In this document: piece after piece, positions 1-50,628 of the stretch
Numbering within the stretch: position 1 is the first letter of the stretch
Layout of the letters: each line of letters begins with the position of its first letter
Assembly: GCF_022763525.1 (NCBI RefSeq)
Contig: NZ_JALEGG010000189.1
Span: 1 to 50,628 of the forward strand
Source of the DNA: Acidovorax sp.
Lineage (GTDB): Bacteria; Pseudomonadota; Gammaproteobacteria; Burkholderiales; Burkholderiaceae_C
Direction: 5' to 3'
DNA length: 50,628 nucleotides
Made by a program: the position numbers and the translations under genes
Notes under the pieces: generated by a model
Told to the model about the DNA's origin: nothing
Databases searched by the model: none
Seen by the model: only the letters and a program-made list of their open reading frames with translations

Positions 1-497
1 AGGAACATGGTTCCCGCGGTCAGGCTCACCACCGCAGTCAGTCGGAATCCAAAGCCAGGGCTCAGAACCAGACCCGCAGAGCTTTCCAGCGCGACAGCAA
101 TACCCAGCGACTGGAACAAGGCGAGAGCCAGCGTTCCATAACGGGTGTACTGTGTGATCTTGCGACGTCCGGCTTCGCCTTCCTTCTTCAACTGTTCAAA
201 GGTGGGCACCACGTAGGTCATCAGCTGCATGATGATCGACGCCGAGATGTACGGCATGATCCCCAGAGCGAAAACCGTGAAGCGCGAAAGCGCCCCCCCC
301 GAGAACATGTTGAACAGGTTCAGGATGCCGCCCTGCTGGCCACTGAACAGCTGCTGAAGCTGAGCTGGATCGATACCTGGCACAGGGATATGAGCCCCGA
401 TGCGATACACGACCAGCGCCAGCAACAGAAAAACCAGACGGCGACGCAGGTCGCCGAACTTGCCGGTCTTTGCGATTTGAGCCGCGCTAGTAGCCAC
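1..497 (-). CDS. secY: Protein translocase subunit SecY (N-terminal 165 residues, cut by window edge)
   Basis: This is the central channel of the SecYEG inner-membrane translocase. The visible part has the SecY start (residues near 10-20 read [15 protein letters not shown]), a first membrane helix, the plug region with PVPGID, and a second helix containing [16 protein letters not shown]. The start is a GTG at 497, with GGA eight bases upstream; no ATG lies near the family start. It is the last visible gene of the spc operon, 24 bases after rplO. The 3' part lies beyond position 1, so completeness cannot be judged. Confidence 0.95.
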
Positions 498-521
498 AGG
501 TTTTTTCCTTCAGAGTCACAC

Positions 522-953
522 TCAGGCGAGGCTGCCACCGGCAGCTTCGATCGCTGCCTTGGCACCGGCCGTCGCACCCACACCGCTCAGCTTCACAGCC
601 TTAGTGAGGGAACCGCTCTTGATGACCTTGACCACTTTGGCCAGCTCACCTACCAGACCGGCTTGCTTGAGCGCCAGGACGTCCACTTCGGCCAGGCCGA
701 GTTGGTCCAGCGCTGTCAGCGTCACTTCTGCATTGAACTTGAGCAGGTGCGACTTGAAGCCACGCTTGGGCAGGCGACGTTGCAGAGGCATTTGACCGCC
801 TTCGAAACCCACCTTGTGGTAGCCACCTGCGCGCGATTTCTGACCCTTGTGACCACGGCCAGCGGTCTTGCCCAGACCGGAGCCGATACCACGGCCTACG
901 CGGCGCTTGGCATGCTTGGCACCGGCAGCGGGCTTGATGCTATTGAGTTCCAT
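522..953 (-). CDS. rplO: 50S ribosomal protein L15
   Basis: L15 binds 23S rRNA late in large-subunit assembly. The 143-residue product is of normal length and opens with [19 protein letters not shown] glycine- and lysine-rich RNA-binding extension follows ([18 protein letters not shown]) before the globular C-terminal domain. It sits between rpmD and secY, its standard spc-operon position, 10 bases after rpmD. Confidence 0.97.
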
Positions 954-963
954 GATCGATCTC

Positions 964-1146
964 TCAGAGGACTTTGACCAGATAGCTGATCTTGTTAATC
1001 ATGCCGCGCACTTCAGGCGTGTCCTGCAGCTCGCTCACGCTATTGAGCTTGCGCAGGCCCAGGCCACGAACGGTGGCGCGGTGCGATTCCTTGGTGCCAA
1101 TCGGGCTGCGCACCAGTTGAATCTTGACGGTTTGTTGCGTTGTCAT
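964..1146 (-). CDS. rpmD: 50S ribosomal protein L30
   Basis: L30 is a small protein of the large subunit. The 60-residue product has the family core [20 protein letters not shown] followed by LRKLN. Length and position between rpsE and rplO match other proteobacteria. The gap to rpsE is 14 bases, so co-translation within the spc operon is expected. Confidence 0.96.
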
Positions 1147-1160
1147 TCTCAGGCTCCGAT

Positions 1161-1679
1161 TCAGGCGAAGATGTCTTCGACCGTCTTGCCACGCTTGGCC
1201 GCCACATTCGACGGAGTCGTCGAGTTGACCAGCGCATCAAAAGTGGCACGCACCATGTTGTAGGGGTTGGACGAACCATGGCTCTTGGCCACGATGTCGG
1301 TCACGCCCAGCACTTCGAAGACCGCGCGCATGGGACCACCAGCGATGATGCCGGTACCCTTGGGAGCGGGAGCCATCATCACGACAGCGGCGCCATGATG
1401 GCCCGTCACGTTGTGGTGAATGGTGCCGTTCTTGAGCGAGACCTTGACCATGTTGCGACGGGCTTCTTCCATCGCCTTTTGCACGGCAGCAGGCACTTCC
1501 TTGGACTTGCCCTTGCCCATGCCCACGCGGCCGTCACCATCGCCAACCACCGTCAGTGCGGCGAAACCGAGAATACGGCCACCCTTCACGACTTTGGTCA
1601 CGCGGTTGACCGCGATCATTTTTTCGCGCAGACCGTCGTCCTGGCCTTCGCTCTGCACTTTGGGTTGAAATTTAGCCAT
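1161..1679 (-). CDS. rpsE: 30S ribosomal protein S5
   Basis: S5 is a small-subunit protein near the decoding centre that affects translational fidelity. The 172-residue product has an N-terminal double-stranded-RNA-binding-like domain ([20 protein letters not shown], then [16 protein letters not shown]) and a C-terminal domain containing [11 protein letters not shown]. Length is normal. It lies in the usual order between rplR and rpmD. Confidence 0.97.
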
Positions 1680-1696
1680 TTTGTATTCCGCTCCGC

Positions 1697-2062
1697 TTAG
1701 AACTGCAGGCCGGCTTCACGGGCTGCGTCGGCCAGGGCCTTGACGCGACCGTGATAGGCAAAGCCTGCGCGATCAAATGCAACCTTCTCGACACCAGCAG
1801 CCTTCGCCTTTTCAGCGATGCGCTTGCCGATGATCTGGGCTGCAGCGGCATTGCCACCCTTGCCCGAACCGCCGAGCGACTTGCGCACGTCGGCTTCTGC
1901 CGTGGAAGCGGAAGCCAGCACCTTGCTGCCGTCGCCGGAGATCACACTGGCGTAGATATGGAGGTTCGTACGGTTCACGGTGAGACGCGCCACGCCTTGC
2001 TGTGCAATGCGGATGCGGGTCTGGCGCGAACGACGAAGACGCTGCTCTTTCTTGGTCAACAT
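1697..2062 (-). CDS. rplR: 50S ribosomal protein L18
   Basis: L18 helps bring 5S rRNA into the large subunit together with L5. The 121-residue product starts [19 protein letters not shown], a basic tail, and contains [11 protein letters not shown] and the C-terminal [20 protein letters not shown] typical of L18. It lies 11 bases after rplF in the spc operon. Confidence 0.97.
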
Positions 2063-2073
2063 GTTGCAGCTCC

Positions 2074-2607
2074 TTATTTCTTCTTGGTCTCTTTGATCGT
2101 GATCTTTTCGTCCGCATAACGGATGCCCTTGCCCTTGTAAGGCTCGGGAGGACGAACAGCACGGATCTCGGCGGCGATCTGCCCCACGCGCTGACGATCA
2201 GCACCCTTGATCACCACTTCCGTGGGGGTGGGGGTGGCAACCGTGATGCCAGCAGGCATTTCGACGTTGACCGGATGCGAGTAGCCGACAGCCAGGTTCA
2301 GCTTGGAGCCGGAGGCAGCAGCCTTGTAACCCACACCGACCAGGCTCAGCTTCTTCTCGAAGCCCTTGCTGACGCCGACCACCATGTTGTTGACCAACTG
2401 GCGAATCGTGCCGCTCATGGCATTGGCTTCGCGGGAATCATTGACAGGCTCGAAGCTGAGCTTGCCATCCTTGTTCGACACCTTCACCAGCACGTTTTGT
2501 GCGAGCGACAGGGTGCCGCCAGAGCCCTTCACGGAGATCTGGTCTTCTTTCACGGACACATCCACGCCAGCGGGGATGGTCACGGGCATTTTTCCTACTC
2601 GGGACAT
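2074..2607 (-). CDS. rplF: 50S ribosomal protein L6
   Basis: L6 is a large-subunit protein near the factor-binding site. The 177-residue product begins [17 protein letters not shown] and has the two repeated L6 domains. The conserved end [14 protein letters not shown] is followed by a lysine-rich tail. A GAGGAG-like ribosome-binding site lies just upstream. Position between rpsH and rplR is canonical. Confidence 0.97.
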
Positions 2608-2632
2608 TTCAGTTTCTCCTCAATGCCGCGGG

Positions 2633-3028
2633 TTAGGCCACATAGCAGAGCACTTCGCCACCGACACCGGTAGCGCGCGCCTTGCGATCGGTCATCACGC
2701 CCTTGGGTGTCGTGACAATTGCCACGCCCAGACCGTTCATGACTTGTGGAATGGAATCACGGCCTTTGTAGACACGCAGGCCAGGGCGGCTGACGCGCTC
2801 GATGCGCTCAATCACAGGGCGGCCTGCGTAGTACTTCAGGGCAATTTCGAGTTCGGACTTGCCAGCTTCGGTTTTCACCTGGAAGCCGTCGATATAACCT
2901 TCGTCCTTCAGCACTTGGGCGATGGCAATCTTCACTTTGGAAGAAGGCACCAGCACCGTGGCCTTGGCCACCATCTGTGCGTTACGGATGCGGGTCAGCA
3001 AGTCAGCGATGGGATCACTCATGCTCAT
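2633..3028 (-). CDS. rpsH: 30S ribosomal protein S8
   Basis: S8 is a primary 16S rRNA-binding protein and, in E. coli, the translational repressor of the spc operon through a site near rplE. The 131-residue product starts [18 protein letters not shown] and ends [15 protein letters not shown], the conserved RNA-binding C-terminal fold. Whether S8 represses this operon cannot be told from sequence alone. Confidence 0.97.
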
Positions 3029-3048
3029 GTTTAATCTCTCCTGCCTGC

Positions 3049-3354
3049 TTACCAGCTGGCCTTGGTGACACCAGGGATGTCGCCATTGAAAGCCAGTTCA
3101 CGAATCTTGGCGCGGGCCAGACCGAATTGACGGAAGGTACCGCGGGGGCGACCGGTGATTTCGCAACGGTTGCGCTGGCGCGTGGGGTTCGCGTTGCGGG
3201 GAAGCTTCTGCAGGCCCAGCCGGGCTGCATCACGCTCTTCGTCGCTGCGCTTGGCGTCACCGGCGATCGCCTTCAGTTCCGCATACTTTGTTGCGTACTT
3301 GGCGGCCAGTTTTTCGCGCTTCAGTTCGCGCTGGATCAAAGCTACTTTAGCCAT
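3049..3354 (-). CDS. rpsN: 30S ribosomal protein S14 (zinc-independent form)
   Basis: S14 assembles late into the small-subunit head. The 101-residue product has the long, zinc-independent architecture: no CxxC pairs, and the conserved core [19 protein letters not shown] followed by the end PGVTKASW. It lies between rplE and rpsH, eight bases after the rplE stop, in standard order. Confidence 0.96.
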
Positions 3355-3362
3355 ACCCTGCC

Positions 3363-3902
3363 TCAGTTCTTGAACGGGAAACGGAAACCAGCCAGAAGCG
3401 CCTTGGCTTCTTCGTCGGACTTGGCCGTCGTGGTGATGCTGATGTTGAGACCGCGCAATGCGTCGACCTTGTCGTACTCGATCTCAGGGAAAATGATCTG
3501 TTCCTTGACACCGATGTTGTAGTTGCCGCGGCCGTCGAAAGCGCGGCCGGAGATACCACGGAAGTCACGGACGCGGGGCAATGCCACGGTCACGAAACGG
3601 TCCAGGAACTCATACATCTGCACGCCGCGCAGCGTGACCATGCAACCGATGGCCTGGCCTTCGCGGATCTTGAAGCCGGCGATAGCCTTCTTGGCCTTGG
3701 TCACCACGGGCTTCTGGCCAGCAATCTTGGTCAGGTCAGCCACAGCGTTGTCCATCACCTTCTTGTCCGAGACTGCCTCGCTCACGCCCATGTTCAGGGT
3801 GATCTTGGTCAGACGCGGAACCTGCATCGGCGAGGTGTAACCGAACTGCTTGGTCAGTTCGGGAGCGATCTTGTCGCGGTAAATTTCTTGGAGTCGTGCC
3901 AT
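3363..3902 (-). CDS. rplE: 50S ribosomal protein L5
   Basis: L5 binds 5S rRNA and contacts P-site tRNA. The 179-residue product contains [18 protein letters not shown] near the start, [20 protein letters not shown] in the middle and the end typical of L5. Length is normal. It follows rplX by nine bases. Confidence 0.97.
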
Positions 3903-3911
3903 GTTTACCCC

Positions 3912-4232
3912 TTAGGCCGCCTTGATTTCAGCGCCGCTGGACTTGAACACGCGAACGCGCGTGCCGTCAGCCTGCACCTTGATGCCCACGCGATCAGCCT
4001 TGCCGGTGGCGGCATTGAAGATGGCGACATTGGACTGGTGAATCGGCATGGCCTTTTCAACGATGCCGCCGGTCGTGCCCTTCATGGGGTTTGGCTTGGC
4101 GTGCTTCTTGACCAGGTTGATGCCATCGATGACGAGGTAGGAGTCGTCCTTGCGCAGCGACACCGTGCCACGCTTGCCCTTGTCACGGCCGGTCAGCACG
4201 ATGACTTCGTCGCCCTTGCGAATCTTGTTCAT
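3912..4232 (-). CDS. rplX: 50S ribosomal protein L24
   Basis: L24 starts assembly of the large subunit on 23S rRNA. The 106-residue product begins [20 protein letters not shown], which is the KOW motif, and continues with VKKHAKPNP, a conserved L24 segment. It follows rplN by nine bases in the spc operon. Confidence 0.97.
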
Positions 4233-4241
4233 GGCGCGTCC

Positions 4242-4610
4242 TTAGAGAACTTCAGGAGCCAGGGACACGATCTTCATGAACTTCTCGGTACGCAGTTCAC
4301 GCGTCACGGGTCCAAAGATGCGGGTGCCGATGGGCTCCAACTTTGCATTCAGCAACACGGCTGCGTTGCCATCGAATTTGACGAGCGAGCCATCGCCACG
4401 ACGAATACCCTTCGCCGTACGAACCACCACTGCACTGTAAACCTCGCCTTTTTTGACGCGGCCACGTGGAGCGGCTTCTTTGATGCTCACCTTGATGATG
4501 TCGCCAACGCTTGCATAGCGACGCTTCGAGCCACCCAGCACCTTGATGCAAAGGACGGACTTGGCGCCGGTATTGTCGGCAACCTCTAACCGAGATTCTG
4601 TCTGGATCAT
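4242..4610 (-). CDS. rplN: 50S ribosomal protein L14, first gene of the spc operon
   Basis: L14 lies at the subunit interface of the 50S particle. I place the start at the ATG at 4610 because every L14 begins [17 protein letters not shown]. This gives the usual 122 residues and leaves GGGAAT as the ribosome-binding site; an in-frame start 21 bases upstream would add an unusual tail. The S10-operon genes that precede rplN in E. coli (rpsQ, rpmC, rplP) are not upstream. Instead there is a promoter and then glpD. Confidence 0.97.
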
Positions 4611-4704
4611 TTCAATATTCCCAACTTGCACCAGAAGACCACGGCCCCAGAGAACTTCTCAAGGGCTGCAAATCAGCCAGTCAGTCTTGGGCCCGTCGTC
4701 CGCA

Positions 4705-4721
4705 CTGCAAACCATTTGCAG
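4705..4721 (-). promoter_or_regulatory. Perfect hairpin in the 5' leader of the spc operon
   Basis: The arms CTGCAAA and TTTGCAG are perfectly complementary across a three-base loop. They lie inside the roughly 150-base untranslated leader between the promoter at 4769-4797 and the rplN start. Leaders of ribosomal operons often carry sites for autogenous control, but no specific ribosomal-protein site was recognised. Confidence 0.45.
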
Positions 4722-4768
4722 CACTTCCCGCTGGGCAGAAACTTCACGCAGGAAACGCGAAGCCCTCG

Positions 4769-4797
4769 ATTATTGCAAAATGGAACGCCACAGTCAA
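4769..4797 (-). promoter_or_regulatory. Sigma-70-type promoter of the spc operon
   Basis: On the minus strand there is a -35 hexamer TTGACT (4797-4792), a 17-base spacer, and a -10 hexamer AATAAT (4774-4769). This is five of six matches at each box with ideal spacing. It would start transcription near 4762, about 150 bases ahead of rplN. It lies just before the glpD stop codon, so the ribosomal operon starts in the glpD-rplN gap. Confidence 0.75.
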
Positions 4798-4805
4798 GTG
4801 GTTCG

Positions 4806-6413
4806 TTACGCCGGGGCGTGCAGATACTGTTGCGCAAGCGCCAGGAAGGCTTCCAGCCCCGGATCTGTGCCCAGCTCTTCGCGGAGGACTCGTGCCACAG
4901 CAGGCGCGAGTTCGATGGCACGGCGCGCATCCAGGAACAACAGGCGTGACCGGCGGGCCAGCACGTCTTCCACGGTGCGGGCATATTCGAACCGCGCTCC
5001 AAACCGCACCATGGCGACGGTCAGCCCCCCCCCCAGATCCTCGCCCGCACCGGGCAGCGCCTGCACGGCCGTCGCGTCACTCCCATAGGAGTGCAGACCC
5101 GGCGCGTCACTGATGCGGTGGCGGACGGCCTCCTGGGGGGTTCCCACCAAGGGCAACTGATTCGTCACACCAGCAGGCTTGCCGCTGAGCAATCCAGCAG
5201 CGACGCATTTTTGCAACACATCCTCGGCCATCGCGCGGTAGGTCGTCCACTTTCCGCCCGTCACTGTGACCAGCCCCGAGCGGCTGGTGAGCACCGTGTG
5301 CTCCCGGCTGAGACTCTTGGTGTTGTCGCCGTCGTCATCCTGGGGCTTCACCAGGGGCCGCAGCCCGACCCAGACGCTCCGGATGTCTTCGAGTCGCGGA
5401 GCCCGGGTGAGGTACCGGGCGGATTCTTCCAGGATGAAGCGCACCTCCTCCCGGAACGGCGCGGGCTCGCGCACGATGTCCTGGCGCGGGCTGTCCGTGG
5501 TGCCCAGGATCAGCTTGCCGAGCCAGGGAACGGCAAACAGCACCCGTCCGTCGGCGGTCTTGGGCACCATCAGGGCGTGGTCGGAGGGCAGGAACTCACG
5601 GTCCACCACGATGTGCACCCCCTGGCTGGGAGCGACCATGGGCTTGACTGGGCGCCCCGTCGCCTCGCCATCCATCTGCCGCAGCGTGTCCACCCAGACC
5701 CCCGTGGCATTGACAACTGCGCGAGCGCGCACGGTGAATTGCCGGCCCGACTCAGTGTCTTCGCAGACGAACCCAGCGACCTTGCCGTCTTCGTGGATCA
5801 GCGAGCGCGCCGGGCAGTAGTTGAGAACCAGCGCCCCCAGGCTGGCCGCTGTGCGGGCCAACGCAAGGGCCAGCCGCGCATCATCGAACTGGCCGTCCCA
5901 GTATTTGACGCCGCCCTGGAGTCCGTCGGCCCGGGCCGTGGGCAGGCATTCGAGGGTGCGTTTGCGGCCCAGGAACTGGGTGGCACCCAACCCGGCCTTG
6001 CCGGCCAGGGCGTCATACATCAACAGCCCGATGCCGTAGAAGGGGGTCTCCCAGAAGCGGTAGGACGGCATGACAAAAGGCAGCGGCTGCGCCAGGTGAG
6101 GGGCGTTGTGCAGCAAGGTGGTGCGCTCGTGCAGCGCCTCGCGCACGAGGGCGATGTTGCCCTGCGCCAGATACCGAACCCCGCCATGCACCAGCTTGGT
6201 GGCGCGCGACGAGGTGCCTTTGGCAAAGTCGTGTGAATCCACCAGGACCACGCTGTAGCCCCGCGCGGCGGCGTCCACCGCCACACCCAGGCCCGTGGCC
6301 CCACCACCGATGACGGCCAGGTCATAGTGGTACGGCTGGGCCAAGCGCTCCAAAAGATCGGCTCGGGGGGTAGGGAGGGGGGCAGCGGCGGTGGTCATGG
6401 GGCAATTGTCCAT
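4806..6413 (-). CDS. glpD: Aerobic glycerol-3-phosphate dehydrogenase
   Basis: This FAD enzyme oxidises glycerol 3-phosphate to dihydroxyacetone phosphate at the inner membrane, feeding electrons to quinone. The N-terminal FAD fold reads DLAVIGGGATGLGVAVDAAA; further family segments are SSRATKLVHGGVRYL and VTGGKWTTYRAMAEDVL. Product length is about 535 residues from the ATG at 6413. A second ATG lies at 6398. An upstream GTG-type extension would run through a palindromic control site and is unlikely. It belongs to the glycerol regulon but is separated from the transporter operon by a terminator and its own control region. Confidence 0.93.
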   Translation of the reverse strand: MDNCPMTTAAAPLPTPRADLLERLAQPYHYDLAVIGGGATGLGVAVDAAARGYSVVLVDSHDFAKGTSSRATKLVHGGVRYLAQGNIALVREALHERTTLLHNAPHLAQPLPFVMPSYRFWETPFYGIGLLMYDALAGKAGLGATQFLGRKRTLECLPTARADGLQGGVKYWDGQFDDARLALALARTAASLGALVLNYCPARSLIHEDGKVAGFVCEDTESGRQFTVRARAVVNATGVWVDTLRQMDGEATGRPVKPMVAPSQGVHIVVDREFLPSDHALMVPKTADGRVLFAVPWLGKLILGTTDSPRQDIVREPAPFREEVRFILEESARYLTRAPRLEDIRSVWVGLRPLVKPQDDDGDNTKSLSREHTVLTSRSGLVTVTGGKWTTYRAMAEDVLQKCVAAGLLSGKPAGVTNQLPLVGTPQEAVRHRISDAPGLHSYGSDATAVQALPGAGEDLGGGLTVAMVRFGARFEYARTVEDVLARRSRLLFLDARRAIELAPAVARVLREELGTDPGLEAFLALAQQYLHAPA

Positions 6414-6428
6414 GGATGGGACAAAATC

Positions 6429-6444
6429 TAAGGGTTTACCCTTA
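6429..6444 (-). promoter_or_regulatory. Palindromic operator candidate upstream of glpD
   Basis: TAAGGGT and ACCCTTA form perfect 7-base arms around TT, ending about 16 bases upstream of the glpD start. The 12-base core GGTTTACCCTTA (6433-6444) recurs exactly at 13252-13263 between glpS and glpR. A shared regulator of the glycerol genes is the simple reading. Which protein binds is not shown by sequence. Confidence 0.5.
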
Positions 6445-6508
6445 AATTCTTGACGCTTTGGGAGAGCGCCGCCCTGGCCCACAGGCAAAGGGAGGCGCTC
6501 TCGAAATT

Positions 6509-6529
6509 AAAAAAGGCAGCAGTCGCCTT
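6509..6529 (-). terminator. Intrinsic terminator downstream of the glycerol transporter operon
   Basis: Read on the minus strand, AAGGC and GCCTT pair across a seven-base loop and run into six T residues (6514-6509). It lies about 220 bases after the glpV stop. It would end the glpS-to-glpV transcript before glpD, which then needs its own promoter. Confidence 0.5.
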
Positions 6530-6750
6530 GTGGGCTCCGGCTGCCGGCAAAGCCGCCCGGGGTGCGGCGGCGGGAGAGCCAGGGATCCTTTGCACGCATC
6601 GAGCGGAAAGTGTGTGCTGCGGATCGGGAGGGCTGCAAGGCGCCAAGCACGGCAATCGCCGCAGCTCTTGCGAGCATTGGCAACGCTGCAGCCGGCCCGA
6701 GTCCGCAGACGCACACGGCGCGGTGATGCATGCAGAGGATCCCCAGGGGA

Positions 6751-8484
<1,734 letters not shown>

Positions 8485-8556
8485 TGCTGTCTCCTCAGAT
8501 GGAACCCCCTTGGGTAGAACGACACCGGTCCGGGGGGAGTCAGACCGGCACTTGCA

Positions 8557-8665
8557 CTCTCAAAAACCATAGCTGCCAGCGCTTGATGGATGCGGATTTC
8601 AGACCAACAAGGCCTGAGAACACCACATAACAAGCGCGACCAGCTCACTTTTTCATAGCAAAATC
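8557..8665. repeat. AT-rich palindromic repeat, family B, copy 1
   Basis: About 109 bases with the imperfect inverted ends AGCTGCCAGCGCTTG (8571-8585) and CAAGCGCGACCAGCT (8631-8645), flanked by CAAAAA and CTTTTTC. It is clearly related over its whole length to the copy at 45215-45321. It shares the core AGC-n-C-n-n-GCGCTTG with shorter copies at 17621-17690 and 36187-36246. It lies between glpU and glpV and overlaps the glpU stop codon by two bases, so its hairpin could affect RNA stability or expression of glpV. Confidence 0.7.
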
Positions 8666-8972
8666 AGCCCTTGCGCAGGATCAGCGCCAGCAGCGCCATG
8701 GACAGCACAAAGCTGATCCAGACCGAAGGCTCGCTCTCCAGCGTGAGCCACTGGGCGATGCGCCCGCTCATGCCCACAAAAATCAGGTTCACATAGGCTG
8801 CGGTGAGCAAGCCGATGAATAGGCGGTCGCCCCGCGTGGTGGCAATGGGCAGGAAGCCTTTGCGCAGGGTGGTGGGCGACTTGATTTCCCACACCGTCAT
8901 GCCGATGAGCATGAACACGATGCATGTGAAAAACACCGCGACGGGCAGTGTCCAGGCCATCCAGTCAAACAT
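8664..8972 (-). CDS. glpU: Small membrane protein of the glycerol importer (DUF2160, GlpU type)
   Basis: A 102-residue protein with three or four predicted membrane helices, the first near residues 7-28 (WTLPVAVFFTCIVFMLIGMT). It contains PTTLRKGFLPIATTRGDRLF, typical of the DUF2160 family found next to glycerol ABC transporters. Its exact role is unknown. I choose the ATG at 8972 over the one at 8978 because AGGGGG lies six bases upstream of it and none at the right spacing serves the other. That ribosome-binding site is part of a dispersed repeat (8979-9045). Confidence 0.8.
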   Translation of the reverse strand: MFDWMAWTLPVAVFFTCIVFMLIGMTVWEIKSPTTLRKGFLPIATTRGDRLFIGLLTAAYVNLIFVGMSGRIAQWLTLESEPSVWISFVLSMALLALILRKG

Positions 8973-8978
8973 GGGCAT

Positions 8979-9045
8979 CCCCCTGAGCGCCTGCGGCGCT
9001 TCCCCCAGGGGGGACGCAGCCCGTGGCCGGGCGAAGCCCGTTACT
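8979..9045 (+). repeat. GC-rich palindromic repeat, family A, copy 1
   Basis: It begins CCCCCTGAGCGCCTGCGGCG and continues through a CCCCC-AGGGGGG hairpin, GACGCAGCCC and GGCCGGGC. The same pattern recurs at 10887-10963 (reverse), 14095-14160, 15738-15812 and inside recG at 27786-27863. It lies between glpQ and glpU. On the minus strand its CTCAGGGGG end provides the glpU ribosome-binding site. Confidence 0.75.
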
Positions 9046-9121
9046 CGGCTGCCGCTGGTATGGCGAGCGCCCTGCGCCCTGCTGTGGTTTCGTGTGGTTC
9101 ATGTGTTTGCTTCCCTTCACA

Positions 9122-9926
9122 TCAGACGCGGCCCATGGCGAAGCCCTTGGCGATGTAATGCCGCACAAACCAGATCACGATGGCGCCGGGCACGATGGTC
9201 AGTACGCCAGCGGCGGCCAGCGTGGCCCAATCCATGCCGCTGGCGCTCACGGTGCGCGTCATCGTGGCCACGATGGGCTTGGCGTCCACGCTGGTCAGCG
9301 TGCGGGCCAGGAGCAGCTCCACCCAGCTGAACATGAAGCAGAAGAACGCTGCCACGCCCACACCCGCCTTGATGAGCGGCAGGAAGATGGTGAGGAAGAA
9401 GCGCGGGAACGAGTAGCCGTCGATGTAGGCCGTCTCGTCGATTTCGCGCGGGATGCCGCTCATGAAGCCTTCCAGGATCCACACCGCCAGCGGCACGTTG
9501 AACAGCAGGTGCGCCAGCGCCACCGCGATGTGCGTGTCCATCAGCCCCACGGTGGTGTAGAGCTGGAAGAACGGCAGCAAGAACACGGCCGGGGGCGTCA
9601 TGCGGTTGGTCAGCAGCCAGAAGAACACATGCTTGTCGCCCAGGAACTGGTAGCGGCTGAACGCGTACGCGGCCGGCAGCGCCACCGTGAGCGAGATGGC
9701 CGTGTTGATACCCACGTAGATCAGGCTGTTGATGTAGCCCGAGTACCAGGACTCGTCGGTGAAGATGGTCTTGTAGTTGTCCCAGGTGAAGTTCTGGGGA
9801 AAAAACGAGAACGTGGACAGGATTTCCGCGTTCGTCTTGAAGCTCATGTTGACCATCCAGTAGATGGGCAAGACCGCGAACACCAGGTAGGCAACAAGGA
9901 AAATCGATCGCTTCTGGAAGCGCTTT

Positions 9927-9934
<8 letters not shown>
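9122..9934 (-). CDS. glpQ: Glycerol ABC importer permease (GlpQ type)
   Basis: A 270-residue inner-membrane permease with six predicted helices, starting MNEKRFQKRSIFLVAYLVFA. The cytoplasmic EAA loop, which docks the ATPase, reads GIPREIDETAYIDGYSFPRF and continues into FLTIFLPLIKAG. It overlaps the end of glpP by eight bases, so the two permeases are probably translationally coupled and form a heterodimer. Confidence 0.87.
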
Positions 9935-10823
<889 letters not shown>

Positions 10824-10886
10824 CCCAGCTCTCCAGAACGTAGGCATCGCCCACTGCGGACAAAACCGACGCGGCGGAATCGAAGG

Positions 10887-10963
10887 GACGCCCAGCAAGG
10901 GCCGCCCCGCAGCAAAGGGCGTCGCCCCCCTTCAAGGGGGAAGCCGCGCAGCGGCTCAGGGGG
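10887..10963 (-). repeat. GC-rich palindromic repeat, family A, copy 2
   Basis: Read on the minus strand it starts CCCCCTGAGCCGCTGCGCGG, continues CTTCCCCCTTGAAGGGGG, then the segment GCTGCGGGGCGGCCCTTGCT and ends GGGCGTCC. It is the cleanest copy in the window. It fills most of the gap between glpT and glpP within the operon, where a strong RNA hairpin could separate expression of ATPases and permeases. Confidence 0.8.
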
Positions 10964-10970
10964 TGCTCAT

Positions 10971-12047
<1,077 letters not shown>

Positions 12048-12048
12048 C

Positions 12049-13128
12049 TCAACGTCCTCCCGGGCGCGCGGGCGCCCATGCCAGTGCGCCATCCGCGCCA
12101 AAAACATAGGCTTGCGCCGGATCCAGGTGCAGCGTGATCGGCGTGCCCAGTTCAAAGTAATGCACGCCCGTGAGCTGCGCCACCACCTCGCCCCAAGGCG
12201 TGGCCGCGTGCACGAAGGTGTCGGAGCCAGAAATCTCTGCCAGCTCCACCACCCCAGCCACGCTCACATCGCCCGGGCGCGCTTGCACACGCAGTGCGCT
12301 CGCGCGCACGCCCACCGTCACCGCACCGGCTGCCGCCACTTGCGGGGGCAGGGCCACCGCCAATTCCAGCCCACCCTGCAGGCGCACGCCGGCAGCCACC
12401 GGCGTGGCGGGCAAGAGGTTCATGGGCGGATCGCTGAAGGCACGCGCGACGCGCAGTGAATTGGGCGCGTGGAACACCTCGGCCGTGGGGCCGTACTGCA
12501 GCAGCTCGCCCTCATCCAGCACGGCCGTGTAGCCACCCAGCAGCAGGGCCTCGCCCGGCTCGGTGGTGGCATACACCACGGTGGACTGGCCGGATGCAAA
12601 CAGCTGCGCCAGCTCTTCGCGAAGCTCCTCGCGCAGCTTGTAGTCCAGGTTGACCAGGGGCTCGTCCAGCAGCATCAGCGGCGCGCCCTTGGCAAGTGCG
12701 CGGGCCAGCGCCACGCGCTGCTGCTGCCCGCCCGAGAGCTCGGCGGGGTAGCGGTCCAGGAACATCTCGATGTGCAGGCGGCTGGCGATCTCGCGAACCC
12801 GCGCGTCGATGTCCTTTTCGCCGCGCAGCTTCAAGGGCGACGCGATGTTGGCCGCCACCTTCATCGAGGGGTAGTTGATGAACTGCTGGTACACCATGGC
12901 GACATTGCGCTCGCGCACCGGCATGCCTGTCACATTGACGCCATCCACCATGACGCGGCCGGCCGTGGGGACGTCCAGGCCAGCCATGATCCGCATCAGG
13001 CTGGTCTTGCCCGCCTGCGTAGCGCCCAGCAGCACCGTCACGGCGCCACTGTGCAGCGCCAGGCTCATCTCGTGCAGCCAGGTTTCCGGCCCGACCTTCT
13101 TGCTGATGCTGTCCAAAGCCAGCTGCAT
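12049..13128 (-). CDS. glpS: Glycerol ABC importer ATPase lacking the switch histidine (GlpS type)
   Basis: A 359-residue ATPase, first gene of the transporter operon. Walker A is GATQAGKT (35-42), Q-loop Q81, signature LSGGQ (131-135) and Walker B LLDEP (D155, E156). The switch-loop histidine is replaced by threonine: the segment reads YATTEPGEA with T189 where VTHD has histidine. A MalK-like regulatory domain follows. The start MQLALDSISKK at 13128 fits the family, and the upstream extension would run through the promoter. Confidence 0.87.
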   Translation of the reverse strand: MQLALDSISKKVGPETWLHEMSLALHSGAVTVLLGATQAGKTSLMRIMAGLDVPTAGRVMVDGVNVTGMPVRERNVAMVYQQFINYPSMKVAANIASPLKLRGEKDIDARVREIASRLHIEMFLDRYPAELSGGQQQRVALARALAKGAPLMLLDEPLVNLDYKLREELREELAQLFASGQSTVVYATTEPGEALLLGGYTAVLDEGELLQYGPTAEVFHAPNSLRVARAFSDPPMNLLPATPVAAGVRLQGGLELAVALPPQVAAAGAVTVGVRASALRVQARPGDVSVAGVVELAEISGSDTFVHAATPWGEVVAQLTGVHYFELGTPITLHLDPAQAYVFGADGALAWAPARPGGR

Positions 13129-13216
13129 CACGCAACCTTTCTTGTGGGACCGGCGCCGTGCGCCGGTCGTGGGGAGACGCGGGCCGCATCCTCGGCAGCA
13201 CCGCTTTTCGATTTGG

Positions 13217-13246
13217 ATTATTTTTGTTCGTTTTTGATCATGTCGA
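13217..13246 (-). promoter_or_regulatory. Promoter of the glycerol transporter operon
   Basis: On the minus strand a -35 box TCGACA (13246-13241) is followed by an 18-base spacer and a -10 box AATAAT (13222-13217). It would give a leader of about 80 bases before glpS. Short TTCG/CGAA motifs surround it (13207-13210, 13227-13230, 13243-13246, 13274-13282), as expected for a DeoR-family repressor, and the shared 12-mer lies just upstream of the -35 box. Confidence 0.55.
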
Positions 13247-13251
13247 ATCAA

Positions 13252-13263
13252 GGTTTACCCTTA
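13252..13263. promoter_or_regulatory. Second copy of the 12-mer shared with glpD
   Basis: GGTTTACCCTTA here is identical to 6433-6444 upstream of glpD. It lies between the divergent glpS and glpR genes, six bases upstream of the glpS -35 box. Only one arm of the glpD palindrome is complete here, since the left side reads CAAGG rather than TAAGGG. Confidence 0.45.
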
Positions 13264-13320
13264 TCGGCTTCCTTTTCGTTCGAATTAAAGTCAACCATCC
13301 CCAACAAAACCAGCATTCGC

Positions 13321-14085
13321 GTGAATACGAATCCCCGGCAACTGCTGCTCTTAGAACAGGTGCGCGAACGCAAGTCGGCCACCGTGGAACAACTTGCGGA
13401 AACGCTGGGCGTGACGCTGCAGACCGTGCGCCGCGACGTGCAGCGCCTGGCCGAGATCGGCCTGCTCACGCGCTTTCACGGCGGCGTGCGCGTGCCCAGC
13501 TCCACGGTGGAGAACCTCGCGCACACCCAGCGCGAAACGCTCAATGCCGAAGGCAAGGCGCGCATCGCGCGCGCCGTGGCCCAGCAGGTGCCCAATGACT
13601 GCTCGCTGATCCTCAACATCGGCACCACCACCGAGGCCATTGCCAAGGCGCTGCTGCACCACCGCGGCCTGCGCGTGATCACCAACAACCTCAATGTGGC
13701 CGCCATCCTGAGCGGCAACCCTGATTGCGAAGTGATCGTGGCAGGCGGCGTGGTGCGCGCGCGCGACCGGGGCATCGTGGGCGAGGCCGCGGTGGATTTC
13801 ATTCGCCAGTTCAAGGTCGACATCGCACTCATCGGCATCTCGGGCATCGAGCCCGATGGCTCGCTGCGCGACTTCGATTACCGGGAGGTGAAGGTGGCGC
13901 AGACCATCATCGAGCAGTCGCGCGAGGTGTGGCTGGCGGCCGACCACAGCAAGTTCAACCGTCCGGCGATGGTGCAGCTGGCCACGCTGGAGCAGATCGG
14001 CCGGCTGTTCACCGATGCGCCGCCGCCCGAGCCCTTTCCCGCCCTGCTGCAGGATGCGGGAGTGATCTGCACTGTAGCTGCATAG
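13321..14085 (+). CDS. glpR: DeoR-family glycerol-3-phosphate regulon repressor
   Basis: A 254-residue repressor. The N-terminal winged helix-turn-helix covers about residues 5-55 ([20 protein letters not shown]), and the sugar-phosphate-binding domain follows ([16 protein letters not shown], then [15 protein letters not shown]). In the family, glycerol 3-phosphate releases it from DNA. I use the GTG at 13321 because it gives the usual N-terminus, [13 protein letters not shown]. An in-frame ATG at 13240 would add 27 residues through the control region. It is divergent from glpS and precedes glpK. Confidence 0.88.
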
Positions 14086-14094
14086 GATGAGAAT

Positions 14095-14160
14095 CCCCCT
14101 GAGGCGCTGCGCGCCTTCCCTCGACGGGGGACGCCACCCCAGGCCCGGCAAAGCCGGTTC
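14095..14160 (+). repeat. GC-rich palindromic repeat, family A, copy 3
   Basis: It starts CCCCCTGAGGCGCTGCGCGC, passes a degenerate CCTCGACGGGGG stem and ends in CCCGGCAAAGCCGG. It fills the gap between glpR and glpK. The central hairpin is weaker than in copy 2. Confidence 0.65.
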
Positions 14161-14236
14161 CACGGTGGCACTGGCATGCCAGCGCCCGCCTCAGCGCATG
14201 GGCACAACGCATCAAACCCCTGATACCTTTCGCACC

Positions 14237-15730
<1,494 letters not shown>

Positions 15731-15737
15731 GAACCGT

Positions 15738-15812
15738 CCCCCTGAGGCGCCGCGCATTGCTCCTGCCCTCGCTGCGGGGCGGCCCTTGCTCGGCCGCTCT
15801 CGCCTGGGCCGT
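15738..15812 (+). repeat. GC-rich palindromic repeat, family A, copy 4
   Basis: It starts CCCCCTGAGGCGCCGCGC and carries the distal block GCTGCGGGGCGGCCCTTGCT found in copy 2, but most of the central C/G stem is missing. It lies just after the glpK stop and ahead of proC, and may act as a 3' hairpin. Confidence 0.65.
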
Positions 15813-15890
15813 GCCGGTTCGCAGGGCATGGAGGAAATTGCAAGGGTCGCGGCGCTACCATCGGATCCCCCTTTCTCGCCTGACCGCAGC

Positions 15891-16742
15891 ATGAACTCTC
15901 CTGCCCCCGCTTCCGCCGCAGCTAGCTCCCCACTCCCCACCATCGCCTTCATCGGCGGCGGCAACATGGCCAGCGCCATCATTGGCGGCCTGATCCACCA
16001 GGGCCACCCCGCCAGCCAGATCGAAGTCGTCGAGCCGTATGCGCCCACGCGCGAGGCTCTGCTCTCCAACTACGGCCTCACAGCCCTGCCGGAGGCCGGC
16101 CCTGCCCTGCAGCGCGCGAGCATCGTGGTCTGGGCCGTCAAGCCCCAGACCTTCAAGGACGCCGCAGCCCAGGCCAAGGCCCATACCCAGGGGGCCCTGC
16201 ATCTAAGCGTGGCCGCCGGCATCCGCTCGGACAGCATCGCCCAGTGGCTTGCCACTGAGCGCATCGTGCGCACCATGCCCAACACGCCAGCACTGGTGGG
16301 CAAGGGCATGAGCGCGCTGTATGCCCGCCCCGCCGTGGACGCCAAGGAGCGTGCCCAGGTGGAGGCCATCATGGCGTCCACCGGCGAATTCCTGTGGGTC
16401 GAGACGGAAAAGCAGCTCGACGCTGTCACGGCCCTCTCGGGCTCCGGGCCGGCTTACGTCTTTTACTTCCTGGAAGCCATGACGCGCGCCGGCGCCCGCA
16501 TGGGCCTGAGCGCGCAGCAGGCGCACCAGCTGGCCGTGGGCACGTTCGTGGGCGCATCCGAACTGGCCCGCCGCTCCGACGAGGCACCGGCCGTGCTGCG
16601 CGAGCGCGTCACGTCCAAGGGCGGCACCACTTATGCGGCCTTGCAATGCCTGGATGCCGACGGCGTGGGAGCCGCCTTTGAACGCGCGATGGAAGCCGCG
16701 CGCCAGCGCGCCGATGAGCTGGGGAACGAGTTCGGGGGCTGA
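15891..16742 (+). CDS. proC: Pyrroline-5-carboxylate reductase
   Basis: Last step of proline synthesis, reducing 1-pyrroline-5-carboxylate with NAD(P)H. The 283-residue product has the Rossmann start IAFIGGGNMASAIIGGL near residue 18, then RTMPNTPALVGKGM, and the C-terminal signature SGSGPAYVFYFLEAM followed by SKGGTTYAAL. The ATG at 15891 leaves a short low-complexity N-terminus. It overlaps closely with the next gene. Confidence 0.94.
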   Translation: MNSPAPASAAASSPLPTIAFIGGGNMASAIIGGLIHQGHPASQIEVVEPYAPTREALLSNYGLTALPEAGPALQRASIVVWAVKPQTFKDAAAQAKAHTQGALHLSVAAGIRSDSIAQWLATERIVRTMPNTPALVGKGMSALYARPAVDAKERAQVEAIMASTGEFLWVETEKQLDAVTALSGSGPAYVFYFLEAMTRAGARMGLSAQQAHQLAVGTFVGASELARRSDEAPAVLRERVTSKGGTTYAALQCLDADGVGAAFERAMEAARQRADELGNEFGG

Positions 16743-16744
16743 GG

Positions 16745-17392
16745 GTGTCCTCGCAGTGGCGGCCCGTCGAGGCTTGGCACCACACCTCGGTCCACGCGGA
16801 CAGCACGGTGGTGGTTCCCGATGGATGCCGGGACCTCATCCTCCACATCCTCCCCCACCACCGTCCCGCCTGGTTTGTGACCGATCTGGCAGACAGCACC
16901 TACGCCGTGCCGGGCACGCTGGGCGAGCGCTACTGGGGGTTTCGCATGCAGCCGGGCACGCAGGTGGACACGGACCGCCTGTTGGCGCTGCTGCAGGCCC
17001 GGCCCTGGAACGACGCCCACGATGCCCTGCCGCTGTTGCACGACTGCACGGTGCTGGACGCGCGGGTGGCCGATGCCTTGCAGAGTCTGGCCCGCTACAG
17101 CCAGGTGACCCAGGCGGCACGCGAGCTGGGCGTTTCGGAGCGCACCTTGCAGCGCCTCGTGCTGTCCGCCACCGGCCGTCCTCCGGCTTACTGGAAGTGC
17201 CTGGCCCGGGTGCGCCGCGCAGCGCAGGCCTTGCCGGAGGCATCATCCCTGGCGGATTGCGCGGCAGACCACGGCTACACCGATCAAGCCCACATGAGCC
17301 GCGAATTCCGGCGCTGGCTGGGCCGCGCCCCCGCCGCTGTGGCGGCCTCCCCCCAGTGGATGGCGGCGGTCAGCGCTTCGGGCTATTGCTGA
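16745..17392 (+). CDS. AraC-type transcriptional regulator
   Basis: A 215-residue putative regulator. The N-terminal part contains VVVPDGCRDLILHIL, a segment common in AraC proteins with a DUF6597-like domain. The C-terminal part (about 115-205) carries two helix-turn-helix units (QAARELGVSERTLQRLV and DQAHMSREFRRWLG). It starts with GTG two bases after the proC stop, which suggests translational coupling. Its target is unknown; there is no ligand clue. Confidence 0.75.
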   Translation: MSSQWRPVEAWHHTSVHADSTVVVPDGCRDLILHILPHHRPAWFVTDLADSTYAVPGTLGERYWGFRMQPGTQVDTDRLLALLQARPWNDAHDALPLLHDCTVLDARVADALQSLARYSQVTQAARELGVSERTLQRLVLSATGRPPAYWKCLARVRRAAQALPEASSLADCAADHGYTDQAHMSREFRRWLGRAPAAVAASPQWMAAVSASGYC

Positions 17393-17456
17393 CAGCGCGG
17401 GCCAGCGTCAGGTAGTGCGACCTATCGCCTCACAGCGCAGACGCACGGCTGGGGAA

Positions 17457-18347
17457 TCAGCCAGCCGCACTCCACCACCGCAGCAGGTAGCTGCCGGCAA
17501 TCCCCGCAAACACCGTGGCACCCAGCCAGTGGTTCACCCGGAACGCCTTGAAGCAGCCTTCGCGCGTGCGGGTGCGGATCAGCGTGAAATGCCAAACGGC
17601 CTGGGCCAGCGCCGCCGCGATTGCTATATAAAACATAGCACCCAGCGCATAAGGGACAAGCGCTAATGCCCAAATTCCTATGAAAATCAGGTAGAACAGC
17701 ACAATGCCCGCCACATCCCATCGGCCCAGGGTGATAGCGGAGGTCTTGATGCCAATCTTGAGGTCATCGTCGCGGTCGACCATGGCGTATTCGGTGTCGT
17801 AGGCCAGAACCCAGAACAGGTTGCCCAGCCACATCCACCAAGCCACGGCGGGCACGCTGCCCTGCACCGCCGCAAAGGCAATCACGATGCCGAAGTTGAA
17901 CGCGATGCCCAGCACCGCCTGGGGCATGGCGATGACACGCTTGGTGAACGGGTAGGCAATGGCCACCAGTAACGCGGGCACGGACCACAGGACAGCGGCG
18001 GTGTTGGTGGTGAGCACTAGGCCAAAGGCCAGCAGCGCCAGCACGGCGCCCAGGCCCAGGGCTTCCTTCACGCTCACGGCGCCGGTGGTCACCGGGCGCT
18101 GCGCGGTGCGTTTGACGTGCTTGTCAAAATCGCGGTCGGCCACATCGTTCACGCAGCAGCCCGCGCTGCGCATGAGGATGGTGCCCAGCACGAACACCGC
18201 CAGCAGGTGCCAGCCCGGAAAGCCCTCGGCCGCGATCCACAGCGCGCCGAGCGTGGGCCACAGGCACACCAGCCAGCCGGCGGGGCGGTCCCAGCGAATG
18301 AGGTCCAGGTACAGGGCCAAGCGGCTGCGGGGTGTGGCGTGAAGCAT
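17457..18347 (-). CDS. ubiA: 4-hydroxybenzoate polyprenyltransferase
   Basis: Membrane enzyme that prenylates 4-hydroxybenzoate in ubiquinone synthesis. The 296-residue product has both aspartate-rich motifs: NDVADRDFD near residue 65 and VDRDDD near residue 190, with many membrane helices. The ATG at 18347 gives a normal N-terminus. Residues about 220-242 are encoded by an AT-rich dispersed repeat (17621-17690). A terminator-like hairpin lies just upstream of the start codon. Confidence 0.93.
17621..17690 (+). repeat. AT-rich palindromic repeat, family B, copy 2, inside ubiA
   Basis: It starts TTGCTATATAAAACATAGCA and carries the hairpin CAGCGC-n-AAGCGCT followed by a tail ending CTATGAAAATCAG. 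The pattern matches copy 3 read in reverse. The AT-rich patch is conspicuous within a GC-rich gene, is in frame, and encodes part of a hydrophobic helix and loop of UbiA. Confidence 0.65.
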
Positions 18348-18368
18348 GCGGGCGGTGCAAGAAGGCTG

Positions 18369-18394
18369 AAAAAACAGCCCGCGCTGCCGCGGGC
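18369..18394 (-). terminator. Intrinsic terminator-like hairpin in the ubiA leader
   Basis: On the minus strand GCCCGCG and CGCGGGC pair perfectly across a GCAG tetraloop (18394-18377), followed by TG and six T residues (18374-18369). This is a textbook intrinsic terminator, but it lies about 21 bases upstream of the ubiA start and downstream of any possible ubiA promoter. It may be an attenuator. A GTG start at 18398 would instead place it inside the coding region. Confidence 0.6.
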
Positions 18395-18498
18395 GCACCG
18401 AATGTAGCAGCCGCTCGTGCCGCGCGCGGGCTTTGGCAGCGAAAGCAGGCCAAACCCGCTAAAGTCCCCCGCTTGCCCAAACCCTCGAACCTGCCTGC

Positions 18499-21975
<3,477 letters not shown>

Positions 21976-22012
21976 CCGCCACGCCCGCAACGTTTTGCCC
22001 TGTTTCGCAGCC

Positions 22013-22852
22013 ATGCCCCACCGCAAGCCCGCGCGCACCGCAGACATCGAGCAGCGCCTGCTGATCGATGCGATCTACCACCGCTATCACTACGACTTCC
22101 GCGGCTATGCGCAGGCGTCGCTCAAGCGCAGGCTGGGAAGCGCGCTGCAGCACTTCGGCTGCCAGACGCTGTCCCAGCTGCAGGACAAGGTGCTGCACGA
22201 TCCCACCGTGTTCCCTGCCCTGCTCGAATACCTGACCGTGCAGGTGAGCGACATGTTCCGCGATCCCAGCTACTTCCGCGCGCTGCGCGAAGAAGTGGTG
22301 CCGCACCTGCGCACCTACCCGTCGCTAAAGGTGTGGGTGGCCGGTTGCAGCGCCGGGGAGGAGGCCTACTCGCTGGCCATCCTGCTGCAGGAGGAAGGAT
22401 TGCTGGACCGCACCCTGATCTATGGCACCGACATCAATCAGCAGGCGCTGCGGGCGGCGGAATCGGGCGTGTTCGACATGGCGCGCGTGGCCACCTTCAC
22501 CGAAAACCACGCCCGTTCGGGCGGGCGGCGGTCGCTGTCCGACTACTACACCGCGCGCTACGGCCGCGTGGTGTTCGACAAGGCGCTGCGCGAGCACATG
22601 GTGTTCTCGGACCACAGCCTGGCCACCGACAGCGTGTTTGCCGAGATGCACCTGGTGTCGTGCCGCAACGTGCTGATCTATTTCGAGCGCGACTTGCAGG
22701 ATCGGGCCCTGGGCCTGTTTCGCGAGGCGTTGTGCCACCGGGGCTTTCTGGGGCTGGGCTCCAAGGAATCGCTGCGCTTTTCAGCCCAGGCCGATGCGTT
22801 TGATGACTTCGTGGTGACCGATCGCATCTACCGCAAGAAAGCAGGCCACTGA
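22013..22852 (+). CDS. Stand-alone CheR-type protein-glutamate methyltransferase
   Basis: A 279-residue SAM-dependent methyltransferase. The N-terminal helical domain includes FRGYAQASLKRRLGSAL; the SAM-binding site is VWVAGCSAGEEAYSLAILL; further family segments are YGTDINQQALRAAESGVF and SCRNVLIYFERDLQ. CheR normally methylates glutamates of chemoreceptors, but none is encoded nearby. The neighbour kinase with its Glu/Gln coiled coil is a candidate partner. I use the ATG at 22013 rather than a TTG at 21995. The stop overlaps the next start by one base. Confidence 0.87.
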   Translation: MPHRKPARTADIEQRLLIDAIYHRYHYDFRGYAQASLKRRLGSALQHFGCQTLSQLQDKVLHDPTVFPALLEYLTVQVSDMFRDPSYFRALREEVVPHLRTYPSLKVWVAGCSAGEEAYSLAILLQEEGLLDRTLIYGTDINQQALRAAESGVFDMARVATFTENHARSGGRRSLSDYYTARYGRVVFDKALREHMVFSDHSLATDSVFAEMHLVSCRNVLIYFERDLQDRALGLFREALCHRGFLGLGSKESLRFSAQADAFDDFVVTDRIYRKKAGH

Positions 22853-23484
22853 TGCCCGAGCATCCAGCGCTTCACAAGCCAGCCAGCCCTGCTGATGGCG
22901 AGGCCGCGACCGTGTTCCGGGCCATTGTGATCGGCGGGTCGTCGGGGGGCATCGACGCCCTGATGGAACTGATGCCCGCGCTGCCCGCCACGCTGCGCGC
23001 GGCGGTGCTGGTGGTGCTGCACCTGCCCCGCGACCGGCCGAGCATGCTGGCCGAGATCTTCCAGCCGCGCTGTGCGCTCCCGGTGCGGGAGGCCTGCGAC
23101 AAGGAGCCGCTGTTGCCCGGGACCGTCTACCTTGCACCGCCTGATTACCACTTTCTCGTGGACACGGGCCCCTGTGCTGCCTTGTCGGTGGACCCGCCGG
23201 TGCACTACTCGCGGCCCTCGATTGACGTGCTGTTCGAGTCCGCTGCGGACCAGTATGGCGAAGCCCTCGTCGGCGTACTGCTCTCGGGCGCCAACGATGA
23301 TGGTGCTGCTGGCCTGCAAGCCATTGGCGCGGCAGGCGGCCTGATGGTGGTCCAGGACCCCGCCAGCGCGCTCGTACCTGCCATGCCCCGGGCAGCCCTC
23401 GCACGCTGCGCATCGCCCCATGTCCTGTCGCCCGCCGGCATCGCCCAGCTTTTGACGCGGCTGCACCGCGAAGGCAGCCTCTGA
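22852..23484 (+). CDS. CheB-type methylesterase without receiver domain
   Basis: A 210-residue glutamate methylesterase/deamidase domain. The catalytic triad can be read as Ser30 in IGGSSGG, His57 in VLHLPRDRPS and the Asp of SGANDDGAAG. The usual N-terminal receiver is absent, so activity cannot be controlled by direct phosphorylation as in classical CheB. Control by the adjoining kinases would need another route. The start codon overlaps the cheR stop (TGATG). Confidence 0.87.
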   Translation: MPEHPALHKPASPADGEAATVFRAIVIGGSSGGIDALMELMPALPATLRAAVLVVLHLPRDRPSMLAEIFQPRCALPVREACDKEPLLPGTVYLAPPDYHFLVDTGPCAALSVDPPVHYSRPSIDVLFESAADQYGEALVGVLLSGANDDGAAGLQAIGAAGGLMVVQDPASALVPAMPRAALARCASPHVLSPAGIAQLLTRLHREGSL

Positions 23485-23525
23485 AAGCGCCCCACCCAGC
23501 CCCACCATTGAACAACGCCCAGTCC

Positions 23526-24641
23526 ATGCCCCACACCGACCGCGTGAAATGCCTGCTCGTCGATGACGTCGCGGAGAACCTCATTGCCCTGGAAGCCTTG
23601 CTCCAGCGCGATGACATCGACATTCTCAAGGCGCAGTCCGGCCCCGAGGCGCTGGAGCTTCTGCTCGCCCACCATGACGTGGCCCTGGCGCTGCTGGACG
23701 TGCAGATGCCGGAGATGAACGGCTTCGAGCTGGCAGAGCTCATCCGCGGCAGCGAGCGCACACGCGGCATCCCGCTCATCTTCATGACCGCCGGGTCGCG
23801 CGAGCAGAACTGGCAGTTCAAGGGCTACGAAAGCGGGGCGGTGGACTTCCTCTACAAACCCATTGACCCACACATGCTCGCCAGCAAGGCCAATGTGTTC
23901 TTCGAACTACATCGGCGCAAGCAGGCCCTGGCCCACGAACTGCGCGAGCGCACCGCGGCACTGCGCGTCAACGAGTTGTTCATGGCGGTGTTGAGCCACG
24001 ACCTGCGCACGCCGCTGATGTCCGTCAGCGCAGCCGCTTCGGCCCTCAAGCGCCAGCCTGACATGCCGCCCGACAAGGTGGCCACGATGGCGGAGCGGAT
24101 ACTCAGCAGCGGCCAGCGCATGGGGCGGATGATCGAGGACCTGCTGGACGTGACCCGTATCCGGCAGGCCGGCGGCTTGGCGATAAAGCCCGTCTCGGCG
24201 TCCTTGCGCGACGTGATGGAACGCACCCTGCAGGAAGTGCAGACCAGCTATCCCGAACGCGTGATCGAAAGCAGTTTCTGCGGGGACCTGGACGGTGTGT
24301 GGGACGCCGAGCGGCTGTGCCAGGTCATCACCAACCTGGTTGGCAACGCGGTGCACCATGGCACTCCGGATCAGCCGGTGCAGGTATGCGCAGATGGCAC
24401 CCAGGCGTCCATCGTGGCTGTGGATGTGACTAACGCCGGCACCATCCCGCCGCATTTGCTGGATCACCTTTTCAATCCGTTCCGGGGGCGTGACAGGGAG
24501 CCCGGGCGTAGGGAAGGACTGGGGCTGGGACTGTTCATCGCGCACCAGATCGTAGGCGCGCACCAGGGGCGCATCGCGGTGCATTCTGCCGACGGAATCA
24601 CCCGGTTCCGGCTGGAACTTCCGCGCGTCTCGCGCGCTTGA
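23526..24641 (+). CDS. Receiver-histidine kinase protein (REC-HisKA-HATPase)
   Basis: A soluble protein of about 371 residues. A receiver domain comes first (CLLVDDVAENLIALEAL, phosphoacceptor in ALLDVQMPEMNG), followed by a short coil, HisKA with the histidine in VLSHDLRTPL, and an ATPase domain with NLVGNAVHHG and EGLGLGLFIAHQI. There are no membrane helices, so input probably comes through the receiver. This suggests a phosphorelay with the upstream hybrid kinase. The start is uncertain: ATG at 23526 or TTG at 23508; neither has a strong ribosome-binding site. Confidence 0.83.
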   Translation: MPHTDRVKCLLVDDVAENLIALEALLQRDDIDILKAQSGPEALELLLAHHDVALALLDVQMPEMNGFELAELIRGSERTRGIPLIFMTAGSREQNWQFKGYESGAVDFLYKPIDPHMLASKANVFFELHRRKQALAHELRERTAALRVNELFMAVLSHDLRTPLMSVSAAASALKRQPDMPPDKVATMAERILSSGQRMGRMIEDLLDVTRIRQAGGLAIKPVSASLRDVMERTLQEVQTSYPERVIESSFCGDLDGVWDAERLCQVITNLVGNAVHHGTPDQPVQVCADGTQASIVAVDVTNAGTIPPHLLDHLFNPFRGRDREPGRREGLGLGLFIAHQIVGAHQGRIAVHSADGITRFRLELPRVSRA

Positions 24642-24723
24642 AAATCGGTGGAGCCGCCTCAGAAAGGGGCCGAAGCCCGTGCGGCGTCACGCGTTCACGG
24701 CGCGCGGCCGGGCGCAAAACAGC

Positions 24724-25092
24724 TCAGGCCGCAGACCGGTCCAGCGACTGGCGCAGATTCACCAGCAACTCTTCCAGTTCTTCGATTTCGAAAGGTTTGA
24801 GAAGGGTTCGCACATTCGCCCCCCAGCTGGCCGGGTAGTCGCCCATCTCGTATCCCGAGCACAGCACCACCCAGCGCTGAGGATCGTCTGCCAGAACCTT
24901 GCGCGCCAGATCGATGCCCGACATGCCGGGTAAGCTCACGTCGGTCACCAGCACGTCGTATGGTTGCGCGGCATCGAGTTCCAGAGCCTCTTCCGCGGTG
25001 GCGCAGGACGTCACCGCCCGGCCCTCTGCCTCCATCAGCATGCCGATGGTTTCGCGCAGTTCCGGGTGATCTTCAACGTACAGGATTCGCAT
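24724..25092 (-). CDS. Single-domain response regulator
   Basis: A 122-residue CheY-like receiver with the acidic pair in ILYVEDHPELRE, the phosphoacceptor in VLVTDVSLPGMSG and the conserved lysine in TLLKPF. There is no output domain. It is convergent with the receiver-kinase gene and may be a phosphorelay intermediate or an output that binds a partner protein. No partner is evident in the window. Confidence 0.83.
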   Translation of the reverse strand: MRILYVEDHPELRETIGMLMEAEGRAVTSCATAEEALELDAAQPYDVLVTDVSLPGMSGIDLARKVLADDPQRWVVLCSGYEMGDYPASWGANVRTLLKPFEIEELEELLVNLRQSLDRSAA

Positions 25093-25293
25093 AGGTCAGG
25101 GGTTTCAAACGTGGCGCACGACGGAATGTGACGCCAGCAACCGCACTGCCCCAGGGCGTGAGCGGATGTCTTGCGAATGATGCGCAGAGACATCCGCATA
25201 CCTTTGTAGGACAAAACGCAATTCAAGGGGGCGGAAACCCTGTGATTGCAGAGGCCGCCCTCGCGCCCTGCATCGCGCCTGCAAGCCGCGGCG

Positions 25294-25803
25294 TCATTCT
25301 TCAAGCAGCGACCGGAGCATCCAGGCCGTCTGCTCGTGGACCGTGAGCCGCTGGGTCAGCAGGTCTGCGGTGGGCTCGTCGCTGGCCTTGTCCGCCAGCG
25401 GGAACAGACTGCGGGCCGTGCGCGCGACCGCTTCGTGGCCTTCCACCAGCACGCGCACCATGTCCAGCGCCTTGGGCGGCGTGGCAGGGGCATCCGGCAC
25501 CGTGGCCAATTGGCCGAACTGGGCGTAGGAGCCCGGCGCCACATGGCCGAGCGAGCGGATCCGTTCGGCAATCGGATCCACCGCGTTCCAGAGTTCGGTG
25601 TACTGCGCCATGAACATGGTGTGCAGCGTATTGAACATGGGGCCGGTCACGTTCCAGTGAAAGTTGTGCGTGGTGAGGTACAGCGTGTACGTGTCGGCCA
25701 GCAGGCGCGAGAGCCCCTGGGCAATGGCGGCACGGTCCTTGTCGCTGATGCCGATGTTGATGCGGGGGGCGCTGGTGGGGGTGGCTTTGGGTGCTTTGGC
25801 CAT
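25294..25803 (-). CDS. dps: Dps-family DNA-protecting ferritin-like protein
   Basis: A 169-residue Dps protein, a dodecamer that oxidises and stores iron and shields DNA during stress. The inter-subunit ferroxidase residues are visible in [20 protein letters not shown], followed by the acidic segment [19 protein letters not shown] lies seven bases upstream of the ATG at 25803. It lies directly downstream of oxyR on the same strand, 162 bases after it. OxyR control is plausible by context but no operator was identified. Confidence 0.9.
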
Positions 25804-25965
25804 GGCATTGCTCCTGAAGTGGAAAGGGAATCAAAAGCTGGCGCCTTCGACGATGAAGGCACCACACCGAATCACTTTAGCCCAAGGCCGCTACAGATAG
25901 CTTGGGCCGGATCAGAAACGCAGCGCGCCTGCGGGGCATGGGGCCGCGCAGCGGCGCCCCCTTCC

Positions 25966-26931
25966 TCACGACAGCCGCGTGACACCCGGCAGTTCGCACG
26001 CATAGATGGCGTTGCGCAGGGCTGCGATGGCTTCGTAACGGGTGAAGCTGCGCCGCCAGGCGAGCACCACGCGCCGCATGGGTGGCGGGCCGCCGTCGGC
26101 TTCGCGGATGGGAAGATAGCGCACGTAGGTTTCGTCGCTTTTTCGCCGGCGGGACACGGTGAGCATCGCGTCGCGCGGCACGGAAAGGCGCGGCACCAGC
26201 GTCACGCCCATGCCGGCGGCCACCATGTGCTTGATGGTCTCCAGCGATGAGCCCTCAAACGACTTGCGAATGCCCTCGGCATTGCTGGAAAACCGCGCGA
26301 ACTCAGGGCAGACCTCCAGCACATGGTCACGGAAGCAGTGGCCCGCGCCCAGCAGCAGCATGGTCTCGCTTTTGAGTTCCTCGGCGCTCACGGTTTTCTT
26401 GACCGCCAGCGGATGCGCGCTCGGCACTGCGGCCATGAAGGGCTCGTCGTACAGCGGCGCCACGGCGAGGCCTGTGTCAGGAAAGGGCTCGGCCAGGACC
26501 GCGCAGTCGATCTCGCCCGTGCGCAGCATTTCGAGCAGCTTGACCGTGAAGTTTTCCTGCAGCATCAGCGGCATTTGCGGCGTGCGGGCAATGGAGTGGC
26601 GCACCAGCTCGGGCAGCAGGTAGGGTCCGATGGTGTAGATCACGCCCAGCGTGAGCGGGCCGGCCAGCGGGTCCTTGCCGCGCTTGGCGATTTCCTTGAT
26701 GGCGGCGGCCTGCTCCAGCACGCTCTGCGCCTGGCGCACGATCTCTTCGCCCAGCGGCGTCACCGTCACCTCGCCGGCGCTGCGCTCGAAGAGCTTCACG
26801 TCCAGCTCTTCCTCCAGCTTCTTGATGGCGACCGACAGCGTCGGCTGCGAGACATAGCAGGCATCCGCCGCGTGGCCAAAATGCTTCTCACGCGCCACGG
26901 CCACGATGTACTTGAGTTCGGTGAGGGTCAT
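25966..26931 (-). CDS. oxyR: Peroxide-sensing LysR-type regulator OxyR
   Basis: A 321-residue LysR regulator. The N-terminal helix-turn-helix spans about 17-42 (HFGHAADACYVSQPTLSVAI). The redox cysteines are C199 and C208 in GHCFRDHVLEVC, at the same positions as in E. coli OxyR, so hydrogen peroxide sensing by disulfide formation is expected. The ATG at 26931 is five bases after the recG stop, so recG and oxyR probably form one transcript. Confidence 0.94.
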   Translation of the reverse strand: MTLTELKYIVAVAREKHFGHAADACYVSQPTLSVAIKKLEEELDVKLFERSAGEVTVTPLGEEIVRQAQSVLEQAAAIKEIAKRGKDPLAGPLTLGVIYTIGPYLLPELVRHSIARTPQMPLMLQENFTVKLLEMLRTGEIDCAVLAEPFPDTGLAVAPLYDEPFMAAVPSAHPLAVKKTVSAEELKSETMLLLGAGHCFRDHVLEVCPEFARFSSNAEGIRKSFEGSSLETIKHMVAAGMGVTLVPRLSVPRDAMLTVSRRRKSDETYVRYLPIREADGGPPPMRRVVLAWRRSFTRYEAIAALRNAIYACELPGVTRLS

Positions 26932-26936
26932 GTGCG

Positions 26937-29180
<2,244 letters not shown>

Positions 29181-29312
29181 CACAACACATCGGCTAGGGG
29201 GTACGCGGGCATCGCGGAGCAAAAGGCTACCATGGCAAAAATCCGCGAAATTCGGCAAATTTGATACAATCGATAATGAAATAACATATAGTTACTCATA
29301 TCGGCCGCCGTG

Positions 29313-29357
29313 TGCGCTGCCGGAGGCTTGCTGAGACAGGTTTGCTCCGGTAGCACA
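29313..29357 (+). promoter_or_regulatory. Hairpin in the leader of the HD-GYP gene
   Basis: GCTGCCGGAG (29316-29325) pairs with CTCCGGTAGC (29345-29354) with one G-U pair, and pairing continues outward for about three more bases around one mismatch. The loop is about 19 bases. It lies 27 bases ahead of the start codon. It lacks the conserved elements of known c-di-GMP riboswitches, so its role is open. Confidence 0.4.
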
Positions 29358-29383
29358 TTGGCTTACTCTCCAGGTATTTAGTC

Positions 29384-30664
29384 ATGCTCAAGCGCATCCA
29401 CGTCCGACACCTTACCCTGGGCATGTACCTCCACGAGTTTTGCGGTTCGTGGATGGATCACCCGTTTTGGCGGGCCAAGTTCCTGCTCAAAGACCCCAAG
29501 GACCTCGAACGCATCCAGTCCACCGCCATTCAGGAATGCTGGATCGATACATCCAAGGGCCTGGATGTGGCCGCCGGCACGGCATCCAAGTCGCGCGAGG
29601 AGGTGGACGCGCAGATCGCTACCGACTTCAGCCTGCTGGAAAACCTGCCCCCCCTGCGCGTCACGCTGCCGCCACCACCGCCTCCGCCCGTGCGGGACCA
29701 CACGCCCGCCGACATGGGGACCGAGTTACGGCGGGCCGCGGCCATCTGCGGCAAAGCCAAGCAGGCCGTGGTGTCGATGTTCCACGAGGCCCGGATGGGC
29801 CGCGCCGTCGACTCGGTGGGCGCGCAGCACCTGGTCGAAGAGATTTCCGATTCGGTCACCCGCAACCCCGGGGCGCTGATCAGCCTGGCGCGCCTGAAAA
29901 CGGCGGACGACTACACCTACATGCATTCGGTGGCGGTGTGCGCGCTCATGGTGGCACTGGCGCGGCAACTGCGGCTCAACGACGAGCAGACGCGCCTAGC
30001 GGGCATGGCCGGCCTGTTGCACGACCTGGGCAAGGCGGCCATCCCCCTGGCGGTGCTGAACAAGCCGGGCAAGCTGACCGACGCAGAATTCAACGTCGTG
30101 CGCAGCCACCCGGTGGAGGGCTACCACATGCTCAAGGAGGGCGGAAAACTGCCCGACGCCGTGCTGGACGCCTGCCTGCACCACCACGAGAAGATCGACG
30201 GCTCGGGCTACCCCGACAAGCTCCAGGGCGAGGGCATCAGCGTGATCGCACGCATGGCGGCCATCTGCGACGTGTACGACGCCATCACCTCCGACCGCCC
30301 CTACAAGCGTGGCTGGGATCCGTCCGAGTCGCTGCGGCGCATGGCCGAATGGACCAGCGACCATTTCGACCAGCGCCTGTTCCAGGCGTTCGTCAAGAGC
30401 ATCGGCATCTACCCGGTGGGCTCGATGGTGCGGCTGACCTCGGGGCGCATCGGCGTAGTGACGCAGCAGGCACCCACGGCCCTGACGACGCCGCAGGTGA
30501 CGGTGTTCTATTCGACCAAGTCCGACCTGCGCATTCCACCGGAGGTGGTGGACCTTGCCGCGCCGGGCTGCACCGAGAAAATCGTGGCGCGTGAAGACCC
30601 CGACAAATGGCGCTTCCCGGACTTCGATGAGCTCTGGTCCGGCTTTGCAGACAGGCCTTGGTAG
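29384..30664 (+). CDS. HD-GYP cyclic-di-GMP phosphodiesterase with DUF3391 N-terminus
   Basis: A 426-residue cytoplasmic protein likely to hydrolyse c-di-GMP. The N-terminal 120 residues fit DUF3391 (MLKRIHVRHLTLGMYLHEF), then a seven-proline linker. The HD-GYP domain has YTYMHSVAVCALM, HDLGK with the metal histidine near residue 213, and HHEKIDGSGYP near 265. All catalytic motifs are present. A C-terminal segment (about 335-426) looks like the small barrel often found in such proteins. Confidence 0.9.
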   Translation: MLKRIHVRHLTLGMYLHEFCGSWMDHPFWRAKFLLKDPKDLERIQSTAIQECWIDTSKGLDVAAGTASKSREEVDAQIATDFSLLENLPPLRVTLPPPPPPPVRDHTPADMGTELRRAAAICGKAKQAVVSMFHEARMGRAVDSVGAQHLVEEISDSVTRNPGALISLARLKTADDYTYMHSVAVCALMVALARQLRLNDEQTRLAGMAGLLHDLGKAAIPLAVLNKPGKLTDAEFNVVRSHPVEGYHMLKEGGKLPDAVLDACLHHHEKIDGSGYPDKLQGEGISVIARMAAICDVYDAITSDRPYKRGWDPSESLRRMAEWTSDHFDQRLFQAFVKSIGIYPVGSMVRLTSGRIGVVTQQAPTALTTPQVTVFYSTKSDLRIPPEVVDLAAPGCTEKIVAREDPDKWRFPDFDELWSGFADRPW

Positions 30665-30714
30665 TGGGCTCTTAGAGCCTGTCTACGATCCCCCCGATGG
30701 TAGGCTTTGCTGCC

Positions 30715-31689
30715 ATGCCCGCTTTCATCACCCTCACCCTCAACCCAGCGCTCGACCTGAGCACCGCCACCGAACGCCTGCAGCCCACGCACAAGCTGCG
30801 TTGCGGCACCGCGCTGCGGTTTGCCGGCGGCGGGGGCATCAACGTAGCCCGGGTGTTGCACCGCCTGGGAGCCGATGTGCAGGCATGGGGCCTGGCTGGC
30901 GGCGTGGCCGGCGCGCAGGTCGCGGACCTGCTGGCCGCGGAAGGCGTGCCCACCCGGTTCCTGCCCATCGCGGGCGATACGCGCGAGAACTTCTCGGTGC
31001 TGGAAACCGCCACAGGCCAGGAGTTTCGCTTCGTGCTGCCCGGCCCTAGCGTGCAACCCGCCGAGTGGCAGGATTGCGTGGCCCAGCTGAGCCAGCAAAC
31101 GCAAGGCTCGCCCCACGGGGCGGCGCCGCGCTGGCTGGTGGCCAGCGGCAGCCTGCCGCCCGGCGTGCCCGACGACATCTACGCCCAGCTCGCGCGCGCC
31201 GTGGGCGGGCCGGGCGTGCGCCTGGCCGTCGACACCTCGGGCGCCGCGCTGTCGGCCGCGCTGCAGGCAGGCGTGGCGGTGGTCAAGCCCAGCCTGCGCG
31301 AGTTGCGCGAGCTCGTCCAGCAGCCGCTTGCGCGCGCAGCCGACTGGTGCGCCGCAGCCCATTCGCTGGTGACCAGCGGCGCTGCCGAGGTCGTGGCCCT
31401 GTCGGTGGGCGAAGACGGCGCCGTGCTCGCGACCCGCGACGGCGTGTGGCAGGCCCCCGCCGTGCCGGTGCCCGTCGCCACTGGTACGACCGGGGCCGGC
31501 GACTGTTTTCTGGCAGCCCTGCTCTGGGCGCTGGACGACGGCCAACCCGCACCCGACGCGCTGCGGTGGGGCGTGGCCGCAGGCGCGGCTGCCCTGTTGT
31601 CGCCCGGCACTGCACTGGCGCATGCCGCCGACGTGAAGCGGATCGTGGCGAGCGTGCCGCCACCGGTAGCGCACGCGCTGTCTGCCTGA
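30715..31689 (+). CDS. pfkB: PfkB-family phosphofructokinase (Pfk-2 type)
   Basis: A 324-residue sugar kinase of the ribokinase fold, close in pattern to E. coli Pfk-2. It has the N-terminal ITLTLNPALDLSTATE, the substrate loop FAGGGGINVARVL, and the catalytic/anion-hole segment GTTGAGDCFLAAL with the base aspartate. It could phosphorylate fructose 6-phosphate or another sugar phosphate; specificity cannot be read. The ATG at 30715 gives the family N-terminus; an ATG at 30697 is possible. Confidence 0.85.
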   Translation: MPAFITLTLNPALDLSTATERLQPTHKLRCGTALRFAGGGGINVARVLHRLGADVQAWGLAGGVAGAQVADLLAAEGVPTRFLPIAGDTRENFSVLETATGQEFRFVLPGPSVQPAEWQDCVAQLSQQTQGSPHGAAPRWLVASGSLPPGVPDDIYAQLARAVGGPGVRLAVDTSGAALSAALQAGVAVVKPSLRELRELVQQPLARAADWCAAAHSLVTSGAAEVVALSVGEDGAVLATRDGVWQAPAVPVPVATGTTGAGDCFLAALLWALDDGQPAPDALRWGVAAGAAALLSPGTALAHAADVKRIVASVPPPVAHALSA

Positions 31690-31802
31690 TGGCTTCTCTG
31701 ACTACCACCGAAACCCGCTGACCAGGCGGTGGCAGGGCCTGCATGGGACAATCTGGGCTTCTTTTTCAACTTGGCACGGGCCCGTTCGGCCCTCAAGCAC
31801 CC

Positions 31803-32954
31803 ATGACCGATCTGTCCCACGGCGCGCCCGGCGCCGTCCCCGCACCACATTCCACGCGGGCATTCACCCTCAGCGATTTCGATTTTTCGCTGCCCCCCGA
31901 ACTCATCGCCCAGCACCCCGCCGCCGAACGCAGCGCCTCACGCCTGCTGGATGGCCGCGCCATCGAGCCCGTGGACCGCATCTTCCGCGACCTGCCCGGG
32001 CTGCTGCGTGAAGGCGACCTGCTGGTGTTCAACGACACCCGCGTGGTCAAGGCGCGCATCTTTGGCGAGAAGGCCAGCGGCGGCAAGCTGGAGCTGCTGA
32101 TCGAGCGTGTCTTGCCGGCAGAGGCTGGCAATCCCGGCAATGAAGTCGTGGCCCACATGAAGGTCAGCAAGAAACCCCTGCCTGGCAGCACGGTGCACAT
32201 GGCCGGCGGGCGCCACGCGGGCGGGTTCGACGCCACGTTGCTCTCGCGCTGGCCTACGGAAGACGGCCCTCTGTTCCGCTTTGCGCTGCACGGCCCGGCG
32301 GGCGAATCGCCGTGGGAGCTGATGGAGCGCCACGGCCACCTGCCGCTGCCGCCCTACATCGAACGCCAGCAGAACGCCGACCACGACCCCGACGCGGCCG
32401 AAGACAGCGAGCGCTACCAGACCGTGTTTGCGCGCGCCCCTGGCGCCGTGGCCGCCCCCACCGCCGCGCTGCACTTTGACGACGGCGTGCTGGCCGACCT
32501 GGCCGCGCGCGGCATCGAGCGCGCCAGTGTCACGCTGCATGTGGGCGCTGGCACTTTCCAGCCTGTGAAGACCGAGAACCTGGCCGAGCACCAGATGCAC
32601 AGCGAGTGGTACGAAGTGCCGCTGGCCACCCTGGCCGCCCTGGAACGCTGCCGCCAGCGCGGTGGGCGCGTGGTGGCCGTGGGCACGACCACCGTGCGCA
32701 CACTCGAATCCTGGGCACGTTCGGGCCAAGCCACGGGCGACACCAACATCTTCATCACGCCGGGCTTCGCCTTCCAGGTGGTGGATCTGCTGATCACGAA
32801 TTTCCATCTTCCCAAGAGCACCTTGATGATGCTGGTGAGCGCCTTTGCAGGCTATGCGCACGCCATGGGCCTGTACCGCCACGCGATTGCGCAGCAGTAC
32901 CGCTTCTTCAGCTATGGCGACGCCATGCTGCTGGAGCGCAGCACTACGCGTTGA
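31803..32954 (+). CDS. queA: S-adenosylmethionine:tRNA ribosyltransferase-isomerase
   Basis: Transfers and rearranges the ribose of SAM onto preQ1 in tRNA to give epoxyqueuosine. The 383-residue product has [20 protein letters not shown] near the start, [16 protein letters not shown], and the conserved [16 protein letters not shown] and [19 protein letters not shown]. The ATG at 31803 follows the family pattern after a short variable N-terminus. Confidence 0.95.
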
Positions 32955-32972
32955 CCAGGCTGGCGCGCCGCA

Positions 32973-33659
32973 TCACGGGCAATTGGTCACCGGCGCCAGC
33001 CGAGGACCGGCACCGATTTCGGGCAGGCGGTTGGCCGACGGCACACGCACGCAATACGCGCCGGCAGGCCCCTGGACGCGGGAGACACGGCTGCCGTCAC
33101 CGCCCACTGACTCGTGCACCGAGACGCCCTCCCCCAGGCGCACGCCAGATACCGGCGCCTCGCGCTGCGGCACCAGGGCCTCTGCTGCGGGGGTGCCGTG
33201 GCGCCGCTGCCAGGTGCGCTCCCGCTGCAGGACCCGGGCGATGCCTTCGGAGTCCCAGGGTACTGGCGTGGGCTGCGGGCTCGAGGCGCCAGGCCGGGGT
33301 TGCGCCGCCACGCCGGGCAGGGGTGTCGCGCTGTGTTCCGCGGCCCCGCTCGGCGCCGCCTCCGTGACTCCGCTGGGCGCCTGCACGGCGATCGCCGGGG
33401 CAGTCCGTTCCGCCAGGGCCGCGCGTGGCGCTGCAGCACGGAGCGGCGTCGGGGTGGTCGGTCGCTCCGGTGCCCGCGCAGGAGCCTCCGGCACGACCTC
33501 CACCCACTGCATCGCCTTCTCGACGGGCGGGGGCATGCACGGCAGGCGCCCCCCTATCTTTACGCCCACGGTGATCAGCGCCGCATGCAGGAGCAAGGAC
33601 AGCGCGACGGCCAAGCCCAGGCGCCAGCGGCTTGAACGGCCCCGCAGATCGAACCGCAA
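32973..33659 (-). CDS. Proline/alanine-rich single-pass membrane protein of unknown function
   Basis: I do not recognise this protein. From a TTG at 33659 it has 228 residues: a short basic start, one membrane helix (about 16-34, LGLAVALSLLLHAALITV), a long Pro/Ala/Thr-rich middle, and a C-terminal part with two cysteines (GAYCVRVPSANRLP near the end, then VTNCP). The layout is TonB-like in outline but no TonB domain is evident. A TTG start is proposed because an upstream start would overlap the XRE gene; it begins four bases beyond that gene's stop. Confidence 0.6.
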   Translation of the reverse strand: MRFDLRGRSSRWRLGLAVALSLLLHAALITVGVKIGGRLPCMPPPVEKAMQWVEVVPEAPARAPERPTTPTPLRAAAPRAALAERTAPAIAVQAPSGVTEAAPSGAAEHSATPLPGVAAQPRPGASSPQPTPVPWDSEGIARVLQRERTWQRRHGTPAAEALVPQREAPVSGVRLGEGVSVHESVGGDGSRVSRVQGPAGAYCVRVPSANRLPEIGAGPRLAPVTNCP

Positions 33660-33663
33660 CGGC

Positions 33664-33903
33664 TCACGCCCCGATCTCGCTGGCCGGCTCCTCCCCCTCC
33701 TGCGGCACCCAGGCCAGCAGGTCGCCCGGCTGGCACTGCAGGTAGTCGCAGATGGCCGACAGCGTTTCGAAACGCACGCCCTTGACCTTGCCGCTCTTGA
33801 GCAGGGAGAGATTGGCTTCGGTGATGCCCACATGGGCTGCCAGATCGCGCGACTTCACCTTGCGGCGCACCAGCATTTCATCCAGGGTGACAACGATGGG
33901 CAT
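33664..33903 (-). CDS. Small XRE-family DNA-binding regulator (YozG type)
   Basis: A 79-residue Cro/C1-type helix-turn-helix protein; the HTH is at about residues 18-45 (SRDLAAHVGITEANLSLLKS), followed by FETLSAICDYLQCQPGDLL. This short form is typically paired with a DUF2975 membrane protein, which is the next gene upstream, 18 bases away. It is a candidate for binding the palindrome at 34548-34596. Confidence 0.85.
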   Translation of the reverse strand: MPIVVTLDEMLVRRKVKSRDLAAHVGITEANLSLLKSGKVKGVRFETLSAICDYLQCQPGDLLAWVPQEGEEPASEIGA

Positions 33904-33921
33904 GTGACGTGACGTCCCTAC

Positions 33922-34524
33922 TCAGACGAATGCATCGGCTTCGGCCTGCAGGCGCGAGCCCTCGGCCAGCACATGGGCCAGCAGCAGCATCATGAGGCCC
34001 ACGACCAGCGTACTGACCTCGAACGAACCCACGCCCAGGGCGATCAACCCGCCGTTCTGCCCGGAGGCCAGCCACGACAGCAGCGCCGTCACGCCCATCT
34101 GGTACAGCAGCGAAGTCACGAACATCGCCAGAAAACCCCAGCCCACGCCCCGGAAGCCCCGCACGACCGCTGAACCGAACACTTCTCCCGCCAGGAAGGC
34201 ACGGCAGATGCGGTGCACGCACAGCACCGTGTAGAACATGGCCGCTGCGGGAATGCACTCCAGCAGCACGCCCACCCAGCGCCACTGCGTCTCCATCGAC
34301 TGGGGCGGCGTGAGCCCCACCAGTTGCGCCTGCGCTGGCACGAGCCCCACGGGCATCCAAGCACCCCAGCCGTCGGCGTGGCCGATGGCGGCCCATCGCG
34401 CCAGCGAAAGGGCCAGCGTACCCAGGGCGCAACCCCAACTGGCCAACAGCAACATCCAGGCGAGGCGCTGGAACGACGGGCTCTGCACGGGCGAGGGCGG
34501 AGCATGGAACGCGTTCTGGGTCAT
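33922..34524 (-). CDS. DUF2975-family membrane protein
   Basis: A 200-residue inner-membrane protein with about four helices (near 23-45, 88-105, 128-150 and 165-185). The end LGVGSFEVSTLVVGLMMLLL followed by AHVLAEGSRLQAEADAFV fits the DUF2975 family, which is coupled to small XRE regulators. Its function is not known. It is the first gene of an operon reading leftward and is divergent from the lipoprotein gene. Confidence 0.75.
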   Translation of the reverse strand: MTQNAFHAPPSPVQSPSFQRLAWMLLLASWGCALGTLALSLARWAAIGHADGWGAWMPVGLVPAQAQLVGLTPPQSMETQWRWVGVLLECIPAAAMFYTVLCVHRICRAFLAGEVFGSAVVRGFRGVGWGFLAMFVTSLLYQMGVTALLSWLASGQNGGLIALGVGSFEVSTLVVGLMMLLLAHVLAEGSRLQAEADAFV

Positions 34525-34547
34525 GAATGGGTCCGCAATAATTTTCT

Positions 34548-34596
34548 GTAAAACAATAATAATATACTGCTTTACGAGAAACTTTTATTGTTTTAC
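34548..34596. promoter_or_regulatory. AT-rich divergent control region with perfect 12-base inverted repeat
   Basis: GTAAAACAATAA (34548-34559) and TTATTGTTTTAC (34585-34596) are perfect inverted repeats separated by 25 bases. A third TTTAC lies between them (34571-34575). The region is very AT-rich against a GC-rich background and contains -10-like TATATT/TATACT sequences on both strands. It sits between the DUF2975-XRE operon and the lipoprotein gene and is a good operator candidate for the XRE protein. Confidence 0.65.
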
Positions 34597-34600
34597 TCCG

Positions 34601-35269
34601 ATGCCAATTTTGCCTGCCACCCCAGGTCACCGGTGCTCCGCCAGCCGTTCCATGCGCTGGCGGGCCACTGGATGGGCCGCTGCGCTGTGCGCCGCACTGC
34701 TCGCCGCATGCGGCAGCATTCCCGTGTCTTCGCTGTGGAAGCTGCGCAATCTCCAGCTCGAAACCCTGGACCCGGCCGCCCTGCGCGCAGCGGTGGTGCA
34801 CAGCCCGGCGCTGCTCGTCCAGGGCCAGTCGCTGATGCTCTCGGTGTCCGTATCACGCAAGGTGCGACGACCGGGCGGCGGCACCACCACCGAGACGCTG
34901 GCGGAAAAACTGCCCCTGCAGGAGTTGCGCACCACCGCCGAACGCAGCGCGCTGGTGGACTACGAGTCCCCCCGGACGGTGGTGCAAGTCTGGCGCATCG
35001 ACCCTGCCGCCCTGCCCCGGCTGCATGCACTGCGCACCACCGCGCTGGGCTGGAAAAAAACGCCAGACGATGCAGGCCAACGTGAATTGAGCCTGGGGCT
35101 GGAACTGGCGGGCTGCGAGAAGCCGGGTCTGCAGCAGCGCACGGTGACCACCCTTCTGCGCTTTGCGGACCCCGGCGAATACATCCCTATCGTGCGCAAC
35201 CTGGACCTGGCGGAGACGATGCCGCCCGAGGAGCTGAAGCAGCGGTTCCCCGCCTGCGCCCCTGGTTGA
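34601..35269 (+). CDS. Putative outer-membrane or periplasmic lipoprotein
   Basis: A 222-residue protein with a lipoprotein signal peptide. The hydrophobic stretch AAALCAALLAACGS ends in a lipobox LAAC, with the cysteine near residue 37 and Gly-Ser after it. The mature domain is mixed and not recognised. The ATG at 34601 lies directly after the palindromic control region; no clear ribosome-binding site is visible, so the transcript may be nearly leaderless. An upstream reading would run through the operator. Confidence 0.7.
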   Translation: MPILPATPGHRCSASRSMRWRATGWAAALCAALLAACGSIPVSSLWKLRNLQLETLDPAALRAAVVHSPALLVQGQSLMLSVSVSRKVRRPGGGTTTETLAEKLPLQELRTTAERSALVDYESPRTVVQVWRIDPAALPRLHALRTTALGWKKTPDDAGQRELSLGLELAGCEKPGLQQRTVTTLLRFADPGEYIPIVRNLDLAETMPPEELKQRFPACAPG

Positions 35270-35321
35270 AGACGCCGCCCGCAGGCACCACCCGCGCGGC
35301 GCCCGGCCAAGGTATCAGCGG

Positions 35322-35472
35322 CTGAGAGTTTTTTGGCCGAGCCCGAAAGGCGCGCGAAAACGCTTCGGATCTAGGCGAAAAGCACCGCCATAGCCCGGGC
35401 TGTGGCTAGCATTTGCTTGCGGCGTCCGGAGTGTTTTGGCGTGCAGGGCGGGTTCGGACAAAAGATTCTCAG
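35322..35472 (+). repeat. 151-bp imperfect palindrome, ERIC-like, with RNA-type G-U pairing
   Basis: The two halves fold back on each other along the whole element. For the outer 49 positions (35322-35370 against 35424-35472) 36 are Watson-Crick and seven are G-U as plus-strand RNA; six are unpaired. The centre is AGCCCGGGCT. It lies between the convergent lipoprotein and ung genes and its right end covers the ung stop codon. Size and shape recall the enterobacterial ERIC elements, but I cannot assign a family. Confidence 0.7.
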
Positions 35473-36185
35473 CCCTGGTGCTGCTCGCGAAACGCGCGCG
35501 CCTTGCCAAAGTGCCCGTTGCCGATGAAGGGCACTGGGGGGCGCAGCGCCGACAGGGGTGAGGGGTGGTTGGATGTGAGCACCAGGTGTCCGCGATCTGA
35601 CGGAATGAAGGCCCGCTTGCTCTGCGCATGCGAGCCCCATAGCATGAACACCACCGGCCGCGGGCCTTCGGCCACGTGGCGGATCACGGCATCGGTGAGC
35701 TGCTCCCAGCCTTTGCCCGCATGGCTGGCCGGCAGACCCTCTTCCACCGTGAGGCAGGTGTTGAGCAACAGCACGCCATTGCGGGCCCACTTCACCAGGC
35801 TTCCGCCGGGCTCGGGGAACGGCGGAAACGGCGTGCCCAGGTCGCGCTGCATTTCCTTGAAGATGTTCTGCAGCGACGGCGGCAGGCGCACGCCCGGCGC
35901 CACCGAGAAGGCCAGCCCCTCGGCCTGGCCCCGGCCGTGGTAAGGGTCCTGGCCCAGGATGACCACGCGCAGCTGATCGGGCGGCGTGAGGCTCAGCGCC
36001 CGCAGCGGCTGCGGGGGGAAGATCACGGCCCCCGCCTGCAGCCGCGCCTGCAGGAACGCGAGCAGGGCCTGCCCCCGTTCACCCGCAAAGAACGCATCGA
36101 TCAACGGCTGCCAGCCGGGCGCCACGGGCCAGTCCGCCGGGTTAGCACTCTGGAGCTGCGTCGCAGCCTGCGAATCTGAATTCAT
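35469..36185 (-). CDS. ung: Uracil-DNA glycosylase
   Basis: Removes uracil from DNA in base excision repair. The 238-residue product has the catalytic water-activating loop GQDPYHGRGQAEGLAFSV and the C-terminal HPSPLS with the catalytic histidine. Other family segments are WARNGVLLLNTCLTVEEG and VVFMLWGSHAQ. The ATG at 36185 is preferred over a TTG six bases upstream. The stop codon lies within the 151-bp palindrome. Confidence 0.95.
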   Translation of the reverse strand: MNSDSQAATQLQSANPADWPVAPGWQPLIDAFFAGERGQALLAFLQARLQAGAVIFPPQPLRALSLTPPDQLRVVILGQDPYHGRGQAEGLAFSVAPGVRLPPSLQNIFKEMQRDLGTPFPPFPEPGGSLVKWARNGVLLLNTCLTVEEGLPASHAGKGWEQLTDAVIRHVAEGPRPVVFMLWGSHAQSKRAFIPSDRGHLVLTSNHPSPLSALRPPVPFIGNGHFGKARAFREQHQG

Positions 36186-36186
36186 G

Positions 36187-36246
36187 GTCAAAACAGGCTC
36201 CAGCGCTTGAACATCAAGCGCAAGAAGCTACATATTTAATAGCAAC
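36187..36246 (-). repeat. AT-rich palindromic repeat, family B, copy 3
   Basis: It has perfect arms GCGCTTGA and TCAAGCGC around a three-base loop, flanked by complementary AGCTTCTT and TGGAGCC and the AT-rich end TTGCTATTAAATATGT. It fills nearly the whole gap between trpC and ung, from five bases before the trpC stop side to the ung start. It may provide a hairpin for termination or mRNA end protection after trpC. Confidence 0.7.
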
Positions 36247-36250
36247 CAGA

Positions 36251-37054
36251 TCAAGCAGCGAAGAGCTTGGCCAGGGCCAGGCCCGGGTCATCGGCGCGCA
36301 TGAAGGCTTCACCCACCAAGAAGGCGTGCACCCCCGCGTCGCGCATCGTCTTCACATCGGCAGGTTTGAGAATGCCCGACTCGGTGACCAGCAGCCGGTC
36401 CTGCGGCACGTCTTTCAACATGGAGAGCGTCGTGTCCAGCGTGACTTCGAACGTGCGCAGGTTGCGGTTGTTGATGCCGACCAGCGGGGTTTTGAGCTTG
36501 AGCGCCCGCTCCAGTTCGGGCCGGTCGTGCACCTCCACCAGTACGGCCATGTCCAGGCTGCGCGCAATGGCCTCGAAGTCGGCCATCTGCGCGTCATCCA
36601 GGCAGGCAGCGATCAGCAGGATGGCATCGGCGCCCATGGCTCGCGATTCGTAGATCTGGTACGCATCCACCATGAAGTCCTTGCGCAGAACGGGCAGCAG
36701 GGTGCTGGCGCGGGCCTGCTTCAGGTAGTCGGGCTGGCCCTGGAAGAACTGCCGGTCGGTCAGCACCGACAGGCAGGCCGCGCTCACCTTGCCATCGCCT
36801 TCCATGTAGCTCTGGGCGATGTCGGCGGGCTCGAAGTCGGCGCGCAGCACCCCCTTGCTGGGGCTGGCCTTCTTGATCTCGGCAATCACCGCCGCCTGGC
36901 CCTTGGCGATCTTGGCGCGCAGCGCGCCTTCGAAGTCGCGCGTGAGCACGCGGCTCTCGGCGTCGGCGCGCATGGCTTCAAAGGACAGACGCTTTTTGGC
37001 TGCCGCTACTTCTTCGTGCTTGACGGCGACGATTTTGTTAAGGATGTCGGACAT
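36251..37054 (-). CDS. trpC: Indole-3-glycerol phosphate synthase
   Basis: Fourth step of tryptophan synthesis, ring closure to indole-3-glycerol phosphate. The 267-residue (beta/alpha)8 barrel has the substrate-binding [35 protein letters not shown] with the catalytic Lys, [26 protein letters not shown] and TESGI. It is monofunctional, without the TrpF domain fused in E. coli. It is the last trp gene of the operon. Confidence 0.96.
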
Positions 37055-37085
37055 GGAGATTCAATAAGAAGAGTAGGGATTGTCG

Positions 37086-37730
37086 TCAGGAAGCCGCACC
37101 GCGCCGTCCCGTCTTTACCAGTGGTTCGCCGGAGCGGCGGATACGAAGGCGCTGCGCCAGCAGATCAACGCAAAGATCAAGCTGCTCGCGCTCTCGCTCG
37201 AACGTGCTACCGGATCCTGGCAAAGGAACTGAGGACAACTGGGCCACCGGGCCTCGCCGTACATGGCGCAGCTCCAGCGCAAATGTCGTCGCGGTGCTAG
37301 ATCCACCTGTTGCATAGCAGCCTAGGCTGTATTCGTTGGGTTCGATCGCTATGGCCTCCTTGGCCGTCTGGCGCACAGGCATGAGGCGGCCTTGCGCAAA
37401 ATCGACCAGCCAGCCACCGGCAGGACTGAGGCGCTCTCGCTCCATCCACCACATGGCGGCACCAGCAAGCAAGCCAGTCCCCGCGATCACGATCCACTTG
37501 ACAGGGGGATCCTGGAATTCGGGCATCACAAGCAGTCGCACCCCGAGAACGAGTGCAATGACAACCACGGTCACCGTGGTCACCCACGGACTCGCTGGCT
37601 TGCTAAGTTGATCAGGCAGCAGCAGGCGGTGCGTCTGCGGCAAGGCCAGAGCGAGTGCGAGTGCGAGTTCCGTCACGCCATGCAACGGCCGATGGTCAAC
37701 CTTCAAGGACCTCAACGGGTGGATCGGCAT
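37086..37730 (-). CDS. Unrecognised two-helix membrane protein inside the trp operon
   Basis: I do not recognise this 214-residue protein. It has two membrane helices (about 49-68 and 79-95; WVTTVTVVVIALVLGV and VKWIVIAGTGLLAGAAM) and a basic C-terminal cytoplasmic part. Near the N-terminus a short tandem DNA repeat encodes alternating Leu-Ala (ELALALALAL). It lies 39 bases after trpD and 31 before trpC on the same strand. It has no evident link to tryptophan. Base composition seems lower in GC than its neighbours, which suggests a later insertion. Confidence 0.6.
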   Translation of the reverse strand: MPIHPLRSLKVDHRPLHGVTELALALALALPQTHRLLLPDQLSKPASPWVTTVTVVVIALVLGVRLLVMPEFQDPPVKWIVIAGTGLLAGAAMWWMERERLSPAGGWLVDFAQGRLMPVRQTAKEAIAIEPNEYSLGCYATGGSSTATTFALELRHVRRGPVAQLSSVPLPGSGSTFEREREQLDLCVDLLAQRLRIRRSGEPLVKTGRRGAAS

Positions 37731-37769
37731 ACGAGATCGCTACTCGTGATGGCGGCGCGGCACTTCGGA

Positions 37770-38804
37770 TCAGTTCAGCGCCAGCGCGTGCGTACGGCTC
37801 ACCACCTGCTCCAGCTTGGCCAGCGCGGCGCCCGACGCAATCGCGGCACGGGCCTTGGCCAAGCCCGCAGGCACCGAATCGACCACATTGGCGGCATACA
37901 GTGCCACACCGGCGTTCAGGCACACGATGTCTTGCGCGGCGCCAGGCTCACCCTTGAGCACGCCGATCAGCATCTCGCGCGACTGCTCAGGCGTTTCGAC
38001 CTTGAGCGCGCGGTTGCTCGCCATCGGCAGGCCGAAGTCCTCGGGGTGGATTTCGTACTCGGTGATCTGGCCGTTTTTCAACTCCCCCACCAAAGTGGCA
38101 GCGCCCAGGCTGACTTCGTCCATGCCATCACGGCCGTACACCACCAGCGCGTGCTCGGCGCCCAGGCGCTGCAGCGCGCGCACCTGAATACCAACGAGGT
38201 CGGGGTGGAACACCCCCATGAGGATGTTGGGTGCTCCGGCCGGGTTGGTCAGCGGGCCCAGGATGTTGAAGATGGTGCGCACGCCCAGCTCCTTGCGCAC
38301 GGGTGCCACGTTCTTCATGGCCGGATGGTGGTTGGGCGCGAACATGAAACCGATGCCCACGTCGGCAATGCACTGGGCGATCTGCTCGGGCTTGAGGTTG
38401 ATGTGGATGCCCAGGGCTTCCATCACATCGGCGCTGCCGCTCTTGCTCGACACGCCGCGCCCGCCGTGTTTGCTGACCTTGGCGCCTGCGGCGGCGGCCA
38501 CAAACATAGAGCAGGTGGAGATGTTGAAGGTGTTGGCACCATCGCCGCCCGTGCCCACGATGTCCACCATGTGGGTCGCGTCCTTGACGTGCACCTTGGT
38601 GCTGAACTCGCGCATCACCTGCGCGGCGGCGGTGATCTCGCCGATGGTTTCCTTCTTCACGCGCAAGCCGGTAATGATGGCTGCGGTCATGACGGGCGAC
38701 AGCTCGCCATTCATGATGAGGCGCATCAGGTGCAGCATCTCATCGTGGAAGATTTCGCGGTGCTCGATGGTGCGCTGCAGCGCTTCCTGGGGGGTGATGG
38801 GCAT
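37770..38804 (-). CDS. trpD: Anthranilate phosphoribosyltransferase
   Basis: Second step of tryptophan synthesis, joining anthranilate and PRPP. The 344-residue product has the PRPP-binding [48 protein letters not shown] and GPLTNPA, all expected. The ATG at 38804 ([19 protein letters not shown]) fits the family. It follows the lysE gene by 23 bases. Confidence 0.96.
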
Positions 38805-38827
38805 GACGGTGTCTCCTGGAGCGGCGT

Positions 38828-39493
38828 TCAGGCCGCCGGTTGATCGGTAAAAGCCAGCTTGAGTCCGAAGCCGATGAACATGGCGCCGGCCACCCGGTCC
38901 AGCCAATGCATGCCGCGCTGGATCACCGTGGCACGCCGCGCCATCCATGATGCTGCCAGCGCCCATCCCACGTTGACGGGAATGGCGTTCACGTTGAACA
39001 GCACGCCCAGCAGCACAAAGGCCAGCGCCTTGTTGTCGGTGCCCGGCGCGATGAACTGCGGCACAAAGGCCAGGAAGAAGATGGCGACCTTGGGGTTGAG
39101 CACATTGGTCCAGAAGCCCCCCAGGAACACCTTGCGAAGCGGCGTGTGCGGCGCAGGGGCCGCCTGTGCAGCCGCCAGCGCGGCCGTGTTGCCACCATCA
39201 GCACCGGGCTTGGACAGCAGCATGCGCACGCCCATCCACATGAGGTAAGCCGCGCCGATCCACTTGAGCACCGTGAATGCCGTGGCCGAGGTGGCCAGCA
39301 GCGCGCCCACGCCCACGGCGGCGGCAAAGATGTGCACGAAACACCCGGCCGTGATGCCCAAGCCCGCCACGATGCCCGCGCGCGTGCCGGAACGCAGCGC
39401 GTTGGTCACGACGTAGAGCACATCGGGCCCGGGCGTGAGGTTGAGCAGCCAGCCGGCCGCGATGAACATGAGCAGTTGATGAAGTTCGGGCAT
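38828..39493 (-). CDS. LysE/RhtB-family amino-acid exporter
   Basis: A 221-residue inner-membrane protein with about six helices. Family segments are the N-terminal [16 protein letters not shown] and the central [20 protein letters not shown]. Such proteins export amino acids or related compounds. Its place between dinB and trpD within the trp operon suggests a role with an aromatic amino acid or intermediate, but that is inference only. Confidence 0.87.
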
Positions 39494-39501
39494 GGGGGTG
39501 T

Positions 39502-40008
39502 CTACCAGCGTCGGTCAGGTTCCAGGCGGTGCAGGAAGGTTGTCAGCGAATCGCGCGGGGGCTGCACCGCATGCGCGGCCAGGATGCGCCCTGCCGCCCC
39601 CCGGTGGTACGTGCCATGCACGACGAGGTGGTTCAGGATCTCGCTGCGCGACATGCGTCCCGTGTCGCCGTCGGTGAAGCGGAACGCCACCGGCTCGGCC
39701 AGTTGCGCATCATCCAGCCCACCCACGTACTGCAGATACCAGTCGTCCGACGCGCGCACGGCATCGCTCAGGGTGGCCAGCTCCGGCGTTGCATCGGTGT
39801 TGGTGGCCTGGTAGGTGGTCTGGGGCAGGCCCTGCAGGTGGCTGGCAAAGATGCGGTCCACCACGTAGGTGTGGTTCAGGATGCGCACAAACAGCCGGTA
39901 GTCGTCGGCAGGCAATGCGCCCTGCGATGCCGCGCCCAGCGCCAGCAGTTCCTGGTTGGCCCACCGCTTGTACTGAAAGAGCTGGGCCAGGCCCTGAGAG
40001 GCCGTCAT
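39502..40008 (-). CDS. DinB-family protein
   Basis: A 168-residue four-helix-bundle protein. Metal-binding histidines typical of DinB are visible in [15 protein letters not shown] and in [16 protein letters not shown]. Members act as thiol-dependent transferases or have no known role. Its ATG overlaps the trpG stop by four bases (ATGA), so it is translated together with trpG. No link to tryptophan synthesis is known to me. Confidence 0.83.
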
Positions 40009-40592
40009 GCACGCTGCTCCAGAAAGTTCTTGAGCATGGCGTGGCCGTGTTCGGTGAGGATGCTTTCGGGGTGGAACTGCACGCCTTCGATCGGCAATGT
40101 CTTGTGGCGCACGCCCATGATCTCGCCATCCTCCGTCCAGGCCGTCACCTCCAGCACCTCGGGGCAGGTGGCGCGCTCGATGGCCAGCGAGTGGTAGCGG
40201 TTGACCGTGAACTTCTCCGGCAACCCCGCGAACACGCCCTTTTGTGTGGTGGTGATGACGCTGGTCTTGCCGTGCATCAGCTCCTGCGCGCGGACGATGG
40301 TGCCGCCGAACGCCGCACCGATGCTCTGGTGGCCCAAGCACACGCCCAGGATGGGCAGCTTGCCCGCAAAGTGCTGGATCGCGGCGACCGAGATACCGGC
40401 CTCGGCGGGCGAGCACGGGCCGGGCGAGATGACCAGGCGGTCGAGCTGCCCGGCGGCCAGGCGCGCCTCGATCTCGGCCACGGTGATTTCGTCGTTGCGG
40501 AACACCTCGACCTCGGCACCCAGTTCACCAAAGTACTGGACGATGTTGTAGGTGAAGCTGTCGTAGTTATCGACCATCAAGAGTTTTGTCAT
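40005..40592 (-). CDS. trpG: Anthranilate synthase glutamine amidotransferase subunit
   Basis: Supplies ammonia from glutamine to TrpE. The 195-residue class I amidotransferase has [18 protein letters not shown] at the start, [11 protein letters not shown], the catalytic cysteine in [18 protein letters not shown], and the His-Glu pair in [13 protein letters not shown]. Its start overlaps the chorismate mutase stop by four bases. Confidence 0.96.
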
Positions 40593-40924
40593 GCGGCGCT
40601 CCCGGCAGTGGCGGGCTCGCGCAGGCGGGCGAACTCGCGGTGTTCATAGGCAATGCAGGCTTCCATGAGGCTGCGGTAGATGGCTTCCATCACGTCGGCA
40701 TCGCCGCCTTCGGCCTGGGCGCGCTCGCGCACGCGGGCCACGATGGCTTCGATGCGCGCTTCGTCGCGCACCTGTTCCACACCTTGCTTGATGCGCGCGG
40801 CCTGGGTCATGTAGCCCACGCGCTCGACCAGCAGGGGCACGAGCACATCGTCCAGCGCGTTCACCTCGCAGCGCACGTCCTGCATGGTGGTGCAGGGTTT
40901 GACCTTCTCGATCGCGCGGGTCAT
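40589..40924 (-). CDS. AroQ-type chorismate mutase embedded between trpE and trpG
   Basis: A 111-residue all-helical protein with the AroQ fold: [20 protein letters not shown], then [16 protein letters not shown] and the C-terminal [18 protein letters not shown]. It would convert chorismate to prephenate, the branch to phenylalanine and tyrosine, although isochorismate-pyruvate lyase activity is possible in this fold. It overlaps trpE and trpG by four bases each, so expression is tied to the anthranilate synthase subunits that compete for chorismate. Confidence 0.85.
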
Positions 40925-42420
40925 TCCAGCCCCTCCTCGACCAGCTCTGCGGCACGCAGCAGCGCGCGGGCCTTGTGCTCGGTCTCCTTCCACTCCAGCT
41001 CGGGTACCGAATCCGCCACCACTCCCGCAGCCGCCTGCACATAGAGCGTGCCGTTCTTGATGATGCCGGTGCGGATGGCAATGGCCACGTCCATGTCGCC
41101 CGCGTAGCTGAGATACCCGCAGGCACCGCCGTAGAGGCCACGCTTGGTGGGCTCCAGCTGGTCGATGAGCTCCATCGCGTGCACCTTGGGCGCGCCGGTG
41201 AGGGTGCCCGCCGGGAAGGTCGCCTTGAGCACGTCCATGCTGGTCATGCCTTCGTTGAGGATGCCTTCCACGTTGCTCACGATGTGCATCACGTGGCTGT
41301 AGCGCTCCACCGCAAAGGCCTCGGTCACCTTCACGGTGCCGGTTTTGGCAATGCGGCCGATGTCGTTGCGTGCCAGGTCGATCAGCATCACGTGCTCGGC
41401 GCGTTCCTTGGGATCGTTGATGAGTTCCACCTCCGTGGCCTTGTCCTTCTCGGGCGTGGCGCCGCGCGGGCGGGTGCCCGCGAGGGGACGGATGGTGACC
41501 TTGGTGCCCTCTTCGGTCTTCTCCTGGCGCACCAGAATTTCAGGGCTGGCGCCCACCACGTGGAAGTCGCCGAAGTCGTAGAAGTACATGTACGGCGACG
41601 GGTTCAGCGAGCGCAGCGCGCGGTACAGCGACAGGGGCGATTCGGTGTAGCGCTTGTGGATGCGCTGGCCCACCTGCACCTGCATGAAGTCGCCGGCAGC
41701 GATCAGTTCCTTGGCGCGCTCCACGGCAGCCAGGTAGTCGGCCTTGGCAAAGTCGCGCTGGGCGGGGTGGCTCTCGGTGGGCTTCACAACGGGCGCGCTC
41801 ACCGAGTACTTGAGCTGGTCCTTCAGCTCGCGCAGGCGCTTCTTGCCCTTGGCGTAGGCCTCTGGCGCGGCGGGGTCGGCGTAGACGATGAGGTACAGCT
41901 TGCCCGAGAGGTTGTCGATGACAGCCAGCTCTTCACACTGCAGCAGCAGGATGTCGGGGCAGCCCAGGGTGTCGGGCGGGCAGGTGGTCTCCAGCTTTTT
42001 CTCGATGTAACGCACCGCGTCGTAGCCGAAGTAGCCTGCGAGTCCACCGCAAAAGCGCGGCAGGCCGGGGCGCAGGGCCACCTTGAAACGCTTTTGGTAC
42101 TCGGCAATGAAGTCGAGCGGATTGCCTTCGGCGGTCTCGACCACCTGGCCGTCCGTCACCACCTCGGTTTTGGCCTGGGCTCCAAAGCCGCTGGCCCGCA
42201 GCAGCGTGCGCGCGGGCAGCCCGATGAAGCTGTAGCGGCCGAAGCGCTCGCCGCCCACCACGGATTCGAGCAGGAAGCTGTGCCGGCCGCCGTCTTTGGT
42301 GTGCGCCAGTTTCAGGTACAGCGAGAGCGGGGTTTCCAGGTCCGCAAAGGCTTCGGCCATGAGCGGAATGCGGTTGTAGCCTTCGCCGGCCAGGCTTTTG
42401 AATTCAAGTTCTGTGATCAC
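40921..42420 (-). CDS. trpE: Anthranilate synthase component I
   Basis: Converts chorismate and ammonia to anthranilate. The 499-residue product has the N-terminal LLESVVGGERFGRYSFIG with the tryptophan feedback site, and the C-terminal catalytic segments IRPLAGTRPRGATPEKD, AEHVMLIDLARNDIGRIAK and TFPAGTLTGAPKVHAMELID. I place the start at the GTG at 42420 (ITELEFKSLAGEGYNRIPL) because GGGAG lies eight bases upstream. An ATG 39 bases further up (42459) is an alternative. Confidence 0.94.
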   Translation of the reverse strand: MITELEFKSLAGEGYNRIPLMAEAFADLETPLSLYLKLAHTKDGGRHSFLLESVVGGERFGRYSFIGLPARTLLRASGFGAQAKTEVVTDGQVVETAEGNPLDFIAEYQKRFKVALRPGLPRFCGGLAGYFGYDAVRYIEKKLETTCPPDTLGCPDILLLQCEELAVIDNLSGKLYLIVYADPAAPEAYAKGKKRLRELKDQLKYSVSAPVVKPTESHPAQRDFAKADYLAAVERAKELIAAGDFMQVQVGQRIHKRYTESPLSLYRALRSLNPSPYMYFYDFGDFHVVGASPEILVRQEKTEEGTKVTIRPLAGTRPRGATPEKDKATEVELINDPKERAEHVMLIDLARNDIGRIAKTGTVKVTEAFAVERYSHVMHIVSNVEGILNEGMTSMDVLKATFPAGTLTGAPKVHAMELIDQLEPTKRGLYGGACGYLSYAGDMDVAIAIRTGIIKNGTLYVQAAAGVVADSVPELEWKETEHKARALLRAAELVEEGLE

Positions 42421-42493
42421 GGGGAGAGCTCCCAGCTGTCGCAGCGCGTGGTCCGTCATTCAGAAGTTCACGGGCGCCGCGGTCCATTCAATC

Positions 42494-42522
42494 GGCCTCT
42501 CCGCAGAAAGAGGGAGGAGGCC
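42494..42522 (-). promoter_or_regulatory. Leader hairpin downstream of trpL (attenuator candidate)
   Basis: On the minus strand GGCCTC pairs with GAGGCC around a pyrimidine-rich loop, 38 bases after the trpL stop and about 75 bases before trpE. Upstream, GGCGTC inside trpL can pair with GACGCC just after it, so alternative structures are possible. There is no run of U residues after the hairpin, so control could act without a classical intrinsic terminator. Confidence 0.4.
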
Positions 42523-42559
42523 ACGGGTGCACGCTGGGGCGTCGTCGGCCCAGGTGCCA

Positions 42560-42643
42560 TCAGGCGTTCAAGGCGACAGGCTGACGCCAGGGCCAGGCTC
42601 CCCGGTCGCTGCAACCTGTGATGAACACGTGATGAATGAACAT
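42560..42643 (-). CDS. trpL: trp operon leader peptide
   Basis: A 27-codon reading frame, starting ATG at 42643, about 140 bases upstream of trpE. It begins MFIHHVFITG and carries Trp-Pro-Trp at residues 17-19, a high tryptophan content for so short a peptide. Ribosome stalling at the tryptophan codons under starvation would control readthrough into trpE. The placement, size and tryptophan codons are those of known trp leader peptides. Confidence 0.75.
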   Translation of the reverse strand: MFIHHVFITGCSDRGAWPWRQPVALNA

Positions 42644-42773
42644 GGGCCAAAGTGTAGCAAAGCTTTTTTGGCAACCCGGCACAGAAGGGGCATGACCGGT
42701 CTCGCCGCGAGATCGCACAACCGCTCGAAAACCCTGTTGCGCCCCGCCGGGGAGCGCTGCAACAATTAGAAAC

Positions 42774-42785
42774 GAACGATCGTTC
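42774..42785. promoter_or_regulatory. Perfect 12-base palindrome upstream of the chalcone-isomerase-like gene
   Basis: GAACGATCGTTC is a perfect palindrome of the size bound by dimeric repressors such as TetR-family proteins. It lies six bases before the ribosome-binding site TAGGAG (42791-42796), where a bound protein would block transcription or initiation. The cognate regulator is not in the window. Confidence 0.5.
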
Positions 42786-42802
42786 TTTTTTAGGAGTTGC
42801 GC

Positions 42803-43390
42803 ATGAACTTCCTCCAGCGATGTGCCGCAGCGGCGGTGGCCTGCCTGTTGGCGACCAGTGCCATCGCCCAGCCCATCACGGTGGCCGACGTGAAGTACGA
42901 AGAATCGAACAGCGTGAGCGGCAGCAGCCTTCAGCTCAATGGCGCGGGGGTTCGCTACAAGGCCGTGTTCAAGGTCTACACCGCAGGCCTGTACCTGGAA
43001 AAGAAGGCCGCCACACCCGCAGAGATCATGGCCCTCAAAGGCCCCAAGCGCATGAGCATCACCATGCTGCGCGAGATCGACTCCACCGAGCTGGGCAAGC
43101 TGTTCTCGCGTGGCATGGAGGACAACATGGACCGTGCGGCGTTCTCCAAGCTCATTCCAGGTGTGCTGCGCATGAGCCAGATCTTCTCGGACCACAAGAA
43201 GCTGCAAGCGGGCGACCAGTTCACGATCGACTGGATTCCGGGGACGGGCACGGTGATCACCGTCAAGGGCAAGCCGCAGGGCGAGCCCTTCAAGGAGCCC
43301 GAATTCTTCAATGCGCTCCTGGGCATCTGGCTGGGCAATTCGCCGGCCGACTGGAAGCTCAAGGATGCCTTGCTGGGCAAGCCCGCGTAA
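42803..43390 (+). CDS. Secreted chalcone-isomerase-like protein
   Basis: A 195-residue protein with a Sec signal peptide (residues 1-22, AAAAVACLLATSAIAQP). The mature part fits the bacterial chalcone-isomerase-like fold: NGAGVRYKAVFKVYTAGLYL near the start and MLREIDSTELGKLFSRGM in the middle, ending GIWLGNSPADWKLKDALLG. Plant-type catalytic function should not be assumed; bacterial members are periplasmic proteins of unknown role. TAGGAG six bases upstream supports the ATG at 42803. Confidence 0.83.
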   Translation: MNFLQRCAAAAVACLLATSAIAQPITVADVKYEESNSVSGSSLQLNGAGVRYKAVFKVYTAGLYLEKKAATPAEIMALKGPKRMSITMLREIDSTELGKLFSRGMEDNMDRAAFSKLIPGVLRMSQIFSDHKKLQAGDQFTIDWIPGTGTVITVKGKPQGEPFKEPEFFNALLGIWLGNSPADWKLKDALLGKPA

Positions 43391-43642
43391 CCTCGCATCC
43401 CACCACAGCTGTCGCGCGTCCGACAGACGCACTCCCCACCCGGGAGTAGCCTCTGAGCCGGCGGACACCCCCGCCCACGCTGACGGACCCACGGCTTTTC
43501 CACTGCGCAATCCGCAGGCGGCGAGGCCCGGCATGAACCCTGCCTTTCGCGCCACCGCGCCCTCCGCCCTCCGCCATGCGCCGTCTGCTCCGGCACCCGG
43601 CACCCCACGTTCCCTAATCGAGCCCTCCGGGCCCTGCTCACC
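43391..43642. other. Intergenic region before the chemoreceptor gene
   Basis: This 252-base gap has a small hairpin (CTGTCG at 43409-43414 and CGACAG at 43421-43426) close after the preceding stop codon, without a T tract. Nothing else is recognisable. Short open frames here have no support. Confidence 0.5.
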
Positions 43643-45253
43643 ATGAACCTTCGCAACCTGTCCGTCGGCCTGCGCCTGGGCGCGTCGTTCGGCGCCATCC
43701 TGCTCATCACCGCACTGCTTGCTGCCACGGGCATGTGGCGCATTGCCAGCCTGCATGGCGCCAGCGAGCGCGTAGCCACGCAGGAGATCGAGCAGCAGAC
43801 GCTGGTGGAAAACTGGGCGTCGGACATCCGCCTGAACTGGGTGCGCACCGAGGCCTTCCTCAAGGCCATCGACCGCGACTACATGGAAAAGCTCACGGCC
43901 GACACGCAGGCCACGGCCAGCGGCATCGCAGCCAAGGTCCAGCGCATTGAAAGCCTGGTGCAGGGCGACAAGAACCGCGCGCAACTGGCCGCCATCGCCG
44001 CCGCCAGCAAGGCCTACACCGACAAGCTCGCCGAGATCCGTGAGCTGCACCGTGGCGGCGAACCCAATGTGCCCGCGCTGGTGGACAAGGACCTGCGGCC
44101 GCTGGCGGACAAGTATCTCCGGTCCCTCGACGACCTGCGCACCGCCATGGCCGCACAACTGGCCGAAAGCCAGGCCGACACCGGCTCGCTGGCCCGGGCC
44201 AGCCAGGTGTTGCTGGGCGTGGGGACGCTGATTGCCGTGGCATTGGGGGCATTGCTGGCCTTCATGGTCACGCGCTCCATCGTGCAGCCCGTGCAACGTG
44301 GCCAGCAGGCGGCAGAGGCCATCGCCGGGGGCGACCTGACGCACCCCATCGAAGCCCGGGGCAGCGACGAGACAGGGCAATTGCTGCAAGCACTGGCCAC
44401 CATGCAGTCCCGCCTGGCCACCATCGTCGGCAACGTGCGCCACAACGCCGAGGGCGTGGCTACGGCCAGCGTCGAAATTGCGTCGGGCAACAACGACCTC
44501 TCAGCCCGCACGGAACAGCAGGCATCGGCCCTGCAGCAGACCGCTGCGTCGATGGAGCAGCTGGGCTCGACGGTGCGCCAGAACGCCGACAGCGCGCGCA
44601 TGGCGAACCAGCTCGCCATGAACGCGTCCACCGTCGCCCAGCAGGGCGGCAACGTGGTGGCCGAAGTCGTCGAAACCATGAAAGACATCAACGACAGCAG
44701 CCGCAAGATCTCCGACATCATCAGCGTCATCGATGGCATTGCGTTCCAGACCAACATCCTGGCACTCAACGCCGCGGTGGAGGCCGCGCGCGCAGGCGAG
44801 CAGGGACGGGGGTTTGCCGTGGTGGCCGGTGAAGTGCGCAGCCTAGCAGGGCGCAGCGCGGAAGCTGCCAAGGAAATCAAGGGCTTGATCGGCACCAGCG
44901 TGGAGCGGGTGGAGCGCGGCACCGCCCTGGTGGACAAGGCCGGCGCCACGATGAGCGAGGTGGTTGCCTCCATCCGCCGCGTGACCGACATCATGGGCGA
45001 GATCAGCGCCGCCAGCAGCGAGCAGAGCCAGGGCGTTTCGCAGGTGGGCGAGGCCATCACCCAGATGGACCAGGCCACCCAGCAGAACGCCGCCCTGGTG
45101 GAGCAAAGCGCCGCGGCGGCCGACAGCCTGAAGGCACAGGCGGGGCAGCTGGTACAAGCCGTGGCCGTGTTCCGGGTGCCGGGCCCGCACGTGCAGGCAG
45201 CAGGTCTGCCACTGCTCTCAAAACAAGAGCTTCCGGCGCTTGCCAACGCTTGA
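43643..45253 (+). CDS. Methyl-accepting chemotaxis protein
   Basis: A 536-residue chemoreceptor: helix 1 (about 10-30), a periplasmic four-helix-bundle sensor (to about 190), helix 2 (about 192-212), a HAMP domain with [20 protein letters not shown], and a long signalling coiled coil. The conserved hairpin tip reads [20 protein letters not shown] and continues [17 protein letters not shown]. The last 12 residues (ending PALANA) and the stop are encoded by a family B repeat. There is no CheR-binding pentapeptide at the end. Confidence 0.93.
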
Positions 45254-45321
45254 TTTCAGGCGCCATCCAACCCTGAAACAAGAAAAAACCAGCGCAACCA
45301 GCTCCTATTTTTGGAGCAACT
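45215..45321. repeat. AT-rich palindromic repeat, family B, copy 4
   Basis: About 107 bases starting CTCTCAAAACAAGAGCTTCC and ending in GCTCCTATTTTTGGAGC; the ends are imperfect inverted repeats and the element is related to copy 1 (8557-8665) over its full length. It lies across the junction of two convergent genes, encoding the last 12 residues plus stop of the chemoreceptor and the last five residues plus stop of gph. On the minus strand hairpins are followed by T-runs, so it may terminate one or both transcripts. Confidence 0.75.
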
Positions 45322-46006
45322 CTGCCAACGAATCCATCCACCCATCCGCATCCACGGCCCGCGCAGGCTGCCCGTGGTTGTAGCCGTAGGTGACCAGCAC
45401 GACCGGGCAACCGGCCGCGCGCGCCGCCTGCGCGTCGTTGCTCGAATCGCCCACCATCAGCGTGCGAGCCGGGGCTGTCCCCAGCGCTTCGCAGGTCTTG
45501 ACGAGGGGCAGCGGGTCGGGCTTCTTGCGCTCGAAAGCATCGCCGCCGAACACTTGCGAAAAGAAGCCGCTCAGGCCCTTGGCTTCCAGCAACGGCAGCG
45601 CAAATGCGGTGGGTTTGTTGGTCAGGCACGCCAGGCGCAGCCCGGCCGCACGCAAGGCCGCAAGCCCCTCGGCAACACCGGGGTACACCACCGCGTACTG
45701 GCCATTGATGGCCAGGTAGTGGCGCTGGTAGCTGGCCCAGGCGTCGGGATACATTGCATCAATCTTGAGAGCACGCTGCGCCTTGTCCATGGGCGGCACC
45801 ACGTGATTGAGCACGGAACGCAGCAGATGCTCCGAGCCCTTGCCCACCATCGATTCGATGGCACTCGCATCGATGGGCGGCTGGCCCAGGTCCCGCAGCA
45901 TGCGGTTGAGGGCCTCGCTGAAATCGCCCAGGGTGTCCACCATGGTGCCGTCGAGGTCGATGATCGCGGCATCCAGGCGGGACGGGTCTACAGGAATCAA
46001 GTTCAC
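45305..46006 (-). CDS. gph: HAD-family phosphoglycolate phosphatase
   Basis: Dephosphorylates 2-phosphoglycolate, a by-product of DNA repair. The 233-residue product shows the HAD motifs: IIDLDGTMVDTLGDF, the threonine in LACLTNKPTAF, the lysine in ERKKPDPLPL, and MVGDSSNDAQAARAAG. The start is a GTG at 46006. The last residues (LLQK) come from a family B repeat. Other HAD substrates cannot be excluded. Confidence 0.88.
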   Translation of the reverse strand: MNLIPVDPSRLDAAIIDLDGTMVDTLGDFSEALNRMLRDLGQPPIDASAIESMVGKGSEHLLRSVLNHVVPPMDKAQRALKIDAMYPDAWASYQRHYLAINGQYAVVYPGVAEGLAALRAAGLRLACLTNKPTAFALPLLEAKGLSGFFSQVFGGDAFERKKPDPLPLVKTCEALGTAPARTLMVGDSSNDAQAARAAGCPVVLVTYGYNHGQPARAVDADGWMDSLAELLQK

Positions 46007-46089
46007 AACGGCCGATAAAAGTTGGGGAAGCCGCGAATGTTACGGCCCCAACGTGTGCGGGGCAGCGGCGGCGCGCGGCCGCCGCCCCG

Positions 46090-46389
46090 TCACCCCATGC
46101 GAACGGCTTCGGCCTGGTAGATGGCCATCTGCGGGCTGCCGTCGCAAAGCTCGGCCATGGCCTGTGCAAACTTGCGCGAGGCGTCCACCCGGAAATGGGC
46201 CTGCAGTGCGGCCATATCGCTCCACCGCTCCACGAACACGAAGCGCAGCGCCTGCTGAACGTCGCGGCTGACTTCGTGCGAAACGCACCCGGGCTCCGAG
46301 CGGGAGCGCAGGACGTGCTCCACGGCCAGCCGCTGGACCTGGGCCTGAGTGTCTTCGCGTGCGACGACGTGGCCGATGACGATGATCAT
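46090..46389 (-). CDS. ABM-domain putative monooxygenase
   Basis: A 99-residue ferredoxin-like protein of the antibiotic biosynthesis monooxygenase family: MIIVIGHVVAREDTQAQVQR at the start, EPGCVSHEVSRD in the middle, VFVERWSDMAALQAHF and the conserved pattern HFRVDASRKFAQAM. Many members are quinol monooxygenases or have no known substrate. It lies between gph and the SH3-like gene on the same strand. Confidence 0.82.
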   Translation of the reverse strand: MIIVIGHVVAREDTQAQVQRLAVEHVLRSRSEPGCVSHEVSRDVQQALRFVFVERWSDMAALQAHFRVDASRKFAQAMAELCDGSPQMAIYQAEAVRMG

Positions 46390-46440
46390 GGTGTGCCTTG
46401 TGCTCGATGATGGTGACCAGCGGATTATTCGCCACCCCGT

Positions 46441-47964
46441 TCACCGCAGGCTCAGCGTCTGCCGCCTCCAGGCCGGATCCTGCCAGCGTTGGAACACCGG
46501 CAGGGCCGCGATGTCGCCCGTCACGCGCTCGGTGGTCAGCCCGTCCAGGCGCACCACCTCAAAGCTCTTGCGGTAGCGGCCCTGGCCCCGGGCTTCGCGG
46601 GCCACCAGCATCTGCTGGCCGCCGGGCACCCACCCGGCCCATTCGGCCACGCCGGTTTCGGGTGTGGCCGCCGCGGGGGGCAGCACGTCGGCTACCCAGC
46701 CGCCTTCGCTCTTGCGCAGCACCCACAGCTCGCGCCAGCCTTCCATCGGCTGCACGGCCAGCGCCACGGCCGTGCCTTCGCGGTTGGTGCTGGCCGATGC
46801 CGTCCACACCACGCCGTAGGTGCAGCGGCGCAGCAGCGGGACCTGGGCGCCATGCTGGGCGTCCACGAGCAACACGCAGGTTTCACCAGCGGCGCCGGGC
46901 TGGGTCAGAACCACGGGGCGATTGCTGGTGGCGGCAGTGGCAGGCAGTGCTGCAGGCACCAGGGCCCAGCGCACGGCCCCCACGCGCATGGCGGCATCGT
47001 TGTAGGCGCTCTGATCCTCGTCCGTCAGCTCCGCCTTGTTCACGCCAGAGAACTCGGTCAGCGCGCGTGCGGCAGCGGCCGCCACGGCCGGGTCGGCCCC
47101 GTTCTTGCGCGCCTGCTGGAAGGCCGTGGCCCCCCACACGCTGGCGCGACGCATCTGCACGCGGTTGCGCAGGTAGCCGGGCAGGCCGGTCACGTCCACG
47201 CGCTCCAGCACGTCGGCCTGCCAAGCGGTGACCTTGGCGCGCTCGTGCGCAGGCAGGTCGGGGTTGAGGCATTCGGGGCGTGTCAGCGCCAGGGCGGCGC
47301 GGGCACGCTGCCCGGCATCGGCCGCGGGCATGGCCAGCAGGCGGCGGAAGGCTTCGCCCTCGTAGCAGACCTGCATGCGGCCTTCGACCTCGTAGGTGGC
47401 GAAACGCACGCCGTAGCCGCTTGCCACGTCCAGGTGCGCCGACAGCATGGCGCCCGAGGCCTTGCCGGGCACGGCAGCCGAGGCGCGGCGCGCCAGCCGG
47501 TCGGCAAAGGTGCCCAGCGCATCGAAGGCCAGCGCGCCCTCCACGCCCGCCAGTGTCTGGGCCGGAGCGGCCTGCAGGTAGGCGGCCGTCAGGCCGATGC
47601 CCAGCGCCTCAGCGCCCGGCGTGTCTTGCACGAAGCGCACCACGGCCAGCAGTGCCGGCGCCTCGGTCTCGGTGAGCGCCACGCGGCGCACTTCGCTGGC
47701 GCGGATGAAGCCGCCGCGTTCGCGCTTGTGATCCCACACCTGCAGGTAGTCCAGGCGTTCGCCGCGCACTTCCAGCACTTCACCCTGCCAAAACACGGTC
47801 TGCTGCTGGGCGCCATCGCGCGGGGCAGCGCGCAGGCTGGCCTGGTCTTGCACCACGATGGCACTGCCCAGGGTGCCTGTGGGGGACGTGGGAGCGGCGT
47901 CGGCCGCCACGGTGGCTGCGGCGCTGGCCACGGCCACCACCAGGGTTGCGAGGGTGGCGTTCAT
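46441..47964 (-). CDS. Secreted protein with SH3-like domain, function unknown
   Basis: A 507-residue exported protein. Residues 1-23 are a signal peptide (LATLVVAVASAAATVAADA). Residues about 33-95 look like a bacterial SH3 domain (DQASLRAAPRDGA, then VFWQGEVLEVRGERLDYLQV). The remaining 400 residues are not recognised; several cysteines are present (CYEGEAFRRLL and others). The start at 47964 has GGAG eight bases upstream; an ATG at 47970 overlaps the preceding stop. It is translationally coupled to the SPFH gene. Confidence 0.7.
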   Translation of the reverse strand: MNATLATLVVAVASAAATVAADAAPTSPTGTLGSAIVVQDQASLRAAPRDGAQQQTVFWQGEVLEVRGERLDYLQVWDHKRERGGFIRASEVRRVALTETEAPALLAVVRFVQDTPGAEALGIGLTAAYLQAAPAQTLAGVEGALAFDALGTFADRLARRASAAVPGKASGAMLSAHLDVASGYGVRFATYEVEGRMQVCYEGEAFRRLLAMPAADAGQRARAALALTRPECLNPDLPAHERAKVTAWQADVLERVDVTGLPGYLRNRVQMRRASVWGATAFQQARKNGADPAVAAAAARALTEFSGVNKAELTDEDQSAYNDAAMRVGAVRWALVPAALPATAATSNRPVVLTQPGAAGETCVLLVDAQHGAQVPLLRRCTYGVVWTASASTNREGTAVALAVQPMEGWRELWVLRKSEGGWVADVLPPAAATPETGVAEWAGWVPGGQQMLVAREARGQGRYRKSFEVVRLDGLTTERVTGDIAALPVFQRWQDPAWRRQTLSLR

Positions 47965-47966
47965 GT

Positions 47967-49304
47967 TCATTGCTCCGTGGTGGTTGCGGTGGCGTCGTCT
48001 GCAGCCGTGGCCTGCCCCCCGGCCTGGGCGTTGCGCTGGCCGCCCAGCAGTGCGGCGCCAATGAAGTCGCCGTTGGTGGGCGGGGGCGCGATGATGACCT
48101 GGATCTTGTCCGAGAGCTTGTCGGCCAGCGTCTTCTGGATGAGCAGCGGGTGCTTGGTCACCAGCGCCCCTTCGCGCGCCATCTGCTCGGCGTTCACCTT
48201 GCCGATGCGGTCCATGCGGTAGGCCTCGGCTTCGGCCAGTTTCTGGCGGGCTTCGGCCTCGCCCGCGGCTTCGATGCGGCGGGCTTGGGCGGCACCTTCG
48301 GCGGCCTTCACGCGGGCCACGCGCTCGGCCTCGGCCTCCAGCTGGCGCTGCTCGATCTGGCGCTGCTTGAAGGGCAGCACATGCTTCATGGCTTCTTCCT
48401 GGGCCTTGGCGGCAATGACCTGCTCGCGCGCAGCGGCCTCGGCGGCCACCTCGCGGCGCACCTTCTCGGCGGTGGCGTCCAGCTCGTTTTCCTTCACGCG
48501 CTTGTCTTTCAGCTCCAGCGTGTAGCGCATCTTTTCCGAAGCCAGCTCCTCAGCCAGCAGGCTGTCCATGCCGCGGCGGTATTCGGCGGGCAGGTCCACC
48601 TTGCCGATCTGCACGCTGCGCAAGGTCACGCCGTCCGCAGCCAGTCGGGCACGCAGTTCGGTTTCGATGGTCTGCGCAATCTCGGCACGCTTGGACGAGA
48701 AGATCTCCCGCACCGTGTAGCGGGCAAACACCTTGTAGACCAGGCCCTGCACCGCTGGCTCCACGATGTCGGCCCCCACGTTGTCGGGCAGGTTGCCGCT
48801 GCGCACGGCGGGCGAGTTGGGGTCGAGGGCGTAGCGCACGCTCAGGTCCAGGCCCAGCGAGAGGCCTTCCACCGACTGCAGCGGCGCGCTGCCGTTGGCC
48901 TGGCGCATCGCCTCGGGGCGGTAGCTCTGGTCGCGTAGCGAAAAGACACGCACGGTGTGCAGACCCGGCACCACCCACACGCCGCCATCGCGCCACAGGC
49001 TCACCGAGCCGGTGAACTGGTTCATGCGCACGCCCAGGTCGCCCTGCGCCAGGTGCTGCACCGGCGGGTTGCGATACACCATCAGGCCCGCTGCCGCCAC
49101 CACGGTGCCCGCGGCCAGCCAGCGCACGGTGCGGGCCGTGGGCAGGAGGTAGGCCCAGTTCAGGGGCGCTGCCGGGGCGGTGTCCACTGCGGCCGTGCCT
49201 TTTTGCAGGTCAGCATCCATCACGGGCTCTGCGCCGGTCTCGGGCAAAGAGGTGGAGGAGCGGCCCTTCAGGGTCTGCACGATGCGGTTCCAGGTGGCTT
49301 TCAT
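47967..49304 (-). CDS. SPFH/prohibitin-family membrane protein
   Basis: A 445-residue protein with one N-terminal membrane helix (about 59-76) and an SPFH domain (LGVRMNQFTGSVSLWRDGGV, IVEPAVQGLVYKVFARYTVR, LRARLAADGVTLRSVQIGKV). A long Ala/Glu-rich coiled coil follows (about 250-395). Such proteins form large rings that shape membrane microdomains and modulate proteases. It overlaps the SH3-like gene by four bases or less, so the pair probably work together in the envelope. The start at 49304 is preceded by GAGAGA. Confidence 0.85.
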   Translation of the reverse strand: MKATWNRIVQTLKGRSSTSLPETGAEPVMDADLQKGTAAVDTAPAAPLNWAYLLPTARTVRWLAAGTVVAAAGLMVYRNPPVQHLAQGDLGVRMNQFTGSVSLWRDGGVWVVPGLHTVRVFSLRDQSYRPEAMRQANGSAPLQSVEGLSLGLDLSVRYALDPNSPAVRSGNLPDNVGADIVEPAVQGLVYKVFARYTVREIFSSKRAEIAQTIETELRARLAADGVTLRSVQIGKVDLPAEYRRGMDSLLAEELASEKMRYTLELKDKRVKENELDATAEKVRREVAAEAAAREQVIAAKAQEEAMKHVLPFKQRQIEQRQLEAEAERVARVKAAEGAAQARRIEAAGEAEARQKLAEAEAYRMDRIGKVNAEQMAREGALVTKHPLLIQKTLADKLSDKIQVIIAPPPTNGDFIGAALLGGQRNAQAGGQATAADDATATTTEQ

Positions 49305-49536
49305 GGTGTTTCTCTCTCTCGGGTTGGTTCGGTGTTGTTGTCGGTCTCTGGGCCGCCGCCATGGCAGGCTCATTGGGGACCGATTGTTCGAATCCACCCC
49401 GGAAGCAACAACGCGGCGCGCAGCCCAAACGCCTCACGCCGGCCGCGCGAACGTTCCGTGCCCGGAAGAAAAACTCACACCGCCAGTCCTGGGCGGCCGG
49501 GATAATCCGCCCACCCCCACTGCCCCGCCCTCCGCC

Positions 49537-50256
49537 ATGACCCGCATCGCCGTGATCGAAGACGACCTGCCCACCAGCAACCAGCTGGCCGGCTGGATTG
49601 CCAGCGCCCGCAGCGGCATCGTGATCGACCAGTGGTTCACCCGCGACGACGCCGAGGCCGCCCTGGCGCGCGAGCACTACGACGCCGTGGTGCTCGACAT
49701 CGAGCTGGGCCGCGAGCGCCATGCAGGCGTGGCGCTGATCAACGCGATCAACAAGCGCCGCCAGGGCACGCCCGTGCTGGTGGTGTCGGCCATGCCGGCA
49801 GCCATCTACCGCAGCATCATGAAAGCGCTGGACGCGTGGGACTACCTGCAGAAAACCACGTTCGAGGAGTCCGACTTCATCGAGACCTTCCTGGACATCC
49901 TGCGCACTGCCACCCCCGTGTCCGCAGCGCCGGCTGCTCCCGCGGGCGACGCCCTGGTGCTGGACCCGCTGTGGCAGCGCAGCCCCACCTGGCGCGGCGA
50001 GCGCATCAACCTGCCGTTGACGGCCCAGCGCATCCTGGCCACGCTGCACCAGCGCAGCGGCGAAGTGGTCTCGTACGACGAGCTGTTCGAGGTGGTGAAA
50101 AGCGGGCGCAACCGCGACAACGTGCGCAAGCATGTGAGCACCATCCGGGAGGCGCTGCGTGAAGTGGACCCGAGCTTTGAAGGCATCGAGAACGTGCCGA
50201 TGCGCGGATTCCGGTGGGTGGGCTTGCCCGCCTCGGCGGGCAGCAAGCGCCCATGA
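49537..50256 (+). CDS. Response regulator with winged-helix DNA-binding domain
   Basis: A 239-residue regulator. The receiver has IAVIEDDLPTSNQLAGWIAS and the phosphoacceptor aspartate in AVVLDIELGRERHAG. The C-terminal domain (about 150-235) fits an OmpR-type winged helix: LPLTAQRILATLHQRSGEVV and NVRKHVSTIREALREVDP. It overlaps the sensor kinase start by four bases and is divergent from the SPFH operon. Confidence 0.86.
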   Translation: MTRIAVIEDDLPTSNQLAGWIASARSGIVIDQWFTRDDAEAALAREHYDAVVLDIELGRERHAGVALINAINKRRQGTPVLVVSAMPAAIYRSIMKALDAWDYLQKTTFEESDFIETFLDILRTATPVSAAPAAPAGDALVLDPLWQRSPTWRGERINLPLTAQRILATLHQRSGEVVSYDELFEVVKSGRNRDNVRKHVSTIREALREVDPSFEGIENVPMRGFRWVGLPASAGSKRP

Positions 50257-50628
50257 AACGCCTGCTGCGCCCCGCGCTGGAAATACCGCGCCTGGAGATG
50301 CCCCGCCTGGGCCTGCCCGCATTCCGCCTGCGCATCCTCGTGCGCGGGGTGTTCCTGCTGCTGGCCGTGGCCACCCTGGCGCTCAGCGTGGTGCTGCTCA
50401 AGGAAGAAAAGGAGCGCGCCTGGCAGAGTTACCAGCATGGCTTCGAGCGCAGCCAGGCCGAGGTGATGGCGCGGCTGCGCCACCCTTCGGGCCAACTGGC
50501 GCTGCTCAACGCGCACCTGCAGGGCCAGGCCGCCACGCCGCTGGCGCCGCTGTTGCTGCCGTATTCGGCCATCGACTTCGACGACCAGAACAAGGCCCAG
50601 CAGGCGGTGGAGATGACGGGCTGCTCCG
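50253..50628 (+). CDS. Sensor histidine kinase, N-terminal part only
   Basis: The first 125 residues of a membrane sensor, cut by the window end. A basic start is followed by one membrane helix (about 28-48, ILVRGVFLLLAVATLALSVV) and the start of a periplasmic region. Kinase motifs lie outside the window, so the call rests on the four-base overlap (ATGA) with the response regulator gene and the sensor-like layout. Confidence 0.65.
   Translation, partial: MKRLLRPALEIPRLEMPRLGLPAFRLRILVRGVFLLLAVATLALSVVLLKEEKERAWQSYQHGFERSQAEVMARLRHPSGQLALLNAHLQGQAATPLAPLLLPYSAIDFDDQNKAQQAVEMTGCS

Follow-up and report, generated by a model that had tools for sequence, protein, structure and literature searches.

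At the 3′ end of ung, in an Acidovorax sp. contig (NZ_JALEGG010000189.1), a long imperfect palindrome lies at the stop codon of the gene. This raises the question of where the structure came from and whether its folding serves the gene at which it lies. The window analysed here is the whole stretch of 50,628 nucleotides. The first-pass annotation, made from the sequence alone, had placed a palindrome of 151 bp at 35322–35472 and had read its pairing bias as a sign of selection on plus-strand RNA. The length was confirmed, while the boundaries had to be corrected to 35318–35468. With these ends the ung stop is still found at the element, where it forms the right TCA flank at 35469–35471. We consider it probable that the palindrome is a non-autonomous MITE of the IS5-family type, which inserted in the ung stop codon with duplication of TCA, and that its folding serves the mobile element and not ung. 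Direct support for this reading comes from homologues scattered over the genome, from flanks that are repeated on both sides, from an empty site in a syntenic position, and from a nearly fixed size and a common tip. Table 1 gives an overview of the features of the locus and of a second hairpin in the window.

Table 1 Features of the ung locus and of the second hairpin (window coordinates)
Feature	Position	Strand	Evidence
Probable mobile hairpin element of class A, 151 bp	35318..35468	+	homologous copies, ends and empty site
Left target-site duplication TCA	35315..35317	+	
Right target-site duplication TCA; read on the minus strand it is TGA, the stop of ung	35469..35471	+	
5′ arm, 69 nt, variable in sequence, pairs with 3′ arm	35318..35386	+	
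Apical 8-bp stem with 4-nt loop; the 5′ arm before it measures 69 nt, the prevailing length in the family	35387..35406	+	
Tip motif common to arm types	35365..35429	+	match to covariance model R1, E 1.7e-8
3′ arm, 62 nt (family usually 70 nt)	35407..35468	+	
ung, stop codon is the target site	35469..36191	-	match in 45/47 genus genomes, own included
Open frame with convergent lipoprotein-like gene on the left side; gene start lies further in	34238..35269	+	
Second hairpin, class K, 160 bp, same tip motif, other arms	6583..6742	+	CCAG on both sides

Mechanical pairing of 35322–35472 reproduced the counts reported earlier for the outer 49 positions, with 36 Watson–Crick pairs, seven G–U and no C–A pairs, and six other combinations. 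Compared with its own reverse complement, the same interval gave 54 Watson–Crick, 10 G–U, 1 C–A and 8 other pairs. The plus-strand RNA of this interval folds with −92.1 kcal/mol (z −10.0, none of 200 shuffles being as good), the minus-strand RNA with −59.1 kcal/mol (z −3.7). Folding as DNA (35319–35468) yielded −40.4 for the plus strand (z −4.3) and −25.1 for the minus strand, which corresponds to the shuffle level (z −0.3). The better-folding strand is antisense to ung, the gene that bears the stop codon. That the structure is a chance palindrome or a one-off inverted duplication is extremely improbable in view of the z of −10, the dispersed family to which it belongs, and the nearly fixed size and common tip of that family.

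A total of 153 full-length relatives of the window element was found in the retrieved loci; the window copy itself is outside this set because its right end falls short of the length rule. The pairing and folding counts are based on 151 of the relatives, the rare-change counts on 139 of these 151 and the stop-codon test on 149, the four omitted copies lying too close to a contig end. The family usually has 159 bp in a 69-20-70 geometry (5′ arm, apical stem-loop, 3′ arm). This geometry is present exactly in 113 of 126 class A/B copies with intact stem, and the length of class A/B elements is nearly free of indels. The shorter 3′ arm of the window copy (62 instead of the usual 70 nt) means that 8 bp are missing at its right end, and to judge from the sequence this loss probably fell between terminal TCTCAG repeats.

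A homologue search with a covariance model, as proposed in the first-pass annotation, was carried out with a model of the tip and detected copies in the own genome, the family and the order. The model matched 26 of 60 genomes at family level, 14 of 150 at order level and 3 of 200 at phylum level (own genome included in each case), and all three positives of the phylum set belong to the order of the window. The own genome contains several dispersed homologous copies and 18 tip-model matches at E 1e-4. Among a first set of 40 genomes the element was present in 11 including the own one, all of them from the same genus. A scan of named genomes with the core pattern recovered at least 120 stretches, from Acidovorax, Variovorax, Rhizobacter, Rubrivivax, Ideonella, Massilia, Polaromonas, Thiomonas, Dechloromonas and others. 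Nine plasmid records were also recovered, eight with about 50–80 bp around the tip and one with an A/B-type element (L254). At one locus of the own genome (L086, C217:11480-12800) a class A copy is split near its position 53, where a second hairpin with the tip has entered at what looks like a CTAG-type site. Rfam returned no match at gathering score in the five loci examined; in E-value mode three matches were obtained for window positions 35000–35800, all under their gathering scores. In the open-licence papers searched we found no description of a group of hairpins sharing this tip, and the exact motif strings gave no match in open-licence literature.

The ends of class A/B elements read GAGGCTGAGAG... 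or GAAGGTGTGAATGAATCC... to the complements, mostly with TCA on both sides. Equal flanks were found in 112 of 149 copies (TCA/TCA 106, TTA/TTA 3, TGA/TGA 2, TCT/TCT 1); 111 of the 149 carry equal TNA, one is equal but TCT, and 37 are unequal. Among 17 relatives with right-hand TTA, the left flank was TTA in three and TCA in nine. According to this, old copies have drifted or part of the TCA belongs to the element end. An empty site was identified at one locus, in relative G045, where the same two convergent genes are separated by GGTATCA-ACCCTGG, compared to GGTATCA[element]TCA-GCCCTGG in the window. Furthermore, none of 29 other ung 3′ ends inspected by eye has the element directly after the gene. 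Thus, the element appears to have been inserted at this place, with the ung stop as the TCA that was repeated.

Insertion at a stop codon is common in the family. A minus-strand coding-frame stop codon forms the right flank of 104 of 149 copies, as judged from gene calls made by a codon-usage script and not from annotation. Among the other 45, a stop is located at most 30 nt before the flank in 13 and inside the element in 4, the stop is that of the left gene in 2, and none was present in 26. As a null, we determined the share of stop codons among non-coding CTGA sites (261 of 1036) and CTGAG sites (98 of 294) in the window and the named loci on either strand. This motif null amounts to 25–33%, and the observed excess (P about 6e-20 against 0.33) is two- to threefold over it; the reading preferred here explains it only partly. 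Those copies that lie off such stops still show TCA/TCA in 25 cases and TGA/TGA in 2, and therefore the orientation seems to be set by the target and not by the gene. The same count bears on a different explanation, according to which the element has a host role at gene ends and its location results from selection after insertion instead of target choice. Such selection would account for the number of copies exactly at stops above the motif null. Nevertheless, we regard it as unlikely, because the 45 off-stop copies keep their TCA orientation and because class C copies from a burst are less often at stops (of 37 copies, 11 coincide precisely with the stop of the gene to the right and 2 with that of the gene to the left).

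This burst was detected in a 2.7-Mb genome (G087) with 87 tip matches, those retrieved being of class C. A 3.4-Mb genome (G085) has 64 tip matches, of which the retrieved ones belong to class D. For class C 37 of 40 retrieved loci were used, for class D 13 of 20, with 14 in the flank count. An exact 4-bp duplication, mostly YTAR, borders 24 of the 37 class C copies with recognised ends, while class D in G085 has CTAG flanks, 9 of 14 being exact. G087 also harbours an IS of 1,171 bp with TTAA on both sides, whose ends GGCAACGCTGAA...TCAGCGTTGCC are the same as those of class C. The frame of its transposase is intact and was assigned to the IS5 family (NF033581 with 338 bits at a cut-off of 140, PF01609). 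Beyond the ends no convincing similarity between the class C MITE and this IS was seen. The features of a MITE that were seen are the small size, the absence of a transposase gene, paired terminal inverted repeats, the target-site duplications and, at one locus, the empty site.

No IS with class A/B ends was found among those NF033580 loci from 47 genus genomes that were scanned (L354–L382, repeats of at least 11 bp). One of these loci (L364, from G018 of the same genus) has an NF033580 match beside a 13-bp inverted repeat, GTTTACGATCTTC, which is shared with class G; the full class G end is present on one side only. A Y1/RAYT mechanism, suggested by the tag-like flanking TCAG, was considered as well and dropped, since the co-varying flanks (TTA, TGA and TCT in the equal pairs listed above) point to a duplication and since the single Y1 transposase match of the own genome (PF01797) has no element copy in its 3.3-kb locus.

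To follow pairing across the family, 50 divergent ungapped copies were selected among the 126 that measure exactly 159 nt; without near-identical sequences 71 of the 126 remained, and 70 of them were listed. In the 50 copies the hairpin is kept in 95.1% of cells, and double changes occur in 36 of 63 pairs; none of 500 shuffles reached any of the measures, the 63-pair structure being the fold of the plus-strand consensus, which favours the plus strand. Compensatory changes, which had been proposed as a check, are thus present. Mechanical pairing of the outer 46 positions, independent of folding energies, revealed 268 G–U against 17 C–A cells in the same copies. The complete plus-strand mismatch spectrum of the 50 copies comprised GT 268, AG 207, GG 48, AA 18, AC 17, CT 9, TT 5 and CC 2. 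For class C we counted AG 274, GT 178, AC 105, GG 27 and CT 8, and for class D GT 86, GG 30, AG 18 and AC 17. Of the two strands, the plus strand has the better fold in 150 of 151 class A/B copies, in all 37 of class C and in all 13 of class D. The same holds for the one representative folded from each of E, H, I, J and K (for K, −101.9 on the plus and −96.6 on the minus strand). In the class G representative it is the opposite strand that folds better. Among 11 further hairpins, obtained from 26 loci, GU exceeds CA in four (L334, L342, L346, L251), equals it in two (L250, L252) and is below it in five, namely L345 and L352 (a single CA each), L353, L253 and L255; both copies of class G and class H belong to those with fewer GU. 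The double changes together with the mismatch spectrum suggest that plus-strand folding has been preserved in this lineage.

Rare changes were analysed by counting each low-frequency transition at a Watson–Crick pair once. Pooled, 96 GU-type events stand against 65 CA-type events (P 0.018). The ratio is 15:5 in class C, 6:1 in class D, 15:6 in class B, 25:21 in class A outside the genus, 28:28 in class A within the genus and 7:4 in the rest. The control at other positions gave 27:56, in the opposite direction, and is confounded by base make-up and by G–U pairs that can revert. The equal numbers in class A copies of the genus indicate that resident copies seem to decay freely. Resident copies may therefore be released from constraint, while the lineages that still move would preserve the folding of the plus strand.

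With respect to the earlier claim of selection on plus-strand RNA, the bias itself recurs in the 50 divergent copies, an RNA structure proper to the ung locus was not borne out, and the bias expected in homologues is not seen in the rare changes of class A copies within the genus, an outcome that the first-pass annotation had named as refuting. The bias also extends to all G-containing mismatches, which are the more stable ones in single-stranded DNA too, so that it need not reflect RNA. The conserved covarying structure is present, and it could also be one of DNA. Moreover, DNA-level correction of quasi-palindromes can create double changes. A plus-strand RNA of each copy that acts locally, as stabiliser, terminator or antisense regulator of ung and its neighbour, would fit the highly stable fold, the compensatory changes and the tolerance of G–U pairs. 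We nevertheless judge it very unlikely. Among the copies, the gene to the left is found on either strand and at different distances, while the one to the right is mostly fixed and antisense. No promoter-like site was found, and a single terminator-like match is located at the tip (35391–35408, 0.4 expected). In addition, the lack of bias in the rare changes of genus class A copies and the absence of the element after ung in all 29 relatives inspected speak against a local function.

The mismatch spectrum could also be mimicked by a mutation bias that affects one strand while the element is mobile. In its strict form, with plus-strand cytosines being lost more often while the element moves and no selection on folding, this explanation agrees with the presence of a plus-strand G in 523 of 574 mismatches and with the rare changes of class C (C>N 27, G>N 6). 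It seems rather unlikely to us that mutation accounts for the whole pattern, since A>G and T>C are also skewed in class C (9:2), genus class A copies show 41 C>N against 48 G>N, and the double changes maintain pairing. An orientation-specific purge of strong hairpins adjacent to stop codons was rejected as a further candidate, because pairing is almost flawless on either strand in the outermost 11 pairs and copies off stops retain the same orientation.

The tip links the window element to hairpins of quite different sequence. The core AGGCGCAAAGCRCAGCCATAGC-NNNN-GCTATGGCGAGCATTTGCAACG recurs across elements with seemingly unrelated arms, and about nine arm types were distinguished (A/B, C, D, E, G, H, I, J, K). 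Pairwise comparison of the 5′ arms gave no score above the best of 50 shuffles, with the exceptions of A–B and, weakly, K–H and I–C. The tip stem starts after 69–71 nt in ten representatives (69 in K), and the size is 156–164 bp in 8 of 10, with 160 bp in class K and 266 bp in class G. The latter (L253, on the Comamonas odontotermitis plasmid NZ_CP083452.1) has a normal 5′ arm and tip and extra bases on the 3′ side, and its mismatch bias runs in the reverse direction. Double changes occur in the tip as well, at three pairs: GC (28) is replaced by CG (5), CG (29) by GC (2) or AU (2), and AU (32) by GC (1). The class K element of the window has the ends GGATCCTTTGCACGCATC and 17 matching stretches in its own genome, itself included. 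It lies between what we take to be a glpD-like gene and a gene for a substrate-binding-like protein.

One may tentatively go further and regard these elements as a superfamily of mobile hairpins, in which the folded plus strand is the functional unit, the tip at 69–71 nt is read by a common factor, and arms are swapped, with length and pairing kept, to exploit whichever IS5-family transposase is available. This extended reading is possible, and we hold it to be doubtful as a whole. If it is true, the hairpins would exploit many transposases at the same time as parasites and would pass through a stage as a folded single strand, and to our knowledge no such stage is known for the IS5-type transposase class.

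For the preferred reading, an IS5-type MITE in the ung stop, the following course of events is proposed. An IS5-family transposase able to recognise the ends of the element would move it in trans, as suggested by the joint occurrence of the class C IS and MITE in one genome. The element would enter the target TCA, usually followed by G, in a single orientation, so that the strand of the gene reads CTGA. Insertion into the stop codon of ung would duplicate the 3-bp TCA and thereby leave the stop intact, while insertions in coding sequence would be lost. One-orientation entry into TCA(G), together with this loss, would explain why stop codons are targeted. The mobile lineage would keep its plus strand foldable as a hairpin of about 60–70 bp with the common tip, which in the duplex appears as an imperfect palindrome. 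Folding would matter while the plus strand exists as single-stranded DNA or RNA in the life cycle of the element.

A curious palindrome thus leads to a group of mobile elements across many genera of the order of the window. It offers a concrete example of a transposon that sits on stop codons and leaves genes unbroken, as well as a reference for the annotation of these repeats. The kind of element is ordinary, a MITE with IS5-type target duplication. Unusual are the single tip with different arms, the nearly fixed geometry and the better preserved folding of one strand in most arm types seen.

Duplication of YTAR marks the IS5 subgroup, and class C has a YTAR-like 4-bp duplication. IS5-family IS and the elements described here differ in that the latter carry no transposase gene, their ends matching those of an IS in class C. 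Stop codons are likewise preferred by YPAL of Yersinia. In the description of YPAL/RU-2, duplications range from 3 to 26 bp and the inverted repeats are internal, while here duplications are 3 or 4 bp and the repeats terminal. The section on IS1031 in PMC12016507 gives a 3-bp TNA target duplication, so that class A/B shares its duplication type with the IS1031 subgroup of IS5. In the same section the repeat of ISLrh starts with GAACCTG, as in variant L210 here. GTAG REPs, according to PMC3733652, are also palindromes at gene ends, and their terminus often supplies the stop codon TAG. They measure 20–40 bp and bear the GTAG tag, whereas the present elements have about 160 bp and a repeated target, and neither GTAG nor CGTC is found at their ends. 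The elements ERIC, Correia/NEMIS and RUP are, in the passage of PMC2229807 on them, small non-autonomous repeats with long stem-loops and 5′-TA-3′ termini. The likeness to ERIC pointed out in the first-pass annotation therefore holds for size and shape, both groups being small non-autonomous repeats with long stem-loops. It does not extend to the termini, since the elements described here end in GAGG...CCTC next to TCA (G...C by TNA).
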